Source of the DNA: Haloarcula rubripromontorii
Lineage (GTDB): Archaea; Halobacteriota; Halobacteria; Halobacteriales; Haloarculaceae
Direction of reading: 5' to 3'
Length of the DNA: 64,000 bases
NCBI RefSeq assembly: GCF_001280425.1
Contig: NZ_LIUF01000005.1
Coordinates: 176,877 to 240,876 of the forward strand
Below the pieces are notes generated by a model that did not search any database, was not told the DNA's origin, and was given only the letters and a program-made list of their open reading frames with translations. Made by a program: the position numbers and the translations under genes. The first letter of the stretch is position 1; every line of letters begins with the position of its first letter. Below, piece by piece: positions 1-64,000 of this stretch.

Positions 1-1
1 C

Positions 2-595
2 AACCACGGTCACAGCCCTATCTCGAAACCTTGGGAGGTAACCGATGTCTCCGGAAACGTGGTTCACGAACTCAACGGCGAGCCAGCCTTCGAAGTGTGG
101 AAAGACGCCGTCCGAGACCACGCTGCGGAGACATCAGCGGTCGCGGTCGATGATGTCCCCGTCGGTTCAGCACAGCTCAGGAAGCTCATGGTCGCATACC
201 TGTTTGGCATCGATCAGGGTGACACCTACAAGATTCGCTGGCCCCGGACTGCGATTGAAGAGACTGGCGCACTGCAGTTCGCCGTCGATATTCCGGAGGG
301 GACTGTCCTCCGGATAATGCATGGCGACAGAGCGGACCAGATCACGTCCGCCGAGCAGGCTGCTGCCGACGCTGTCTCGCTGTGTGACGGGAATATCGCT
401 GGCGCGTTCGTCTACGACTGTGCATGTCGCCAGATTCTCTTCGACGACGCGTTTTCATCGGCAGTCGACCGTATCACAGCGACCCTGTCGGCCCCCGTCG
501 CTGGGTTTGAGACGTACGGGGAGCTGTGTATGCAGGCCGGACAGCTCAGCGGCTTTCATAACACGACAACGGTGCTCTTCGCACTGCCGGAGTAA
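2..595 (+). CDS. FIST-domain sensory protein, C-terminal part (5' end outside window)
   Basis: The reading frame is open to the left edge, so the true start lies outside the window; the internal ATG at 59 is not a convincing start because FIST-like sequence precedes it. The visible 197 residues match the end of FIST N plus the FIST C domain: the terminal block F-x-T-Y-G-E-x9-G-x2-S-G-F-H-N-T-T is the FIST C signature. FIST domains are thought to bind small ligands, perhaps amino acids, and to feed two-component systems. A histidine kinase starts 3 bases after the stop, so the two are almost certainly one operon and one signalling pathway. The ligand cannot be read from the sequence. Confidence 0.8.
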   Translation, partial: NHGHSPISKPWEVTDVSGNVVHELNGEPAFEVWKDAVRDHAAETSAVAVDDVPVGSAQLRKLMVAYLFGIDQGDTYKIRWPRTAIEETGALQFAVDIPEGTVLRIMHGDRADQITSAEQAAADAVSLCDGNIAGAFVYDCACRQILFDDAFSSAVDRITATLSAPVAGFETYGELCMQAGQLSGFHNTTTVLFALPE

Positions 596-598
596 CAG

Positions 599-1816
599 AT
601 GAACCGAACAGGACTCGTTTCGAAGTTCGCAGAAACGGTCGGCATCGAGAAGGCGTCAGCTATCGTCGACGACGCGATAGCTGACCTCGGTATCAGTGAC
701 GAAACGGAGATAGACGACACGGACGCACAGGACATCTGTGATATAATCCAGCATAACAACGAGGGATACATCGCACTCGTCGCGAGTGAACTCCGCGTAC
801 AGCTGGCGGCACAGGAACGATTTGACGCGCTTCTGGGAAACATTCCGAATCCGGCTGTCGTCGTCGGGTTCGAGCAGCGAGAACCGTACGTCAAGTCGAT
901 CAACGAAGCGTTTGCGGACTCGTTTGGCTACGACCAGACGGATGCAGTCGGAGCGGAGCTTCGGACACTCCTTGCACCGCCCGGAGCCGACTCCGAAGTA
1001 ATCAGGACAGACTGGTGGGAACAGACCGGCCAGTCGGAGCAAGAGGTTAGACGGATGACCGCATCAGGCGAGGTCCGGACCTACCTGTTCCGGAGTACCG
1101 TCGTCACTCGCGACAGCAGTCAGCTGGAAGGGTACGGCATCTACACCGACATCACAGACCGAAAGCGCCGCGAGCAGCAACTGAAACACCAGAACGAGCG
1201 GCTCGACGAGTTTGTCAGTATCGTCAGCCACGACCTTCGAAACCCGCTAAACGTCGCCTCCGGCCGCACCCAGTTACTGCTCGACGACATCGAGGACGTG
1301 GCTGTTCGGGAGGGACTACAGGAGGTCGCCGCGGCACACGAGCGGATGGCGCGGATTCTTGATGACACACTGACGCTCGCTCGTCAGGGGCGGGTCGTCG
1401 GAGAGACCGCGAGCGTCTCCATCGAAACTGTCGCGGCCGACGCGTGGCAACAGGTCGAAACCGAGGACGCAACGCTTAGTATCGAGACAGAAGCGACCGT
1501 CGAGGCGGACGCCGAGCGCCTCCAGCAGCTATTCGAGAATCTCTACCGGAACGCCATCGAGCACGCGGGCGCTGAATGCTCCGTCGTCGTCTCCGTGCCC
1601 GAGGGACACGAGCAGAGTGGGTTCTCTATCGCGGACGATGGCCCTGGTATTCCACCGGACGACCGTGAGCTGGTGTTCGAACACGGTTACTCAACGAACG
1701 CGGACGGGACGGGGTTCGGCCTGTCAATCGTTCAAAGCATCGTTGAAGCGCACGGCTGGTCGGTCGCAGTCTCTGAGAGCGAAATGGGCGGCGCGCGGTT
1801 CGATATCCGCTGGTAA
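599..1816 (+). CDS. PAS-domain sensor histidine kinase
   Basis: A 405-residue cytoplasmic kinase without membrane segments. Residues about 1-70 form a helical N-terminus, 71-190 a PAS fold (start NIPNPAVVVG, end TDITDRKRREQQL), then HisKA with phospho-acceptor His211 in SHDLRNPL, and an ATPase domain with N box NLYRNAIEH, G1 box DDGPGI and G2 box GTGFGLSI. All catalytic motifs look intact. It follows the FIST gene with a 3-base gap, suggesting that the FIST protein supplies the signal. No response regulator gene is adjacent, so its partner is unknown. The ATG right after the FIST stop was chosen as the start. Confidence 0.9.
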   Translation: MNRTGLVSKFAETVGIEKASAIVDDAIADLGISDETEIDDTDAQDICDIIQHNNEGYIALVASELRVQLAAQERFDALLGNIPNPAVVVGFEQREPYVKSINEAFADSFGYDQTDAVGAELRTLLAPPGADSEVIRTDWWEQTGQSEQEVRRMTASGEVRTYLFRSTVVTRDSSQLEGYGIYTDITDRKRREQQLKHQNERLDEFVSIVSHDLRNPLNVASGRTQLLLDDIEDVAVREGLQEVAAAHERMARILDDTLTLARQGRVVGETASVSIETVAADAWQQVETEDATLSIETEATVEADAERLQQLFENLYRNAIEHAGAECSVVVSVPEGHEQSGFSIADDGPGIPPDDRELVFEHGYSTNADGTGFGLSIVQSIVEAHGWSVAVSESEMGGARFDIRW

Positions 1817-3982
1817 TCAGGCCAGTTCGTCGGTGATAACCGACCGCAGGTCGGCGATTTCTTTGGCGTCGTACTGCAGTTGCTCGTCGTTGACAGTGAT
1901 ATCGAGGCGGTTCGAGCCGTTGGCCTCACCAAGTTCCGTCACCGGCGCGACGCCGTCGAAGGCCTCGCGGACGGCTGCCGGGTCGGTCGTCTCGAACACC
2001 ACGCGACCGGGCCGTTCGTTGAACAGGAGGCGCTTCTTGCTCCCGCGGTCGACCGTTTCGATTTCGACCGACGCGCCGGCGTCCGCGTGGACCATTTCGG
2101 CCAGCGTCACCGCGAGACCGCCGTGGCTCACGTCGTGGCTCGCAAGCACGTGGTCGGCGTCGGCGACCGCGGCAATCGTCTCGATGGCCTCCGTCGAGTC
2201 CGCCGGGAGGGCGGGGAAACGGTCGGTGCCGCCGAACTGCGCAGTGTACTCGGAACCGCCGAGGCGCGGGTCGGCCTCGCCTTCGAGTGCGGTGTCGCCG
2301 ACGACGACGAGCGTGCCCTCGCCCGACAGCGACAGCGGCGGGGCGTCGTAGCCCTCCTTGACGCCGACGAGCGCGAGCGTCGGCGTGGGCGGAATCGGCC
2401 CCTCCTGTGAGTCGTTGTACAGCGAGACGTTGCCGCCGACGACCGGCACGTCGAGATCGCTGCACATGTCCGCCAGGCCGTCGACGATGCCTTTGAAGCC
2501 GCCGTACACGTCCGGTTTCTCGGGGTTGCCGCCGTTCAGACAGTCCACGGCCGCGTGGGGCGTCGCGCCCTTCGCGGCGACGTTCGTGGCGTTTTCCAGC
2601 GCGACGGCGCGAGCGCCTTCGTAGGGGGCCGCGTCGGTCCAGTTGGGGTCCGCGCCGGCCGAGAAGGCGAGCCCGGTGCCGGCCTCGCGGATGGCGAGCA
2701 GGGCGGCATCGTCGCCCGGCAGGACGCTCGTTCGGACCTGCACCTCGTGGTCGTACTGGCGGTAGACCCACCGCTTCGAGGCACAGTTCGGGCTGCCGAC
2801 GATGCGGTCGAACGCCTCGTCCAGCGACACGGTCGGCAGGTCTCGCTCCTGTTTCGGTGGCGCGTCGCTCGGCAGGTCGTTCATCGGCGCACCGTCGCCG
2901 AGGAACGCGGCGTCCACGTCGACGACCGTCTCGCCCTCGAAGGTGCAGACATAGTTCGTCCCCGGCTCGGTGAGTTCGCCGATGACCGAACAACCGAGGT
3001 CGAACCGCTCCGCGAGTTCGGCCACGCGGTCGACGTTCTCCGGTGCGACCTCGTACACCATCCGCTCCTGGCTCTCGGCGAGCAGGTACTCCATGGCGTT
3101 CATGTTTGGCTCGCGCTCGTGGACGCGGTCGAGTTCGATGCGCGCGCCGAGGCCGCCTTTGGCGACTAGCTCCGAAGACGCCCCTCCGAGGCCAGCGGCT
3201 CCGAGGTCGCGGGCCGACTCGACGAGTTCCTCGTCCAGCAGCGCCTCGTTGCACTCGATGAGCAGTTTCTCCGAGTACGGGTCGCCGACCTGCACGGCCG
3301 GCCGGTCCTCCGTTTCGGCGTCCTCGGCGAGGTCCTCGCTGGCGAAGGAGGCCCCGCCTAGGCCGTCCCGGCCCGTCGCGTTGCCGACGAGGACGAGCTT
3401 GTTACCCGGTTCCTGCGCCTCGGCGGTGATGGTCCGCTCGGGCTCCAGCAGGCCGATACAGGAGACGTTCACCAGGGGGTTGCCCTCGTAGTCGTCGTGG
3501 AAGGCGACGCTGCCGGCGACGGTCGGAACGCCGATGCAGTTCCCGTAGTGGGAGATACCTTCGACGACGCCCTCGAAGAGATAGCGGGAGTGTTCTCGGT
3601 CGAAGTCGCCGAAGTACAGGCAGTCGGCCAGCGCGATTGGGTAGGCTCCCATCGAGAGGGTGTCGCGGACGATGCCGCCGACACCGGTGGCCGCTCCGTC
3701 GAACGGGTCGACGTAGGACGGGTGGTTGTGGGACTCGACGCCCATCGTGATGTACATCTCCTCGCCGTCGCCGTGGGTCGGCAGGGAGACGACGGCCGCG
3801 TCGTCGCCGGGACCGATGACGACCTGGTCGCCCTCGGAGTCGAACGCCGACAGCAGGGGGCGAGAGGAGCGATACGCGCAGTGTTCGCTCCAGAGGTTCT
3901 CGAAGAGAGCGGCCTCCGCCCGTGTCGGCTCCCGACCGATCTCCTCGACCACGAGTTCGTGGTCCGCGTCGGACAGGCTCAT
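1817..3982 (-). CDS. purL: Phosphoribosylformylglycinamidine synthase subunit PurL
   Basis: 721 residues, the usual length of the archaeal small-type PurL. It makes FGAM from FGAR, ATP and ammonia in purine synthesis, with PurS and PurQ encoded elsewhere. Visible motifs are the N-terminal [12 protein letters not shown] block, the catalytic-region [17 protein letters not shown], the glycine-rich [11 protein letters not shown]-site segment and the repeated AIRS-type halves. The frame stays open to 4255, but the first 91 residues of that longer form are not PurL-like. The ATG at 3982 ([18 protein letters not shown]) gives the canonical N-terminus. It converges with the histidine kinase, with no gap between the two stops. 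Confidence 0.95.
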
Positions 3983-4310
3983 TACCTCGTCGTGGCCGCC
4001 CACAAGATAAGTCCCTTTCCATGCACTCGCGCCGGCAGGACGAACGTGCAACAGCGTCGGTAGCACACGACCCGCGTCTGTCGAGGTGAACGCCTGCTCA
4101 CCGACCCGCAGCCAATAGCTGAAACACATGTCTGACCACGACCTTCCACTGCCCTCAGCTATGGTTTTCAGGAAGTGAAGATGGAGATATAGCGTAGTTA
4201 TGACAGAGGTCTGTGCCGGTATTCTGCAGGAACCACACGGAAATCCCTTTTTCAAATCAGATAACCGGCCCTCGCAGTATATATGGCCGCTGGGCGTACC
4301 CCGGTACAGG

Positions 4311-4676
4311 ATGGGGTCCGCGGATAGCGACTGGCTGACGCTGGAGGGGAGTTCCTTCTCTGTCCGGTCGTTCTCCAGCGTGTGGGCGGTGGCGCTGGCG
4401 ACCTACGGCGTCGGCGACGTGGTTACTACCATCGCCATCGTCTATTTCGTTCCGACGTTCACCGAGGCGAATCCCGCGATTCGATGGGCAATCCAGTCGT
4501 TCGGCGGCGGCGGCTTCCTCGGACTCAAACTCCTCGTTATCTACTGCTGTCTCGGCTTGAGCATCTGGGGCGGCGTGCTGGAGGAGGACCCGCTGCTCTA
4601 TTACGGCCCGCCGGCGCTCCTGACAGTGCTTGGCCTCGTTGTGACCGGTTTCAATCTCACGCTCCTGTTTTCCTGA
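4311..4676 (+). CDS. Small polytopic membrane protein, unknown function
   Basis: 121 residues with about three hydrophobic helices: [20 protein letters not shown], a glycine-rich [20 protein letters not shown], and [20 protein letters not shown] short charged N-terminus precedes helix 1. The ATG at 4311 is preferred over 4200 because the extra residues would be soluble and atypical, and a TATATATGG element lies about 35 bases upstream. It resembles a family of haloarchaeal proteins of about 120 residues that I cannot assign a role. It stands alone, divergent from purL. Confidence 0.65.
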
Positions 4677-4745
4677 CAAGCCGCCACAGGCACATCCCTT
4701 CGAAGTAGCGACGCTAGCAAGTGAGACATCCCGGCGAGGACTGGG

Positions 4746-5078
4746 CTACGCAGCCGTCGTGTTGCTGGTGGTTGTCCCGTTCGACTCGTCGGTAGCCGGT
4801 GTCGGGGTTTCAGTCAGGAGCGCACTCGGCGGCGGCGAGCCACTGCCGCCGCTTTCGGTCGGCGTGGAATCGGCTCCAGTCGGTGTCTCCGTCGAGGCTG
4901 ACTCTGTCGGCGTCGGCGACGTCTCGACGGCGGACTGGTTGGGTGCCGAGTCGCTGGTGTCGGTGAGACCAAGAGTTCCGACACCGGCACCGATGACGGC
5001 GAGTGAAACGAGAAGAACGAGTCCCAGAAGCCGCTTGTTGTAGGTCCCGTCCGCATCTCGGACGATGCCGCTACTCAT
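4746..5078 (-). CDS. Single-pass membrane protein with Thr/Ser/Pro-rich stalk
   Basis: 110 residues. A short cytoplasmic head (MSSGIVRDADGTYNKR) is followed by one membrane helix (LLGLVLLVSLAVIGAGVGTL) and about 70 residues of Thr, Ser, Pro, Glu and Gly repeats of the TPTES kind, ending in NGTTTSNTT. Such low-complexity stalks are typical of surface-exposed, probably glycosylated haloarchaeal proteins; NGT and NTT are potential N-glycosylation sequons. No catalytic domain is present. The start at 5078 leaves out 11 poorly supported residues of the longer frame. Function unknown. Confidence 0.6.
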   Translation of the reverse strand: MSSGIVRDADGTYNKRLLGLVLLVSLAVIGAGVGTLGLTDTSDSAPNQSAVETSPTPTESASTETPTGADSTPTESGGSGSPPPSALLTETPTPATDESNGTTTSNTTAA

Positions 5079-5387
5079 GTCAGTTCTGCCTCCGGCCGGC
5101 CGCGGCACCACGCTTGAAGTACACCGTTATCATCGTTTTTCGACACGTTGTTGTGCTTTATCGTGCAGAGACCTCTCCACGGCCCCACCGGGCAACCGAT
5201 ATCCAACCCAGTCGAATCGGCTTAAGATATGTCGCCCAGCAGACCGTATAATGGTTTCCATGTTTTCAGCCGTCACACAAGCTGGGTTCTCCCAGCAGTA
5301 TTCTGCCAATGTGGTTGCCCGGACCGACCGTCAGCGGGTGTGGCGTCATGAGTTCGCGGAGCACGCTACGCTGCGGACTATCGGTCG
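5079..5387. other. Gap between two minus-strand genes, no convincing gene
   Basis: About 310 bases. The downstream part should carry the promoter of the Thr-rich membrane protein gene. A plus-strand frame beginning at 5251 runs antisense into the next gene and has an unlikely composition, so it is not called. No tRNA or clear structured RNA was seen. Confidence 0.4.
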
Positions 5388-5924
5388 TCAGAACGGGACG
5401 CTCTCATCGGACGCGTTGTCTTCATCGTCGGTTCGGAGTTCGCCGGTTTGCCGGTACCGTGTTTCGAGCCGCTGGAGTTTGTCGTTGATACTCGTACTCT
5501 GGTGGTGAGCCGGGCTTACGCGAACGCGGACAAGGTCGTACTCGTGGCGGTCTGACAGCCCGTTCCAGGCGCGGAACGCGCCGACAGTCAGCGTGTCGCT
5601 CTGGGGGCAGAACTCGGTCGTCGGCGTGAACTCCGCTCTGAGAACACTGCTGTCGTCGGGTTCACGGCCGTAACGGAAGCCTGCGTCCGGGTGACGGTGG
5701 TCGAGGTTCAGCCGTGCGAGGTTGTACCCGAAGGTCATGTCGTACACGCCACGCTCGTCGAACAGATCCATCGTGAGTCGGTGGAAGGCGGCGTGGTCGG
5801 CGCCGGTCAGTACCGCTGTCTCAGACAGAAACGGGCCGGGGTCGGGGTTGTGTTCGAGAACGAAGGTTCCGTAGCTGTCGAACCCGACGTCTGAGCCGCC
5901 GCGGAGGCCGGAGAGAAGGCTCAT
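5388..5924 (-). CDS. MIP18/DUF59-like protein, possible Fe-S assembly factor
   Basis: 178 residues from the ATG at 5924. The central-to-C-terminal block FTPTTEFCPQSDTL...YDLVRVRVSPAHHQSTSIN-KL aligns by eye with the MIP18/CIA2 family (FTPTVPHCSxATLIG ... HxxExxxNKQ), including the single conserved cysteine. Family members help load iron-sulfur clusters on target proteins. The N-terminal 60 residues are specific to haloarchaea and unassigned. It is divergent from a DUF2249 gene, with a CGAA-N4-TTCG palindrome between them, and heads a cluster of oxidase and radical SAM genes, so a role in metallocofactor delivery is a reasonable inference. The family match is from memory and is remote. Confidence 0.6.
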   Translation of the reverse strand: MSLLSGLRGGSDVGFDSYGTFVLEHNPDPGPFLSETAVLTGADHAAFHRLTMDLFDERGVYDMTFGYNLARLNLDHRHPDAGFRYGREPDDSSVLRAEFTPTTEFCPQSDTLTVGAFRAWNGLSDRHEYDLVRVRVSPAHHQSTSINDKLQRLETRYRQTGELRTDDEDNASDESVPF

Positions 5925-5960
5925 AATGGAATGAACGGGCGGCACACATCAGGGCCTACT

Positions 5961-5976
5961 CCCGAACGTGTTCGGG
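5961..5976. promoter_or_regulatory. Palindrome CCCGAA-CGTG-TTCGGG in divergent promoter
   Basis: A perfect 6-4-6 inverted repeat midway between the divergent MIP18-like and DUF2249 genes. A second copy with the same CGAA-N4-TTCG core lies in the divergent promoter at 7236. Such CGAA/TTCG palindromes recall sites reported for the haloarchaeal anaerobic regulator NarO; that comparison is from memory. Confidence 0.55.
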
Positions 5977-6013
5977 GTAACCCCCTCCCCGACTCCCGGC
6001 GAACACGCAGGTG

Positions 6014-6247
6014 ATGCCAGCAACCACACTCGACCTGCGTGAGACGCCGCCGCCCGAGCGACACTCGAAGATACACGACTCTTTCGAGGCGCTGTCGTCC
6101 GGAGAGACGCTTCGGATTATCAACGACCACGAACCGAAGCCGCTGTTCTACGAAATGCAAGCTGAGGTCGAGGCGTTCGACGCAGCGAATTACCGGTGCG
6201 AGCAGGACGGTCCAGAAAAGTACGTCGCTGATCTCCCGAAACAATGA
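6014..6247 (+). CDS. DUF2249 domain protein
   Basis: 77 residues that are essentially one DUF2249 domain: LDLRETPPPERHSKIHDSF, then LIINDHEPKPLFYEM-like GETLRIINDHEPKPLFYEM and a C-terminal strand. The HEPKPLFYE segment is the family hallmark. DUF2249 has a small TusA-like fold and is often found next to hemerythrin, cupin and nitrogen-oxide genes; its biochemical role is unsettled. The ATG at 6014 is preferred to the GTG at 6011. Its last codons overlap the cupin start by ATGA, indicating translational coupling. A second DUF2249 protein lies at 6914-7198. Confidence 0.8.
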   Translation: MPATTLDLRETPPPERHSKIHDSFEALSSGETLRIINDHEPKPLFYEMQAEVEAFDAANYRCEQDGPEKYVADLPKQ

Positions 6248-6561
6248 GCAAATCCACTGCCGCAGAAACCGAGCGAGCAACGCTCGACGGTGACGAAAAC
6301 GGCCGGACGAGGTTGTTTGACGGGGAGCCAAAGACCATCCAGTTGATGCTTGGTGCGGGCGAGTCAATTCCGGCGCATAAGCATCCCGGTCGGGACATCG
6401 TGTTCTTCCTCCGTTCAGGCGCCGTGGATCTGACGCTCGGTGACGAGACGCTGTCACTCTCTCCCGGAGACATCGTCCGGTTTGACGGGGATCAGGACAT
6501 CTCCCCCGCCGCAGCGGCGGACAGCGAGGCACTGCTCGTTCTGGCGGCGTCGTCGGAGTAG
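6244..6561 (+). CDS. Cupin-domain protein
   Basis: 105 residues forming a single cupin barrel. Motif 1 is GESIPAHKHPGRDIVFFLRSG, supplying two histidines and the usual acidic position, and motif 2 is LSPGDIVRFDGDQDISPAA, where the conserved motif-2 histidine seems absent. Cupins of this size act as metal-dependent sensors or small enzymes. It overlaps the DUF2249 stop by 4 bases and probably shares its promoter with the CGAA-N4-TTCG site. Substrate unknown; the context suggests redox or nitrogen-oxide metabolism. Confidence 0.8.
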   Translation: MSKSTAAETERATLDGDENGRTRLFDGEPKTIQLMLGAGESIPAHKHPGRDIVFFLRSGAVDLTLGDETLSLSPGDIVRFDGDQDISPAAAADSEALLVLAASSE

Positions 6562-6644
6562 TCGCATACTGGCCGGCTGTCTCTTCGTGCGGATATCGCG
6601 CTTCTGCGGACGCAATAGTCGCCACGGGAGTACGACTGCTCGCC

Positions 6645-6917
6645 TCACTCGAACAGGGAGATCGCCGTTTCGATCCGCTCGTCGTCCGCGTTCCTCGCCG
6701 CGTCCTGCAGACTTGCACGGGGGACAGCGAGCAGTCGCTCGACGAGCCGCTCGCTCAGTTGTTCGACCGCCAGCCGCTGGGCAGCCGTCAGGTCACCGTC
6801 CTGCTGGAGCTGTGACAGCGTCCGTTCGAGTTGCTCCTGTTGAATCTTCGCACCACGGCTGTTGATACGAGCGACCGCTTCGTCGACGTCGACAGGTGGC
6901 TCCGTGTTCCGACTCAT
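6645..6917 (-). CDS. Stand-alone glutamyl-tRNA reductase dimerisation-like domain
   Basis: 90 residues, nearly all helical. DEAVARINSRGAKIQQEQL..., the DGDLTAAQRLAVEQLSERLVERLLAVPRASL stretch and the end DDERIETAISLFE closely resemble the C-terminal dimerisation helices of archaeal HemA (R-E-x-EL-x-A ... LxxLLAPPTKSLRDAA ... ETALRLF). The NADP-binding and catalytic parts of HemA, including the active-site cysteine, are absent, so it cannot make glutamate semialdehyde. It may bind HemA or compete for its dimerisation, tuning heme supply; this is an inference. Its ATG overlaps the stop of the upstream DUF2249 gene. Confidence 0.7.
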   Translation of the reverse strand: MSRNTEPPVDVDEAVARINSRGAKIQQEQLERTLSQLQQDGDLTAAQRLAVEQLSERLVERLLAVPRASLQDAARNADDERIETAISLFE

Positions 6918-7198
6918 CTGCGCCAGATGACCGTCACTGTCGCGTCCTCGGTCTCAACACTTTCGAAGTCGTATCCTCTGTCTTCGAGTTTCGGATAGAG
7001 GTGCTGTGGGGCACGGTCGTTGAACTGGACGAGCACGGTATCGTCGTCGAGGTCCGCAAGCAACTCCAGCGTCTGCTTGAGCGGCTTCGGCGGCCCCAGC
7101 GACTGCACGTCGAGACATTCCGTCGGCGCGTCATCGGGCGCATCGGTTTCCGAAACCAGGGCCGCGGTTTGGGCTGTTGGCTGGTGGTTCGGCGTCAT
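6914..7198 (-). CDS. DUF2249 domain protein (second copy)
   Basis: 94 residues from the ATG at 7198. About 25 polar residues lead into ECLDVQSLGPPKPLKQTLELL, NDRAPQHLYPKLEDRGYDFE and a final beta strand, the DUF2249 arrangement. It differs clearly from the copy at 6014-6247, with RAPQHLYP replacing HEPKPLFY. It is first of a two-gene minus-strand operon with the HemA-dimerisation-like gene (ATGA overlap) and diverges from the polytopic membrane protein gene, with a CGAA-N4-TTCG palindrome between them. Function unresolved. Confidence 0.8.
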   Translation of the reverse strand: MTPNHQPTAQTAALVSETDAPDDAPTECLDVQSLGPPKPLKQTLELLADLDDDTVLVQFNDRAPQHLYPKLEDRGYDFESVETEDATVTVIWRR

Positions 7199-7235
7199 GT
7201 GTTCTCGTTCGGTTGTGAGCGGGCCGTCCCTTTTC

Positions 7236-7249
7236 CCGAACATATTCGG
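7236..7249. promoter_or_regulatory. Palindrome CCGAA-CATA-TTCGG in divergent promoter
   Basis: A perfect 5-4-5 inverted repeat between the DUF2249 gene (start 7198, minus) and the membrane protein gene (start 7288, plus). It has the same CGAA-N4-TTCG core as the copy at 5961-5976, so both divergent pairs are likely under one regulator. Confidence 0.55.
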
Positions 7250-7287
7250 CCACACTGCCAGCAAGGACAGGGCCGTATCAGACGATA

Positions 7288-8601
7288 ATGAGCGGAATAC
7301 CTGCTGATGTGGACGCTGACGCCGCACCGCCGATGACGGTGCCGCTGCGTCATTTCGTCGTCGCGCTGGCGTTTCTGGTCGCCGGTGTCACCGTCGGCGT
7401 CGTCGAGGGTCGGACCGGCCACCTCGCACAGGTCCACCTGCTGCTTGCGGGGTGGGTCTGTCTCACCATCATGGGCGCACTGACGCAGTTCGTCCCGGTC
7501 TGGTGTGGCATCGAACTCCATTCGCGTCACCTTGCCGCTGTGCAGTTACCACTCGCAGCGGTCGGGTTCGCGGGGCTGGCAGCTGGCTTCCTGACGGGGA
7601 CTCCCGCGCTATTGCCAGTTGCTGGCGCAATCGCGCTGGTCGGGGTCTGGATCCTCTGTTACAACGTCGGGCGGACACTGCTCGCTGCAGCGCCCGATGT
7701 CACGGCGATTCATTTCGGCTTGGCACTGGTGTTTTTCGCCCTCGTGACGACCGCCGGGGTGGTGCTGGCGCTGGACCACGCTGCCGGGGTCCTCCCGTTG
7801 CTTGGCATCGGCCGACAGGGACTCTTGCTTGCTCATGGAACACTCGCCGTGTTCGGCGCGGTCCTGACAACTGTCGCGGGCGCGCTGGCCCAGCTCGCCC
7901 CGATGTTTACGCAGGCCGACACCGGCCGCATTGACACGGCGGCCCAGCGGGTCGAGACCGCCTGCTATCCGGTCGGTGTTCTCCTGCTGGCCGGCGGCCG
8001 CTTGGTCGGCTCGCTTGCTCTGGCCCGCATCGGTGCAGTACTGGTCGCTGCTGGTCTCGGCGTGGTGGCGCTGCTTCTGGCGCGACAGCTAATCGGTGCG
8101 CGCGTCGAGTGGTCGCCGATGCTGACCCGCTACAGTGTCGCGGCGTTGTCGCTGTTTCTCTGGGCCGGCCTGACGGCGGTCGCATGGTGGACCGACCCGC
8201 TCGCGTACACCGGGCTGCTCGGTCAGCCGTCGACTGTGTTGCTCGTCGGTGGCGTCGGCTTTGTCGTCTTCGGGACGCTGTATCACGTCGTCCCGTTCAT
8301 TATCTGGGTCCATCGGTACAGTGACCGTCTCGGTTTCGAAGACGTGCCGATGGTCGATGACCTGTACAACCACCGGATCGCGGCGGTCGATGGTGTTGCA
8401 CTGACTATTGCGTACGCCCTCCTCGTGAGTAAGCAGTGGCTTGAGACACCGAACGGCACGGCGCTGGCCGTCGGGCTACTCGCGTTTTTCGGAAGCGTCC
8501 TGTTCGCGGGGAACCTCGTCGCCGTCTTCGTCGAGCACAGCCCACAATCGCTGCCGACACTCCTGACCGGTCGTGAGCGCACGCCCGGCGAGGACTCGTG
8601 A
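7288..8601 (+). CDS. Polytopic membrane protein, heme-copper-oxidase subunit I/NnrS-like
   Basis: 437 residues with about 12 membrane helices. Histidines sit at helix positions typical of heme or metal ligands: His45 and His50 (GHLAQVHLLLAGW), His142, His164, His183 (LLLAHGTLAVFGA) and a YHVVPFIIWVHRY pair near residue 335. This pattern resembles small subunit-I-like proteins and the NnrS family, which bind heme and copper and are linked to nitrogen-oxide metabolism. The Tyr-His crosslink motif of true oxidases is not evident. The gene sits among DUF2249 and cupin genes behind a CGAA-N4-TTCG palindrome. The exact family was not confirmed. Confidence 0.6.
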   Translation: MSGIPADVDADAAPPMTVPLRHFVVALAFLVAGVTVGVVEGRTGHLAQVHLLLAGWVCLTIMGALTQFVPVWCGIELHSRHLAAVQLPLAAVGFAGLAAGFLTGTPALLPVAGAIALVGVWILCYNVGRTLLAAAPDVTAIHFGLALVFFALVTTAGVVLALDHAAGVLPLLGIGRQGLLLAHGTLAVFGAVLTTVAGALAQLAPMFTQADTGRIDTAAQRVETACYPVGVLLLAGGRLVGSLALARIGAVLVAAGLGVVALLLARQLIGARVEWSPMLTRYSVAALSLFLWAGLTAVAWWTDPLAYTGLLGQPSTVLLVGGVGFVVFGTLYHVVPFIIWVHRYSDRLGFEDVPMVDDLYNHRIAAVDGVALTIAYALLVSKQWLETPNGTALAVGLLAFFGSVLFAGNLVAVFVEHSPQSLPTLLTGRERTPGEDS

Positions 8602-8602
8602 C

Positions 8603-8899
8603 TCAGGTCGTCGTGGTCGGTTGATCGGTGTACAGCGAGTACGTCAGGATAAAGAACCCAGCAGCGGTGAACAGTTCTTCGACAGTGACACTCTGTGCTA
8701 CCGGCATCCCGACGAGCTGGTGGAGGCTCCCGCCGAGTATCGCGCCCAGCGTGACGAACCCGATGCCGAAACAGAGCGCCCGCATCGCCGGTGCCTGCGT
8801 GCGACGGTATGCGCGGTAGGTCAACGTCGTCAGTACCACACCACAGAACAGTGTGACTGTCTTCATCCCGATTAACAGCACTGCGTTCGCTCCGAGCAT
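8603..8899 (-). CDS. DUF7521-like small membrane protein
   Basis: 98 residues from the ATG at 8899, with three hydrophobic helices: MKTVTLFCGVVLTTLTYRAY, ALCFGIGFVTLGAILGGSLH and ELFTAAGFFILTYSLY. The TYRAYRRTQAPAM turn and the ending ILTYSLY match the neighbour at 9055-9354, so the two are paralogues. I recall this family as DUF7521; no function is known. It converges with the polytopic membrane protein gene, the stops being 1 base apart. The longer frame upstream of 8899 is charged and not family-like. Confidence 0.65.
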   Translation of the reverse strand: MLGANAVLLIGMKTVTLFCGVVLTTLTYRAYRRTQAPAMRALCFGIGFVTLGAILGGSLHQLVGMPVAQSVTVEELFTAAGFFILTYSLYTDQPTTTT

Positions 8900-9054
8900 G
8901 CTCCTGATTGACACGTCCTTACAAATATACCGTCCGTCGCGTTTCCAGTCGGTGAGAATACCACTGCAACAACGCAACACGGAGCAGCTGCCCGCGCCGA
9001 CTAAATCGAGACCGAAGAAGCGAATCTGTTACGGTGGGGTGCTTTCCGTACTCG

Positions 9055-9354
9055 CTACCGGACGTACAGCGAGTACAGGATGATACCCAGGCCGATGGCC
9101 GTCAGCGAACTCGACGTGAAGACGCTTACCGGAAGCAGTTCTTGGCCGAGATACCTGCCAATGGCGATGTCGAGCACACCGCCGGCAAACGCACCGAGGG
9201 TCACCACCCCGAACCCGTATGTGAGCCACTTGTGCTGGGGGCTTTTCGTCCGGCTGTACGCCTGATACGAGTAGTACGTTATCAGTCCGCCAAGAATGAG
9301 GATCAGTGTCTTCGAGACGACGATGCCGACCTGTGAACTTGGGATGTGTACCAT
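9055..9354 (-). CDS. DUF7521-like small membrane protein (paralogue)
   Basis: 99 residues, three helices: IVVSKTLILILGGLITYYSY, WLTYGFGVVTLGAFAGGVLD and SSSLTAIGLGIILYSLYV. The YSYQAYSRTKSPQ loop and GFGVVTLGAxxGG core match the gene at 8603-8899. It starts 2 bases after the stop of the winged-helix gene, forming a regulator-membrane protein operon. Such pairs are common in haloarchaea; whether the regulator senses through the membrane protein is unknown. Confidence 0.7.
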   Translation of the reverse strand: MVHIPSSQVGIVVSKTLILILGGLITYYSYQAYSRTKSPQHKWLTYGFGVVTLGAFAGGVLDIAIGRYLGQELLPVSVFTSSSLTAIGLGIILYSLYVR

Positions 9355-9356
9355 GG

Positions 9357-9734
9357 TTATGTCTCCTTTCGCACCTCAGACCAGAGGTTTTCGAGCCGTT
9401 GGTCCGGCGTCCGAGCGCGATGTGAGATGTCGACGGTGAGCGACAGTTCCTCGTCGAGACTGATGACAACCTCCTCGAAATCGATAGCGTACCGGCTCGC
9501 GTGTTGCCCGTCCGACCTGACCTCGACGCCCTCGTACAGCAACGAGGACTCCGTCAGTAGTTCGAGCTTTCGGTAGGTCGTCGATAGCGGTACGCCGCTC
9601 CGGTCGGATATCTCGCTCGCTGTCAACGGTTCCTCCAGTACGCTGACAATGGCGCGGCAGTCCTCGTCGTCGAGTGCGTCGAGGACCGCCTGTAACTCCG
9701 GCGTCTCCTCGTCAGCGAAGGGGTCCCGGACCAT
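9357..9734 (-). CDS. Winged helix-turn-helix transcriptional regulator
   Basis: 125 residues from the ATG at 9734. Residues about 10-75 form an ArsR/TrmB-like winged helix (LQAVLDALDDEDCRAIVSVL, LTASEISDRSGVPLSTTYRKLELLTESSLL), followed by a beta-rich tail and a helix ending ENLWSEVRKET. It is divergent from the multicopper oxidase gene, and two 7-5-7 inverted repeats lie between them, so it is the nearest candidate to bind those sites. Downstream it is joined to a DUF7521-like gene. The frame upstream of 9734 looks untranslated. Confidence 0.8.
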   Translation of the reverse strand: MVRDPFADEETPELQAVLDALDDEDCRAIVSVLEEPLTASEISDRSGVPLSTTYRKLELLTESSLLYEGVEVRSDGQHASRYAIDFEEVVISLDEELSLTVDISHRARTPDQRLENLWSEVRKET

Positions 9735-9862
9735 CCTTGCCCGACACTGCCCGCCCAAGACGTTTAATGTAACCGACTTCGGAGCGCTTACCGCCTGACA
9801 GAGTCGACGTTTCCGCCACACGGTACGCAATATATAGGGAACTTATCTGTAACCGTGCATTC

Positions 9863-9919
9863 GTTCCCAATTACTGAGAACGGTTCCGTTGACCTGAGAA
9901 CTCGCTTTGGGGGTTTATA
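9863..9919 (+). promoter_or_regulatory. Tandem operator plus TATA box of the multicopper oxidase gene
   Basis: GTTCCCA-ATTAC-TGAGAAC at 9863-9881 is followed exactly 20 bases later by a weaker GTTCCGT-TGACC-TGAGAAC at 9883-9901, placing the two on the same DNA face. TTTATA at 9914-9919 follows, about 27 bases before the ATG. A perfect version of the same repeat lies at 11240-11258. Position just upstream of TATA fits an activator site, though repression is possible. Confidence 0.6.
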
Positions 9920-9945
9920 CTGTGGTGTCTTATCGTCAATTGCTT

Positions 9946-11097
9946 ATGGAAGACCAGATCGGCGCACCCGGATCGGGCATCTCCCGTCGCGACTTCGTGA
10001 AAGCCTCCGGCCTCGGCGGCACGGTCGCGCTCGCGGGCTGTACCGCTCCGGGTGAGGTTCCAACTGAAGAGTCAGTCGACACCAGCACGACTCCAGCGCA
10101 ATCCGACAGCGACCTCCCGACCACGTCGCCGCCGGAGATTGTCAACGTCGACGAACAGGGTGGTGAAGTGACGCTTTCCTCCGTCCCGGCCAAACACGAG
10201 GCTCACCCCGGCGAATCGATGGGCGGCCCAGTCGAACTGCCGAAGGTGTGGGCGTTCAAGGCCGACGACGGCGAACCGAGCGTTCCAGGGCCGATTCTTC
10301 GGACGACGGAAGGCGAGGACATGGAGGTCACCTTCGACAACACGGACGGCATGCGCCCGCATACGGTCCACTTCCACGCCGTCCAGAAGCAGTGGGAGGA
10401 CGACGGCGTCCCGACGACGACGGGCATCCGTATCGACCCCGGCGAGAAGCACACCTACACTATCCCCGCGAACGTGACGGGCACGCACCTCTATCACTGC
10501 CATTACCAGACCCATCGCCACATCGACATGGGGATGTACGGCATCTTCCGTGTCGATCCGAAGGGGTACGAGCCGGCCGACAAGGAGTACTTCATGACGC
10601 TGAAGGAGTGGGACTCCCGGCTGAACCGTCAGATGGCCGGCATGGACGCCAGCTACGACGTTCGTAACCGCCGCCCTGACACGTTCACGGTCAACGGGAA
10701 GTCCGCGCCCCGGACGCTTCACCCGGAGGACGGTTCGCCAATCATCGTCGAGCAGGGTGATACGGTGCGCATCCACATGTGTAACAACGGGTACATGGAC
10801 CACCCGATGCACATCCACAACCACCGCTTCCAGGTGACTCACAAGGACGGCGGAAAGATTCCGGAAGCCGCTCGCCACGATCAGGACATCACCAGCATCC
10901 CGCCCGCCGGTCGGCACACCATCGAGTTCGAAGCCGACGCCGACCCCGGCATCTACCTCGCGCACTGTCACAAGGTCAGCCACGCGATGAACGGAACCTC
11001 CTACCCCGGTGGGATGATCACCGGTGTTGTCTACAAGGAAGCGATGGACACCGATATCTTCAAGCAGTTGATGGACTACGCCGGTTACGAAGGGTGA
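9946..11097 (+). CDS. Secreted two-domain multicopper oxidase (Tat lipoprotein)
   Basis: 383 residues. The N-terminus has a Tat motif (SRRDFVKAS) and lipobox ending at Cys32, so the protein is probably lipid-anchored outside the cell. There are two cupredoxin domains. Domain 1 has HTVHFH and HLYHCHYQTHRHIDMGM, with Cys, His at +5 and Met at +10, a canonical type 1 copper site. Domain 2 has HPMHIHNHRF and HCHKVSHAM. The HxH and HCH pairs would build a trinuclear centre between subunits of a trimer. NirK is less likely because its Asp in the first motif is missing and its Cys-x8-His spacing differs. The ATG at 9946 follows a TATA box. Confidence 0.8.
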   Translation: MEDQIGAPGSGISRRDFVKASGLGGTVALAGCTAPGEVPTEESVDTSTTPAQSDSDLPTTSPPEIVNVDEQGGEVTLSSVPAKHEAHPGESMGGPVELPKVWAFKADDGEPSVPGPILRTTEGEDMEVTFDNTDGMRPHTVHFHAVQKQWEDDGVPTTTGIRIDPGEKHTYTIPANVTGTHLYHCHYQTHRHIDMGMYGIFRVDPKGYEPADKEYFMTLKEWDSRLNRQMAGMDASYDVRNRRPDTFTVNGKSAPRTLHPEDGSPIIVEQGDTVRIHMCNNGYMDHPMHIHNHRFQVTHKDGGKIPEAARHDQDITSIPPAGRHTIEFEADADPGIYLAHCHKVSHAMNGTSYPGGMITGVVYKEAMDTDIFKQLMDYAGYEG

Positions 11098-11239
11098 CCC
11101 GGCGTTTGACGGGCCGTTGAATCGATCGCCCGTGGCATAGACGTTGTTTCTGGAACGATTTCAAAGAGCGGACCCAAAGCGGTAGTTCTTGCGCAACTGC
11201 TGAAATAAATCTCATACTGCTATATCGAATTTGGTTGTG

Positions 11240-11258
11240 GTTCCCAACAACTGGGAAC
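11240..11258 (+). promoter_or_regulatory. Operator GTTCCCA-ACAAC-TGGGAAC
   Basis: A perfect 7-5-7 inverted repeat about 40 bases upstream of the ATG at 11299. It matches the repeat at 9863-9881 before the multicopper oxidase (arms identical on the left, one mismatch on the right), indicating shared control. A T-rich TATA-like stretch at 11271-11280 follows. Confidence 0.6.
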
Positions 11259-11298
11259 ACGCTGGACCCGTTTTTCTTAGGGAAACTAATGGGAGCGT

Positions 11299-11613
11299 AT
11301 GGAAGAGTTCGACCACGAGGTAGACGCCCCGCGCGGCGCAACAAGTCGCGAGTGGGAGGTGTTCGTCCGCGAGGAGACGGCGGACCCGCTTGCTCACGTC
11401 GGCAGTGTCAGCGCGCCGTCCGTCGACATCGCCAGAGAGCAGGCCGCGTCACTGTTCGGACGGACCGCCGTCACGCTGTGGCTGTGTCCCGCCGACGAGA
11501 CTCACCGCTACCAGACGGACGATGCGGCCCTCGGGTCGGGAACGACGGGGGACGACGCCACGATGAGCCTCGACGAGATGGAGTCGGAGACGCTCCGGGG
11601 TGAGAACCGATGA
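11299..11613 (+). CDS. PaaB-like small protein, Htur_1727-type radical SAM partner
   Basis: 104 residues. Residues 18-70 (REWEVFVREETADPLAHVGS ... ASLFGRTAVTLWLCPADETH) form a PaaB-like ferredoxin fold of the kind in phenylacetyl-CoA epoxidase subunit B. The tail is acidic and Gly/Ser/Thr-rich. I recall this haloarchaeal set as the Htur_1727 family, described as a candidate radical-SAM-modified peptide. Its stop overlaps the start of the radical SAM gene (ATGA), so they are co-translated. Whether it is the substrate, a leader/recognition element or an accessory protein is unknown. A palindromic operator precedes it. Confidence 0.75.
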   Translation: MEEFDHEVDAPRGATSREWEVFVREETADPLAHVGSVSAPSVDIAREQAASLFGRTAVTLWLCPADETHRYQTDDAALGSGTTGDDATMSLDEMESETLRGENR

Positions 11614-12845
11614 TTTCGGTCTCGAAACTGCTCTGTGACTTAGACGCCGAGGGGGACGGCCTCCGGTACGACGCGGCCGACGAGTCCACCAAACGCCAGA
11701 TCAGAGATAAAAAGCAGCGCCGGCCGGTCGTCGTCTGGAACGTCACCAAGCAGTGCAATCTCTACTGTGACCACTGCTACGCCGCCGCTGACACCGAAAT
11801 TGCCGACGGCGAACTCTCGACTGCGGAAGGGAAAGCGCTGCTTGAGGACCTGGCGGACTACGGTGCGCCGGTGGTGCTGTTCTCCGGGGGCGAGCCGCTC
11901 GTCCGACAGGACCTCGAAGAGCTGGTCGCCTACGCGAACGAGGTCGGTGTCCGCCCGGTGCTCTCGACCAACGGGACGCTCATCACCGAGGAGCGCGCCC
12001 AGTCGCTCAAGGACGCCGGGCTGAAATACGCCGGCGTCTCCGTCGACGGCCTGCCCGAGCGCAACGACGACTTCCGCGGGGTCGACGGCGCGTTCGAGGG
12101 CGCGGTTCAGGGCATCGAGAACTGCCTCGACGCGGGCCTGAAGACCGGCCTCCGATACACCATCACCGAGCGCAACGCCGCGGATCTGGAGGGCGTCGTG
12201 GACCTGCTGACCGACGTGGGCGTGGATCGCTTCTGCTTCTACCATCTCGACTACGGCGGCCGCGGGACCGAAATCGTCGACGCCGACCTCACACCCGAGG
12301 ACCGTCGGCAGGCGGTCAAGCGAGTCTGTGACATGACTCGCGAGTACCACGACCGCGGCGAGGAGATCGAGACACTACTGGTCGGGAACTACGCCGACGC
12401 TGCCTATCTCGTGGAGTACGCCCGCGAGCACATGAGCGACGCGCAGGCCCAGCGAGTGTACGAGTATCTACGGGTCAACGGCGGGGATCCGACCGGCGAA
12501 CGCGTCGCTGACGTGGACTATCAGGGCAACGTCCACCTCACGCAGTTCTGGCAGGGGTACTCGCTGGGGAACGTCCGCGACCGCTCGTTCGGCGACATCT
12601 GGGAGGACGAGTCGAACCCGCTGCTTCGGGCGCTCCGGAACCGCGAGGACCACCTCACGGGGAAATGCGCCGACTGCCGTTACGCCGAGGTCTGCCGCGG
12701 GGCCTCCCGGCTACGGGCGCTCACCGTCGAAGACGACCTGTTCGCCCCGGACCCGCAGTGTTATCTGGAGGACGCCGAGGTTCACGGGCCGCCACCGTTC
12801 GATACCGGTGAGAACTCGATGGCCAGCGGGCGTTCGGCTGACTGA
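11610..12845 (+). CDS. Radical SAM/SPASM-type protein, NirJ/AhbC/AhbD-like
   Basis: 411 residues. The radical SAM cluster motif is Cys49-x3-Cys53-x2-Cys56 (CNLYCDHC), followed by FSGGEPLVR for SAM binding. The C-terminal block GKCADCRYAEVCRGASRLRA ... DPQCYL carries the auxiliary cluster cysteines and closely matches heme d1/heme b enzymes NirJ, AhbC and AhbD. It may therefore work on a tetrapyrrole, or modify the PaaB-like partner encoded just upstream, with which it overlaps by 4 bases. The nearby HemA-like domain favours a heme link; the pairing with a Htur_1727-type protein favours peptide maturation. Not resolved. Confidence 0.8.
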   Translation: MISVSKLLCDLDAEGDGLRYDAADESTKRQIRDKKQRRPVVVWNVTKQCNLYCDHCYAAADTEIADGELSTAEGKALLEDLADYGAPVVLFSGGEPLVRQDLEELVAYANEVGVRPVLSTNGTLITEERAQSLKDAGLKYAGVSVDGLPERNDDFRGVDGAFEGAVQGIENCLDAGLKTGLRYTITERNAADLEGVVDLLTDVGVDRFCFYHLDYGGRGTEIVDADLTPEDRRQAVKRVCDMTREYHDRGEEIETLLVGNYADAAYLVEYAREHMSDAQAQRVYEYLRVNGGDPTGERVADVDYQGNVHLTQFWQGYSLGNVRDRSFGDIWEDESNPLLRALRNREDHLTGKCADCRYAEVCRGASRLRALTVEDDLFAPDPQCYLEDAEVHGPPPFDTGENSMASGRSAD

Positions 12846-13088
12846 ATCGGGCCACGTCATTTTAACCCCCATCAAACCAAGGGAGACGACTCATTCCTGC
12901 GTGCTGGTAACTATCACATGCGACCGTCGATTGACGGTCGTGTCGTCGGGAGACACACGCTCAGTCTCGTGGGACAGATGGGCGTTCCTTCGGGCATTCG
13001 GCCGCCATGGACACGGCGGCCGGTTTGTTCTCTGTGAGCACTGGGGCGGACCGGGGCGTTTTTGCCCTGCCCCCCGCTATCGACACCT

Positions 13089-13775
13089 GTGCAGTCGGTT
13101 GAGCTACACGCGCATTCGTCGCTGTCGTACGACGGCCGGGACCCGGTCGAGCTCCTCTTAGAGCAAGCCAGCGGTGTCGGACTGGACGCGCTGGCTGTGA
13201 CTGACCACGACGAAATCGACGCCAGCCTCCGGGCGGCCGAACTCGCCCCGGAGTACGGCCTCGTCGGGATTCCCGGGATGGAGGTTACGTGTGCCGCCGG
13301 GCACGTCCTCGCCCTGGGGATTCAGGAGGCGATTCCGCCACACCTCCCGTTCGACGAGACGCTTGACCGCATCCGCGACCAGGGCGGGCTCGCGGTCGTC
13401 CCGCATCCGTTTCAGGAGTCCCGCCACGGCGTCCTCGAACACATATCGAAGGCCGAACTCGCCACTGCTGACGCCATCGAGGTGTACAACTCCCGGCTGT
13501 TGACCGGGCGGTCGAACCGGCAGGCCGAGCGGTTCGCGCGACGGAAGGGGCTGCCGATGACCGCCGGCAGCGACGCTCACATCGCTGAGATGGTCGGGCA
13601 GGCGGTCACCAACGTCGGCACGGACGAGCGAACGGTCGAGGCGATTCTGGACGCGATCCGCGAGGGTAAGACGACCGTCGAAGGCAAGCGGACGCCGTGG
13701 CGGATCAGCTTCCGGCAGGCCGCCGGCGGGGCGAAGCGACGCGTCAAGAACGGTATCGCGGAGCTCCTCCAGTGA
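13089..13775 (+). CDS. PHP-domain metal-dependent phosphoesterase
   Basis: 228 residues from the GTG at 13089 (VQSVELHAHSSLSYDG). Metal-binding motifs of the PHP superfamily are intact: HAHSSLSYDG, TDHDEID, GMEVT, VVPHPF and GSDAH. The family hydrolyses phosphomonoesters or nucleotides, e.g. histidinol phosphate or 3',5'-nucleoside bisphosphate. The ATG at 13062 would add nine unlikely residues. The C-terminus is basic (GGAKRRVKNGI). Its TGA overlaps the ATG of the asparagine-synthase-like gene by one base, so the pair is an operon. Substrate unknown. Confidence 0.85.
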   Translation: MQSVELHAHSSLSYDGRDPVELLLEQASGVGLDALAVTDHDEIDASLRAAELAPEYGLVGIPGMEVTCAAGHVLALGIQEAIPPHLPFDETLDRIRDQGGLAVVPHPFQESRHGVLEHISKAELATADAIEVYNSRLLTGRSNRQAERFARRKGLPMTAGSDAHIAEMVGQAVTNVGTDERTVEAILDAIREGKTTVEGKRTPWRISFRQAAGGAKRRVKNGIAELLQ

Positions 13776-14869
13776 TGCAGGGAGCCGATACGGACGCCGT
13801 CGCCGACGCGCTCGAACGCGGCGACGCGCTCGCTGGAACTGGTGGGTTCGCAGGCGAACTGGACGGGACGCTCGTCCGGGACGTTCTCGGGCGGTACCCG
13901 CTGTTCGTGGAGCGGTCCGTCTCCGAGGAGGGGCGGCTCGACCCCGAGAAGTGGAGCCACGACCCGACGGCGCTGGCTGACCCGCGGTCGTTCCCGGCCG
14001 GCCACGTTCGGGACGACAGCGGGACCCGACGGCGCTGGACGCTGCCATCGCCCGACCCGTTCGATACCCGTGAAACGGCAATCGAGCGGGTCCGCGCCGC
14101 TGTCGAGACGAGCATCGACGCCGTCGACACTGATGGGCTGGCAATCGCGTTCTCGGGCGGCGTGGACTCGGCGCTGCTCGCGGCCCGGCTCGACGCACCG
14201 CTGTACGTCGCCGGGTTCCCGGACAGCCACGACGTTGCGGCCGCTCGGTCGGCCGCTGACCTGCTGGGAACGGAAGTCCGCGTCGTCGAGCTAACCCACG
14301 ACGCCATCGAGCGGGCGGTCCCCGAAATTGCCAGCGCCACCGCGCGCACAAACGCGATGGACGTACAGATAGCGCTCCCGCTGTACCTCGGTGCTGAACA
14401 GGTCGCGGCGGACGGCTTCGACCGGCTTGCGCTCGGGCAGGGTGCGGACGAACTGTTCGGCGGCTATGCAAAAGTCGCCAAGGCTCCTGAAGACCCTCGC
14501 GTCGAGGCCGACACCGTCCGCGGGGCGCAGCGAGAGGTCATCGCCTCGCTCCCCGACCAACTGGAGCGGGATGTGCTCGCCCTGCGGGCGGCGGGCGTCG
14601 AACCGGTGACGCCGCTGCTACACGACCGCGTGGTCGACGCCGCGCTGCGACTGGACGGCGACCTACTCGTCGACGGTGAGACGCGGAAAGTCGCGCTCCG
14701 GGCGGTCGCCCGGGAGTCGCTCCCGGACGAGATTGCGGACCGGGACAAGAAGGCCGCGCAGTACGGCTCGCTGGCCGCCCGGGAACTCGACCGTCTGGCC
14801 CGGCAGGCCGGCTACAAGCGGCGGATGGACAACCACGTCACGCAGTACATTGAATCGCTCGTCGAGTGA
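13775..14869 (+). CDS. Asparagine synthase-related PP-loop protein
   Basis: 364 residues. A short N-terminal region (about 100 residues) replaces the usual glutaminase domain and lacks the catalytic N-terminal cysteine. The synthase domain has the ATP pyrophosphatase loop AFSGGVDSALLA and the AsnB signature GQGADELFGGY, followed by the C-terminal RDKKAAQYGS block. Members of this archaeal group probably amidate with free ammonia or act on another substrate. The ATG shares a base with the PHP stop, and the following Nudix gene converges with it. Asparagine synthesis itself is not proven. Confidence 0.8.
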   Translation: MQGADTDAVADALERGDALAGTGGFAGELDGTLVRDVLGRYPLFVERSVSEEGRLDPEKWSHDPTALADPRSFPAGHVRDDSGTRRRWTLPSPDPFDTRETAIERVRAAVETSIDAVDTDGLAIAFSGGVDSALLAARLDAPLYVAGFPDSHDVAAARSAADLLGTEVRVVELTHDAIERAVPEIASATARTNAMDVQIALPLYLGAEQVAADGFDRLALGQGADELFGGYAKVAKAPEDPRVEADTVRGAQREVIASLPDQLERDVLALRAAGVEPVTPLLHDRVVDAALRLDGDLLVDGETRKVALRAVARESLPDEIADRDKKAAQYGSLAARELDRLARQAGYKRRMDNHVTQYIESLVE

Positions 14870-14876
14870 GCCGCGT

Positions 14877-15353
14877 CTACGCCTCGTGAACCGATTCGAT
14901 TGCCCGCTGGCCGACCTCGACGACGTCTGCCGGGAGTTCATCGCTCCGATTCTGTAGCTCACTAGCAGAGAACCATTCCCAGTCTTCGGCCGGCTGTTCG
15001 CCCGGCCCCGGTGTGATGTCGCGGCTGTCCGCCCGGCCGTAGAAGATGAAGTCGATGTGCTGGTGGCCGACATCGCCCTCTGCGCTGACGTTGATGTCTT
15101 CGAGCAGGAAATGCTGTGGCTGGGGTATCGACCGGACCGTCTCGCTCTCGATATCCTGCTGCGGTGCGATGAGGTCGACATCGAGGCCCAGTTCCTCGCG
15201 CGTCTCGCGCAGTGCAGCCTCGTGCGGCAGTTCGTCGCGGTCGATGTGGCCACCGGCGGGCAGCCACATGTCGAGTTTGCTGTGTTCGTGTAGCGCGACG
15301 GAGCCGTCGCTGACGACGTAGACGGTCGCGACAAAATGGCGGGTCGTCTCCAT
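14877..15353 (-). CDS. Nudix hydrolase
   Basis: 158 residues with a perfect Nudix box: G-HIDRD-E-LPHEAAL-RETREELGL. This places it among Mg-dependent pyrophosphohydrolases of nucleoside diphosphates linked to other moieties. The N-terminus (TTRHFVATVYVVSDG) is a typical strand pair, and the substrate loop HEHSKLDMWLPAGG is of the general haloarchaeal type. It converges with the AsnB-like gene, 7 bases apart. Substrate unknown. Confidence 0.9.
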   Translation of the reverse strand: METTRHFVATVYVVSDGSVALHEHSKLDMWLPAGGHIDRDELPHEAALRETREELGLDVDLIAPQQDIESETVRSIPQPQHFLLEDINVSAEGDVGHQHIDFIFYGRADSRDITPGPGEQPAEDWEWFSASELQNRSDELPADVVEVGQRAIESVHEA

Positions 15354-15396
15354 ACCGGTGGAACGGTACAGGCAGAGGTTTAGGTTACGATACCAG

Positions 15397-16371
15397 TCAG
15401 GGGTGGATGTTGTCTTCCGCTTCCAGGAGTTCGTGGTAGCGGTTGCGGATGGTGACTTCCGAGATGTTCGCCACCTCGCTGACCTGGCTCTGGGTCACCT
15501 TCTCGTTGGTGAGCAGCGAGGCGGCGTAGACGGCGGCGGCGGCGAGGCCGACCGGCGACTTCCCGGAGTGGACCCCCTCCTGCTTGGCGTTCTGGAGGAG
15601 CTGGCGGGCGCGCCGTTCGACCTCCTCAGAGAGGTCGAGGTCCGACGCGAACCGCGGGACGTAGCTCTCGGGGTCGGCAGGCTGGATTTCCAGCGAGAGT
15701 TCGCGGACGACGTAGCGGTAGGTGCGGGCGATTTCGTCTTTCTCGACGCGGGAGACGCCCGCAATCTCGTCGAGCGAGCGCGGTGTCCCGGCCTGTCGCG
15801 CGGCGGCGTACAGCGACGCTGTCGAGACACCCTCGATGGAGCGGCCGGGCAGCAGGTCCTCGTCGAGTGCGCGGCGATAGATGACGCTGGCCGTCTCACG
15901 AACGTTCTCGGGCAGTCCGAGCGCCGAGGCCATCCGGTCGATCTCTCCGAGGGCCTGCTTGAGGTTGCGCTCCTTGGAGTCGCGGGTCCGGAACCGCTCG
16001 TTCCAGGTGCGCAGGCGCTGCATCTTCTCACGCTGGCGCGAGGACAGGGAGTTGCCGTAGGCGTCCTTGTCCTGCCAGCCGATGTTCGTCGAGAGGCCCT
16101 TGTCGTGCATCATGTTCGTCGTCGGCGCGCCGACGCGGGACTTCTCGTCTTTCTCCTTCGAATCGAACGCGCGCCACTCGGGACCGGGGTCGATCTCGTC
16201 CTCCTCGACCACCAGCCCACAGTCTTCACACACCGTTTCACCGCGCTCGCTGTCGGAGAGTAACGCACCGCTACACTCCGGACAGACGAGTGACTCCGAC
16301 TCCTCTTCCTCCGTCTGCTCTGTCTCCGTTTCGCGCTCGTTCGAGTATCGGCGGATGCTGGTATCGGTCAT
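15397..16371 (-). CDS. tfb: Transcription initiation factor TFB
   Basis: 324 residues, full length for archaeal TFB. The N-terminal zinc ribbon has CPEC and CEDC pairs, followed by the B-finger/linker segment EWRAFDSKEKDEKSRVGAP and two cyclin-like repeats, ending EVTIRNRYHELLEAEDNIHP. TFB bridges TBP, the BRE and RNA polymerase. Haloarchaea carry several TFBs of differing promoter preference; this one looks like a general type. The ATG at 16371 was chosen over 16389. A TTTTAAG element at about 16443-16449 on this strand suggests a leader of some tens of bases. Confidence 0.95.
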   Translation of the reverse strand: MTDTSIRRYSNERETETEQTEEEESESLVCPECSGALLSDSERGETVCEDCGLVVEEDEIDPGPEWRAFDSKEKDEKSRVGAPTTNMMHDKGLSTNIGWQDKDAYGNSLSSRQREKMQRLRTWNERFRTRDSKERNLKQALGEIDRMASALGLPENVRETASVIYRRALDEDLLPGRSIEGVSTASLYAAARQAGTPRSLDEIAGVSRVEKDEIARTYRYVVRELSLEIQPADPESYVPRFASDLDLSEEVERRARQLLQNAKQEGVHSGKSPVGLAAAAVYAASLLTNEKVTQSQVSEVANISEVTIRNRYHELLEAEDNIHP

Positions 16372-16536
16372 TTGTTGGGGGTGGGACAACCGGGTATCGT
16401 ACCCGAAAAACGTGTTGTACTCTACTGTTGTATCTACGGCGACTTAAAACTTTTGTCCGTTTCAGAAGTCCAATTTTTGGAACGGGAAACAAGAGTTGGC
16501 AAATCTTGTGTATTCACTTCCCCAATTGTTAACTAG

Positions 16537-16542
16537 TTTATA
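16537..16542 (+). promoter_or_regulatory. TATA box of gatCA
   Basis: TTTATA followed by TTTT in an AT-rich stretch 54 bases upstream of the gatC ATG. The whole 16372-16595 interval is AT-rich and should hold promoters for both tfb (minus) and gatC (plus). Confidence 0.55.
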
Positions 16543-16595
16543 TTTTCGCCCGGTGTTTCGAAACGCTTACCGCGTATCCAGCACTCCGGCCCGAC

Positions 16596-16874
16596 ATGAG
16601 CGACCCCGCCGTCGATCCCGAGGAGGTCCGGCACGTCGCCGACCTCGCCCGTGTCGACCTCGCAGACGACGAGATCGAGCGGTTCACCGAGCAGTTCGGT
16701 GACATCCTCGACGCGTTCGAAGCACTCGACGATGTGCCCGAGACAGAACGGGAGGCCGACCTCTCGAACGTGATGCGCCCCGACGAGACACGCGAAAGCC
16801 TCTCACAGGACGAGGCGCTCCAGAACGCCAGCGACACCGAAGAAGGACAGTTCAAAGGGCCGAAGGTGTCGTAG
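16596..16874 (+). CDS. gatC: Asp/Glu-tRNA amidotransferase subunit GatC
   Basis: 92 residues, the normal size. EEVRHVADLARVDLADDEIERFTEQFGDILDAFEAL and the later VMRPDETRESLSQDEALQNA match GatC, which wraps round GatA and stabilises it. The stop is followed immediately by the ATG of gatA. With GatB, presumably elsewhere, the complex amidates misacylated Asp-tRNA(Asn); archaea use GatDE for Glu-tRNA(Gln). Confidence 0.95.
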   Translation: MSDPAVDPEEVRHVADLARVDLADDEIERFTEQFGDILDAFEALDDVPETEREADLSNVMRPDETRESLSQDEALQNASDTEEGQFKGPKVS

Positions 16875-18152
16875 ATGACGGAGTACAACGGCTACGTCAC
16901 CGACGAGACAATCGAGGGGGCCGAGGACGGTCCGCTGGCGGGCAAGACCGTCGCGGTCAAGGACAACATCTCCACCGAAGGCGTCCGGACGACCTGTGGC
17001 TCGGCGATGCTTTCCGATTACGTCCCGCCCTACGACGCGACCGTCGTCGAGCGGCTGAAAGACGCTGGCGCGACCATCCCCGGCAAGACCAACATGGACG
17101 AGTTCGGGATGGGAACGACCACTGAAACGTCGGCGTTCGGCCCCGTGGAAAACCCCATCGCCGAGGGCCGCGTGCCGGGCGGTTCTTCCGGCGGGTCGGC
17201 CGCCGTCGTCGCCGCCGGCGACGCCGACCTGGCGCTGGGGAGCGACACCGGCGGCTCCATCCGCTGCCCTGCCGCCTTCTGTGGCGTTGTCGGCATCAAA
17301 CCGACCTATGGACTGGTCTCCCGGTACGGCCTCGTCGCCTACGCCAACAGTCTCGAACAGATCGGCCCCATCGCGCCGACCGTCGAGGACGCCGCGGAAC
17401 TGCTTGATATCATCGCCGGGCCGGACGAACACGACGCGACGACGCAGGAAGCACCCGAGGCCGACGGCTCCTACGCCGCGGCTGCCGACGGTGACGTTGA
17501 CGGACTCTCTATCGGTGTTCCGACAGAACTGCTCGACGGGGCTGACGAAGAGGTCGTCGAGACGTTCTGGGACGCGATGGCCGACCTCGAAGCACAGGGC
17601 GCGAGCTACCACGAGGTCGACCTCCCCTCGGTCGAACACGCCGTCGAGGCGTACTACGTCATCGCCATGTCCGAGGCCTCCTCGAACCTCGCGCGGTTCG
17701 ACGGCGTCCGCTACGGACAGTCGGGCGGCTACGACGGTAACTGGAACGAATCCTTCGCCAACGCCCGCGAAGAGGGCTTCGGCGAAGAGGTCAAACGCCG
17801 GGTTCTGCTCGGAACCTACGCCCTCTCGGCGGGCTACCACGACAAGTACTACAAGAAGGCACAGGACGCTCGCGCGTGGGTCAAGCAGGACTTCGACGAG
17901 GCGCTGGATGACGCCGACGTGTTAGCGTCACCAACGATGCCCGTCCCGCCGATGAAACGCGGCGAGAGTTTGGACGACCCGCTCACGATGTACCTGGCCG
18001 ACGCCAACACGACGCCCGTCAACCTCGCGAACCTCCCGGCTATCTCCGTGCCGGCGGGCGAGACCGACGACGGCCTGCCCGTTGGCCTGCAGTTGGTCGG
18101 GCCGGCCTTCGGCGAGCGAGAGATTATCCGCGCCGGCAGCGCGCTGGCCTGA
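16875..18152 (+). CDS. gatA: Asp/Glu-tRNA amidotransferase subunit GatA
   Basis: 425 residues, amidase-signature enzyme that releases ammonia from glutamine for tRNA transamidation. The Lys of VAVKDNIS and the Ser-rich GGSSGGSAA supply the Ser-cisSer-Lys triad, and GSDTGGSIRCPAAFCGVVG is the classic amidase block. It follows gatC without a gap. It is somewhat shorter than bacterial GatA (about 480), normal for haloarchaea. Confidence 0.95.
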   Translation: MTEYNGYVTDETIEGAEDGPLAGKTVAVKDNISTEGVRTTCGSAMLSDYVPPYDATVVERLKDAGATIPGKTNMDEFGMGTTTETSAFGPVENPIAEGRVPGGSSGGSAAVVAAGDADLALGSDTGGSIRCPAAFCGVVGIKPTYGLVSRYGLVAYANSLEQIGPIAPTVEDAAELLDIIAGPDEHDATTQEAPEADGSYAAAADGDVDGLSIGVPTELLDGADEEVVETFWDAMADLEAQGASYHEVDLPSVEHAVEAYYVIAMSEASSNLARFDGVRYGQSGGYDGNWNESFANAREEGFGEEVKRRVLLGTYALSAGYHDKYYKKAQDARAWVKQDFDEALDDADVLASPTMPVPPMKRGESLDDPLTMYLADANTTPVNLANLPAISVPAGETDDGLPVGLQLVGPAFGEREIIRAGSALA

Positions 18153-18239
18153 GTTCCAGCGTCGCGGGTACGGGCGTAGCGCCGGGCGGTTTCACGCCCC
18201 GTCACGCTTTTTGAACAGGATTGTGAAACACGAACGAGC

Positions 18240-19373
18240 GTGCCCTCCACCCACAGTACGCGCCGGCTACGGCTGGCCGCCCTCCTGCTCGTGCTGGTCG
18301 CCTTCGACGCCCTCGCCGTCCTCACGGCGTACGTCCTGGCACACGTCGCGTACGGCCTGCTACCGATGTTCGGTCTCCCGGTCGGTGCGTCGGTCTGGAC
18401 CCAGGGGTTCCATCTGGTCCCGCTCGGGCCAGTGGTACTGGCCGGGACGCCCCTCGTGCTGGCGCTGCAGTTCCTGTTCGGGTATCGGGTCACGCTACGG
18501 GCAGCCACCGGTGGCCCGGACCTGCCCGAAGCATCCGAGCCGGAAACCACCAGAGAGCGCTTCACCGCCATCAAACACGAGCGGACTGCGACCCAGCTCC
18601 GCAAACGGGTCGCGCGGCTGGCCCAGACGGCCGACATGACGACTCCCGACGTGACCGTCGTCGACTCGGCGACGCCAAACAGCTACGCCGCGAGCCGGCT
18701 GGGCGAACGGACGCTGTTCGTCACGACGGCACTCGTCGACCAGCTTGCCGACGACGAACTGGACGCCGTCCTCGCTCACGAACTCGCACATCTGAAAAAC
18801 GGCGACTCGTTCGTGATGACAGCGGCGGCGTTCCTGCCAATCGTGAGCGCACGCGCCACCCGGCGGCTCCGGACGACGCTCGAAACGTCGGTGTTCACCC
18901 ACCGGTTCCTCGACGGAGAGATCAGCAAAAACGCCGTCGGCGCTGCCTATTTTCACCTCCCGCTGGTCGCGTTCGCGCTCGCCGCGATACCGTTTACCGC
19001 GGCGCTGTATCTCGCCAGCACGACCTGTTACCGGCTGTTGTCCAGAGTCCGGGAGTACGCGGCGGATGCAGGCGGCGTCGCCATCTGTGGCTCCCCGGCG
19101 GCGCTCGCCAGTGCGCTGGAGACGCTGACAGAGGACCAGCGCCCGGCCACGGACATCCGAACTGCCGAGACCGGTGTCCGGGAACTGTGCGTGGTGCCGT
19201 ACGCGATTGCAGACGGGACGCCCGACCCGCCGGAGGGACGGGCCGAACGGCTCGCCCACCGCTGGCGGAGTGTCTCCGAACGGCTGCTGCCCGGGTCGCA
19301 TCCGGATGTCGAGCGCCGCATCGCTGCGCTGGCGGAGCGACAGTCCGCCCGTGAGCAGCACGACCGGTCGTGA
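18240..19373 (+). CDS. M48 family (HtpX-like) membrane metallopeptidase
   Basis: 377 residues from a GTG start. Two N-terminal helices precede the peptidase domain; HELAH at 180-184 binds zinc and REYAADAGG supplies the third ligand. Further helices lie near residues 230-265. HtpX-type proteases degrade damaged membrane proteins. The C-terminus ends in a basic, charged tail. A T-rich TATA-like stretch (CGCTTTTTGAAC) lies about 25 bases upstream of the GTG, fitting a leaderless transcript. A small membrane protein gene follows. Confidence 0.85.
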   Translation: MPSTHSTRRLRLAALLLVLVAFDALAVLTAYVLAHVAYGLLPMFGLPVGASVWTQGFHLVPLGPVVLAGTPLVLALQFLFGYRVTLRAATGGPDLPEASEPETTRERFTAIKHERTATQLRKRVARLAQTADMTTPDVTVVDSATPNSYAASRLGERTLFVTTALVDQLADDELDAVLAHELAHLKNGDSFVMTAAAFLPIVSARATRRLRTTLETSVFTHRFLDGEISKNAVGAAYFHLPLVAFALAAIPFTAALYLASTTCYRLLSRVREYAADAGGVAICGSPAALASALETLTEDQRPATDIRTAETGVRELCVVPYAIADGTPDPPEGRAERLAHRWRSVSERLLPGSHPDVERRIAALAERQSAREQHDRS

Positions 19374-19414
19374 CGAATGGGTACAGTTTACTCGCCGGCG
19401 GCCCGAGAGAGTGT

Positions 19415-19600
19415 ATGAGCGACGACGCCGAGGGGCGACTCAGCTGGCTCCACTGGCCGACAGTCCTGAAGGGGCTGGCACTGGGAATCGGGGCCGGCCT
19501 GATACTGGCCGTCTCACTGGGGGACTTCTACCTCGGGATACTGCTTGGAACACTCAACGGGCTCGCGTTCGGTATCGGTTGGTCACACTCGCGGGCCTGA
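19415..19600 (+). CDS. Small two-helix membrane protein
   Basis: 61 residues from the ATG at 19415. After a charged head (MSDDAEGRLSWLHW) come two glycine-rich hydrophobic segments, GLALGIGAGLILAVSLGDF and LGILLGTLNGLAFGIGW, like a glycine-zipper hairpin. It starts 41 bases after the M48 gene on the same strand and may be co-transcribed. Function unknown. Confidence 0.6.
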   Translation: MSDDAEGRLSWLHWPTVLKGLALGIGAGLILAVSLGDFYLGILLGTLNGLAFGIGWSHSRA

Positions 19601-19631
19601 GCTGTGGAGTCAGGCGCTGTGCGGATGACGG

Positions 19632-20735
19632 TTACAGCACGCTGGCGTACACGTCGGCCAGTTTGTCGATGGCGTGCTCGACGCTGATCACGTCCCGTCG
19701 AGCAAGACAGCGCTCTCGAAGCTGCATCTGGTCATCAAGGACGCGCTCGATAGCTCGGCGGAAACCGTCGATGTCGCCTTCGTCGTAGGAGTAGCCGGTT
19801 TCGCCGTCCTCGATGGTGTCGCTGAGTGCGCCGGCGTCGACGCCGGCGACGGGCGTCCCACAGCAGTTGGCCTCCAGCGCGACCAGCCCCTGCGTTTCCA
19901 CGGGGCTGGGGAACGCAAACACGTCGAGCGTCGAGTACAGTTCAGGAAGCTCCGCCCGGTCGAGAAAGCCGAGAAACCGCACGTCGACATCGCTGTGTTC
20001 GGCCGTCGCTTCGAGAGATTCACGGGCCGGGCCGTCGCCGCCGAGCACGACAGTCACGTCCAGCCCCTCACAGGCGGTGATGATGTCTTCCAGGCACTTC
20101 TCGTAGCCGTGGCGACCTGTGTAGCCGACGATGGGGCTGTCGGGGAGGTCGTAGCGGTCCCGGAACGCTGCCGTGTCGACCGGTTCGAACACCGTCGTGT
20201 CGACGCCGTTCGGGACGACCGTCACCGTCGTATCGAGGTCGATAGACTCTCTGAGGTGGGTTGCTGCGCGCTCGCTTGGCGCGATAACGGTGTCGGCACG
20301 GCCCAGGAACCAGCGTTCGTAGCTCTCGGCGCTGGAGCGGACCGCTGACTCGACAGCGCCGTTGAAGGAGACGTACTCGGCGTACTCGCTCGTGGGCGTG
20401 TGATACGACGCGACAAACGGGATGTCGAGCTTTCCCGCGAGTCGCTGGCCAGCCATTCCGAGGCTGAAAGGCGTGTGGGCGTGGACCAGCTCGGCGTCCC
20501 GGACGCCGTTCGGTATCTGTGGCATCCCGAGCCGAAACCCCTCGTAGAACGGGAACGGAAGGCTCCGGACCGGATACTCGTTGTCCGAGGGGTCGTGGTC
20601 GCTTTTCGGATAGACCACGCCCATGCGACCGCCGCGGTCGCGCCAGCGGTCCCGCCACGTCTGGACCGTGTAGGTCACCCCATTGACGGTCGGGAGGTAC
20701 GTGTCGGTAAACGTCGCGACGTGCGGCAGTGCCAT
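19632..20735 (-). CDS. GT4 family glycosyltransferase
   Basis: 367 residues from the ATG at 20735. The N-terminus FTDTYLPTVNGVTYTVQTW is the acceptor-side signature of PimA/AcsF-like GT4 enzymes, followed by AHTPFSLG and the VPNGVDTTVF linker. The nucleotide-sugar site has the E-x7-E motif in ETQGLVALEANCCGTPV. Such enzymes glycosylate lipids or surface glycans; haloarchaeal ones are linked to glycolipids and exopolysaccharide. The acceptor is not known. The ATG at 20786 would add 17 residues not seen in the family. Confidence 0.85.
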   Translation of the reverse strand: MALPHVATFTDTYLPTVNGVTYTVQTWRDRWRDRGGRMGVVYPKSDHDPSDNEYPVRSLPFPFYEGFRLGMPQIPNGVRDAELVHAHTPFSLGMAGQRLAGKLDIPFVASYHTPTSEYAEYVSFNGAVESAVRSSAESYERWFLGRADTVIAPSERAATHLRESIDLDTTVTVVPNGVDTTVFEPVDTAAFRDRYDLPDSPIVGYTGRHGYEKCLEDIITACEGLDVTVVLGGDGPARESLEATAEHSDVDVRFLGFLDRAELPELYSTLDVFAFPSPVETQGLVALEANCCGTPVAGVDAGALSDTIEDGETGYSYDEGDIDGFRRAIERVLDDQMQLRERCLARRDVISVEHAIDKLADVYASVL

Positions 20736-20855
20736 CGCCGCGGCGTAGCAGGAGCAGGGGTTAAACCGTTGCCATTGGCGTGCCACTGATCAGGTGATTG
20801 TCACCCGCCATCAAGCGCCAGAGCGCTTTTCCGGGACCGTGGTGGATTGTACGTA

Positions 20856-22178
20856 ATGGACCGGGACGGCTGGCTGTACGCTTGGGCGCTCGCATCGGTC
20901 GCGCTGGGCGCGGGCTCGCTGCTCGTGCCGCTGTATTTTGTCGCTATCGGGGGTGAGACGTTCATGCTGGGCGTTCTCGCCGGTGTGGCCGCCGCCGCGG
21001 GTGCGCCGGGGGCACTCATCTCCGGACGCGTCGCCGACAAAACGGGGAAACGCCGCGCGCTCGTCTTGCTTGCGCTGGGGCTGGCGGTCCTCGCGCTGGG
21101 ACTCGTCTCGTTCACGGCGGAGCCGTGGCTGGTCATCGTCGGCAACGGCCTGCTGTGGTTCGCGGCGGGCGCGGTCGCGCCGGTACTGACGCTGCTTGTC
21201 ACTGCCGGAACCATCGAGCGGGACTGGCCGGCCCGGTTCGCCGTCCTGAATCGCTACCAGGGTTGGGGGTGGGCCGGCGGCCTTGTCCTCGGCCTCGTGT
21301 GGACGACGCTGCTCTCGGGACCGCTCGGAGAGATTGCCGCCCAGCAGTCGCTCCTGTGGCTGTGTGCGGTCGCCGTCGGTCTGTCGGCGTTTCTCGCAGC
21401 GAAGTGGCTACCGGCCGACCCCGCCGAACCCGACCGCCCCCGGCCCAGTCGGATGGCGCGAGCCATCGCCCGGTCACGCCGGCTACCGGTCCGGAGCGCG
21501 ACGTTCCCGGTCGGGCCAGGCCGACTGTACTGGCTCACGCGGTCGATGCACCCCCGGGAAGTCGCGGCCCGGTTCTCTCCGTCGCTGACGATCTACTTTG
21601 GGGCCGTCGTGGCGTTTTTCGTCGGTTTCGGCGTGTTCTGGGGGCCGTTGCCGCTGTATCTCTCGCGGACGCCCGGCTACGACTCGGGGATCGTCTTCGC
21701 GCTGTATCTCGTCTCCAGCGTCGGGTCGGCGCTGTGGTACGACCGCGCTGGCAAACTCGCCGAGCGGTACGACCCGAGCGGGCTTCAGGTCGGGAGCCTG
21801 CTCGCCCGCGCGGCGCTTCACCCGGCCGTTGCCGTCGTCGGACTCTTGGTATCGGCGACGGTCGCGAGTACGATCATCAACGGCGTCGTGTTCGGCCTCA
21901 TTGGCGTCGCCTGGGCCGTCATCGCCGTCACCGCGGCCAGCGTCGTCACCCAGCTCGCGCCGTCGGCGATTCGCGGCGAGGCGCTTGGCATCTACACCGC
22001 CGTCTCCGGGCTAGCGAGCGGCGTCGGGTCGATACTCGGCGGCTGGCTCGGCGGTTACGGCTTTCTGCTCGCCTTCGCTGTCGCCGGTGCGCTGGTGCTT
22101 GTCGGCGCAGCACTGGTCGCGGTCGTCTGGCGGCGCTCACCGTCGGTGGCTGTCGAAACGGACCCCCTCTCAGCATAA
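20856..22178 (+). CDS. Major facilitator superfamily transporter
   Basis: 440 residues with 12 predicted helices in two halves, a cytoplasmic loop around residues 190-245 being long and basic (RPRPSRMARAIARSRRLPV). The A-like motif GRVADKTGKRRA follows helix 2. Substrate cannot be inferred; closest types are drug or sugar exporters. It is divergent from one GT4 gene and convergent with another, so it might move a glycan precursor or lipid, but this is a guess. The ATG at 20856 is preferred. Confidence 0.8.
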   Translation: MDRDGWLYAWALASVALGAGSLLVPLYFVAIGGETFMLGVLAGVAAAAGAPGALISGRVADKTGKRRALVLLALGLAVLALGLVSFTAEPWLVIVGNGLLWFAAGAVAPVLTLLVTAGTIERDWPARFAVLNRYQGWGWAGGLVLGLVWTTLLSGPLGEIAAQQSLLWLCAVAVGLSAFLAAKWLPADPAEPDRPRPSRMARAIARSRRLPVRSATFPVGPGRLYWLTRSMHPREVAARFSPSLTIYFGAVVAFFVGFGVFWGPLPLYLSRTPGYDSGIVFALYLVSSVGSALWYDRAGKLAERYDPSGLQVGSLLARAALHPAVAVVGLLVSATVASTIINGVVFGLIGVAWAVIAVTAASVVTQLAPSAIRGEALGIYTAVSGLASGVGSILGGWLGGYGFLLAFAVAGALVLVGAALVAVVWRRSPSVAVETDPLSA

Positions 22179-22198
22179 CAATCCGCCGCGAACGGCGA

Positions 22199-23248
22199 TC
22201 AGACCAGTTCTTCGTACGTCTCGGCCAGTCGCCGACCGACCCGGTCTAGGCTGTGTTCTCGGGCCGTCTCTCTGGCGTTCTCCCCGAGTCGCTCCCGCAG
22301 CTCCGGGTTCTCGGCAAGACGCTCCAGCGCGTCGCGGAACTCCGCCTCGTCAGCGCAGATGAGACAGTCGTGGCCGTCCTCGTAGTACTCCCGGAACACC
22401 GGAATATCGGAAAGGACGACCGCCTTCCCGCAGGCCATCGCCTCCAGCACGGCGATACCCTGATTCTCCGCCTTCGTCGGGAACAGGTACACGTCGCCGG
22501 CCCCGAACGCGCCACGGATGTCCTCGACCCAGCCGGTAAAGGTCACGTTTTCGGGTGGGTCGTTCACCCACCGCTTGACGGTCTTCGAGGCCTGTGGTCC
22601 GGCGTCGTACGGGCCGAACCACGCGAAGTCGTGCTCTGTCTCCTGTGCGAGTTCACAGAACGTCGTCAGGCCCTTGCGCTCGAAGACGTTGCCAACGGCG
22701 AAGACGACCATCCCGTCGAGGTCGTAGCGCCCCCGGTAGTCCTCGCGCATGTCCTCGTGGCCCGCCAGCGCGTCGATGTCGACACCGTTTGTCATCGGCC
22801 GTATCGGTGCATCGACCGGGTACGATTCGAGGATGTCCTTCGTGTACTCGGAGGGACAGAGTACGAGGTCAGCCTGTGAGTAAAACCACTGGAGGTACCG
22901 ACCCAGCGCCGGCGCGATCAGGTTCGACCCGCGGAAGCTATCCCGGAAATCCTCGCGGGTGACGTGGGCGTGGAGGACGAGCGGGACGTCTGCCTGCGTC
23001 GCGTGTTGTGCCACAGCGACGGACCCCGGTCCGATCATGTTGCAGTGGGCGATGTCGAACTCTCGGAACACCGGATCGTTGAACGCGATATTGCCACCCA
23101 GTGCCCACGCCGGATGCCCCTCCTGCCAGGGCGTCGTCTCCACCTCGATGTCGGTCTCGGACAGCGCCGCACGCTGGTGGTCCACGGCGGTGCCGATACC
23201 CGACCGGTTCAGGCGGTCGGCCAGTTCGAGATAATTCAGGACGCGCAC
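22199..23248 (-). CDS. GT4 family glycosyltransferase
   Basis: 349 residues from a GTG at 23248 (VRVLNYLELADRLNRSGIGTA), chosen because the residues further upstream do not look like protein. It has the GPGSVAVAQHA / LHAHVTREDF acceptor region, MTNGVDIDAL linker and the E-x7-E motif in ENQGIAVLEAMACGKAVV. VYLFPTKAE is typical of GT4. It belongs to haloarchaeal glycosyltransferases of unknown acceptor and is a second enzyme of its fold within 3 kb. The RNase P subunit gene diverges from it. Confidence 0.85.
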   Translation of the reverse strand: MRVLNYLELADRLNRSGIGTAVDHQRAALSETDIEVETTPWQEGHPAWALGGNIAFNDPVFREFDIAHCNMIGPGSVAVAQHATQADVPLVLHAHVTREDFRDSFRGSNLIAPALGRYLQWFYSQADLVLCPSEYTKDILESYPVDAPIRPMTNGVDIDALAGHEDMREDYRGRYDLDGMVVFAVGNVFERKGLTTFCELAQETEHDFAWFGPYDAGPQASKTVKRWVNDPPENVTFTGWVEDIRGAFGAGDVYLFPTKAENQGIAVLEAMACGKAVVLSDIPVFREYYEDGHDCLICADEAEFRDALERLAENPELRERLGENARETAREHSLDRVGRRLAETYEELV

Positions 23249-23400
23249 GTTTCCGCACACTCCGGCCCGGCCGAAAATCCTACCGACTTCGGGCGCTCTG
23301 TTTGCCACGGGACGGTTCAGGCCTCGGACCGCGGACTGGTGACGACGTACCCGCTGGCTCGTCCGGAAGGCATTTTCCCGCCGCCGACACAGTACCGCCA

Positions 23401-23688
23401 ATGACGGACGAGGCGACCATCGCCCGCGAGCGGATCGAGCGCCTCCAGTCGCTCGCTCGCGAGGCCGTCCAGGCCGGCAACGAAGAACGCGCTCGGTCGT
23501 ACGTCCGGCGCGCTCGACGCGTCGCCGAGCGCCACCGCCTGCGGCTGCCGCGCTCGTTCGAGCGGTCGACGTGTGACGCCTGCGATACGTATCTCTTGCA
23601 CGGCCACAACGCCCGCTCGCGAACCCAGTCCGGGCACGTCGTTATCACCTGCGACTGTGGGTCACAGTCCCGCTACCCGTACGACTGA
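23401..23688 (+). CDS. rnp4: Ribonuclease P protein component 4 (Rpp21 type)
   Basis: 95 residues. Two N-terminal helices rich in Arg (ERIERLQSLAREAVQAGNEE, SYVRRARRVAERHRLRLP) are followed by a zinc ribbon CDACDTYLL ... CDCGSQSRYPY. This is the layout of archaeal Rpp21/Rnp4, which works with Rpp29 on the specificity domain of RNase P RNA in tRNA 5' processing. The ATG at 23401 was chosen because the open frame further upstream is antisense to the glycosyltransferase. Confidence 0.92.
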   Translation: MTDEATIARERIERLQSLAREAVQAGNEERARSYVRRARRVAERHRLRLPRSFERSTCDACDTYLLHGHNARSRTQSGHVVITCDCGSQSRYPYD

Positions 23689-23740
23689 GGATTCTTTACG
23701 ACTACTGGTTTTAAGGGCCTGTCCTCGCTATACGGTGTAC

Positions 23741-23989
23741 ATGAGTGATTCTTCTCGACAGTCCCGGATACACGACCTCAATGCGACGCTTCGCGTCGGC
23801 AAACACGGCATCGAATCAGTAGCAGACGAACTCGACGACCAGCTGGAGAACACTGATCTGGTGAAAGTCAAGTTCCTCCGCTCGTCCCGCGGCGGCACGA
23901 CGGCCGAGGAACTCGCCGACGACCTGGCTGAGATGGTCAACGCCACCGTGATTCAGGTACGAGGACACACTGCGGTGTTCGAGAAATGA
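23741..23989 (+). CDS. YhbY/CRM-domain RNA-binding protein
   Basis: 82 residues forming one CRM domain: LNATLRVGKHGIESVADELD, LVKVKFLRSSRGG and ATVIQVRGHTAVFEK. The GKHG loop corresponds to the conserved GxxG RNA-binding loop. Bacterial YhbY binds pre-50S ribosomes, and archaeal homologues are thought to act in rRNA maturation. The gene lies between rnp4 and a MscS gene in the usual haloarchaeal order. A TTTTAAG element lies about 30 bases upstream of the ATG. Confidence 0.9.
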   Translation: MSDSSRQSRIHDLNATLRVGKHGIESVADELDDQLENTDLVKVKFLRSSRGGTTAEELADDLAEMVNATVIQVRGHTAVFEK

Positions 23990-24867
23990 TGCAGGTCCAG
24001 CCACTCGCCGACCTACTCAACGGGCTCGGTGTGCCAGCGGCCGGCTCCATCGCTTCAGCAGTGGTCTTCGTCGTCGTCTTCGTCCTCGTCTACGTTCTGG
24101 GGAAGGCAATCGTCCTGCCTATCGTCGACCGCTCCCTCAAGTCCCGCGACCTCGACACCCACGCTCGGCGGCCACTGAAGAAGGTCGTCAGCATCGGTAT
24201 CGTGTTCGTCGCCATCTCCGTCGCTTTTGGCATGGCCGAGTACGGGAACTTCCTGCAGTCGCTGGCGACCATCGCCGCGGCGGCCACGCTGGCCATTGGC
24301 TTTGCGATGCAGGATGTGATCAAGAACTTCGTTGCCGGCGTGTTCATCTACACCGACAAGCCGTTCCGCATCGGCGACTGGATCGAGTGGGACGGGAACT
24401 CAGGCGTCGTCGAGGACATTAGCCTCCGTGTGACTCGCGTCCGGACCTTCGACAACGAACTGCTGACCGTCCCGAACTCGAACCTGACCGACGGCGTGAT
24501 TAAGAATCCAGTCGCCAAAGAGCAGCTCCGACTGAAGTTCCTGTTCGGTATCGGCTACGACGACGACATCGACAAGGCGACCGAAATAATTCTGGAAGAA
24601 GCGCGAAACCATCCCGAAATCATGGACGACCCCGAGCCGTCCGTTCGCCTGGTCGAACTCGGCGATTCCTCTGTCGGCCTCCAGTCCCGCATCTGGATTG
24701 AAGATCCGAACCGGGCCGACTTTGTCAAGACGCGCGCCGAGTACGTCAAGACAGTCAAGGAGCGGTTCGATGCAGAGGACATCAACATCCCGTACCCGAA
24801 CCGGACCATCGGCGGCGGGCTGGAGATGACCGGACTCGACAGCGTCGTGGAACCGGCCGACGACTGA
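23986..24867 (+). CDS. Small-conductance mechanosensitive channel (MscS family)
   Basis: 293 residues. Three membrane helices (ASAVVFVVVFVLVYVLGKAI, VVSIGIVFVAISVAFGMAEY, and the pore helix SLATIAAAATLAIGFAMQDVI with its Ala/Gly pattern) lead to the beta domain (PFRIGDWIEWDGNSGVVEDI) and the alpha/beta vestibule. It releases solutes on hypo-osmotic shock, important for a salt-in halophile. The ATG overlaps the YhbY stop by ATGA, so the genes are coupled. Confidence 0.93.
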   Translation: MMQVQPLADLLNGLGVPAAGSIASAVVFVVVFVLVYVLGKAIVLPIVDRSLKSRDLDTHARRPLKKVVSIGIVFVAISVAFGMAEYGNFLQSLATIAAAATLAIGFAMQDVIKNFVAGVFIYTDKPFRIGDWIEWDGNSGVVEDISLRVTRVRTFDNELLTVPNSNLTDGVIKNPVAKEQLRLKFLFGIGYDDDIDKATEIILEEARNHPEIMDDPEPSVRLVELGDSSVGLQSRIWIEDPNRADFVKTRAEYVKTVKERFDAEDINIPYPNRTIGGGLEMTGLDSVVEPADD

Positions 24868-24882
24868 GGGTAGGGCGGCGGC

Positions 24883-24888
24883 TTTTTT
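24883..24888 (+). terminator. T6 tract after GC-rich stretch
   Basis: TTTTTT 15 bases after the MscS stop, preceded by a GC-rich run (TAGGGCGGCGGC). Archaeal transcription usually ends at T-runs, so this is a likely end of the rnp4/yhbY/mscS transcript. Confidence 0.45.
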
Positions 24889-25090
24889 GTGGGCGACCGC
24901 GGCACGTGACTTCTGTACCGGCAGCTGGCGGTCGGCTCAATACCGTGACCCTCGCCTGCGTGTAGCGGGCGAACCAGAGGCAACGCTCTCGTATGTGCGG
25001 GTGGGAGTAGGGTGAGGGAAACGCTCATGTTGTGTGTGTGAGTAACATACGTGCTATGAACGAATCAGACAGGCCATGGGATGACGTCTG

Positions 25091-27481
25091 ATGGCGCGTT
25101 CTAGTTTCCGATCCGGTGCGACAGAGGCGCTGTGTACCTGGCAGCGTGACCGACTCGACGAGCACGAGAGTCGGTTCGACGCGGCAATGCAAATCACGTC
25201 CCGGCTCGGTGCACACTGGCAGGACAGCCATGCAGAGTTCGGGTTCTGGACGCCGGAACTCGTCGGTTCGGTGCCGGCCGACGCTGTGGAACTCGAACTG
25301 TTGACGGCGACCGAGCCGGTCGACCTGACCGCCGCTGAGCAGACTGTCGCCTTCGACAGACAGCTCGTGGAGACTCGCCGGGAAGGGGAGTTTACGTGGG
25401 CGGCAGTCGACGGACCACGGCCGGGGACGCGCGACCAGCTCGGGACGCTCTACCGCCTCAGCTACGAGCACGACGGCAGCCGGGAGACCATCACGGATCC
25501 GTTTGCGGACTCACTGCCCTTCGGTGCCTACGGCCCGCCGGAGCTGTACGACATGGACCGTCTCGATGAGCAACGAGACGACCGGGCGTACTTCCAAGCG
25601 CTCGCGGAGGACGGCGTCGCCCCGCACGCCCACGAGGACGATGGAGTGCCACGGTTCGAGCCTGCAACAAGCATGCTCGAAGTCCACCCGGGCACCGCAA
25701 CCGAGTCGGGCACGCTCGCTGGACTCACCGATATCTTCGACCGAATCGGTCAGAAACAGCGCGACGGCGAGGCGCTGACGCCGGCCGAACGAAACTTCAC
25801 CGGATACGATGCTGTCCAGCTAATGCCGCTCGCCCCCATCACACAGAACGAAGACGAACTGGGCTACTGGCTACCCGAAGCCGAGCGTGAAGCGCAACTC
25901 ACGGCGACAGTCAGGCGACCCGATATGATAAACTGGGGGTACGACATCGTCATCTCCGGGTTCGGAACGGTCAATCCGGCCATCTTAGAGAGTCGTCGGC
26001 CGGACGAACTCGTTGACCTCATCGCGACCCTGCACACGATGCCAGACCCGGTCAAGGTCGTCTTCGACATCGCGCTTGGCCACGCCGACAACGGCGCGCT
26101 CCCACTGCTCAACGACGAGTGGTTCGCTGGACCGGGGATGTACGGGCAGGAGCTCGATTACACCCAGCCGGTCGTCCGTGCGGGCTTGCTCGAACTCCAG
26201 CGCCGCAAGATGGACTTCGGCGCAGATGGGATTCGCGTCGACGGCGCACAGGACTTCACGAACTGGGACCCCGAGGCCGAGGAGGAGTACCACGACGACG
26301 AGTACCTCGCCGAGATGGATCGGGTGACACAGGAGGTGGCTGGCGTCGAGTACCGTCCGTGGATGATATACGAGGACGGCCGCCCGTGGCCGCGCTCGGA
26401 CTGGGAACTCGCGTCGACGTACCGGACGCTCATCGAGGAGCACCCCCACGCCTACCAGTGGGGGCCGGTTACGTTCGCCCACAACACGCCGGCGCTACAG
26501 ACGTTCTGGGCGACGAAGTGGTGGCGCGTCCGCGAAGTCGCGGATATGGGCGAAAACTGGATCTCCGGGGTCGCAAACCACGACACGATCCGCCGCGGGA
26601 CACAGCTCGAACCAGACCCGCCGTTCAGCCAGCCACAGATAAACCGATATCTCGGCGACAGCCGGCAGGAACAGCTCGAACGGGCCTACAACAACCCCGC
26701 CACGACGATTCTGTTTCACGGCTTCATGCCCGGCTGTCCGATGGATTTCACACACGCCAACATGCGAGCCCCGTGGGGCTTCGTCCGCGACACGGACGCC
26801 GTCTGGAACCTGAAAGTTCTCGCTGAGGAGAAGAACTTCCCCGAGTGGCAGATACGGGACCGCGACTTCGAAGACGACCGGTTTTTCACCCGTCTCAAGG
26901 AGTGGGGATTCGAAAGCCGCGAGCAACTGAGCGCGTTCCTGACACGTCTCAGCGATACGGTCAGCATGACCGACTACGACAAGGCGGAGATGGCAGCGCT
27001 ACTTTCTGTGGTCGGGACACCCGTCGGCGACGACCTCTCCGTCGAGGACCTGGAACAACTGGGTCTCGACTGGATGCGGGACATCGCTCACTTCGCCACG
27101 TTATCACACTGGACCGACACACAGGACGACGACCGAACCGCGTTCGACCTTGAAGTCAGACGGTTCCGCCACGAGCACGACTGGGTGACGACAGCCCTTA
27201 CGGGCGAAGATACACTCAACTACGTCTATCCGACTGACGGGACAGTACTGTACTACGGCTACCGCACCGATTCGGAGACCGGCGAAGAACTCCTGTTCGT
27301 GGGGGCCATGGAAGGTGTTGCCGAAACCGTCACTCCCAGTCACCTCGTCGATGTCGATGAAAGCGGGTGGGACGTCGCGCTCGCCTCCCCGGGGCTGGCA
27401 GTCGAGGACCCGGGCGAACCGGTACCGCTCGCTGACAGCCAGGCCGTGCTCTTCAGTCGGTCTACTGCGAACGAACCGTAG
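25091..27481 (+). CDS. GH13-type glycoside hydrolase, possibly glucosylglycerol hydrolase-like
   Basis: 796 residues, intracellular (no signal). The alpha-amylase (beta/alpha)8 motifs are all visible: region I VVFDIALGHADNG (Asp326), region II GADGIRVDGA with nucleophile Asp384, region III WMIYEDGRP with acid/base Glu428, and region IV GVANHDT with Asp498. The N-terminal 150 residues look like a sugar-binding/CBM48-like module, and the end is a beta-sandwich. The body resembles GghA-like hydrolases of compatible solutes more than amylases; that assignment is tentative. It has no carbohydrate genes beside it. Confidence 0.75.
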   Translation: MARSSFRSGATEALCTWQRDRLDEHESRFDAAMQITSRLGAHWQDSHAEFGFWTPELVGSVPADAVELELLTATEPVDLTAAEQTVAFDRQLVETRREGEFTWAAVDGPRPGTRDQLGTLYRLSYEHDGSRETITDPFADSLPFGAYGPPELYDMDRLDEQRDDRAYFQALAEDGVAPHAHEDDGVPRFEPATSMLEVHPGTATESGTLAGLTDIFDRIGQKQRDGEALTPAERNFTGYDAVQLMPLAPITQNEDELGYWLPEAEREAQLTATVRRPDMINWGYDIVISGFGTVNPAILESRRPDELVDLIATLHTMPDPVKVVFDIALGHADNGALPLLNDEWFAGPGMYGQELDYTQPVVRAGLLELQRRKMDFGADGIRVDGAQDFTNWDPEAEEEYHDDEYLAEMDRVTQEVAGVEYRPWMIYEDGRPWPRSDWELASTYRTLIEEHPHAYQWGPVTFAHNTPALQTFWATKWWRVREVADMGENWISGVANHDTIRRGTQLEPDPPFSQPQINRYLGDSRQEQLERAYNNPATTILFHGFMPGCPMDFTHANMRAPWGFVRDTDAVWNLKVLAEEKNFPEWQIRDRDFEDDRFFTRLKEWGFESREQLSAFLTRLSDTVSMTDYDKAEMAALLSVVGTPVGDDLSVEDLEQLGLDWMRDIAHFATLSHWTDTQDDDRTAFDLEVRRFRHEHDWVTTALTGEDTLNYVYPTDGTVLYYGYRTDSETGEELLFVGAMEGVAETVTPSHLVDVDESGWDVALASPGLAVEDPGEPVPLADSQAVLFSRSTANEP

Positions 27482-27578
27482 TGACACTATATCATAGGAC
27501 GGTGTGTTCACTGCGACGGGGAGCGATAGTGTGGCGGGCCTTCTACATGGGTCGTCTTCTGAGGTGGGAAGAGCTGTC

Positions 27579-28376
27579 TTATCGACTGCTGTGGCTAGCA
27601 TCAGGTGTGTGACCGAGTTCGGCACGAACACGGGCGACATGGTCGACAAACTCGTGAGACGTTCGCTCGCGGGGCCGGTCTATGTCGACGGCCACTGTCG
27701 ACTGGACAGTGCCGGGGTCGTCGTCCAATACGACGATCCTGTCAGCTAGTTTCACGGCCTCGTCGATATCGTGAGTGACGAAGACGACCGTCTGGCGGGT
27801 TTCGGCCCAGATATCGAGCAGTTCGTTGTGGAGTCGGTCGCGTGTTCTGGCATCCACGCTGCCGAAGGGCTCGTCCAGCAACAGTATCTCCGGATCGACG
27901 GCGAGCGCACGGGCGATTCCGACGCGTTGCTTCATCCCACCTGACAGTTCCGTGGGATACGCATCCTCAAACCCTGCTAGGCCGACGAGGTCGACCAGTT
28001 CCCGTATCCGCTGCTCACAATCGGCACAGTCACACGCCGGCCGGTCGAGGCCAAAGCGAATATTACCGCGGACCGTCCGCCACGGAAATAGTGCGTACTC
28101 CTGGAAGACCATTCCCCGGTCTAGCCCCGGTTCAGTGACCCGGTCGCCGTCGACCAGTATCGAGCCGCTGTCAGCGGCGTCGAGGCCTGCTATCGTCCGT
28201 AACAACGTCGTCTTGCCACAGCCCGACGGGCCGACGATACAGCAGAACTCGCCGTCGCGAACGGCGAGAGAGACATTCGACAGAGCCTGAACAGAGTCAT
28301 ACGCTTTACTGACACCATCGACAACGATTTTTCGGTCGGACTCGATAGGGTCCGACGACCGTTCACTCAGCGCCAT
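27579..28376 (-). CDS. ABC transporter ATPase, nitrate/sulfonate/taurine type
   Basis: 265 residues with Walker A GPSGCGKTT, Q-loop FQEYALFPW, signature LSGGMKQR, Walker B ILLLDEP and His switch VTHD. The FPWRTV motif after the Q-loop marks the SsuB/TauB/NrtD subfamily. It overlaps the permease gene by 10 bases and is last of a three-gene importer operon. A cysteine-rich insert RPACDCADCE between the Q-loop and the signature is unusual. Substrate candidates are alkylsulfonates, nitrate-like anions or a pyrimidine/thiamine precursor. Confidence 0.92.
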   Translation of the reverse strand: MALSERSSDPIESDRKIVVDGVSKAYDSVQALSNVSLAVRDGEFCCIVGPSGCGKTTLLRTIAGLDAADSGSILVDGDRVTEPGLDRGMVFQEYALFPWRTVRGNIRFGLDRPACDCADCEQRIRELVDLVGLAGFEDAYPTELSGGMKQRVGIARALAVDPEILLLDEPFGSVDARTRDRLHNELLDIWAETRQTVVFVTHDIDEAVKLADRIVVLDDDPGTVQSTVAVDIDRPRERTSHEFVDHVARVRAELGHTPDASHSSR

Positions 28377-29209
28377 ACGAGTACCCGCCGTTCGAATAGC
28401 CGGAAACCAACGTCCATCGTGAGGAAGGCGAGACTGATGAGGAACATATACGCGACGCTGGTCTCCATGGCGAGGGTGTTCGCAGCGTTGATGATCTCGT
28501 AACCGACGCCGGGCGCACCGAACAGTTCGGCCCCGACGACAATCATCCAGCAGCGTCCGATACTGGTCCGGAAGCCCGTCAGCAGCTGCGGGGCGGCGCT
28601 CGGGAGCGCGACCAACTTCAGCATCGACAGGTCCTGTTCGACGCCCAGCGTCGAGGCGGCGTCGGTGAGTTCGCTCGAAACGCCCTCGACACCGCCGTAG
28701 GCGGCATAGAAGTTAATCCAGAACGCGCCGACGAAGACTATGAAGGCCGCACCCGTGTGGTGGATACCGAACCAGACGATGGCGAAGACGACCCACGCCA
28801 GCGGCGGAATCGGTCGGAGCACTCGGACGAGTGGGCGAAGCCAGTCGTCCAGCACGTCGTGCCAGCCCATCGCCAGTCCGAGGCTGCTGCCACAGGCGAC
28901 ACCCAACAGTAGGCCCGGGATGTAATGAAACAGTGTCTGTGTGAGATGGGCGAGTCCCGTCGGTAAGACGAGTTCGACGCCAGCGAGTGGAGCGACGATT
29001 CGCGTTGAGGTCGTGAACAACTCGACGAAGGCGCGGGCGGAGTCGGCAGGTCCCGGAACCAGATACGACGGCTGCGTCGTCAGCGCTCCGACCCACCAGA
29101 CAAGCAGGAAGCTCGCCAAACCCCCGAGCCCACGGAGATATCGACGTGCTTCTCCCTCGACGCCTCCGTCCAGCAGCGTCTCGGGACCGGTGTCGGTGGG
29201 CGTGTTCAT
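28367..29209 (-). CDS. ABC transporter permease, SsuC/TauC type
   Basis: 280 residues, about six helices. The EAA-type loop DAASTLGVEQDLSMLKLVALPSAAPQLLTG is the ATPase contact of binding-protein-dependent permeases, and the PLVRVLRPIPPLAWVVFAIVWFG block is typical of SsuC/TauC/NrtB. The start overlaps the stop of the substrate-binding protein gene by ATGA, and its end overlaps the ATPase gene, so the three are translated together. Confidence 0.92.
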   Translation of the reverse strand: MNTPTDTGPETLLDGGVEGEARRYLRGLGGLASFLLVWWVGALTTQPSYLVPGPADSARAFVELFTTSTRIVAPLAGVELVLPTGLAHLTQTLFHYIPGLLLGVACGSSLGLAMGWHDVLDDWLRPLVRVLRPIPPLAWVVFAIVWFGIHHTGAAFIVFVGAFWINFYAAYGGVEGVSSELTDAASTLGVEQDLSMLKLVALPSAAPQLLTGFRTSIGRCWMIVVGAELFGAPGVGYEIINAANTLAMETSVAYMFLISLAFLTMDVGFRLFERRVLVWR

Positions 29210-30231
29210 GACTCGATGGCGTCGTAGGGGCCGAAGGCGAACAGTTCCTCACTCGGAACCGGTTCGTCGATGTTTCCGACGCTCGCAACGAATTCGCCCA
29301 TCGTCGCAGCCTGATCGGTGATAGCATGCGGGTCCGAGATGAAATCGGATGCCTGTGACTCGACGGCTTCCTGAGCAAGTTCCTCGCTCACACCCGAGCC
29401 GATGACCGACGCGGCGTGGCTCGCGGCCACGTTCGGTGCGCTCGCTGTGAACGCGGTCGCTACGGTGTGCTGTTCGACCAGTGACTGTGCGATATCGCTC
29501 GCGTCGATGACCTGCTGATTCGCGTAGAGTACCGTCACTGGATGGTTCTCTAGGACATTCCCCGACCATTCGAGTTCGCCGTAACCGTCTTTACGGCCGA
29601 TTATCGTCGCGAACGGCTCTTGAATGATCGTCGCATCGATATCGCCCGACTGAATTGTCTGGACCGCTTTCGCCGGTGGGATATTCGATGTGTCGATGAC
29701 GGTGTCCATTTCCCCGGCGTCGAGATCCTCCTGAATCCAGTATCGGAGTACAATGTCGGGAACACTCCCATCCGGTGGGACACCGAACCGGATTTTTCGC
29801 CCGTTCTCACGTTCGAAGCGGTCGAAAACGGCTGCGCCCTCTTGCTCGTACAGGTCGACGAGCTTGCTCGTCCCCATAATCTTGAATCCGTTCCGTGAAT
29901 TCGCAGCGATAACACCTGCTTGCGTGCCTCTGTCGGCGAGTACCATCGCTGGAGTGATGCCAAAGAACGCGACATCGATGTCCCCGCTGGCAAACGCTGT
30001 GACGACACTGGGGCCCGAGCTAAAACGCTCGACAGTGACCTCTGCCGGGAGAACATCGTAGTACCCCTCCCGTTCCAGTACGTAGTGTTGCATGTTGGGA
30101 TAGATCGGGACGTACGCTACAGTCACGGAATCAAGCGAGGCCGCACCTTGGCCGAGACAGCCGGTTATCGTCGTCGCGATTGCACTAGCGCCAGCCGTCT
30201 GCAGTAATCGTCGCCGCGTGATAGATGCCAT
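29206..30231 (-). CDS. ABC substrate-binding Tat lipoprotein, SsuA/NMT1-like
   Basis: 341 residues. The signal TRRRLLQTAGASAIATTITGC has the twin arginines and a lipobox cysteine, so the protein is probably lipid-anchored outside the cell. The mature part has the two-lobe fold of the SsuA/TauA/THI5 group (VAYVPIYPNMQHYVLEREG, ASGDIDVAFFGITPAMVLADRG, AVQTIQSGDIDATIIQEPFAT). This group binds sulfonates, nitrate/bicarbonate or pyrimidines. It heads the importer operon; an AT-rich promoter with TTATAA lies just upstream. Confidence 0.9.
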   Translation of the reverse strand: MASITRRRLLQTAGASAIATTITGCLGQGAASLDSVTVAYVPIYPNMQHYVLEREGYYDVLPAEVTVERFSSGPSVVTAFASGDIDVAFFGITPAMVLADRGTQAGVIAANSRNGFKIMGTSKLVDLYEQEGAAVFDRFERENGRKIRFGVPPDGSVPDIVLRYWIQEDLDAGEMDTVIDTSNIPPAKAVQTIQSGDIDATIIQEPFATIIGRKDGYGELEWSGNVLENHPVTVLYANQQVIDASDIAQSLVEQHTVATAFTASAPNVAASHAASVIGSGVSEELAQEAVESQASDFISDPHAITDQAATMGEFVASVGNIDEPVPSEELFAFGPYDAIES

Positions 30232-30711
30232 CCGTATTATTAATCATATTGCTAGTTATAATAATTCCTGTGATTATTGGCTCTTGTATTAGTAACTCCC
30301 CATTGTCATAGATGTCCCTCCCGTGCTACAAGACAGATAGTAGATGGGTCGGTGAACACAGTCACTTACTATTGGTACGGGACCCTCCCGTCGGTGTTTG
30401 GCGGCCAAGCTATTGTGACCGCTTACTGGCAGCCACAGCAGGTCACTCCAGCGCGACCCGACGACCATGTCCACTCTCTGGCTCTATTTCGGACGCTCGC
30501 CACTCACCCTTGCAGTATCGGGTGTTTCGGCCAGTACGTCTCCCTCACAGTGGTCGCCACCGAACGATTGTGCTTCCAGTTCCTGAGCGATTGGACGCGT
30601 GGAAACCGTCGACGTGCGCCGTGGACTTGATTACCGTCGCGCCAGCTCTGCCCTGATGGAAATCCCACAGTCGGCGCTCTTCAGCGCTCACTGTCGTCCG
30701 TGCAGAAATCA
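30232..30711. other. Intergenic region without a supported gene
   Basis: About 480 bases. The right part of the importer promoter lies at 30232-30275 (AT-rich). The remainder is of mixed composition; short frames inside have no coding character. It borders the tRNA-derived repeats and could be decayed DNA of a former insertion, but nothing recognisable remains. Confidence 0.4.
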
Positions 30712-30940
30712 CGGGCGCTGAAGGATTTGAACCGGATGAAGACTCGCTTCGCTCGTCTTCCGGGGTTCAAATCTCAGTTTACCGTGGCAGCCGCTCGCGG
30801 ATTTGCTCGCGGCAGAACACGGGCGCTGAGGGATTTGAACCGAGGCCAGACGTGCTCGCCACGCTGCGCGCGACTGGCAGGGTTCAAATCCGCAGTGCCG
30901 GTTCACACCACCGATTCGCTACGCTCACTGGTTCGTTGCA
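30712..30940 (-). repeat. Two tandem copies of the tRNA-Arg 3' end (att-like) with hairpins
   Basis: The last 22 bases of the tRNA-Arg gene recur at 30712-30733 (one mismatch) and 30820-30841 (identical), directly downstream of the tRNA 3' end. After each copy the T-arm sequence returns inverted (GGTTCAAATC at about 30764-30773 and 30881-30890), giving long hairpins. Units are about 108 and 121 bases. Tandem tRNA 3' ends are the usual scar of site-specific integration by tyrosine recombinases, but the spacing is too small for an element. Confidence 0.65.
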
Positions 30941-31015
30941 CGGGCGCTGAGGGATTTGAACCCCCGACGGTTTGGTCCGAAGCCAAGCACTCTGTCCAAG
31001 CTGAGCTAAGCGCCC
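30941..31015 (-). tRNA. tRNA-Arg (anticodon TCG)
   Basis: 75 bases without CCA. The acceptor stem GGGCGCT pairs with AGCGCCC and the discriminator base is G. The D arm GCTC/GAGT, anticodon stem TTGG/CCAA with loop CTTCGGA, a 5-base variable loop and T arm GGGGG-TTCAAAT-CCCTC are all in place. Anticodon TCG reads CGA. The outermost anticodon-stem pair (27-43) is a C-A mismatch by my count. No intron is seen. Confidence 0.88.
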
Positions 31016-31089
31016 TACGTACAATGGTATGATGACGTTATGGTTTAAACCAACCGGTTCCGCCGCGCGACGGTACCGCAGTCAGGGGA

Positions 31090-31365
31090 TTACTCTGAAA
31101 TCGCTTCAGCTGTGTCGGTATCAGTGTCAGCGGCGACTTCGGCCACGACAGCCTCCGTGTCGACGCCCCGTTCCTCGGCGAGTGCCTCGATGAGCGCGCG
31201 CTGTTCGGCCAGTTCCTGCTCCATCCCGTCGACGCGGGTGTTGGTCTCGTCGACAGTGCTTCGCAGGTCTTCGAGCTGTGTTTTCAGCTCGTTGACCTTC
31301 TTGTAGAGGTCCTCGGCGATGTCGGCGACCTTCTGTATCTTTTTCGCGGTGGAACCCAGTCCCAT
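31090..31365 (-). CDS. DUF5798-like coiled-coil protein
   Basis: 91 residues. A short GLGSTAKKIQKVADIAEDLYKKV helix is followed by a heptad-repeat coiled coil (about residues 20-65: VNELKTQLEDLRSTVDETNTRVDGMEQELAEQRALIEALAEE) and an acidic Asp/Thr/Glu tail. It matches my memory of the small haloarchaeal DUF5798 family. Nothing points to an enzymatic function; an oligomeric scaffold or regulator is plausible. The ATG at 31365 was preferred to the GTG two codons earlier. Confidence 0.7.
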   Translation of the reverse strand: MGLGSTAKKIQKVADIAEDLYKKVNELKTQLEDLRSTVDETNTRVDGMEQELAEQRALIEALAEERGVDTEAVVAEVAADTDTDTAEAISE

Positions 31366-31444
31366 GGCCACGGGTACGGAGAGCCGACATTTCCTCGTTT
31401 CGCTCGAACGTCGCTGTTAAGACGCCGCCGGACACAGCGACGAT

Positions 31445-31858
31445 ATGGACGATTTGCGGCTCGCGCCAACTGTCGGTATCGTCGGCTGCGTTCTGTATCT
31501 CCTTGCGCTCGCAGTTCCGTACGGCCTCGTCGAGACGGCGAGTGCCGTCGGAGCGTACTACAGCTCGGGGGCGCTGTCCCCGCTGTTGCCGGGCGTGTTC
31601 GCGCTCGTCTGCATCATCGTGTTAGCGGCCGGCCGCGAGGGCCGGTCGGATCCGAGCGTCGCGGCAGGCGCGAGCATCGGCATGGGCGTGTTCATCGTCG
31701 CGCTGAGTCTGCTCTGGGCAGTCACCGTCCCCGAGAGTCTCGTGCTGGGACTGACAGAGTCGACGCTGATGGAATACCACCGCTGGAGCGTGGTCGCCGC
31801 TGGCTGTCTCATCCCGCTGGGTGGGACGTGGTTCGCGCGGGCGCTGGACCTGCTGTAG
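31445..31858 (+). CDS. Four-helix membrane protein, unknown function
   Basis: 137 residues with about four hydrophobic segments (TVGIVGCVLYLLALAVPYGLV, LLPGVFALVCIIVLAAGR, GASIGMGVFIVALSLLWAVTV, WSVVAAGCLIPLGGTWFARAL). It is compact, with short loops and no metal or catalytic motif. It lies divergent from the coiled-coil gene and just upstream of the SRP RNA. A haloarchaeal family without known role. Confidence 0.65.
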   Translation: MDDLRLAPTVGIVGCVLYLLALAVPYGLVETASAVGAYYSSGALSPLLPGVFALVCIIVLAAGREGRSDPSVAAGASIGMGVFIVALSLLWAVTVPESLVLGLTESTLMEYHRWSVVAAGCLIPLGGTWFARALDLL

Positions 31859-31936
31859 GCCCGTCGACCCACCGGGGCGTCGTCCAGCGGTCTGTGGCTA
31901 CATCCGAAAGGCCCTTATGGGGTGGCGGCGGACTTT

Positions 31937-32240
31937 CAGATGGACTAGGTCGGGGGGCTAGGCCCCCCTCCTCGCCCGCACTGTGGTCTTGAGCGGGGAC
32001 CGAACACCGGGGGCGTCCGGTCTGACGGACGTGGACCCCGTAAGCTAACGTGGAAGCCTCGTCCCACGGGGACGGCGGTCCGCGTGGTCGCACCTGCAGG
32101 GGTGTGCCCACGTGGTTAAACGATGGCACTCCGCCAGGCACGGAAGTGAGCAGCGGACCATCGAACACCCGTCGCTCGTGGGGTCGCGGGGTGGAGGAGG
32201 CAAACGGGATTACCCGCGTCCGAACGCCGGGCCATCCTGG
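31937..32240 (+). ncRNA. ffs: Signal recognition particle 7S RNA
   Basis: About 304 bases, the length of haloarchaeal 7S RNA. The ends pair (GATGG near 31939 with CCATC near 32232) as helix 1. The 5' part has the GGGGGGCTAGGCCCCCC-type Alu helices, and the S domain has the helix 8 motif CACGGAAGTGAGCAGCGGACC with the SRP54-binding GGAAG and GAGCAG internal loops. The CTTATGG element at about 31913 sits at a promoter distance. Boundaries are estimates within a few bases. Confidence 0.85.
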
Positions 32241-32611
32241 CTGTCCGTTCCATTCATATCTCTCGTCCCTCCGAACAGCACCGGTGCAAGTACCCGGAGG
32301 GCTGCCAGAGTATTTTGTGAAAATACAGCTACAACAACCGTAATCTCTAGATTTACTGTCGTGTGGGCTTTTTCTGGTGGAATAGCGGCGTTCTTACGAT
32401 TGTTTTACTCGCACTACTCTTATACAGCTATAATTTCCACGAGCCTCTCTCAGATATGCAGATTCATATTCTCAACTTGCCATCTATATCTATATATTGT
32501 CCTCTATGCTCCTATATCCGGAATATTTTGGGTTATCTGGATGTAGACATTTTCAAAACAGCGCTTTTCTGACTAGTATCTGGAGTGTCCGTGGTTATCC
32601 GATGCCAGTAA
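32241..32611. other. AT-rich intergenic stretch after SRP RNA
   Basis: About 370 bases, much richer in A and T than its surroundings. T-runs soon after 32300 could end the SRP RNA transcript. Short frames inside, such as 32363-32572, have AT-driven Tyr/Ile/Ser composition and no family likeness, so none is called. Confidence 0.4.
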
Positions 32612-34285
32612 CTATGGCGGCCCGCCGTCGGCGTTCCACTCTTGCAGTTCCGTGCGCCGGATTTTCCCGCTGGTCGTCTGTGGCAGCGCGTCGGCGAACT
32701 CGATTTCGCGGGGATACTCATACTCGGCGAGGTGGTCCCGAACGACGGACTCGATTTCCGACCGGAGCGTCTCCTGTGCCGGCGTGTCCGCGGCCGTCTC
32801 GACGTAGGCCTTGATGATTTCCCCGCGCGTGTCGTCCGGCACGCCGATGACGCCGGCCTGGACCACGTCGGGGTGTTCGAGAATCGCGCTCTCGACTTCC
32901 ATCGGCCCGACGCGGTAGCCGCTCGTGATGATGACGTCGTCCTTGCGCGATTTGAACCAGACGTAGCCGTCCTCGTCCCGCCGGGCGAGGTCGCCGGTCA
33001 CGAACCACCCATCGACCTCCTTGGCCGCCGTCTTCTCGGGCATGTTCCAGTACTCGTCGAAAAACACCGAGCGGTCGTGCGGGCGCAGCGCTATCTCGCC
33101 GAGTTCGCCCGGCGAAACGGGGTCTGCGACGCCGCGGTCGGCGGCCTCGGGGTCCAGAATCCCCAGGTCGTACCCCGGCAACGGCTTGCCCATGCTGCCG
33201 GGTTGGGTGTCGAACCAGTTCGAGTTGTTGGCGACGACGAGGTTCAGTTCCGTCTGGCCGTAGAACTCGTTGATAGTCACCGAGTCGAACGTCTCAGCCA
33301 CCCAGTCGACGATTTCCGGCGTCAGCGACTCGCCGCCGGCGGCGAGCGTCTCGATGTCGAGGTCGTACCTCGCCGTCGGGTTCTCGACTTCCATCAGCAT
33401 TCGCAGGGCGGTGGCCGGCATGAACGACTGAGTGACATCGAACTCCGAGAGCAGGCCGAACGCCTCGTCGGCCTCGAAGCCTGAGGCGGGGTAACCGACG
33501 ACGGTCCCGCCGTGGTGCCACGTCGCAAAGAGCGTCCCCCCGAGCGCCGCGCCCCAGGCCCAGTCCGCGGGCGTCCAGACGGTCGCGTCCGGACCGAGAC
33601 CCTGGTCGAAGAAGTTGTACGCCGCCGCGGCCCGCCCGAGCCAGAGCGCGTGCGAGTGACGGACGCCCTTCGGCGGCCCCGTCGACCCGCTCGTGTATAG
33701 TATCGCCGTGTCGGTGTCCGGCGTGGACGCATAGGGTTCGATGTCGGTATTCTCCGGCGAGACGAGGACGTCCTCAAAGGCGTGGACGTCACCCGCCGGC
33801 GCGTCGGTCTCGATTTCGACGACGTGGTCCAGCGCCGGACAGTCGTCTCGGACGGCATCGATATCGTCGCGCACGGCCGGATCGATAACGGCGACGGTCA
33901 CGCCAGCGTCGTCCAGCCGATACCGGAGCGCATCCGTGCCGAACAGGACCGTCAGCGGGACCGACACGGCCCCGAGCTTCCAGTTCGCCAGGTGGGTGAC
34001 TGGGTTCTGTGACTTCTGTGGCACGACGACGCCGACCCGGTCGCCGGCCTCAACGCCGAGCCTAGCCAACCCGGCCGCGAGCCTGTCCGATAACTCGTCA
34101 AGTTCGCGGAACGTATACTGCTCGCGCTGTCCGTCAGGATACGCCTGTTCGAGCGCCACCCTGTCGGAATCGTCGTGTTTTTGCAGAAAATCGACCGCCG
34201 GATTGTACGACTCCGGCAGGTCCCACGTGAACTGCTCGCGGGCCCCGTCGTACGCCTCGAAGTCCGGCATCACTGTCCAGACCAT
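32612..34285 (-). CDS. Acyl-CoA synthetase (AMP-forming), acetyl/medium-chain type
   Basis: 557 residues of the ANL superfamily. The phosphate loop YTSGSTGPPKGVRHSH, the A5 motif NEFYGQTEL, the A7/A8 segments WFVTGDLARRDEDGYVWFKSRKDDVIITSGYRVGP and the catalytic Lys in TTSGKIRRTEL are all present. It makes acyl-AMP and then acyl-CoA from a carboxylate, ATP and CoA. Motif spacing resembles ACSM-like medium-chain and short-chain ligases; substrate not fixed. The ATG at 34285 (MVWTVMPDFEAYDG) is the best start, with 34270 as an alternative. It diverges from a methyltransferase gene. Confidence 0.88.
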   Translation of the reverse strand: MVWTVMPDFEAYDGAREQFTWDLPESYNPAVDFLQKHDDSDRVALEQAYPDGQREQYTFRELDELSDRLAAGLARLGVEAGDRVGVVVPQKSQNPVTHLANWKLGAVSVPLTVLFGTDALRYRLDDAGVTVAVIDPAVRDDIDAVRDDCPALDHVVEIETDAPAGDVHAFEDVLVSPENTDIEPYASTPDTDTAILYTSGSTGPPKGVRHSHALWLGRAAAAYNFFDQGLGPDATVWTPADWAWGAALGGTLFATWHHGGTVVGYPASGFEADEAFGLLSEFDVTQSFMPATALRMLMEVENPTARYDLDIETLAAGGESLTPEIVDWVAETFDSVTINEFYGQTELNLVVANNSNWFDTQPGSMGKPLPGYDLGILDPEAADRGVADPVSPGELGEIALRPHDRSVFFDEYWNMPEKTAAKEVDGWFVTGDLARRDEDGYVWFKSRKDDVIITSGYRVGPMEVESAILEHPDVVQAGVIGVPDDTRGEIIKAYVETAADTPAQETLRSEIESVVRDHLAEYEYPREIEFADALPQTTSGKIRRTELQEWNADGGPP

Positions 34286-34380
34286 GGCATGCCGGTCGTC
34301 TGGGTGGCTGTTGCGTTTTTCGGTCACGGTCCTCACGACCGATCCGGCAGAACTTTCCGTCTTCCCCACACGACTTGACC

Positions 34381-34989
34381 GTGGACTCTACCGATATTCG
34401 CGAGGAGTGGGCCGACCGGTCCGGCGAGTACTCCCCCGCGTATTATGCCTACTATGGAGCGGACGAGACGAGTGAGCTGGTGCAGTCGATACTTGCAGAG
34501 CATGTCGAGCAAGACGCGGCTATTCTAGAGGTCGGGTGCAGTTCCGGGCGGCACCTCGCCGCATTGTCCGACGCTGGCTACTCTGATCTGACCGGCGTCG
34601 ATATCAACGCCGACGCGCTGGACGTCCTTGCTGAGACGTATCCCGATCTCGCGGCCACCGGCTCGTTCCACGCGATGGCTATCGAAGACTTCGTCACAGA
34701 TGTCGCGGATGATACGTACGATGTCGTTTTTTCCGTCGAAACACTACAGCACCTCCATCCGGATGTCGACTGGGTGTTCGCGGAACTGGCACGGATCGTG
34801 GATGACCTGCTAATCACCGTCGAGAACGAAGGTGGCGACGCGGGTGAAGTGAACTACGTCGATGACAATGTCCCGCTGTACTATCGGGACTGGAACGCTG
34901 TGTTCACAGACTGTGGACTTATCGAAGTAGATTCGATAGATGGAAAGCGAGATACTGTTCGGATTTTCGGATCCCCAAGTAAGAATTGA
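34381..34989 (+). CDS. Class I SAM-dependent methyltransferase
   Basis: 202 residues. Motif I is ILEVGCSSGRHLAAL, followed by LTGVDINADAL (ribose-binding acidic residue), an acidic motif II TYDVVFSVETLQHL and strand 5 LLITVENEG. This is a stand-alone Rossmann methyltransferase domain with a short C-terminal strand pair. Substrate unknown. The GTG at 34381 was chosen; a TTG two codons upstream is also possible. Base use is slightly less GC-rich than its neighbours, and an AT-rich gap follows. Confidence 0.8.
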   Translation: MDSTDIREEWADRSGEYSPAYYAYYGADETSELVQSILAEHVEQDAAILEVGCSSGRHLAALSDAGYSDLTGVDINADALDVLAETYPDLAATGSFHAMAIEDFVTDVADDTYDVVFSVETLQHLHPDVDWVFAELARIVDDLLITVENEGGDAGEVNYVDDNVPLYYRDWNAVFTDCGLIEVDSIDGKRDTVRIFGSPSKN

Positions 34990-35475
34990 TGTGAAGAACG
35001 TTGCATTCGATCCGAGAGTGGCATATAGTAGCAATATCTGATTATATAATCGAAGATAGATAGGAAAGGCCCGGATATGGTTGCAAACATGTGGTCAGTG
35101 CTTGCAGAATTCGCGTGTTCATTTATTGTTTGTGAATTGATATAAATGAACACATAAGGAAGTGATAAATTGGAGGGTGTATCGGTATCAACCAAATAAC
35201 TGTGTCTCGAATAGGAGCTGCGTTGCTGGGTTCCACGACACGCGCACTGGGATATCAGAATAACGTCTGTACGTCTGTCATTCGTAGTGTTCCGTATTAC
35301 TGAACAGTGATTCGCCTGATTGAAAGGTGGTTTTCTCGTGTTTAGTCTGTGTAACATAGTGGTTGCACCCAAGTACTTGTCAACCGCCGGATATCCGATG
35401 GCCTCAACAGCAAATATCAGTGCGGCCGTACGGCAGGCAAGAAGCATACCGTTGGCAGCACAAGATTCATATATT
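34990..35475. other. AT-rich intergenic region with a 12-base inverted repeat
   Basis: About 490 bases without a convincing gene. It contains a perfect inverted repeat, GTGTTCATTTAT at 35115-35126 and ATAAATGAACAC at 35142-35153, with a 15-base loop, which could be a transcript end or a protein-binding site. A minus-strand frame across it lacks coding character. Confidence 0.45.
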
Positions 35476-35490
35476 GTTGCAGTTTGCAAC
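35476..35490 (+). promoter_or_regulatory. Operator GTTGCA-GTT-TGCAAC between TATA and start
   Basis: A perfect 6-3-6 inverted repeat placed just after a CATATATT TATA element (about 35468-35475) and 6 bases before the ATG at 35496. A protein bound here would cover the transcription start, so repression is the simplest model. The IclR regulator encoded at 36686 is the nearest candidate. Confidence 0.5.
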
Positions 35491-35495
35491 TCTGT

Positions 35496-36359
35496 ATGAG
35501 GTACTACCAGCTACGTGACGGGAATTCACAGCGGTTAGCGGTCGAAACTGGGGACGGTGCGTACGATTTGACCAGCGTCAAGCCACAGCTCCGAACGCTC
35601 CGTGACCTCCTCAAATCATCGTCGATTGCAGAGACTGCGCCGGACGAACTCAGCGCCCGCCACCTCGATGCAGCCGAGGCGGTGTCTGAACAGCGACTCG
35701 GAGCCGATGCTACCGATCCCGTCACTGCCGACGAAGTCTGGGCCGCTGGTGTGACATACCAGATTAGCGAAGAAGCGCGGACAGAGGAAAGCGACACGCC
35801 GGAGATGTACCTCGACGTGTACGACGCGGAGCGTCCGGAGATATTCTTCAAATCGACGCCAAATCGGACCGTCGGTCCCGGCGAAGCGGTCGGTATCCGA
35901 GCCGACTCAGACTGGGACGTGCCAGAGCCTGAGCTTGCGGTTGTTCTCTACGAGGGAGAAATTGTCGGCTACACTATCGGCAACGACATGAGCAGTCGGT
36001 CTATCGAGGGGAAGAACCCGCTGTACTTGCCCCAGGCCAAGGTGTACGACCGCTGTTGTTCGGTCGGCCCGGCCGTCGCCACGGATATCAAGGACCCGCA
36101 CTCGCTGACGCTCTCGATGTCGATTCACCGCGGCGAAGACCGGGTCTATCACGCCGAGACCAACACCAGCGAGATGAAACGCACCTGCGAGGAACTCGTT
36201 TCGTACTACACCGCACACAACGCAGTCCCTGAGCTGTCAGTGCTACTTACCGGTACTTCGCTGGTTCCCGACGACGATTTCACCCTGCAGGAGGGGGATG
36301 AGGTCACTATCGACATCGAGTCCATTGGAACGCTGAAAAATCACGTTACGGTCGTCTGA
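35496..36359 (+). CDS. FAA-hydrolase-family protein, probable 2-keto-3-deoxy-pentonate dehydratase
   Basis: 287 residues. Residues 90-280 form the fumarylacetoacetate hydrolase fold. The stretch PEMYLDVYDAERPEIFFKSTPNRTVGPGEAVGI, then PEPELAVVL and NDMSSRSIEGKNPLYLPQAKVYDRCCSVGP, resembles Sulfolobus 2-keto-3-deoxy-D-arabinonate dehydratase and Haloferax XacE, which dehydrate 2-keto-3-deoxy-pentonates to alpha-ketoglutarate semialdehyde in the oxidative xylose/arabinose pathway. The conserved Glu/Asp metal ligands (PEPE, ND) are present. An IclR-type regulator follows, as with XacR in Haloferax. The ATG at 35496 has a TATA box about 25 bases upstream. Pathway assignment is by memory of homologues. 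Confidence 0.75.
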   Translation: MRYYQLRDGNSQRLAVETGDGAYDLTSVKPQLRTLRDLLKSSSIAETAPDELSARHLDAAEAVSEQRLGADATDPVTADEVWAAGVTYQISEEARTEESDTPEMYLDVYDAERPEIFFKSTPNRTVGPGEAVGIRADSDWDVPEPELAVVLYEGEIVGYTIGNDMSSRSIEGKNPLYLPQAKVYDRCCSVGPAVATDIKDPHSLTLSMSIHRGEDRVYHAETNTSEMKRTCEELVSYYTAHNAVPELSVLLTGTSLVPDDDFTLQEGDEVTIDIESIGTLKNHVTVV

Positions 36360-36685
36360 GCGACCATCGGGCCGAGAACGGGTCAGCACCCGCTTTGGAT
36401 AGGGTGTCACAGCGTGATATCCCGCTCACCCCTCGACTGGTTTCGATTGTGCGCCTGTGTGCGGATCTGCGTGGAGATTTGTGCCGACGGAGTTATCACA
36501 CACTTCATTTGACTGTCCACGCCGTGGGTATCGCTGTCTGCGACAATCGACCGAAACGGGCGCGTCGAAGTCTGCAGTGAGGTGTTCTCGATATGTCGTG
36601 ACCGGGACCAGTGTGCCGTCGAAGCTGCCGCTCTGTCCCAGATGTTTGAACAACTGTTTAATACGAGGGCGTACCATGACCGGGT
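36360..36685. other. Intergenic region ahead of the IclR gene
   Basis: About 325 bases with no supported gene. A TTTAATA element at about 36657-36663 lies roughly 25 bases before the IclR ATG and fits a leaderless transcript. No other structure stands out. Confidence 0.4.
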
Positions 36686-37450
36686 ATGGCAAAGACCGCT
36701 CAAAACCCAGTCAAATCCGCTGAGACGACGTTCGAGGTGCTTGACGCACTGAAAGACCTCGATGGGGCCGGAGTCACCGAACTGGCACAGCACCTCGGCA
36801 TCCCGAAGAGCACGGTTCACAACTACTTGAGCACGCTTGAGCAAGAAGAGTACGTTGTCAACAGAGACGGCGTGTACGAGGTCGGACTCCGATTCCTGGA
36901 ACTGGGCGCGTACGCCCGCCACCGGGAGAAACTGTTCGAGATCGCGAAGCCAGAGGTTGATCGGCTGGCCGCAGAAACCGGCGAACTCGCGAATATTCTT
37001 GTCGAAGAACACGGCCGCGGGTCATACCTGTACCGCGCTCGGGGAGACAAAGCCGTGCAGGTCAAGGCCCACGTCGGAACGCGCGTTCCGCTTCATACGA
37101 CGGCGCTCGGTAAAGCGATTCTCGCACACATGCCGACCGAACGGGTCGATGCAATCGTCGACCGCCACGGGCTCGGTGGGGAGGCCAGCAAGTCGATACG
37201 CACCAGAGCGGAGCTGGAGCAAGAGTTAGCCGACGTTCGGGAGCGCGGCGTCGCGTTCGACGATGAAGAGCGTCTCGAAGGGCTTCGCTGCGTCGCTGCC
37301 CCAGTGCTCAACCACGATGACGACATTATCGGTGCGATCAGCGTCTCGGGACCGACCAATCGGTTCCGTGGCGATCGGTTTCGCGAGGAACTCCCGCAGA
37401 AAGTGCTGGAAGTCGCCAACGTGATTGAGCTGAACGTTACCTATTCGTGA
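36686..37450 (+). CDS. IclR family transcriptional regulator, XacR-like
   Basis: 254 residues. An N-terminal winged helix (residues about 10-65: TTFEVLDALKDL, GVTELAQHLGIPKSTVHNYLSTL) is followed by the IclR effector domain (HTTALGKAILAHM, GLRCVAAPVLNHDDDIIGAISVSGP). The second domain binds a small organic acid or sugar acid. In Haloferax volcanii the IclR-type XacR controls pentose oxidation genes, and the pentonate dehydratase-like gene upstream makes that role likely here too; ligand and targets remain inferred. Confidence 0.85.
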   Translation: MAKTAQNPVKSAETTFEVLDALKDLDGAGVTELAQHLGIPKSTVHNYLSTLEQEEYVVNRDGVYEVGLRFLELGAYARHREKLFEIAKPEVDRLAAETGELANILVEEHGRGSYLYRARGDKAVQVKAHVGTRVPLHTTALGKAILAHMPTERVDAIVDRHGLGGEASKSIRTRAELEQELADVRERGVAFDDEERLEGLRCVAAPVLNHDDDIIGAISVSGPTNRFRGDRFREELPQKVLEVANVIELNVTYS

Positions 37451-38117
37451 CGACAGTGTTCAGCAACGGGGAACGATAGTCCAGTCCTGTGGATGCCACA
37501 GCTGAGCAGTATAGTTTCGACAACACGGCCGTACTCGGGCAGCGATCGTAGCACAGACCAGTCAAGAGGGTACTGGAAGTGCGCATCGTAATCGTTTGCC
37601 ACGTATTGTATCGGCGCACATCACGCGTAAGGAGACACAAGCCCCTGCGTTCATCAGATGACTGTCTGTCCATAGCTTCGGCTGATACCTGGTGTCTCTG
37701 CGCATTATTCCGTATGAGTGAACGGTTGTCCACGTCATCGTACATCGTTCGGTACTGAATGCTAGCATAACTCTGTCGTAGTCCGTATCCCAATAATAGA
37801 TGTACTACTGTTACTCTAACTAAAACACATCGATTACGCGTTTTGTATTACTGGATATATCCAAAGTAGTAGCTAAACACACCAACTTTCGACACAATAT
37901 TGACGAATATGTGATTTTCATTCAACACTCCGTGATATAGTACTAACAAAGTGCCTTGGACACAGTTAGATCGGAATATATTTGCATTTTGGATAGAAAT
38001 AGGCGTGTTTACCTGATAACGAAACGTATTACTGATTATCTGTTGATGTACTCGGCGCAGAGAAGGACGTACTATAGCTATCGCTTCAGCAGTGGCGCGT
38101 CAGACCGGGGTGTGCAG
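37451..38117. other. AT-rich gene-poor stretch
   Basis: About 670 bases, with AT content highest at 37790-38090. Neither strand has a frame with haloarchaeal codon use or acidic bias. It holds neither tRNA-like nor repeat structure that I can see. It may be decayed mobile DNA or a large regulatory region; the boundary with ordinary GC-rich sequence on both sides is sharp. Confidence 0.4.
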
Positions 38118-38294
38118 TTACGCGAGGAACTGGACGCCCAGAGCCAGCAGGAACAGCACTACGACCCCAATCGAAGATAGTTCGAGCCACCTGGACTGTA
38201 CGTCAGCGGACCTGATGCTCGCGACGAACAGCGTTCCGACGACACCGACGACGACGACCAGTGCCAGATACACCGCGTTGAGCGCTGATGCCAT
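38118..38294 (-). CDS. Small two-helix membrane protein
   Basis: 58 residues. The frame reads MASALNAVYLALVVVVG and onward as a first hydrophobic helix, a short SIRSADVQSRWLELSS loop, and a second helix (VVVLFLLALGVQFLA) to a TAA at 38118. Codon use is strongly G/C at third positions, unlike the AT-rich stretch beyond, which supports coding. It is divergent from the gene starting at 38385. The family is unknown to me. Confidence 0.6.
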   Translation of the reverse strand: MASALNAVYLALVVVVGVVGTLFVASIRSADVQSRWLELSSIGVVVLFLLALGVQFLA

Positions 38295-38384
38295 ATGCTA
38301 TCATTTCACAGCGGCACAGTAAACACTACTGGTTGCACGGCCCCCGCCACAACGGTAATGAGAGGCAGTCACATAGTCGGAGGC

Positions 38385-38783
38385 ATGCGTCTCGAACTGC
38401 GAATCTGTAAACACTGCTACGAGGGTGCTCATGGGAACGATCAAAAGACGGCGGTGACACAGGACATGGTCGCCTGCGCCGAACAGGTCCGCGAGTACAA
38501 GGACCTCATCGGGCTTGATGCACTCTATATCACGAAGGTGACGGAAGGCGACCCCGGTGGCGCGGAAGCACTGGATGCCATCGTCGCCAGCATCGAAGGC
38601 GATCAGGTCGCGCTCTCTGACACACAACTGGTCATGGAGGACGGCGACGGCAACATGCTCGTCTACCCGGAGCCAAAGGACATCCTCCAGGTCCTGACAC
38701 GGAATCTGAACCAGATTCAGGAACAGACCCGGCAGGATGTCGATGTCGAGCTGTCGCCAGAAGGCCAAGCGCTGATCGCGTAG
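38385..38783 (+). CDS. Uncharacterised protein next to formate dehydrogenase operon
   Basis: 132 residues from the ATG at 38385. MRLELRICKHCYEGAHG carries a CKHC pair in the first 12 residues. The rest is an acidic alpha/beta domain (MVACAEQVREYKDLIGLDALYITKV, LDAIVASIEGDQVALSDTQLV), with a helical tail (DILQVLTRNLNQIQEQTRQDVDV). It does not match a family I recognise. It converges with the cytochrome b subunit gene, only 32 bases apart. Starts further upstream add unlikely residues. A role with the formate dehydrogenase is possible from position only. Confidence 0.65.
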   Translation: MRLELRICKHCYEGAHGNDQKTAVTQDMVACAEQVREYKDLIGLDALYITKVTEGDPGGAEALDAIVASIEGDQVALSDTQLVMEDGDGNMLVYPEPKDILQVLTRNLNQIQEQTRQDVDVELSPEGQALIA

Positions 38784-38815
38784 TTGCGCGGCGAAAAAAC
38801 CGGTGTTCGGTCGGT

Positions 38816-39859
38816 TCAGTTCTCAGTGTCGTCTGCTTCAGGCTGGCCGCCGTCGGTCTGGGGTTCGCCCCCGTCGGCCGCAGTCGGCTGTTCCCGTTCT
38901 TCCTCTAACTGCTGCTCCCAGCGGATGCGCAGGACGTTCCCGTACATCGACAGCACGAGCCCGACACCGAGGACGACCATCCCGAGGTTGATGCCGATAG
39001 TCAACAGGATGCTCGACGGTCCGCCGCCAATGGCAATTTCGCGCGGGACCGGATAGCCCTCGTCGAAGATGCTCCCGATGAGTACCGAGACGATGCCGAT
39101 GACGGTCATCGCGCCGAAGATGGTGGAAACGGTGCGCCACGACGTGGACAGCGACAGGCGTTCGATACCCGTGGTATCCGGCTCTTCGTCCTCGTCGCCG
39201 TGGTGCTCGGGTACCATGCTGCGGGGAATGAACGCCTTCGTCTCGACGGGGTAGAAGGCGGGATGCATCCCGTGCTCGAAGATGTGGAACATGACCCCCA
39301 TCAGCATGATGACGCCCAGCAGCCCGTGGAACGTGACGAAGGCCATCGCGGCCGCCTTGGTCTGGAACATCGCGGCGAGGCCGGTTTTGCTCCAGATGAG
39401 CAGCCCCGAAATCGCAAGCAGGGTCAGCTCGATGGAGAAGATGGCCACGACGCCCTTGCCGATGTAGGACAGCAGCGGGACCTCGTCGGCTTTGTAGCCG
39501 GCGAACTGCCGCGCGCTTGGGTGGCGTTCGTCGGCCCGACCGAGCACGAACTGGATGTCCTGAATGAACGCGTCGACGTCGTCTTTCGCCGGGAGAATCT
39601 TCGAGAAGTTGCTCCGGCCGGTCGAGGAGATCACCTGCAGCGTGATCCAGAAGACGACGAGCGCGACCAGCCCGATGCCGGTGATGCGATGAATCGCTGT
39701 CACGCCGGAGGCCCCGCCCATCAGCGTGAGCATCCACCACAGTTCGTCGTTGAACATGATGGCGTAGCCGGTGAAAAACAGCAGGAACACGTCCAGACCC
39801 AAAAGCGAGTGGAACAGGGTGGTCACGCGCGTGAACTTCCCGTGGTCTAAGTTGCTCAC
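38816..39859 (-). CDS. Formate dehydrogenase gamma-like cytochrome b subunit
   Basis: 347 residues with four core helices of the FdnI/cytochrome b556 family, plus one or two extra C-terminal helices and an acidic cytoplasmic tail. Likely heme ligands are His17 (TTLFHSLLGLDVFLLF), a histidine in TAIHRITGIGLV, and those in FVTFHGLLGVIMLMGVMFHIFEHGMH. It should pass electrons from the Fe-S subunit to membrane quinone. Its start overlaps the 2-helix subunit stop (ATGA); it is last in the operon. Confidence 0.85.
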   Translation of the reverse strand: MSNLDHGKFTRVTTLFHSLLGLDVFLLFFTGYAIMFNDELWWMLTLMGGASGVTAIHRITGIGLVALVVFWITLQVISSTGRSNFSKILPAKDDVDAFIQDIQFVLGRADERHPSARQFAGYKADEVPLLSYIGKGVVAIFSIELTLLAISGLLIWSKTGLAAMFQTKAAAMAFVTFHGLLGVIMLMGVMFHIFEHGMHPAFYPVETKAFIPRSMVPEHHGDEDEEPDTTGIERLSLSTSWRTVSTIFGAMTVIGIVSVLIGSIFDEGYPVPREIAIGGGPSSILLTIGINLGMVVLGVGLVLSMYGNVLRIRWEQQLEEEREQPTAADGGEPQTDGGQPEADDTEN

Positions 39860-40266
39860 GCGCCGTCACCCCCCTGTCCGTCGCCGCGAGCCGGCGAGCC
39901 GCCGTCGGCCGCGACGGCCTCGCCCACGTCCTCTCCCGGGTCGCGCATCTGGTCGGCGAGGCGCTGGAACGCCGCCCAGTGGATGAACACCATCACGAGG
40001 ATGAACGCGCCCATGATGACGTCGGCCGCGTGGATAAGCGCGATGAGGAAATCGAGCGCGGGGATGGTGTTGCCGAACACCCAGTCCGCGCCGATGCCGC
40101 CGCCCTCGACGCTCGGATTGACCCGGTACAGCGACTCGTAGCCGAGTCTGAATCCCTGCGCCCAGAACAGCGCCAGCCCTGCGACCACGAGGCCGACGAC
40201 CGCGCTGACGAGCACCGAGACGCGGCTGTAGCCGTTTACCTCCGGAAGGTCTTCTGTGTTCGTCAT
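39856..40266 (-). CDS. Two-helix membrane subunit of formate dehydrogenase operon
   Basis: 136 residues with two long hydrophobic helices (VLVSAVVGLVVAGLALFWAQG and FLIALIHAADVIMGAFILVMVFIHW) and an acidic, Gly-rich C-terminus. His residues in each helical region (LIHAADV, FIHWAAF) could bind heme. It overlaps both neighbours by ATGA, so it is translated with the Fe-S and cytochrome b subunits and is probably part of the membrane anchor. I do not know a named family. Confidence 0.7.
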   Translation of the reverse strand: MTNTEDLPEVNGYSRVSVLVSAVVGLVVAGLALFWAQGFRLGYESLYRVNPSVEGGGIGADWVFGNTIPALDFLIALIHAADVIMGAFILVMVFIHWAAFQRLADQMRDPGEDVGEAVAADGGSPARGDGQGGDGA

Positions 40267-40925
40267 TGGAACTCACTGGCGTCTTCGCCAAAGATGATGT
40301 CCATGGCAACGTCGTTGAAGAACGTGCCACTGTCCCTGTTGTCCAGTTCGTCCGAGATCTGCTCAGGCGTCCCGACCAGAATCGCGTCGGTGGCACACTC
40401 CTCAGCACAGGCCGGCCCCTTGCCGACGTCCTGGCGTTCCTCGCACATGGTACACTTGTCCATGTTGCCGCCGCTGCCCACGAGATTGGCGACGCCCTCG
40501 TCCTCATCGGGGAACTGGGGTGCGCCGAAAGGACACGCTGAGAGGCAGTACTGACAGCCGATACAGAGGTCGTCACGGACTCGCACGAAGCCGTTCTCCT
40601 TCGAGATGAGCGAGTCGGTCGGACACACCGAGACACACGGCGCGTTCGAGCAGTGGTAACACTGCATCGGCACCGCTGTCTCGCCGGGTGACTCGCCCTG
40701 TTCCATCGCTCGGCCGCTGCTGGCGTTGAGCCCCGACGCGGCTTCCTGGCCTTCGAGCATCGTCGCGATACTGATTCGCTGTTCGTCCCGTGGGACGTCC
40801 CACGTTCGTTTACAGGAGACGACACAGCCGCCACAGTCGATGCACGCTTCGACGTCCGGGAAGATACGCGCGTCCTCGCCGGTACTCATCACGCCGTCGT
40901 GCATTACTTCATTTCCTGTTGACAT
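40263..40925 (-). CDS. Four-cluster ferredoxin-type subunit (FdhB/NrfC-like)
   Basis: 220 residues. Four cysteine groups are visible: CIDCGGCVVSCKRTW, CYHCSNAPCVSVCPT, CIGCQYCLSACPFG and CTMCEERQDVGKGPACAEEC, the standard arrangement of four [4Fe-4S] clusters in molybdoenzyme electron-transfer subunits. It shuttles electrons between the molybdopterin subunit (encoded upstream) and the cytochrome b. No signal peptide is present, as expected for hitchhiker export with the Tat-bearing catalytic subunit. Confidence 0.92.
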   Translation of the reverse strand: MSTGNEVMHDGVMSTGEDARIFPDVEACIDCGGCVVSCKRTWDVPRDEQRISIATMLEGQEAASGLNASSGRAMEQGESPGETAVPMQCYHCSNAPCVSVCPTDSLISKENGFVRVRDDLCIGCQYCLSACPFGAPQFPDEDEGVANLVGSGGNMDKCTMCEERQDVGKGPACAEECATDAILVGTPEQISDELDNRDSGTFFNDVAMDIIFGEDASEFQ

Positions 40926-40936
40926 ACTAGCTCACC

Positions 40937-43900
40937 TCATTGCACCGTCGAGTTGTCGCGGACGTCGAAGTCCTTCTGTGTCCCGACGTCGTTCACGTCC
41001 TGCGGGAAGTCGAAGTCGAGGTCCACGTCGATGTTGTACCGGTCCAGTACCTCCGGCGTCGCCGGGTTGACCGCGACCATCGATACTTTGGTCTCCTGCA
41101 TCTGGGTTTCAACGTCGTAGCCCCGGGATGTGATGGCGTTCGCCGAGTCCCCGATGGCGTAGGGGACGTGGCCGTCGGGGTACTTGTCCTCCAGACTCTC
41201 GCCTTTGAACACGCCGCCCCAGTGGTACGGCAGGAACACTTCCTGGTCGTTCGGCCGGTCCGTCACGCGAGCTTTCACCAGCACAGAGCCGCGGTCCGTC
41301 GAAGAGATGACCACGAGGTCGCCACCGTCGACGCCGAGTTCCTCCGCCTTGTTCGGCGTGATTTCGGCGTACATGTGGGGCTGGAGGTCGGCGGTGTGGA
41401 TGTTGTTTCGCGTCTCCGCGCCGCCGCCCTGATGTTCGACCTGCCGCCCGCTGGTCATGATGGTATCCAGAGCTGGCCCGTCGTCCTGAGTATGGATGAT
41501 ATCCGTGGCCCGTTCCTGCTCGACGAGGTTGTTCTGGTCGAGGCGGTAGAAGTTCCGCTGCTGGCCGTTCGCCGGCCACTCGTTCAGCAGCTCCGTGTCC
41601 GGTCCCTCGATGGGTTCGCGGTGGACCGGCACCTTGTCGAGGAAGCTCCAGACGACAGCCCGTGCCCGGCCGCGCCCGGTCGGCGCGTCGGGCTGGCTGT
41701 AGTCGTACTCCTCGTAGAACTCGGGGTCGACGCCTTCCCCGATCATCGTTTCGAGGTACTCGTCGAACACCGTGCTCCCGGTATCAGGGTCGTTCAGCGC
41801 CTGCGCGGCGGTGTACACAGACTCCTGATTGTCGAGCGCGTACTGTTGTGGGATAGTGAGTTCGTCCGGCTGGACCTCCTGAGTGGGGTCGACGAGGCTC
41901 TGTGGCGGTGTCACCTTCCAGCCCGGGTACTCCGGGATGCCGTGAATCATGCCGTCCGCGGCCGTGTCGTCGTCGTCGGCCCAGTCGGGGTTGTACGGCG
42001 CACGAGTCAGGTCAAGCGCTTCTTCTTGACTCTCGTACCGGTCGCCGACGGCGTCGAGCGTCTCCTGCATCGGGTACTCGTCGTCGGTCGGCATCGCCTC
42101 CCAGTCCTCGGGCGTGGGTGCCTGGACGCCCCACCGGGTTCGGAAGTCCTGCCCCCCGTTGTTGGGGTCCAGGTCGTCGTTCCAGATAATCGGGGTGCCC
42201 GGGTGGTCCTCGCCCCAACAGGGCCAGGGGAGCATCCAGTACTCGCCCGCGACCGGCGTCCCCTCCGCTCCTTTGAGGTCCTCGTTGGAGAACGCCCAGT
42301 CGTACTCTAAGTGTTGCTGGAGCCGCTCGGGGGTCTGCCGGTAGCCGATGGTGTTTGTCCCGAGGTTGAACTCCCGGACGACGCCCTCGTAGCTGGACTT
42401 GCCGTTGTACAGCTCCGAGCCCGCGCCCCAGTCGAAGTGCTCGCCAAAGCCCAGATAGCCGGCCAGCTCCTGCATTATCTGGAGGTCCGGCTTGGAGTTG
42501 TGGGCCGGCGAGCGGACCGGCTCGGACCACTGCACCGACCGGTTCGTGTTGGTCAGCGACCGGTAGTGCTCGTACTGGCTCGACGCCGGCAACAGCAACA
42601 CCGGCGGGCCGTCCTCGTAGTCCGGAAGGACGCTCGCGACGGAGGGGAACACGTCGATGACGACCAGCAGGTCGAGGTTCTCCATCCCCTCTTTCATCTG
42701 CTCCATCTCGCTGATGGAGTTCGCCGAGTGCCCCCAGAAGAACGCGATTTTCGTCTGGTCGGGCTGGTAGATCGGCGTCTCCTGATACCGATCTTCCTGG
42801 TCGAGTGCCGACTCGAACCATCGGGCCACCGTCAGCCCGTTCTGGAACATCATTGAGTTCTCCGCCGGGTTGTTCGGGCCGTGGTCGGCGTTCGGCGGTA
42901 GCGAGTTGGCGTCCTCGGTACCCTCGTACACCGGGCTCTGGCGGACGTACTTGTCCGGCGGCATCAGCTCGAACCGGTTGTACATGTCCGCGAACGAGGT
43001 GGAGCCGCTGGTCTCGGGAGTGCGGTCCCAGATTTCAGCCCACCAGGACCAGCCACCGGCTGAGAGACCGTAATACCCCGGCAGGATATGGCTCGCGACC
43101 GCGAGATCGGTTGCTCCCTGAACATTTGCGTGGCCGCGCATGACCTGCAGGCCGCCGCCGCTCCGGGCCGCGCTCCCGGAGGCGAGACTCGCCATCGCGT
43201 ACGATCGGATGTTCTGGGTCCCGTTGTTGTGCTGGGTCCCGCCCATCGCCCACTCGATCTGGATGTGGGGCCGGGCCTCGTCTATCATGTCGGCGATGCG
43301 CTCGATGTCCTCTGCGGAGACCCAGGTAATCTCCTCAACCGTCTCCTTGTCGTACTCGTCGAGTTCCGCGTCGACGTCCTCCCAGCCCTGCACGCGGTCG
43401 GTCAGCATGTTCTGCCCGCTGTCATCCGCGTCGGGGTCCATCGCGAGCCCGTGCTTGTCCCGGAGCTCTTTGATGATGCCCATCATCAGGGCCACGTCGG
43501 TACCCGGCCGGAACCGCATGAACTCGTCGGCGTGGGCCGACGTTTTCGTGAACCGCGGGTCCAGATTGAGGATGGTCCCGCCGCGTTTCTGCCCCTCGAG
43601 GATATGCTGCATCGCGATGGGATGTGCCTCAGCCGGGTTCTGTCCGATGATGATGTTCAGGTCGAAGTTCCGGTAGTCCTGGACGGTGTTGGTCATCGCG
43701 CCGTAGCCCCAGGTGTTTGCCAGCCCTGTCACTGTCGTGGAGTGGCAAATCCGCGCCTGGTGGTCGATGTTGTTCGTGCCCATGAACGCCGCCAGTTTCC
43801 GGATGGCGTAGGCCTCCTCGTTGGAGTGGTGGGCGCTGCCGAGCAACATCACGCTCTCGCGGCTGTGTTCCGCGTCGACGTCGACGGCCGCCGCCGGGGC

Positions 43901-44338
43901 GGTGTCATCGTCGGGCCACAGTGCCCGGATGTCCGTTGCCAGGCGGTCGTAGGCCTCGTTCCACCCCATTTTGCGCCACTCCCCGTCCTCCTGTATCATC
44001 GGGTGCTTGAGACGCTTCTCGGAGTGTTCGGTCTCGTAGATACCGGCCCCTTTCGAGCATAGCGACCCGGCGTTTATCGGGTGTTCGTGCCATGGCTCCA
44101 TGCCGACGAAGGAATTACCCTGCCGCTCGCCGCGGAAGCCACAGCCCACCGAACAGTAGTTGCAGATTGTCTTGGTCAGTTCGGTGTCCGTGTCTGCCCC
44201 GTCCGTTTCCTCGCCGTCCTCCTGAAGTGCCCGACCAGCGCCGCTGACACCGAGGGCGACCCCGCCCGCGAGGGCGCTCGCCTTCATGAACGAGCGCCGG
44301 TCGAGATCCAGTGATACTGGTTCCTGTTGTGTACTCAT
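40937..44338 (-). CDS. fdhA: Molybdopterin catalytic subunit, formate dehydrogenase-like
   Basis: 1133 residues from the ATG at 44338. The Tat signal DRRSFMKASALAGGVALG targets it outside the membrane. An N-terminal [4Fe-4S] site is Cys59, Cys62, Cys66 and Cys94. Cys198-His199 in ARICHS aligns with the Sec/Cys-His of formate dehydrogenases, with Cys replacing selenocysteine. The C-terminal MGD-binding domain starts near ADLQPHMYAEITPNKAEELGV. The family includes nitrate, thiosulfate and arsenate enzymes, but the Cys-His pair and the subunit set favour formate. It heads the four-gene operon. Confidence 0.85.
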   Translation of the reverse strand: MSTQQEPVSLDLDRRSFMKASALAGGVALGVSGAGRALQEDGEETDGADTDTELTKTICNYCSVGCGFRGERQGNSFVGMEPWHEHPINAGSLCSKGAGIYETEHSEKRLKHPMIQEDGEWRKMGWNEAYDRLATDIRALWPDDDTAPAAAVDVDAEHSRESVMLLGSAHHSNEEAYAIRKLAAFMGTNNIDHQARICHSTTVTGLANTWGYGAMTNTVQDYRNFDLNIIIGQNPAEAHPIAMQHILEGQKRGGTILNLDPRFTKTSAHADEFMRFRPGTDVALMMGIIKELRDKHGLAMDPDADDSGQNMLTDRVQGWEDVDAELDEYDKETVEEITWVSAEDIERIADMIDEARPHIQIEWAMGGTQHNNGTQNIRSYAMASLASGSAARSGGGLQVMRGHANVQGATDLAVASHILPGYYGLSAGGWSWWAEIWDRTPETSGSTSFADMYNRFELMPPDKYVRQSPVYEGTEDANSLPPNADHGPNNPAENSMMFQNGLTVARWFESALDQEDRYQETPIYQPDQTKIAFFWGHSANSISEMEQMKEGMENLDLLVVIDVFPSVASVLPDYEDGPPVLLLPASSQYEHYRSLTNTNRSVQWSEPVRSPAHNSKPDLQIMQELAGYLGFGEHFDWGAGSELYNGKSSYEGVVREFNLGTNTIGYRQTPERLQQHLEYDWAFSNEDLKGAEGTPVAGEYWMLPWPCWGEDHPGTPIIWNDDLDPNNGGQDFRTRWGVQAPTPEDWEAMPTDDEYPMQETLDAVGDRYESQEEALDLTRAPYNPDWADDDDTAADGMIHGIPEYPGWKVTPPQSLVDPTQEVQPDELTIPQQYALDNQESVYTAAQALNDPDTGSTVFDEYLETMIGEGVDPEFYEEYDYSQPDAPTGRGRARAVVWSFLDKVPVHREPIEGPDTELLNEWPANGQQRNFYRLDQNNLVEQERATDIIHTQDDGPALDTIMTSGRQVEHQGGGAETRNNIHTADLQPHMYAEITPNKAEELGVDGGDLVVISSTDRGSVLVKARVTDRPNDQEVFLPYHWGGVFKGESLEDKYPDGHVPYAIGDSANAITSRGYDVETQMQETKVSMVAVNPATPEVLDRYNIDVDLDFDFPQDVNDVGTQKDFDVRDNSTVQ

Positions 44339-44571
44339 GGTGAATGGTGCCCACCCATTACCGATGCTGTCCACGTTTGCCACGCAATCTGGTCTGTCAT
44401 TGTCTGTCTAGACGTAATGCAAATTCAATGCCATACATGATAAAATGTGACATAGTTTGCCATGGTAGTTCATGAAATTTTCTGCCCGTGCAAATATTTG
44501 TGGTTGAATTCATGAATAGATGTGTGAACACTCCGCAAGTTCTATTACCGCGACATGATTTTGCATGATTA

Positions 44572-46704
44572 ATGAATACAGGTGCCTTCGTGTGTTCCTG
44601 TGGGGGGTCATGTGACATCGACCTCGAAGCGGTACGGGACGGTGTCGACGATGTCGACGTCGTGGCCAGTTCCGAACTCCTCTGTCAGGACGGGCTGGCC
44701 GGGATGTCACAGGTAATCGAGGAGTACGACCTCGATCAGGTCATCGCCACAACGCCAGAACCGTCGTGTCAGGACCGCATCCGCGGGCTTGCGGACGAAC
44801 ACGGCCTGCACCCCGAAGCGTCGGTGTTCGTCGACCACCGGGAGACCAACGCCTGGGTCCACGACGAGACTGCGGCAACCGACAAGACGGCTCGCCTCAT
44901 CAACGCGACACGGGCGGGGCTTCGGGAGGAAGCGCCGTCGCGGACGGTGTCGAAAGACGCCGGGAACCGTGTTGCCGTCGTCGGCGACCCGGGGGCCGCC
45001 CGCTCGCTGACCGACGACGCAGACGTGACGTTCATCGCGGACGGACGAGACTTCGCCGACGCGGAAGGGCTGAGCAATGTGACGATGGAGCGCGGCCGCG
45101 TCGTCGACGTCGAGGGGTCCTACGGCGAGTACGAACTCACGCTGGAAGCCCGCGTCACCGACGACTGCATCGACTGCATGGACTGCGTGCGCGAGGGGCC
45201 GGACGGGATGGTGACGGAGTTCCCCGTCGACATCCACCCCGACGCGCCCGATGGCGACTGGACGGACACCTGCCCGACCGATGCCATCGATCTGTCGGGA
45301 GTGACACGCACTATCGAGGTCGACCAGGTGGTTTACCCCGGCGGCCGCGACGACGCCCGCGGCGGTCGGCTGGGCTTTTACACCGGGCCGGTCGACGCCG
45401 GCACTATCGCCGCCGTCGAATCGCAACTGGGCGGTATCGAGAAGCCGCAGTTCCTCGACCTGGAGATGGACGTCTGTGCGGCCGGCGCGTCCAGTCAAGA
45501 GGGGTGTACGGCCTGCGTGGACGCCTGCCCCCACGGCGCGGTCGACCGCCCGACCATCGATTCCGTCGAGTTCGACGAGGTGGCCTGCGAGAACTGCGGG
45601 GCCTGTACGAGTTCCTGTCCGACGGGCGCGACACAGCTCCGCGAGCCCTCGAACCGGCGACTCGCACGCGAAGTCGAAGCACTGCTGGAAGACGACGCCG
45701 ACGGGGGGTTGCTCTCCCGCGGCGACGAGGGCATCGCTACGCAGGTCATCGCGTTCGTCTGTTCGGAGTACGCGATGGAACGGCTTCGGGCGCACGGTCG
45801 CAAAGCCGTCCAGTCGGGCGACCTCGACTACCCGCCCATCCTCCCGGTCCGGGTCAACTGCACGGACACGGTCGGGGAGGCACACGTCATGCACGCGCTG
45901 GCGGCCGGCGCGGACGGCGTCGCCATCGTCGGCTGTGGCGGCTCCTGCCTCCACTCCGGTCCCGACCCCAAGCAGGAGCTGGTCGACCGGCTCAATCAGG
46001 CGACGACCGACCTCGGACTGGGTGACCGCGTGGGCTTTTTCGCGCCGGAGGCCGGCAACCCCGAGGCGTTCGCCGAGTCGCTCTCGGGCTTCGTCGAGTT
46101 CGGGCTCGACGAGACGCCGGTACCGGCCGGCGACTACGAGGCGACGGGCCGCAGCGATGTCGACCGCGATGAGCCCCGTCCCAACCCCGACTTCGACAGC
46201 CACGGCTGGACCCTAGAGAGCGTCCGCGCCATCCTCGACCACGTCGAACCCGAGCGGGAGGTGATTCGCGGGCTGAAGGACTTCGGCGTCATGGAGGTCA
46301 ACGACGCGTGTACGCTGACGCCGACCTGTACGAACCTCTGCCCGACCGACGCCATCCAGCGGACCGGCGAGGGCGAACTGGCGTTCAACCACGCGGACTG
46401 TGTGAACTGCGGCCTCTGTGAGGAAGGCTGTCCGGAGACGGCGATTACGATGCACGACGGGCTGGACCTTTCTCTGCTCCCCGAGAACCGCGACGGCGAG
46501 GCCTGGACGACGGTCCACGAGGGCGACATGCTCGAATGCGTCCGCTGTGGCAAAGCCTTCACCAGCGTCGCCTCCGCGGACAAAATCGAAGAGGAGGTCG
46601 GCGATCAGGTGGAGGGGCTGGCTCCCGATGCCGACCACAGCGTCTTCGAGTACTGTAGCGACTGTCGGAGCCGTCTGCTGTTCGACCAGGGGGAGAAGCG
46701 ATGA
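44572..46704 (+). CDS. HdrA N-domain/ferredoxin/MvhD-type fusion protein
   Basis: 710 residues. N-terminus FVCSCGGSCDIDLEAV and LLCQDGLAGM are the HdrA start. The usual FAD domain is reduced to a short RVAVVGDPGAARSL region without a proper GxGxxG fold. Then come cysteine clusters (DDCIDCMDC, EGCTACVDACPHGA, CENCGACTSSCPTGA), a MvhD-like domain (VIAFVCSEYAMERL, VRVNCTDTVGEAHVMHAL, IVGCGGSCLHSG), two more C-terminal ferredoxin motifs (CTLTPTCTNLCPT, CVNCGLCEEGCPET) and a zinc-ribbon tail. It is probably an Fe-S electron relay for the formate dehydrogenase encoded divergently. It overlaps the TorD gene by ATGA. Confidence 0.8.
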   Translation: MNTGAFVCSCGGSCDIDLEAVRDGVDDVDVVASSELLCQDGLAGMSQVIEEYDLDQVIATTPEPSCQDRIRGLADEHGLHPEASVFVDHRETNAWVHDETAATDKTARLINATRAGLREEAPSRTVSKDAGNRVAVVGDPGAARSLTDDADVTFIADGRDFADAEGLSNVTMERGRVVDVEGSYGEYELTLEARVTDDCIDCMDCVREGPDGMVTEFPVDIHPDAPDGDWTDTCPTDAIDLSGVTRTIEVDQVVYPGGRDDARGGRLGFYTGPVDAGTIAAVESQLGGIEKPQFLDLEMDVCAAGASSQEGCTACVDACPHGAVDRPTIDSVEFDEVACENCGACTSSCPTGATQLREPSNRRLAREVEALLEDDADGGLLSRGDEGIATQVIAFVCSEYAMERLRAHGRKAVQSGDLDYPPILPVRVNCTDTVGEAHVMHALAAGADGVAIVGCGGSCLHSGPDPKQELVDRLNQATTDLGLGDRVGFFAPEAGNPEAFAESLSGFVEFGLDETPVPAGDYEATGRSDVDRDEPRPNPDFDSHGWTLESVRAILDHVEPEREVIRGLKDFGVMEVNDACTLTPTCTNLCPTDAIQRTGEGELAFNHADCVNCGLCEEGCPETAITMHDGLDLSLLPENRDGEAWTTVHEGDMLECVRCGKAFTSVASADKIEEEVGDQVEGLAPDADHSVFEYCSDCRSRLLFDQGEKR

Positions 46705-47327
46705 ACGACGCGGCCGTCTACGAGGCCCGCCTCGAACTGGTCGATTTCGTCATCGACGTGTTCTGGGACGTGCCCGAGGAGGCGTTCGTCGAGCGGCTGT
46801 TGAGTGGCGACGTGGAGTTTCCGGGGGACTCTATCAACGACCAGTTAGACGAGGGCTTCGAGATGCTGCAGGCGTGGATCGACGAGAACGCGGACCGGCC
46901 GGTTTCGGCGGTGCAGGCGGACCTCGAACGGGAGTACACGGACCTGCTCGTCGGCCCACGGCCGCCGGTGTTGCCACACGAGACGAACTACCGTGAGGAC
47001 ACGGAGTTCATCGGCGAGGGGCTGGCCGAGGTCGATGCCAGCTACGCCGCGGCGGGGTGGGCACCGCCAGAGGACTACCCCGAGGAAGACGACTTCATCG
47101 CCGTCGAGCTGGCGTTCCTGCGGTACCTCATTGAGCGCCAGCGCGAGGGCGATGAGGAGACCGTCGGCTACGAGCGGGTGTTCATCGAGCAACACCTCAG
47201 CGAGTGGGTCGTCGACTTCGCCGACGAGATGCGCGAGGAGGCCGACGAGGGACTGTTCCTCGCGGCGGCGTTGATCTGTGAGGGACTGGTCCGCTTCGAG
47301 GACGAAATCGTGGCTCAGATCGGGTAG
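46701..47327 (+). CDS. TorD/DmsD family molybdoenzyme chaperone
   Basis: 208 residues, all helical and very acidic. The YTDLLVGPRPPVLPHETNY block and EDDFIAVELAFLRYLIERQ helix match the TorD/NarJ-like family, which binds the Tat signal and apoenzyme and keeps it ready for cofactor loading. The four-base overlap with the Fe-S fusion and the adjacent operon of the catalytic subunit indicate it serves the formate dehydrogenase. Confidence 0.88.
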   Translation: MNDAAVYEARLELVDFVIDVFWDVPEEAFVERLLSGDVEFPGDSINDQLDEGFEMLQAWIDENADRPVSAVQADLEREYTDLLVGPRPPVLPHETNYREDTEFIGEGLAEVDASYAAAGWAPPEDYPEEDDFIAVELAFLRYLIERQREGDEETVGYERVFIEQHLSEWVVDFADEMREEADEGLFLAAALICEGLVRFEDEIVAQIG

Positions 47328-47335
47328 CAGGACAG

Positions 47336-47569
47336 CTACCGGATTCGGAAGACGAGTCCCATGCAGGCGACAAGTCCGACGACCAGCAGAACCTTCACCG
47401 CGGGCAACAGGAACGCCATCGTCTGTTCCATGAAAAAGAGCGAGCGCCAGGAGTTGACCGACCGTGCGATGACCGCGACGGCTCCCGCGCCCGCGACCAA
47501 CACGCAGAGGAGCGTGACGGAGGCCGCCGCGACCACCCCGAAAGGGTTCGCGCGCAGTCGCTCACGCAT
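47336..47569 (-). CDS. Small two-helix membrane protein (cassette gene 3)
   Basis: 77 residues from the ATG at 47569: a charged MRERLRANP head, helix VVAAASVTLLCVLVAGAGAVAVI, loop ARSVNSWRSLFFMEQTMAF and helix LLPAVKVLLVVGLVACMGLVF. It overlaps the 91-residue gene by 8 bases and is the last of three minus-strand membrane genes. Function unknown. Confidence 0.6.
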   Translation of the reverse strand: MRERLRANPFGVVAAASVTLLCVLVAGAGAVAVIARSVNSWRSLFFMEQTMAFLLPAVKVLLVVGLVACMGLVFRIR

Positions 47570-47837
47570 CAGGAACCACCCGCCGACCGACAACGAGGAC
47601 CACGAACAATGGGATGAGGACGACCAGCAGACGGCTGACGAACAGACCGATATAGCTGATCGTCGATTTGAGGTGAATCTGCCAGTGCCAGCTCCCCTTG
47701 AGTTCGGCGATGAGGCCGATTGTGCCGACAACAAGCAGTGACAGCGCCAGCAGCGTAGCGAGGGTGTAAACCAGAATTCGGAGATATCCGAGGAGTGAAA
47801 CGGCGGTCAGTCGGGAATTCGATTGCTCGGTGGCCAT
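47562..47837 (-). CDS. Small two-helix membrane protein (cassette gene 2)
   Basis: 91 residues from the ATG at 47837. Helix 1 is ILVYTLATLLALSLLVVGTIGLI and helix 2 IGLFVSRLLVVLIPLFVVLVVG; between them lies a hydrophilic WHWQIHLKST segment with His and Trp that could lie at the membrane surface. The ATG overlaps the stop of the 49-residue gene (ATGA). I do not recognise the family. Confidence 0.6.
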   Translation of the reverse strand: MATEQSNSRLTAVSLLGYLRILVYTLATLLALSLLVVGTIGLIAELKGSWHWQIHLKSTISYIGLFVSRLLVVLIPLFVVLVVGRRVVPDA

Positions 47838-47986
47838 CAGGTCCCCTCTCCGGCCCAGTGCTGTTGATAGATATCGTACGTGATGACAGCGAGGACGACC
47901 AGCCCGACACCGAGGACTGCCGCACCCATATCGGGTGGAAAGGGAAGACTGAGCCCCGGTTCCGAGTGTATGGGGATAGTTAACAT
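47837..47986 (-). CDS. Single-pass membrane micro-protein (cassette gene 1)
   Basis: 49 residues. A 20-residue hydrophilic start (MLTIPIHSEPGLSLPFPPD) precedes one membrane helix (MGAAVLGVGLVVLAVITYDIY) and a short polar end. Such single-helix peptides are typical of small subunits in membrane redox complexes. Its stop overlaps the next gene's start. It diverges from the DyP-fold-like lipoprotein gene, 95 bases away. Confidence 0.55.
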   Translation of the reverse strand: MLTIPIHSEPGLSLPFPPDMGAAVLGVGLVVLAVITYDIYQQHWAGEGT

Positions 47987-48081
47987 GAAATGTGGTACGG
48001 ACTGGCAAGTAAAAAACCGTTGCGACCTGTTCTCTTGAGACAAAGTTTTTCTCCACGTAGCCCTCCCTGTGATAGTATACC

Positions 48082-49299
48082 ATGACTTCGCGCCGCGGAC
48101 TGCTGCTTCGCCTCTCCGCACTCACCGGAGCGGCCGGTCTCAGCGGCTGTTCGTCCCTGCTGGCCAGACAAGCGGAGTCGCCGACGGGGGACCTCGACCC
48201 GCACCCGCGAGCCGACGAACTCCCGATACGGCAACACGCCTGGAACGAGCGCCTTCGGAGCGATGCCGCCGGTAACGACCTGCTGCCACATCACTTCCGG
48301 CTGTTCATGCTCGACCTCAACGGGCCACCGTCGGATTCAGACGCAGAAACTGTCGAGCTAGCGATGCGGACACTGGAAGACGCGTATGAGTTCAACAGTG
48401 CCGGGCTCCTGCATATGCTCGGCTGGGGGACGAGCTACTTCGACACCTACGGGTCGCTCGATTCGTCCCCGATACGCAGCCCGCGAGTCCTCTCCCGGAC
48501 GGACGACCCCGACCTGCAGTCTTTCGACGCGATGCTCGTCCTTGCGAGCGACGTTCCCTCGCACCTCGCGGCCACAGAATCAGCGATGTTCGACACGCGG
48601 CCGACGCTGGCCGACGCGGAGATTCAGGGCCGCCTCGGCGACGTGTTCTCCGTCGCCGACCGCCGCGGCGGCTTCATCGGCGAGGGACTCCCGGCAGCCC
48701 ACGCCGACGCGGAAGGCGTCCCCGCCGACATCCCCGAGGAGTCCTATATGTTCTCTGGCTTTTTTGCCGGTCGGTCCGGTACCCAGGCCAGCGAGGACCG
48801 CGTCACAATCGACGACGGCCCCTACGCCGGCGGAACAACGATACACCTCTCACGAATCAACGAGGCTTTCGACACGTGGTGGGAACTCGCCCAGTCCGAC
48901 CGCGTCAAGCGACTGTTCTCGGCGGAGTTCGCTCCGGCGGACATCGACAGGGGCGACCTTCCCTTCGCCGACATGGTCCGCGAGCACGCGAGCAGCGAGG
49001 GGGAAGTCGGTCATTTCGAGAAGGTGGCCCGCGCCCGCAAGGACGGGGAGCCGATTCTTCTCCGGCGGGACTTCAACACGATTGACGGCGGTCAGGCCGG
49101 CCTGCACTTCCTCTCGCTACAGGAGCACCCGCGTGACTTCGAAGAAGTCCGGGACGCGATGAACGGCTGGTGGCTCCGGGAGGAACACGAGGAGCTCCGG
49201 GACCGCCAGAACAACGGCCTGCTGGAGTTCATCGAAGTCGTGTCACGCTCGAACTTCTACGTCCCGCCCCGCGATAAACGGGCCTTTCCGAAGCCATAG
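48082..49299 (+). CDS. DyP-peroxidase-fold-like Tat lipoprotein
   Basis: 405 residues. Signal: TSRRGLLLRLSALTGAAGLSGC, a twin-arginine and lipobox pair. The fold resembles dye-decolorising peroxidases: FMLDLNGPP and FDAMLVLASDV strands in the N-half, FAGRSGTQ in the middle, and GGQAGLHFLSLQEHPRDF near the C-terminus. The catalytic GxxDG motif of true DyPs is not clearly present (a GGFIGEG stretch sits nearby), and the heme His is uncertain. It may be a degenerate or reductase-like family. Neighbouring genes encode small membrane proteins. Confidence 0.65.
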   Translation: MTSRRGLLLRLSALTGAAGLSGCSSLLARQAESPTGDLDPHPRADELPIRQHAWNERLRSDAAGNDLLPHHFRLFMLDLNGPPSDSDAETVELAMRTLEDAYEFNSAGLLHMLGWGTSYFDTYGSLDSSPIRSPRVLSRTDDPDLQSFDAMLVLASDVPSHLAATESAMFDTRPTLADAEIQGRLGDVFSVADRRGGFIGEGLPAAHADAEGVPADIPEESYMFSGFFAGRSGTQASEDRVTIDDGPYAGGTTIHLSRINEAFDTWWELAQSDRVKRLFSAEFAPADIDRGDLPFADMVREHASSEGEVGHFEKVARARKDGEPILLRRDFNTIDGGQAGLHFLSLQEHPRDFEEVRDAMNGWWLREEHEELRDRQNNGLLEFIEVVSRSNFYVPPRDKRAFPKP

Positions 49300-49354
49300 C
49301 TCCCGCTCGCGTGTCGGCCCGGATACAAAAAGCGGCGCACGACCTGACAGCAGT

Positions 49355-49489
49355 TCACTCCTTCTCGTCGCCGGATGTCGTGTCGTTCTGGTTCACGTCA
49401 CCCGGCCAGACGCCGTGGTCCCAGACCTCGAAACCGTTGAACGTCTCTGTCGCACCTTTGGGTTTCCACTCGCTTTGTTCGTGTGCCAT
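49355..49489 (-). CDS. 44-residue haloarchaeal micro-protein
   Basis: Reads MAHEQSEWKPKGATETFNGF, then EVWDHGVWPGDVNQNDTTSG and an acidic end DEKE. Codon use is GC-rich at third positions, and the tryptophan/glycine pattern E-W-K-P-K-G ... F-E-V-W-D-H-G-V-W-P-G is not random, supporting a real gene. It may be a conserved small partner of the surrounding redox genes; unknown. Convergent with the DyP-like gene. Confidence 0.55.
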   Translation of the reverse strand: MAHEQSEWKPKGATETFNGFEVWDHGVWPGDVNQNDTTSGDEKE

Positions 49490-49533
49490 TATGTATCAGC
49501 TGTCACGGTGACCGGGCTTAAGTTTTGGTGCCG

Positions 49534-49878
49534 TCACTCAGACGGCGTCCCCGGCGGTTTCTGCTCGTCCGTCACTTCGTCGAGGAATGCGTTGGCGTAG
49601 AGGTCGACGTGCATCTTCAGCACGGTACTCTCGTCGACCCCGCTCTCTTCGGCCTGCCGACGGAGCAACGCGGCCAGTTCCTCGGTCGGTTCGTACCGTA
49701 TCTTGCGGCCGTCGACCTCGAATACCACGTCGTGGGACTGTGAAACGAGGTGCTCGATCTCTAGCAGCGCCTGCTCGACTTTGGTCTCCGTCGCCTCGTC
49801 GATGTCCTCTAGCCGCCGGTCGGCCCACTCCTGGGCGGCCTCGTACAGGCGGTCACTCACCTCGAAGACGAGCGTCAA
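49534..49878 (-). CDS. Haloarchaeal protein of unknown function with TTG start
   Basis: 114 residues. TTG at 49878 was chosen because it overlaps the preceding stop in TTGA, the coupling seen in the rest of this operon. A beta strand (MTLVFEVSDRLYEAA), a helix (WADRRLEDIDEATETKVEQALLEIEHL), a VVFEVDGRKIRYEPTEELAALLRRQ segment and a helix close the protein. It could be a small regulator or antitoxin-like protein, but no family is recognised. Confidence 0.6.
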   Translation of the reverse strand: MTLVFEVSDRLYEAAQEWADRRLEDIDEATETKVEQALLEIEHLVSQSHDVVFEVDGRKIRYEPTEELAALLRRQAEESGVDESTVLKMHVDLYANAFLDEVTDEQKPPGTPSE

Positions 49879-50018
49879 AACGACACCCCCTCGCCCTCGA
49901 ACTCGGGCGTCCACAGCGTCGTCTCCTCACACACCGGACAGTCCTGCCTGCGCGGTTGCCCTTCGAACGCCGAGAGGTCTATCATCTGGCCGCACTCTTC
50001 GCAGCTGTAGTACGTCAT
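49875..50018 (-). CDS. 47-residue zinc-ribbon protein
   Basis: MTYYSCEECGQMIDLSAFEG, then QPRRQDCPVCEETTLWTPEF. Two CxxC knuckles (CEEC, CPVC) form a rubredoxin-like zinc ribbon. It starts within the upstream membrane gene stop (ATGA) and its stop overlaps the TTG of the following gene. Probably an accessory/adaptor protein. Many haloarchaeal genomes hold such micro zinc fingers without known roles. Confidence 0.7.
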   Translation of the reverse strand: MTYYSCEECGQMIDLSAFEGQPRRQDCPVCEETTLWTPEFEGEGVSF

Positions 50019-50281
50019 TCTTCTGACGGGGGCCATGACTGTGGGGCCGGATCCGACTCGGTAATCTCGGAGTACAGAACGACGAGCGCACCGAGTACGA
50101 TGACCAACACGAGCACCCCGGCGATCCCGCCCAGTGCGTTCTGACCGACGAATGACGTTGTCCCGGTTGCGAGGTCGATAGTCGACGCGACATCGAACAG
50201 TGTCAGTAAGAGCCAGACGAAGGCCCCCAGTACCACAAACGTGAGTATCTTCGACTGCTGGATCGCGGTTCGAAGTGTCAT
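50015..50281 (-). CDS. Two-helix membrane protein
   Basis: 88 residues. Helix 1 FVVLGAFVWLLLTLFDVAST and helix 2 LGGIAGVLVLVIVLGALVVLY are separated by a polar loop (IDLATGTTSFVGQN). It is the first gene of a three-gene operon with overlapping ends. A TTTATAAA element lies just upstream (about 50310 in the minus direction). Function unknown. Confidence 0.6.
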   Translation of the reverse strand: MTLRTAIQQSKILTFVVLGAFVWLLLTLFDVASTIDLATGTTSFVGQNALGGIAGVLVLVIVLGALVVLYSEITESDPAPQSWPPSEE

Positions 50282-50329
50282 TGTCGTTCGTGTATGATAA
50301 TGACCAGCAAGCTTTATAAAAATACGGCG

Positions 50330-51109
50330 TCACCCGTCGACGAGGTCCCAGTCCGCTTTCTCGGCGGCGTCGGCGAGCGGGACGAACTCCCAGCCGGTTC
50401 GCTCGGCAACAGGCTCGTCGTCCGGGCGGCCCACAAGAACCATCCGCTCGGCGTAGAACATCGAGTGCTCGTCGATGTCGGCAAGCCGCTCGGCCGGTTC
50501 CTGTCCCGCGCCGCTGAAGAAATCGGCGTCGATGCCGTGGTCACGCTGGAACTTGTTGATGACGAAGGCGTCGACATCGCCGACGATACCGACCCAGTCG
50601 GCCCACGCCCGCGCCTCACGGAAGACCACTTGCGGGTCAGCGAACTGCCGGGCCGCGTCGTATGTCACGGCCATCGTCATGTCGTCGATGCCGCCGCCGT
50701 GGGGGCCGCTTGCCTCGCCCGACTCCTCGCCGGCGGCCGGGTCCCCGGCGACGTTCGAGGCCGGATCAGTGTCAGTCGCGGCTGCGCCGCCCGCGCCGCC
50801 GCTGTCCGTCGGAATACCGACCGGCTTGTCCTTGTTCTCCCGCGGGACGTGGGGGACCGGCTGCCCTCCGGGGGCTGCGCTGGCGGTGTCGCCGTCGTTC
50901 CTCTCGCCACCAGTGTCCGCATCAGTACTCGGACGTGCGGCCACGTCGGGACTCCCAGCCTCGGTGTCCTCGTCGGGCCGTCCCGATGGAGGTCCGCGGT
51001 CAGGTGCGTCTTCGGGGTCGCCCTCGTCGCTCCAGAACCAGTCACCCCGGTTTGGCGTCTCTTCGTCGGCCTGTACATCGAGTTCGTCGAGGTCGATTTC
51101 GTCTGTCAT
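50330..51109 (-). CDS. DUF7124-like protein with acidic low-complexity linker
   Basis: 259 residues. The first 125 residues are a highly acidic Gly/Asp/Pro/Thr linker, ending in a compact C-terminal domain from about 130 (MTMAVTYDAARQFADPQVVFREARAWADWVGIVGDVDAFVINKFQRDHGIDADFFSG). I recall this domain as haloarchaeal DUF7124. It begins inside the stop of the aldehyde oxidoreductase gene (ATGA), so the two are made together. It may be a regulatory or structural partner of that enzyme. Confidence 0.65.
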   Translation of the reverse strand: MTDEIDLDELDVQADEETPNRGDWFWSDEGDPEDAPDRGPPSGRPDEDTEAGSPDVAARPSTDADTGGERNDGDTASAAPGGQPVPHVPRENKDKPVGIPTDSGGAGGAAATDTDPASNVAGDPAAGEESGEASGPHGGGIDDMTMAVTYDAARQFADPQVVFREARAWADWVGIVGDVDAFVINKFQRDHGIDADFFSGAGQEPAERLADIDEHSMFYAERMVLVGRPDDEPVAERTGWEFVPLADAAEKADWDLVDG

Positions 51110-52878
51110 TCTCCGAGTGTCGTGTCCGCTGGTCGTGTCGCTCGCTCGACGGCGTCTGCGAGGCCGAGTCGCTCGATGGTTTCGGGAGCGGGGCGGCCGT
51201 TGGCGTCCCAGCCGCGCTGGCTGTAGTAGGCCGCAAGCATCGCGTCGAAGGATTCGACGTCGATTGCCGCACCCGCATTCGGGCCTGAGTCGAGCGGTTC
51301 CTGCAGCTTTGCCGGGAGTTCGTCGTCGGCCCGCGAGACGCCCTCGCGGACATTGAACAGGCGCGTGAGCGTCCAGACGCGCTCGCCGACCGTCGCGAGG
51401 TCGCCGTCTGTGTCGAGGCCGACAGCGTCGAGCCACTCCGCGCCGAGGTCGTCGAAGGCGTCGCCGACGAAGTCGTCGACGACGAGACACCACAGTGCCG
51501 AGCGCTGGTCCTGTTCGCGAATGACGGCCGCGGCCGCCCGCTCGGGACACCAGTCGCCGTCGAAGGCCTCCCGCTCGATGGGGAGCGCCCGCCGGTGGCA
51601 GGCCCCGCGGTCGCTGGTCGCGTACGCCAGCGCCATGCTCCGTGCGCCGCGGGGGTCGTACGCGGGCAGTTCCATGGCCTTGACCGTCGGCAGGAGGTCG
51701 TCCCCGCCCAGCCGGTCCGAAGCCGCATCGACACCGTCGGCCAGAGCGTCGCCGAGCGCTGTCTCCCGCGCGACGATCTCTTCGAGGAGCGCCTGCGCAT
51801 CGTCGGGACTTCCGTAATCGAGCGAGCGGTCGAGCAGGCCGGCATCACCGGCTTTGATGGCCCACGCGACGGCGCTCCCGGCGCTGATGAGGTCCAGCCC
51901 CAGCCGGTTGCAGGTCTCGCCCAGCGCCGCCACGGCATCGAAGTCGTCGATGCCGAGCCCGGCCCCGAGACTCATCGCCGTCGCGCCGCGCGGGACGGTC
52001 TCCCCGTCTTCGGTCTGGACGCGGAAGCCGCCGGGACTGCCCTCGTCGTCGTACTCCCGGGCCGCAGCGAGTTCCTGCACGGCTTCGATACCGACGCTGT
52101 CGGCCCCCTCGAACTGACCGTCTTCCCAGCCGCGCGTCGAGAGTGCGCCGACTGCGTTGGCGAAATCGACTGTCTCGACGGTCCCGCTGGCGTGGAGCCA
52201 CTGGCCGGTGTCGCCCTCGCGGTACCGCTGTGCGTACTGTTCCCGAAGTTCCGCGAGGTCCGTCGGCGGGTCGCCGCGGACGACGACGGCCTTCAGTCGC
52301 TTCGCGCCCATCACCGCTCCGGCACCGCCCCGGCCGGCGTGGTGTTCGCCGCCGTCGGAGGCGATGGTGGCGAACGCGACGCCCTGCTCGCCCGCCGGAC
52401 CGATACACGCCACCGCGGCCTCGGGGAAGGCAGCGTCAGTTTCGGCCGTGTCCTGCCCCCATGTTTCGGCGGGTTCGACCGTCGCGTCGTCGTCCTCGAC
52501 GACGAGTTTGACCGGCTCCGCCGCCCGCCCGGTGACCAGAACCCCGACGTGGTCCTGCAGCGCGCCGGCCAGCGTGTCCGGGAACGTCCCGCCCGCGTAG
52601 GAGTCGAGGAAGCCGCCGGTCAGGGGCGACTTCGTGACTGCGGCATATCTCGTCTCGCCCGGCAACAGCCCCGAAACCGGCCCGAGCATGAACATCAGAA
52701 CGTTCTCGGGGCCAAGCGGGTCGGTACCGGCGTCGAGTTCGTCGTACAGGTACCGTGCGCCGAGTCCCTTGCCGCCCACGAACTGGCGACGCCAACCCTC
52801 TGGGACCGGACGGCTCTCGACCGACGCCGACGACAGGTCGACGTGAAGCATCCGGTCCCGGTTGGCTACTGTCATCAC
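51106..52878 (-). CDS. Aldehyde ferredoxin oxidoreductase family protein lacking the usual cluster cysteines
   Basis: 590 residues with the AOR fold. N-domain: VDLSSASVESRPVPEGWRRQFVGGKGLGARYLYDEL; pterin-binding parts GPVSGLLPGETRYAAVTKSPLTGGFLDSYAGG and AGRGGAGAVMGAKRLKAVVVRG; later GIDDFDAVAALGETCNRLGLDLIS. The C-x2-C-x3-C motif expected near residues 273-285 (CYGCPIAC-type) reads EYDDEGSPGG instead, so three of the four [4Fe-4S] ligands are missing; a Cys in ALWCLVVDD probably matches the fourth. A start 3 bases later is also possible. Molybdenum or tungsten could be used. Next to mob/moa genes. Confidence 0.82.
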   Translation of the reverse strand: MMTVANRDRMLHVDLSSASVESRPVPEGWRRQFVGGKGLGARYLYDELDAGTDPLGPENVLMFMLGPVSGLLPGETRYAAVTKSPLTGGFLDSYAGGTFPDTLAGALQDHVGVLVTGRAAEPVKLVVEDDDATVEPAETWGQDTAETDAAFPEAAVACIGPAGEQGVAFATIASDGGEHHAGRGGAGAVMGAKRLKAVVVRGDPPTDLAELREQYAQRYREGDTGQWLHASGTVETVDFANAVGALSTRGWEDGQFEGADSVGIEAVQELAAAREYDDEGSPGGFRVQTEDGETVPRGATAMSLGAGLGIDDFDAVAALGETCNRLGLDLISAGSAVAWAIKAGDAGLLDRSLDYGSPDDAQALLEEIVARETALGDALADGVDAASDRLGGDDLLPTVKAMELPAYDPRGARSMALAYATSDRGACHRRALPIEREAFDGDWCPERAAAAVIREQDQRSALWCLVVDDFVGDAFDDLGAEWLDAVGLDTDGDLATVGERVWTLTRLFNVREGVSRADDELPAKLQEPLDSGPNAGAAIDVESFDAMLAAYYSQRGWDANGRPAPETIERLGLADAVERATRPADTTLGE

Positions 52879-52956
52879 ATCTCACTCTTCTGTCTGGCGA
52901 CTAAAGGATTACCCACAGCACAAAGCGCCTTTCTGCCAGAGCCGAGAAGGCAGGGT

Positions 52957-53562
52957 ATGCGCGCAGGCACTATCGTCGCTGGCGGCCGGTCGACGCGGTT
53001 CGGCGACAGCGACAAGGCCGTCGCCGACCTCGCTGGCACGCCGATGATTCGCCGCGTCGCCGACCGACTGGGTCAGGCCGTCGACGAACTCGTCGTGAAC
53101 TGCCGCGAGGACCAGGTCGAGGCTATCGAGGCGGCGCTGTCGGACCACGCGCTCGACCCCGAGTTCGCCCTCGACGAGGACCCCGACCAGGGGCCGATGG
53201 CGGGCATCGCGACCGCGCTGGGGGCCGTCGAGAGCGAGTACGCCGCCGTGGTCGCCTGCGATATGCCCTTCGTCGACCCGGCCTTCGTCGGCTACCTGTT
53301 CGAGCGGGCCGAGTCCCACGAGGCCGCGGTCCCGCGTCCCGACGACTGGTTCCAGACGACACAGGCGGTGTATCACGCCGACGCGATGCACGACGCCTGC
53401 CGGCGGGCGCTGGACCGCGGCGAGCACAAGGTCGTCGAACCGCTGTTTGACCTCGATTACGTCGTCGTCGAGCGCGAAGCCGTGCTCGAACACGCCTCAC
53501 TAGATACGTTCCGGAATCTCAACACGCGCGAGGAGTTCGAGGCCGCGGCCGAACAGTTTTGA
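52957..53562 (+). CDS. mobA: Molybdenum cofactor guanylyltransferase MobA
   Basis: 201 residues. VAGGRSTRFGDSDKAVADL is the GTP-binding signature, followed by VVNCREDQ, DQGPMAGIATAL and ACDMPFVDP, where the DMP aspartate binds Mg. It attaches GMP to molybdopterin to make MGD, as needed by the formate dehydrogenase-like enzyme in this island. The ATG at 52957 gives the expected N-terminus; the same frame runs open far upstream, antisense to the oxidoreductase gene, without coding sense. Confidence 0.9.
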   Translation: MRAGTIVAGGRSTRFGDSDKAVADLAGTPMIRRVADRLGQAVDELVVNCREDQVEAIEAALSDHALDPEFALDEDPDQGPMAGIATALGAVESEYAAVVACDMPFVDPAFVGYLFERAESHEAAVPRPDDWFQTTQAVYHADAMHDACRRALDRGEHKVVEPLFDLDYVVVEREAVLEHASLDTFRNLNTREEFEAAAEQF

Positions 53563-53589
53563 ACGAGCGGAGTCGATGTCGCCTCACTC

Positions 53590-54309
53590 TCAGGCGACCG
53601 CTACCAGCGGGTCATCGCGCCGCATCTCAGCGAGGACAACACGCGGTACGTCGGCTCGGTCGCGAATCGCCTCGGCAACAGCCCGCGCGCTCGTTTCGAG
53701 TGCCTCGTTGTCAACCATATTGAGCAGCGGAATCGCGGTTGCGTCGGCGGGCACGTCTTTCAGCCCGCCGCGGTCGCTGGCCAGTACCGCAGCGACATCT
53801 CTTGGTCGAATCTCGTCGCCGGGGGCAAGCCCGGTGATCCCGGCCACTTCGTCGACCCGGTGGACGATGTCGTCGGTCAGCGGTTCACCGACGACGTGCG
53901 CGCTGGCGATGGGAACGACCGTCGATGCCGTCGCGGGGAGCTGTGGCTCGCGGTCGCTTGGCGCTTTGAACTCCCGCATCCGCGCGCCGTCGGCTTTTAC
54001 GAGGATCGGGTGGTCTACGTCGGCCAGATCGGCCACCGTCGCGGTGTCGTAACCGCGGTAGCGGTCCGGCCGCTCCTGGGCCGGGACGACGCCGAGCGGC
54101 CACGCGGACGACGCGTCGATGGCCGCCCGCGGGGTCTCGGTCACGACAACCTCTTCGACCCAGCCGTCGAAAATCGGAATCCGGACCGTCGCGGTGACGA
54201 CCGCGCGGTCCAGGCGCTGTGCGAGCGTCGCCATCGTCGTCTTCTTTCCCCCAGCACCAACGAAGCAAGTGGTCCCGTGTCGCGCGTCCAGCGCGTCGAC
54301 GATGTCCAT
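53590..54309 (-). CDS. yqeC: YqeC-like selenium/molybdenum hydroxylase accessory protein
   Basis: 239 residues. The N-terminal FVGAGGKKTTMATLA is a P-loop-like start and ILVKADGARMREFKAPSDREP is the YqeC block (DGA-x-PxKAP type). YqeC genes occur near xanthine dehydrogenase and other molybdenum enzymes, perhaps for cofactor modification. It lies between mobA and moaA in this island, which supports a cofactor role. Whether it acts on selenium is doubtful, because no other selenium genes are visible here. Confidence 0.75.
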   Translation of the reverse strand: MDIVDALDARHGTTCFVGAGGKKTTMATLAQRLDRAVVTATVRIPIFDGWVEEVVVTETPRAAIDASSAWPLGVVPAQERPDRYRGYDTATVADLADVDHPILVKADGARMREFKAPSDREPQLPATASTVVPIASAHVVGEPLTDDIVHRVDEVAGITGLAPGDEIRPRDVAAVLASDRGGLKDVPADATAIPLLNMVDNEALETSARAVAEAIRDRADVPRVVLAEMRRDDPLVAVA

Positions 54310-54415
54310 ACCCAGTGCAGGGCGGTGGTCTGGTTAATCGTTACCCCGTGTCTAACGACGGAACCGGAACAGTCACGCCATTTAATAGGCTGTGCTGTGA
54401 ACAGTTAGCAAGGAT

Positions 54416-55498
54416 ATGCTCGAAGACGACTTCGGTCGCGAGGTCTCCGGTGTCCGCGTCTCCCTCACCGACCGGTGTAACTTCGACTGCGTCTACTGCC
54501 ACAACGAGGGGCTGGGCGACACACGGGGCCCGATGGAGGCACAGGACGACGAACTCACTGCCGACACCATCGTGGCCTTCCTCGAAGTCGCCGCCGAATT
54601 CGGGGTCGACTCGGTGAAGTTCACCGGCGGGGAGCCGATGCTTCGGGAAGACCTCGAAGAGATCGTCCGCCGCGCCCCCGACGAGATGGAGGTGTCGATG
54701 ACGACCAACGGCACCTTCCTTCCCGGCCGCGCCCCGGACCTCGTCGACGCCGGACTCGAACGGGTCAACGTCTCGCAGGACGCCCTCGATAGCGAGGCCT
54801 TCGCCGAACTGACACAGAGCGGGGCCTACGACCGCGTTCTCGAAGGCGTCGAAGCGGCGCTGGACGCCGGCCTCGCCCCGGTGAAGCTCAATATGGTCGT
54901 CTTCGAGCCGACCGCGGGCTACGTTCCGAAGATGGTCGACCACGTCGCCGAGAACCCCGGGCTCCAGCTCCAGCTCATCGAGTACATGCCCGAGCTGGCT
55001 GGCCACCCGGAGTGGGCCATCGACATCGACCGCGTCCACGACTGGCTCGAGGACCGCGCCGACAAAGTCGAACACCGCGAGATGCACGACCGCAAGCGCT
55101 ACTGGATGCACAGCAGCGACGCGGCGGGCGAACGTAGCGGTGCGACCACATCGCTGGCCGCGTCCGATGGCGGGATACGGACGGCACCGGTCAACAACCG
55201 CAACAGCGGGATGGTCGAAATCGTCGACCCCGTCGGCAACGAGAACTTCTGTGCGAACTGCCACCGCGTGCGGCTCACCCACGACGGGTATCTCAAGGGC
55301 TGTCTGAACCGCAACGACGACCTGCGGGACATCGGCACGACCAAGGAGTCGATGCGCGCCGCGTTTCGCGAGACGGTCGACACCCGCGTCCCCTACTACG
55401 GCGAATACATGGTCGAAACCGAGGACGGCGAGTGGGAGATAAACGAGGAGTACATCGACACCGACGGAGACCGTGCGCCCTACGAGTACTCGGAGTAG
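54416..55498 (+). CDS. moaA: GTP 3',8-cyclase MoaA
   Basis: 360 residues. The radical SAM motif is C-NFD-C-VY-C near residue 22, followed by [12 protein letters not shown] for SAM binding. The C-terminal cluster is [18 protein letters not shown], which holds the second [4Fe-4S] that binds GTP. It makes the first intermediate of molybdopterin synthesis. The C-terminal Gly-Gly of bacterial MoaA is not present, and residues about 230-260 are a low-complexity insert. Good start ([22 protein letters not shown]). Confidence 0.95.
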
Positions 55499-55549
55499 CG
55501 GCCGTCGCAGACCAGCGCGCTCGCTGTGTTGCCGTCGACACCGACTGTC

Positions 55550-56635
55550 ATGAGTTTCTGGTTCCGCGAGCAAACGACGGTCTCGCTGTCGTGGAACGAA
55601 CTGACCGGAGCAGTCGGGGACTCGGCGACGGTGCTCCCGGTCGTCGTGGCTGTCGCCGTGCTGACAGAGCTCTCGCTCCCGGTCATGCTCGTCTGGTTCG
55701 GCGTGTTTCAGGTCGTCTGGGGGCTGTACTACGGCGCTCCGATATCAGTCGAGCCGATGAAGGCCTTCGCCGCGCTGGTCATCGCCGGGACCATCTCGAC
55801 CGGGGAACTCGTCGTTGCGGGGCTCCTGTTGGCGGTGCTTCTACTCGCGCTTGGAACCACGCAGTCGCTGGAAACTGTCAACCGGTACGTCGACGACACT
55901 GTTGTTCGTGGGGTACAGCTCGGCGTCGCGCTGGTTCTGCTGGAGACCGGCGTCGGTCTCGGACTTGACGACCCGATGCTCGTGGCCGTTGCCGTCGGTA
56001 TCGTCGCTGTCCTTGCAGTGGTCGGCTACAGCGGGCAGAGCGCCTTCGCCGTCTTCGTCTTTGGAGCCGCCATCGCCCTCGTGGAGACCGGAGTTCCGAC
56101 GCCGGCCGTTCCAGCGGTTGACGCCATGTTCATGCTTCCGACGATGACACTGTCGGTACAGACGGCAGAGGCTATCCTCGCTCAGGTCGCGGTCACGGTC
56201 GGTAACGCCGCCCTCGCTACGTCGGTCCTGCTCGCCGATTATTTCGACCGGGACGTATCCGCGGACCAGCTCTCGAACAGCATGGGGCTGATGAATCTGG
56301 TCGCGGTTCCTTTCGGCGCGTTTCCGATGTGTCACGGGAGTGGCGGCGTCGCCGGGAAGTACGCCTTCGGGGCCAGAACGCCCGGTGCGAATCTGATACT
56401 CGGCGCGGGCTACGTGCTGACCGCATTCCTCGCTGTCGGTGTCATCGCGGCCTACCCGACGGCGCTTCTCGGCGTCATTCTGGTACTGATCGCGCTCCAG
56501 TTGGGCTGGACCGGGGTTTCCAGAACGGATGATCTGACAGTTGTCGCGGCAATCGGTGGTTTCGGCGTACTCGTCAACCTTGGCCTCGCACTCGTCCTCG
56601 GTGTGCTCGTCCAGCAACTGCGCGCCCGGGTGTGA
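55550..56635 (+). CDS. MOT1-type molybdate (sulfate) transporter
   Basis: 361 residues, about 10-11 membrane helices. Motifs of the MOT1/SulP-related family are visible: GAPISVEPMKAFAALVIAG early, and PMCHGSGGVAGKYAFGARTPGANLILGAG late. In plants and bacteria MOT1 takes up molybdate with high affinity. The ATG at 55550 was preferred over 55526. It follows moaA directly and is close to mobA, aor and fdh genes, which supports molybdate rather than sulfate as the substrate. Confidence 0.82.
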   Translation: MSFWFREQTTVSLSWNELTGAVGDSATVLPVVVAVAVLTELSLPVMLVWFGVFQVVWGLYYGAPISVEPMKAFAALVIAGTISTGELVVAGLLLAVLLLALGTTQSLETVNRYVDDTVVRGVQLGVALVLLETGVGLGLDDPMLVAVAVGIVAVLAVVGYSGQSAFAVFVFGAAIALVETGVPTPAVPAVDAMFMLPTMTLSVQTAEAILAQVAVTVGNAALATSVLLADYFDRDVSADQLSNSMGLMNLVAVPFGAFPMCHGSGGVAGKYAFGARTPGANLILGAGYVLTAFLAVGVIAAYPTALLGVILVLIALQLGWTGVSRTDDLTVVAAIGGFGVLVNLGLALVLGVLVQQLRARV

Positions 56636-56689
56636 CGGCAGACTGGCCCCCACACGCTTGTATCAGGAGGTCGAAGGGACGACTGATAG

Positions 56690-57703
56690 ATGCGCCCTGC
56701 AACGGAACTCGAAAACCTGCTTGGAAAAGCCGACTCACTCACTATCGTCTGTCACAACAACCCCGACCCCGACTGTCTTGCCAGCGCGCTCGCGCTCGGT
56801 CGCATCGCGGCCGCCATCGGCATCGACGAGCGACGAATCCTCTACAGCGGCGAGATTTCACACCAGCAGAACCGCTCGTTCGTCAATCTGCTGGAGATGG
56901 ACCTCCGGGAGTTCGACCCGGCCGACGTGACCGACCGTGAGTCCTCGGAACTGCTTGCTTTCGTTGACCACTCGATTCCGGGGTCGAACAACCGGGTCCC
57001 CGAAGACGTCTCGGTCGACATCGTCATCGACCATCACCCAGCCGAGGATATCGCAGCCACGTTCGTCGACCACCGGGAGGAGATCGGAGCGACGGCGACG
57101 ATACTGACTGAGTACCTCCGGGACCTCGACATCGACCTCGATGACCGTCTGGCGACAGCGTTGCTGTTTGCCATCCGGCGGGAGACGCTGGGGTTCCTGC
57201 GCGGCGTGACGGCGGACGAGTACGGTGCGGCCGGCTTTCTGACCGACACGGCCGACTCTGACCTGTTGCGACAGCTCTCCTCGCCGTCTGTCAGCGGCGC
57301 GACCGTCGACGCAATCGCCGACGCAATCGCGAACCGGACGGTCCGCGGGTCGGTGCTGATATCTCACGTCGGCCGGACAGGGGAGCGGGACGCGCTCCCG
57401 CAGGCGGCCGACTATCTGGCGACGCTTGAGGGCGTCGAGACAGCCATCGTCTTCGGCATTGTCGAAGACGCCATCCAGCTCAGCGCCCGGTCGACGGACT
57501 CCCGGGTCAACATCGGCGACGTTCTGAGCGAGTCCCTGGGCGATGTCGGGAGCGCAGGCGGACACCGCGAAATGGCCGGTGGCGAGGTGCCACTCGGTAT
57601 CTTCGCCGACTACACAAGTGACGACACCGTCCTCGTCGACATCGTCGAGCAAGTGATCTCGGCGCGGCTGTTTGCCGGATTGAATCTCTCGGAAGAGAGC
57701 TAG
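56690..57703 (+). CDS. DHH/DHHA1 phosphoesterase (NrnA/RecJ-like)
   Basis: 337 residues. Metal-binding motifs of the DHH family: CHNNPDPDCLASALAL (motif I), FVDHS (motif II), VIDHHPAE (motif III). The C-terminal DHHA1 domain contains GSAGGHREMAGG, the GGH substrate motif. Such enzymes cleave nano-RNA, pAp or cyclic dinucleotides; which one is unclear. It stands alone on the plus strand and converges with the aCPSF1 gene, 8 bases apart. Confidence 0.88.
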   Translation: MRPATELENLLGKADSLTIVCHNNPDPDCLASALALGRIAAAIGIDERRILYSGEISHQQNRSFVNLLEMDLREFDPADVTDRESSELLAFVDHSIPGSNNRVPEDVSVDIVIDHHPAEDIAATFVDHREEIGATATILTEYLRDLDIDLDDRLATALLFAIRRETLGFLRGVTADEYGAAGFLTDTADSDLLRQLSSPSVSGATVDAIADAIANRTVRGSVLISHVGRTGERDALPQAADYLATLEGVETAIVFGIVEDAIQLSARSTDSRVNIGDVLSESLGDVGSAGGHREMAGGEVPLGIFADYTSDDTVLVDIVEQVISARLFAGLNLSEES

Positions 57704-57711
57704 CTCGCCGT

Positions 57712-59634
57712 TTAGGACAGCCGGAACGTTTCGAGGTTCTTCGGGTTGTGGGTCCGCATGTTGAACTTCTGGTACAGCGCCGAGGACAGTTGGTTCGTCG
57801 TTGACGCGTCACCGTGGACACAGAGGATTTTCTCCGGCCGCGGATGCATTGTCTCGACGAACGATTCGAGGCCCTGCCGGTCGGCGTGGCCGGAGAAGCC
57901 GTCGACCGTCTCCACGTTGAGTCTGAGACTCACCCGTTCGGCGCGTGGCCCGCTCGTGTCGCCGAGGGTGACCTCGTCTTGGCCCCGCTGTATCTGACGA
58001 CCGAGCGTCCCCTCAGCCTGATAGCCGACGAACGCCATCGTGTTGTCCGGGTCGCTGCCCAGCAGTCGGAGCCAGGACATCACGGGACCGCCGGTGACCA
58101 TCCCGGAGGTCGTCAGAATGATAGACGGTTCGTCGTCGGCGATGTCCCGTCGCATCTCGTCGCCGCCGTCGACCTGTTCGAACTGCTCGGCGAGGAACGG
58201 GTTCTCGTCCTCGTAGAGGATCCGCTGGCGGAGGTCGTCCCGGAGGTACTCCGGATACGCGGTGTGGATGGCCGTCGCCTCTCGGATCATCCCGTCGAGG
58301 TACACCGGCATCGTCGGGATGTCGCCCTTTCGCATCGCCTCTTCGAGGACGAGCATGAGTTCCTGCGACCGACCCACGGCGAAGGCCGGAATCAGCACCT
58401 TGCCGTCGTTCTCGTGGGCCTCGTTGATCACGTCCCGGAGGACCCGCTCGGAGTCGGACTGGTCGGTCTGGTAGTCGTTTTTCCCACCGTAGGTCGACTC
58501 AAGCACGAGTGTCTCGACTCGCGGGAAGTCGTTGACCGCGCCGTCGAGCAGGCGGGTATCTTTGTAGTGGATGTCCCCGGAGAAGGCGACGTTGTACCGA
58601 CCCTCGCCGATGTGGAAGTGACACACCGCCGAGCCCAGAATGTGCCCGGCGTTGTGCATCGTGAGTTTGATGTCCGGCGCGATGTCGGTGACGTTGCCAA
58701 ATTCCAGCGGAATCGTGTGTTTCAGCGCGTCTCGGACCTGCTGGCTCTCGTACGGCGGTGTCCGGCCTTCCTTCGAGGCCACGTCGAGGTAGTCAAGCTG
58801 GAGCAGGCCCATCAGGTCCCGTGTCGGCGCGGTCGTGTATATCGGCCCGTCGTAGCCGTACTTGAACAGGATGGGGATGAGCGCGGAGTGGTCCAGGTGA
58901 GCGTGGGTCAGGACGACGGCATCGAGGGAATTCGGCCCCGCCGCGAGGGCTTCGGGTGCCTGGAGGTACGGAACCTCCCCCTCAGCACCGGGTTTGTCAC
59001 CGCAGTCGATGAGGATTCGGGACTCCGGCGTCGAGAGGATGAAGGCGGCGCGACCGACTTCACGACAGCAGCCGAGCGTCGTGAGCCGAACCCAGTCCTC
59101 GTCGCTCGTGGTGGGCCGGTTGATCTGGCGACCGACACGCTGGAGGATGTCCCGCCGTTCTTCGCGTTCTTGCTTGAGGTAGTTCCGGACGTTCGAGACC
59201 GTCGAAGACTCCATCGGCGGCGTCCGGACGACTTCCGGGGTCCAGCCGACGGAGGCGGAGATTTCGTCGAGGGTTGCCCCGTGGCGGCCGATGACGCGGC
59301 CGGGCTTTTCCGCTTCGATGAACACTTCGCCGGTCTGGCGGTCGAAATCCAGGTTCTGGACGCCAGCATCCTCGGGAATCGTCTGGGTGATTCGAGTCCG
59401 CGCTTCGTTCGGCGGGACGAGGGCTTCTTGCGTGGGGCGAACGTTGATTCGTTTCCGCAGCGTCTGTGCGAGGTTTCTGACGATACCGTCGCGGTTGGCG
59501 ACCGTCTGCGCGTCCGGCGTGTAAATAACTAGTTCCGGTCCCTCGAACGCGACAGATTCGATTTCAATGTCGTCCGGTGTCTCTTCTTCGACCTGTGCTT
59601 TAATTCGATCAAGTGTCTCGTCTGCGGAACTCAT
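57712..59634 (-). CDS. fttA: Archaeal CPSF1-type beta-CASP ribonuclease (FttA)
   Basis: 640 residues. N-terminal KH-like domains (PGRVIGRHGATLDEIS is the GxxG motif) precede the metallo-beta-lactamase motif THAHLDHSALIP, with further ligands in NAGHILGSA and FSGDIHY. The beta-CASP region runs ESTYGG, GKVLIPAFAVGRSQELM, ILTTSGMVTGGP, VDGFSGHAD. This enzyme cleaves nascent RNA at U-rich sites and terminates transcription in archaea. The ATG at 59634 gives the normal N-terminus (MSSADETLDRIKAQVEEETP). Confidence 0.95.
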   Translation of the reverse strand: MSSADETLDRIKAQVEEETPDDIEIESVAFEGPELVIYTPDAQTVANRDGIVRNLAQTLRKRINVRPTQEALVPPNEARTRITQTIPEDAGVQNLDFDRQTGEVFIEAEKPGRVIGRHGATLDEISASVGWTPEVVRTPPMESSTVSNVRNYLKQEREERRDILQRVGRQINRPTTSDEDWVRLTTLGCCREVGRAAFILSTPESRILIDCGDKPGAEGEVPYLQAPEALAAGPNSLDAVVLTHAHLDHSALIPILFKYGYDGPIYTTAPTRDLMGLLQLDYLDVASKEGRTPPYESQQVRDALKHTIPLEFGNVTDIAPDIKLTMHNAGHILGSAVCHFHIGEGRYNVAFSGDIHYKDTRLLDGAVNDFPRVETLVLESTYGGKNDYQTDQSDSERVLRDVINEAHENDGKVLIPAFAVGRSQELMLVLEEAMRKGDIPTMPVYLDGMIREATAIHTAYPEYLRDDLRQRILYEDENPFLAEQFEQVDGGDEMRRDIADDEPSIILTTSGMVTGGPVMSWLRLLGSDPDNTMAFVGYQAEGTLGRQIQRGQDEVTLGDTSGPRAERVSLRLNVETVDGFSGHADRQGLESFVETMHPRPEKILCVHGDASTTNQLSSALYQKFNMRTHNPKNLETFRLS

Positions 59635-59808
59635 AAGTTTGGAGATGGAGGCCCGATAGCCGTCGGTAAAACCACGGCTCTCGACTGCCGTTATCTAGCG
59701 GGAGTGCAAGCACGGTAAAGAACCTTTGCTTGTCTCGCTATGTCATTGGAAGGGTGTAGCTCAGCAGGAACCGGCGAATTTTAGTGTGGGACTCCGAGTT
59801 GTATCTGT

Positions 59809-59988
59809 ATGGGCTTTGGTAGCTACGATGAATCCGAACAGAAGGACAACGACGTAGATGCAGATGACAGCGATGGCGTTGCGGTCCACGAGAACGACCA
59901 CGACGGGTCGGTCTCCTTCGAGACGGAGGCGACCACGAGCGACCTCGTCGACAAGCTCGGCGACATGAAAGACGAAGACGAAGAGTAA
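59809..59988 (+). CDS. DUF5786-like small acidic protein
   Basis: 59 residues: MGFGSYDESEQKDNDVDADD, then a VHENDHDGSVSFETEA strand pair and a TSDLVDKLGDMKDEDEE helix. It is very acidic, and the MGFGSYDESEQ start is a mark of a haloarchaeal family I remember as DUF5786. Leaderless promoter elements are AT-rich upstream (CGAATTTTAGTG). Unknown function; may bind nucleic acid or proteins. Confidence 0.75.
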   Translation: MGFGSYDESEQKDNDVDADDSDGVAVHENDHDGSVSFETEATTSDLVDKLGDMKDEDEE

Positions 59989-60009
59989 CGCCGCCGCTTC
60001 CGACCGCGG

Positions 60010-60348
60010 TTACTGACCGACTTTTTCGCCGAGTTCGCCGCGCTCGTGAAGCTGTTCGAGGATGTCGCTGCCGCCGATGAACTCCCCGTCGACGAACGTC
60101 TGTGGAATCGTCTCGCGTCCGCTGTGGCGCTCTAGAGCCTCCCGATAGGCATCGGTCGCCTTGAGCACGTCCACTGTCTCGATGTCGTCGCGGTGCTGTT
60201 GCAGCAGTGCGAGGGCCTTCTTCGAGTAGCCACACTGTGGCATCAGCTCGTTGCCTTTCATGAACAGCACAACCTCGTTGTCTTCGATGACGCTGTCTAC
60301 CTGATCCGTGACCTCTTCCGGCGAGAGTTCTTCGGGCTCGAATGCCAT
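60010..60348 (-). CDS. Monothiol glutaredoxin (Grx4/Grx5 type)
   Basis: 112 residues. VVLFMKGNELMPQCGYSKKALALLQQH has the CGYS version of the CGFS monothiol site with the preceding Lys that binds the thiol cofactor, followed by IPQTFVDGEFIGGSDIL, the TVP/GGxD region for glutathione or bacillithiol-like binding. Monothiol glutaredoxins carry [2Fe-2S] clusters and partner BolA proteins; a BolA gene follows on the same strand at 60421. Confidence 0.9.
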   Translation of the reverse strand: MAFEPEELSPEEVTDQVDSVIEDNEVVLFMKGNELMPQCGYSKKALALLQQHRDDIETVDVLKATDAYREALERHSGRETIPQTFVDGEFIGGSDILEQLHERGELGEKVGQ

Positions 60349-60420
60349 ACCCTCACTAACGGCGACGGCAATAAAGGCGTACCGACGGGTCGAGCGAAGC
60401 CGCGCCGCCGGGATACACGG

Positions 60421-60663
60421 TTACTCGGCTTCCTCGGGCGTCAGCGTCGTCAGCTCGATGGCGTGGATGTCGCGCGTGAGATGCTCCCCCAGCGCGTCGT
60501 GGACGAGCTGGTGCTGGTCGACCAGCGACTCGCCCTCGAACGCCGGCGAAACAACGCGTACGGCGTAATGTTTGTCGTCGTCGGGGTCCCGCGGCGTGGT
60601 AACCGTCGCCTGTGCTTCCGGAAGCGCGTCCTCGATCAGTTCGGCGACCGCAGCCTCGTCCAT
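60421..60663 (-). CDS. BolA family protein
   Basis: 80 residues. The fold is helix-beta-beta-helix-beta (VAELIEDALPEAQATVTTP, HYAVRVVSPAFEGESLVDQHQLVHDALGEHL, IHAIELTTLTPEE), and FEGESLVDQHQLVHDAL is the BolA signature. It likely binds the cluster of the nearby monothiol glutaredoxin. The frame upstream of 60663 is not BolA. A membrane gene lies just before it on the same strand. Confidence 0.88.
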   Translation of the reverse strand: MDEAAVAELIEDALPEAQATVTTPRDPDDDKHYAVRVVSPAFEGESLVDQHQLVHDALGEHLTRDIHAIELTTLTPEEAE

Positions 60664-60715
60664 ACGCGCTCTGAAGGGGGCGGCGGGCAAAACAGTTGGC
60701 GTCACACGGTCGTGG

Positions 60716-60892
60716 TCACCGAGTGAGCGACAGGTCCCAGGCGAAACCGACCCCGAAGGCGACCAGTCCCAGAAGCGCGAGCGCGACCCCGCCGAGCCAG
60801 AGCGCCGAGATCGAGGCCGCAAGTCGGACGGTCCAGAGCCCGGTTACCAGGGCCAGCCCACCAGCAACGACCAGCTTGCCGAACCGCTCCAT
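60716..60892 (-). CDS. Small two-helix membrane protein
   Basis: 58 residues from the ATG at 60892. Helix 1 LVVAGGLALVTGLWTVRLAAS, helix 2 LWLGGVALALLGLVAFGVGFAW. Basic start (MERFGK), short ends. It sits between the BolA gene and a divergent DCC gene and may belong to the BolA transcript. No family is recognised. Confidence 0.55.
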   Translation of the reverse strand: MERFGKLVVAGGLALVTGLWTVRLAASISALWLGGVALALLGLVAFGVGFAWDLSLTR

Positions 60893-60972
60893 ACCCGTGC
60901 CTGCAGTGACCGGCGGTAACTCCCTGCCGGCTTGAACCACAGTTGTTTGTGCCTCTGGTACGTAGCTCGCAT

Positions 60973-61356
60973 ATGAGCGACGCAACGCTCGTCTACGACG
61001 ACGACTGCGGTTTCTGTACGTGGTGGGCGGACTTCATCGACGAGCGGTCCGACCTCGAAATTGTCGGCTTCTCTAAGCTTGGAGACGACCTGCTGGAGCG
61101 ACTCCCAGAGGACTACGAGTCCTGTTCGCATCTGGTGACCGAGGAGGACGTGTATTCCTGCGGGGAATCTATCGAGACAGCGCTCACCTACACCGACATG
61201 GGCAAGGCGGCTCGGCCGGTGCGCTCGTTTCTCCGGCAGTTCAAGGACTACGAGCGATTCCGCGAGCGGGCCTATCGGCGGGTCGCAGATAACCGTTCGA
61301 AGTGGGGGAAGGTCATGTCGAAGACGCCGCCAGCGCGCAGGAACGACGCGGACTGA
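60973..61356 (+). CDS. DCC1-like thiol-disulfide oxidoreductase (DUF393)
   Basis: 127 residues. LVYDDDCGFCTWWADFIDERS is the family signature, D-x-x-CxxC at residues about 9-14; later a GESIETALTYTD helix and a basic C-terminus. Proteins of this group have a glutaredoxin-like fold and are linked to thiol redox. The ATG at 60973 was chosen over 60943. Its place beside glutaredoxin and BolA genes suggests a redox/cluster neighbourhood, though they are on the other strand. Confidence 0.85.
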   Translation: MSDATLVYDDDCGFCTWWADFIDERSDLEIVGFSKLGDDLLERLPEDYESCSHLVTEEDVYSCGESIETALTYTDMGKAARPVRSFLRQFKDYERFRERAYRRVADNRSKWGKVMSKTPPARRNDAD

Positions 61357-61607
61357 CGACCCCTACTGGACTAGCGTGTTGCAAATGTTCCTCGCTGACC
61401 GGGCTGACGTAGCGCAGAATCGACACCGCGTGGCTGCGACGACGAACGCCAGCAGATAAGTGACCACCAGCGCCCGGTGGAACAGCACCCGGACAGGCCA
61501 GTACGCCGCTGGCTCTCACGGCAGTATACATCGGATGTGGCCCAGCCACGGACAAAACCATACCGGGCGACAGCCGTGTCAACCGCACGCAGCCATCATC
61601 TGCCTGT

Positions 61608-62018
61608 TCAGGCCATCAGTTGCTGGTGTGTTGGCTTCATACAGCGGTCCTGGACGACGCGGCGGCCGGCCGCTTCGGCGCGTTCGACGGCCTCGTCGTC
61701 GTGGATGCCGAGCTGGAGCCAGATGATGGCGTCGTCGTCGCGTTCTAGGGCCGCGTCGACGATATCGCTGACCTCGTCACTGGGCCTGAAGACGTCGATG
61801 ATGTCTATATCACTGGGAATCTCCGCCAGTGAGTCGTAGGCCGTCTGCCCGAATATCTCGTCAGCGAAGGGATTGACCGGTATCACTTCGTACCCCTGTT
61901 CGTTGAGGTACTTCGGAATCTCGTGTGCGTCCTTGCCGGGGCTGGTCGAGCAGCCGACGACGGCAACGCGGTCCAGTTCGAGAATCTCTCGGAGTTCGTC
62001 ATCCGAAGTAACGGGCAT
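61608..62018 (-). CDS. CoA-binding domain protein (YccU-like)
   Basis: 136 residues forming one Rossmann CoA-binding domain. VAVVGCSTSPGKDAHEIPKYL is the nucleotide loop, EVIPVNPFADEIFG follows, IDIIDVFRPSDEVSDIV and AIIWLQLGIHDDEAVERA complete the fold, ending GRRVVQDRCMKP. These proteins resemble the first domain of ADP-forming acyl-CoA synthetases, without the rest. Role unknown. The start at 62018 was taken, since the residues upstream are basic and uncharacteristic. Confidence 0.88.
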   Translation of the reverse strand: MPVTSDDELREILELDRVAVVGCSTSPGKDAHEIPKYLNEQGYEVIPVNPFADEIFGQTAYDSLAEIPSDIDIIDVFRPSDEVSDIVDAALERDDDAIIWLQLGIHDDEAVERAEAAGRRVVQDRCMKPTHQQLMA

Positions 62019-62064
62019 ACACGACAGTTCGTCGGGCACCAATAAAAGCGATTGCCTGCGGGAC

Positions 62065-62439
62065 CTACTCTGCGGGCTCATCAGCCTCTGTCGGTTCCTG
62101 CAGGTAGGTCTCGCCCCACGCTGCCATTTCGGTGATTACGGACTCCAATGACTCCCCGTGTTCGGTGAGCGAGTAATTGACGCGAAACGGCTGTTCGTTG
62201 ATTACTTCGCGGTCGACGAGGCCCTTCTCCTGCAGGTCTTCGAGGCTGTCAGAGAGCACTTTGGACGAAATACCGTCGACGTTCTCCTTGAGTTCGTTAA
62301 ATCCTGAGGGGCCGTTATCAAGCAGTCGGTGGATGATAACGGGGTGCCACTTCTTCCCGATAAGGGACGCCGTCGTGGTTATGGGACACCAGTCCTCGCC
62401 AGCACACCAGACGGAGAGCTTCTCCGGTGAATCGCTCAT
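62065..62439 (-). CDS. HxlR family winged-helix transcriptional regulator
   Basis: 124 residues. The N-terminus has two cysteines (WCAGEDWCPI), the redox-sensing site typical of HxlR/YodB proteins; the winged helix follows (LIGKKWHPVIIHRLLDNG, FNELKENVDGISSKVLSDSLEDLQEKGLV, YSLTEHGESL). It is divergent from a ThuA-like gene and probably controls it. CTACC-N8-GGTAG at 62475-62492 is a small inverted repeat in its promoter region. The inducer might be a quinone or aldehyde; this is not known. Confidence 0.88.
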   Translation of the reverse strand: MSDSPEKLSVWCAGEDWCPITTTASLIGKKWHPVIIHRLLDNGPSGFNELKENVDGISSKVLSDSLEDLQEKGLVDREVINEQPFRVNYSLTEHGESLESVITEMAAWGETYLQEPTEADEPAE

Positions 62440-62586
62440 ATCTTGTCGTGGTTTCGGCCGCGGCCGGCTAATAACTACCCCTGTGCAGGTAGCCGGAACA
62501 CCGGGATTATAACCAGTATTAACGCGTTTATGTTCAGCCGGGAGCGAGTAGTCATATTTTTCTCTGGTTATTCAGTGTATTCTTGT

Positions 62587-63282
62587 ATGGTTGCAGTCAC
62601 CGTGTGGAACGAAAACCGGCATGAGCGGGCGACAGGCCCTGCCAATGCGATGTACCCCGACGGGATCCACACGACGTTGGCTGAGATGCTTACTTCCTAC
62701 GGCCACACCGTTCAGACAGCGACACTTGATGACCCTGCCGACGGACTCACCGAGACGGTACTCACCGACACTGATGTGTTACTGTGGTGGGGCGATGTCG
62801 CACATGATGCCGTCAGCGATGCGGCTGCGAGCCGCGTCGAGCAGGCTGTCCGTGACGGCATGGGGTTCATTCCGCTCCACTCCAGCCACGAATCGAAGCC
62901 GTTCGAGGCGCTTATCGGCGGAACTGGTACCCTGCGCTGGCGCGAAGAGGGCGAGCGTGAGTACGTCTGGGTCGTCAAAGCGAGCCATCCTATCACCGAC
63001 GGACTTCCCGAGGAGTTCGAACTCGAACGTGCCGAGATCTACGGAAAGGGGTTCGACCTACCGATACCTGACACCCTGGTGACTGTAAGTTGGTGTGACG
63101 ACGGCACGGTATTTCCCAGCGGGTGTTGTTACTACCGTGGTGCAGGGCGGATATTCTACTTCCAGCCCGGTCACGAGACGTTTCCGGTGTACCACCGGCC
63201 AGTCGTCCAGAAGCTCTTGCACAACGCCGTTGCGTGGGCCGCGCCGAATGAGAGCGACCACCCCATCGCCGGACAGTCCTGA
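62587..63282 (+). CDS. ThuA-like glutamine-amidotransferase-fold protein
   Basis: 231 residues. The fold is class I GATase-like, seen in VTVWNENRHERATG, VLLWWGDVAHDAV, GMGFIPLHSSHESKPFEALIGG and HPITDGLPEEF, with GRIFYFQPGHETFPVYH near the end. ThuA proteins take part in trehalose and other sugar metabolism in bacteria; catalysis is unclear, since the GATase cysteine is absent. It is under a divergent HxlR-type regulator. The ATG at 62587 gives the ThuA N-terminus. Confidence 0.85.
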   Translation: MVAVTVWNENRHERATGPANAMYPDGIHTTLAEMLTSYGHTVQTATLDDPADGLTETVLTDTDVLLWWGDVAHDAVSDAAASRVEQAVRDGMGFIPLHSSHESKPFEALIGGTGTLRWREEGEREYVWVVKASHPITDGLPEEFELERAEIYGKGFDLPIPDTLVTVSWCDDGTVFPSGCCYYRGAGRIFYFQPGHETFPVYHRPVVQKLLHNAVAWAAPNESDHPIAGQS

Positions 63283-63545
63283 CTATTAATATAACCGTAG
63301 TGGTGTCTAGTAGCCCGACTGACTTGCCCCCAATCAGCTGTCTGGAAACGACCGTTCGGATCTGTTATTGGTGATTAAGCCTCGTCTTTCGGAGCGGTAG
63401 GGACTGTTTTCCTTCGGGATGGTGACCGAAGGCAACTGCAAACTTAGGAGACTGGACCACGAGCATGAGCCAGTATGCGCGGACAACAGCGGAGCCGTAG
63501 ACCGATTCCAAAGGGTTTGTATCTAATGACTCCGGAGAGTGGCCT

Positions 63546-64000
63546 ATGACAGAGAACGTGGTCGTGCTCGGGTCGGGGTATGCCGGCGCGGGGGCAATAA
63601 AGAGTTTCGAGGACGAGGTAGACGGAGAGACGGATGTCGATATCACGTGGATTTCTGAGACGGATTATCATCTGGTCTTGCACGAGTCCCACCGCTGCAT
63701 TCGGGACCCAAGCGTCCAGGAGAACATCGCTATTCCCGTTCACGAGATCAAACAGCCCTCGACCGAATTCATTCAGGACGAGGTCGTCGGCATCGACACC
63801 GACGCCCAGGAAGTCGACCTCGCTGACTCCGATGCCGTCGAGTACGACTACCTGCTCGTGGGCTTGGGCTCTCAGACCGCGTTCTTCGGCATCGACGGAC
63901 TCGAAGAGTACGCCCTGACGCTCAAGAGCCTCGACGACGCCCTCGACATCCACGACAAGATTCAGCAGGCGGCCCGCGAAGCCTCGACGAACGACCCCGC
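63546..64000 (+). CDS. NDH-2-like FAD-dependent oxidoreductase, N-terminal part (cut by window edge)
   Basis: 152 residues visible; the frame is open at the edge. VVVLGSGYAGAGAIKSF is the FAD-binding dinucleotide fold (GSGYAG), followed by ITWISETDYHLVLHESH and the second motif DYLLVGLGSQTAFFGIDGL. This matches type II NADH dehydrogenases or related sulfide:quinone-type enzymes, which pass electrons to quinone without proton pumping. The NAD-binding half and any membrane anchor lie outside. Promoter is presumably in the 260-base gap upstream. Confidence 0.85.
   Translation, partial: MTENVVVLGSGYAGAGAIKSFEDEVDGETDVDITWISETDYHLVLHESHRCIRDPSVQENIAIPVHEIKQPSTEFIQDEVVGIDTDAQEVDLADSDAVEYDYLLVGLGSQTAFFGIDGLEEYALTLKSLDDALDIHDKIQQAAREASTNDP

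Follow-up and report, generated by a model that had tools for sequence, protein, structure and literature searches.

A TATA-proximal palindrome conserved among haloarchaea marks a probable low-oxygen respiration and heme regulon, with a winged-helix protein as its plausible reader

Why are a multicopper oxidase gene and a radical SAM operon of Haloarcula rubripromontorii preceded by the same palindrome, and which protein would read it? The window analyzed here, a stretch of 64,000 nucleotides of contig NZ_LIUF01000005.1, contains three copies of GTTCCCA-N5-TGGGAAC, and the original prediction took these 7-5-7 repeats for a single operator through which one regulator, probably the product of a neighboring winged-helix gene, would control both units. 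The copies, none of which is assigned to a strand, differ in quality. The copy ahead of the radical SAM operon (copy B, 11240-11258; GTTCCCAACAACTGGGAAC) is a perfect palindrome, and the first copy ahead of the oxidase (A1, 9863-9881; GTTCCCAATTACTGAGAAC) has one mismatch and fits the strict pattern GTTCYCA-N5-TGRGAAC; the second (A2, 9883-9901; GTTCCGTTGACCTGAGAAC), however, is degenerate, with three mismatches and its right half-site alone intact. The 20-bp step from A1 to A2 is as described, as is the nearby TATA box of the oxidase promoter (TTTATA, 9914-9919, forward strand), which begins 12 nt after A2 ends. A counterpart of A1 lies at the equal position ahead of the oxidase in three loci of the same genus (L052, L055, L084). 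In three further oxidase-bearing loci (L171, L175, L180), a remnant of A2 with two or three mismatches is kept on the oxidase side, at a 20-bp offset from the full site; these remnants lend some support to the reading that A2 may be a genuine weak copy.

Judged from the window alone, the excess of the motif is modest to weak, with six matches at up to three mismatches compared with a mean of 2.14 in shuffled sequence, and four of 100 shuffles reaching six. In the whole genome, 13 sites were found at up to two mismatches versus five for the reversed word, which served as the control, and the strict form occurs five times versus none. Predicted ORFs contain one of the six sites with at most one mismatch (C3:2000) and five of the seven with two mismatches, and these intragenic sites are probably due to chance.

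Wider genome comparisons extended the pattern to the family and the class. Within the family, the strict form is present in 37 of 96 genomes (control, 1/96), including all eight of the same genus with four to six sites apiece; a larger draw from this genus gave 15 of 15 genomes, with two to six sites each. Across the class, it turned up in 96 of 292 haloarchaeal genomes (control, 2/292), representing 44 of the 77 genera. Beyond the class it was found in 18 of 311 genomes (control, 2/311), compared with 27 of 81 inside the class in the same draw (p=6e-10, an optimistic value because the genomes are related). Conservation ahead of orthologous genes was assessed in loci chosen via the radical SAM protein and hence independently of the motif, of which the best 80 of 146 were used; this set includes two loci from one species and some metagenome-assembled genomes. 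Within 300 bp upstream of the operon start, the best site has zero, one, two or three mismatches in 14, 13, 22 and 16 of the 80 loci, respectively, and the other 15 have no site at up to three mismatches in that interval. The 49 loci with two or fewer mismatches compare with 2.5% of windows placed at random within these loci and 0.2% for the reversed word. Lineage variants also occur, such as GTTCCCAGCCGCCGGGAAC in Halobacterium salinarum (L236) and GTTCTCAATCTCCGAAAAC in Halobellus (L214), indicating that the outer letters GTTCYC...GRGAAC form the core. The repeat is thus neither absent ahead of orthologous genes nor scattered at random through genomes; as far as sequence comparison can tell, it is a conserved haloarchaeal operator common to many genera. 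Among the matches listed in searches of the open-access literature for the motif, DUF7521, Htur_1727/TIGR04347 and haloarchaeal low-oxygen regulation, no account of this operator was found.

The position of the site is constrained as well. A positional set of 110 strict sites from 103 loci and 45 genera was compiled, representing part of all strict sites, with most near-identical Haloarcula copies left out. A plausible start codon lies 38-46 nt downstream in 65 of these sites, drawn from 28 of the 45 genera, compared with 9.5% of 2200 random positions; 45 sites lack a start codon at this distance, and start codons at 47-55 nt and 56-64 nt were found for 24 and 21 of the 110, respectively (random, approximately 9-11%). 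The A/T fraction peaks 13-15 nt past the site (0.75, 0.87 and 0.90 at +13, +14 and +15), which is the expected place of TATA in a leaderless promoter. Both units in the window agree with this peak. The site lies 12 nt upstream of TTTATA in the oxidase promoter and 12 nt upstream of a TATA-like stretch in the radical SAM promoter (TTTTTCTTA, 11271-11279, forward strand), and the distance from site to start is 40 nt for the radical SAM operon and, measured from A2, 44 nt for the oxidase ATG at 9946. Both sites also recur in Haloarcula relatives, and the proposal of one operator ahead of both units holds. By its position the site is a promoter element, the operator standing approximately 13 bp ahead of a TATA-like box; a palindrome at fixed distance from TATA, ahead of several co-functional genes and conserved across genera, has the properties of a TATA-proximal operator regulon.

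The first target in the window is the multicopper oxidase (9946-11097, forward strand; PF07731, PF07732), which is predicted to be exported through a twin-arginine signal (TIGR01409, 20.2 bits; cutoff, 16.7) and whose best solved relative is the two-domain laccase 2zwn. Its score against the copper nitrite reductase NirK model is below threshold (TIGR02376, 62.6 vs. 296.3 bits). The second target, located on the same strand, is an operon that opens with a small Htur_1727-family protein (11299-11613; TIGR04031, 130.8 bits; cutoff, 57.2), followed by a radical SAM/SPASM protein (11610-12845; PF04055, PF13186). TIGR04031 labels the small protein a candidate RiPP; since this protein also matches PaaB and has an AhbC-like enzyme as its partner, its designation as a peptide precursor may be mistaken. 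The radical SAM protein scores 734.6 bits against TIGR04347 (cutoff, 525), 452 against TIGR04054, and 444.5 against the AhbC model TIGR04546, below the cutoff of 650. TIGR04347 bears the name pseudo-SAM; this member nonetheless keeps the CxxxCxxC motif, as CNLYCDHC, together with its SPASM domain. The gene has a single match at E<=1e-60 in its own genome (six of 10 first-look candidates scored), and its nearest named loci, from Haloarcula sebkhae, H. argentinensis and H. amylolytica, show 97-98% identity, a comparison from which its own record may be left out. The protein is likely, though not proven, to be AhbC, the 12,18-didecarboxysiroheme deacetylase, and Haloferax HVO_1121 is given as AhbC in the available part of a published account (PMC8305020). 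Elsewhere in the window, a free-standing 90-residue GlutR dimerization domain (6645-6917; PF00745) has as its neighbors a DUF2249 protein (6914-7327), a cupin (6244-6561) and a protein of 437 residues (7288-8601) that matches no Pfam family.

For the target families named below from other genera, one representative each was checked with Pfam and the rest were placed by BLAST to that representative or by inspection, whereas inspection alone served for FeoB and the small subunits of the oxidase. In the same genome, the site precedes the AhbAB siroheme decarboxylase genes (237 and 167 bits, both exceeding the cutoff), from which a TrpD-like gene diverges, as well as a gene for a 65-residue small protein and one for an HVO_0163-type double-HTH regulator that follows NosL, with nosDFY-like neighbors named by eye. 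Two-mismatch sites in this genome accompany a SHOCT protein and a TrkA/DHH protein. The double-HTH gene (L008, contig C14 of genome G000, 2655-3248) has a strict site in its own promoter and directly follows NosL, and the pairing of site and regulator recurs in L124, L136 and L144. In other genera, sites were found ahead of small subunits of a heme-copper oxidase, with a gene for a heavy-metal P-type ATPase diverging from them; ahead of halocyanins, FeoA, Usp, DoxX, CBS and CoxG; ahead of a protoglobin-MCP transducer and a NUBPL-type Fe-S carrier ATPase; and ahead of DmsR-type HTH_10 regulators, some of which lie beside DUF2249 or molybdoenzyme-like genes. Near-identical DoxX genes with an equal site at 58 nt, two in genome G126 and one in G209 (L158, L160, L161), perhaps represent a duplicated regulated unit. 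The private link between a copper oxidase and a radical SAM system that was first proposed is therefore too narrow: both units are members, but of a larger set that also takes in AhbAB, cytochrome oxidase, halocyanin, FeoA, Usp, DoxX, protoglobin and DmsR-type genes. Since the target set combines oxygen-independent heme synthesis and an oxidase plus its metal pump with the uptake of iron, electron carriers and oxygen sensing, and so recalls the contents of bacterial FNR/ANR/FixK regulons, it is probably a low-oxygen respiration and heme regulon.

Which protein reads the operator is the harder question. The winged-helix gene (9357-9734, reverse strand; Pfam HTH_20, 35 bits vs. a gathering threshold of 27) is followed directly by a gene for a small DUF7521 protein (9055-9354, reverse strand; PF24365), with a second DUF7521 gene beyond it (8603-8902, reverse strand; PF24365). 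DUF7521 lies directly downstream of the winged-helix gene in 74 of 75 loci. The winged-helix protein does not qualify as an ArsR/SmtB metalloregulator, scoring 20.2 bits against NF033788 (cutoff, 55). Among 76 aligned sequences, Cys26, His78, Ser51, Tyr54, Arg55 and Lys56 are present in all, Thr52 in 99% and Thr53 in 68%; the helix S-T-x-Y-R-K is thus kept in 99-100%, and such a conserved recognition helix is what a conserved operator needs. Cys26 and His78 are also present in the L111 paralogue, and these residues may belong to the wider winged-helix family.

Linkage between gene and site extends beyond the genus. Genes of the winged-helix family (phmmer E<1e-20) occur in 10 of the 103 site loci, from five genera (g1, g8, g13, g24, g45), where approximately 2.7 would be expected by chance if each genome had 13 of them (p=5e-4); the maximum in a fully scored family search, at the laxer E<=1e-3, was 14 per genome. 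In Haloarcula the gene and the oxidase are divergently oriented and flank the site, an arrangement also seen in g24 with a 41% paralogue (L111). In three other g24 loci (L112-L114), it is divergent from DoxX with a site common to both, and in L071 it lies near a site-bearing DoxX gene; in g20, g21 and g36, family members lie approximately 4-8 kb from a site. This linkage may in part reflect common ancestry of one neighborhood. Co-occurrence points the same way. Where a close winged-helix match is lacking (best E>1e-20), the radical SAM gene was found in one of 11 genomes, versus 176 of 281 genomes that have such a match (p=5e-4), and in 1/20 versus 176/272 (E>5e-29) and 3/24 versus 174/268 (E>1e-30) at other thresholds; at most 15 winged-helix and six radical SAM first-look candidates were scored per genome in these searches, and relatedness among the genomes makes the p value optimistic. 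With all candidates scored, the gene was present in one of 20 genomes without a close match versus 15 of 28 genomes selected for comparison, largely within the same genera. G220 (L291) is the one genome that has a radical SAM gene and no winged-helix gene, and its best upstream match has three mismatches; the winged-helix-bearing loci L299 and L300 of the same genus do no better, with five and four.

The claim that the 9357-9734 product is the regulator thus gains from its linkage, from its occurring together with the radical SAM gene and from the conserved helix, but two results weigh against it. Within 350 nt upstream of the winged-helix gene, the site was found at up to one mismatch in only 13 of 76 promoters and at up to two in 17, and four of the 13 (L111-L114) had been chosen for having one; autoregulation through the 7-5-7 site was thus rejected as a general feature. 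Furthermore, strict motif and winged-helix gene do not co-vary genome by genome, the motif being present in four of 20 genomes without the gene and 92 of 272 with it (p=0.32). Two of the four motif sites in genomes without the gene look promoter-like, one at a distance (d) of 41 in G200 and one before Usp in G153. Although the case is circumstantial, no better candidate emerged than the 9357-9734 protein, which is a plausible one; that its family reads the operator comes near to an even prospect without quite reaching it.

The 63 promoters that lack a site at up to one mismatch and the missing co-variation also feed the strongest alternative, namely that operator and regulon are as described and are read by a different, unlinked regulator, for instance another winged-helix protein or one of DmsR/HTH_10 type, with the 9357-9734 gene a neighbor or downstream member. 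This alternative is to be taken seriously without being probable. The site stands in the promoters of HVO_0163-type regulators themselves, both in Haloarcula and in three further genera (L008, L124 and L144, and L136 at 68 nt), and in those of several DmsR/HTH_10-type genes (L056, L058, L059, L061, L137, L148). However, with at most 12 candidates scored per genome, motif-bearing genomes such as G003, G020, G037, G048, G062, G129, G240 and G297 gave only distant paralogues of the HVO_0163 type (best E approximately 1e-16 to 2e-20), and this double-HTH protein was rejected as a universal regulator. The DmsR-type proteins look like targets, and one of them could still be the reader; a dimer of winged-helix proteins would fit the 12-bp spacing between half-site centers better than one of HTH_10 type. 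NarO, for its part, is set apart by its published motif, CGAAYATDKTYG, which differs from the present word and sits 66-79 nt upstream of the start codon of nir, nor and nos in the available portion of that report (PMC10062603).

Taken together, these observations incline us, if only slightly, towards a regulon of heme-synthesis and electron-transport genes behind a conserved operator approximately 13 bp upstream of the TATA-like box, switched on by one winged-helix regulator as oxygen falls. A dimer of the 9357-9734 family would bind the operator, and binding upstream of BRE/TATA would recruit the basal machinery, resulting in activation rather than repression. Recurrent fixed spacing upstream of BRE/TATA is typical of archaeal activator sites. 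The spacing seen here recurs in 28 of 45 genera, and the site overlaps neither TATA nor start, both of which argue against a repressor that blocks TBP/TFB when oxygen or copper suffices and opens the regulon on leaving. Such repression, which we regard as unlikely, would fit the closeness of the palindrome to BRE/TATA and has a parallel in CsmR, a haloarchaeal winged helix that, in the accessible part of its description, binds beside TATA at TATCA-N4-TGATA and represses targets that rise on its deletion (PMC13286277). Given this precedent, a palindrome next to TATA would agree with repression here as well.

For the activating winged-helix regulator, the signal may be low oxygen or a linked redox, NO or copper signal, sensed perhaps via the conserved Cys26 and His78 or by the partner protein DUF7521. 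In the window, the predicted exported multicopper oxidase and the AhbC-like heme-pathway enzyme would then be raised together. A purely copper-responsive regulon, in which the operator would be devoted to supplying copper and to the enzymes that use it, could account for the oxidase, the halocyanins, the NosL-linked regulator, the P-type ATPase and cytochrome oxidase. It is nonetheless quite improbable: AhbAB, the AhbC-like enzyme, FeoA, the protoglobin transducer, Usp, the Fe-S carrier ATPase and the DmsR-type targets are not copper proteins, the candidate regulator falls short of the metalloregulator model, and a copper-only regulon was rejected as too narrow for the target list. Finally, chance palindromes in a G+C-rich genome, an idea with which the weak window-only count would agree, are contradicted by the own-genome, family, class, out-of-class, positional and random-window controls and can practically be dismissed.

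The promoters of the winged-helix genes offer a further clue to their place in low-oxygen physiology. A relaxed NarO-type palindrome core (e.g., GAACATGTTC; L089, L091, L253, L255) occurs in 20 of 75 of them compared with 3% of random windows, and the published NarO consensus in seven of 75, a figure without a random control. These cores place the winged-helix gene in the same physiology, hinting at a cascade. A second element abuts TATA in many of these promoters (L089-L108, L251-L290); by eye, it is TGTCGGTGCGATTATA-like in many loci of family f1 and ATCGATGCCGATAAA-like in many of f3, and it may be the gene's own operator. In the boldest form of the proposal, the Cys26/His78 winged helix, encoded with DUF7521, would be the haloarchaeal class's own FNR/FixK, reading the operator and switching on a class-wide low-oxygen program of anaerobic heme synthesis, oxidases, halocyanins, iron uptake and an oxygen-sensing transducer, while itself standing under a NarO-type operator in many lineages in a two-tier oxygen/N-oxide cascade. 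We consider this version doubtful. According to the available excerpts of two reports, NarO is the only described regulator of haloarchaeal denitrification, others remaining unknown (PMC11218638, PMC10062603). A further operator found across the class, for which a position, a set of genes and one candidate protein can be named, makes it directly testable what else governs low-oxygen life in cultured genera such as Haloarcula and Halobacterium, and, if the proposal is true, the oxygen-independent Ahb heme pathway would be tied to a specific switch.

In gene content, the closest parallel is bacterial. FNR, ANR and FixK regulons place heme synthesis, oxidases with a copper P-type ATPase, Feo, Usp and redox regulators under one palindrome; here, by contrast, the promoters are archaeal TATA promoters, and the FNR box is unlike the haloarchaeal 7-5-7 word in sequence. 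Among archaeal systems, the NarO-type operator of Haloferax is similar in being a palindrome common to haloarchaeal anaerobic-respiration promoters, including those of ahbD and a multicopper oxidase (PMC5746218, PMC10062603, PMC11218638, as far as the available excerpts go). Its sequence and length are different, and for nir, nor and nos it is described as lying 66-79 nt from the start codon (PMC10062603), compared with 38-46 nt for 65 of 110 sites here and 47-64 nt for some others. The NarO-type motif was thus rejected as the identity of the site by distance as well as by sequence, the three sites in the window being GTTCYCA-N5-TGRGAAC-like. NarO is also, in those excerpts, of the bacterioopsin-activator/DmsR-like kind, unlike the winged-helix candidate. 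CsmR of Haloferax volcanii shares with that candidate a small winged-helix build and a TATA-adjacent semi-palindrome; it differs in its motif, in serving motility and shape genes, and in being a repressor, as the accessible text has it (PMC13286277). The DmsR/Bat-type HTH_10 regulators, in turn, are tied to haloarchaeal anaerobic respiration in the portions of the literature available, and some carry the 7-5-7 site themselves; they appear here as targets, however, and are of the HTH_10 rather than the winged-helix kind.
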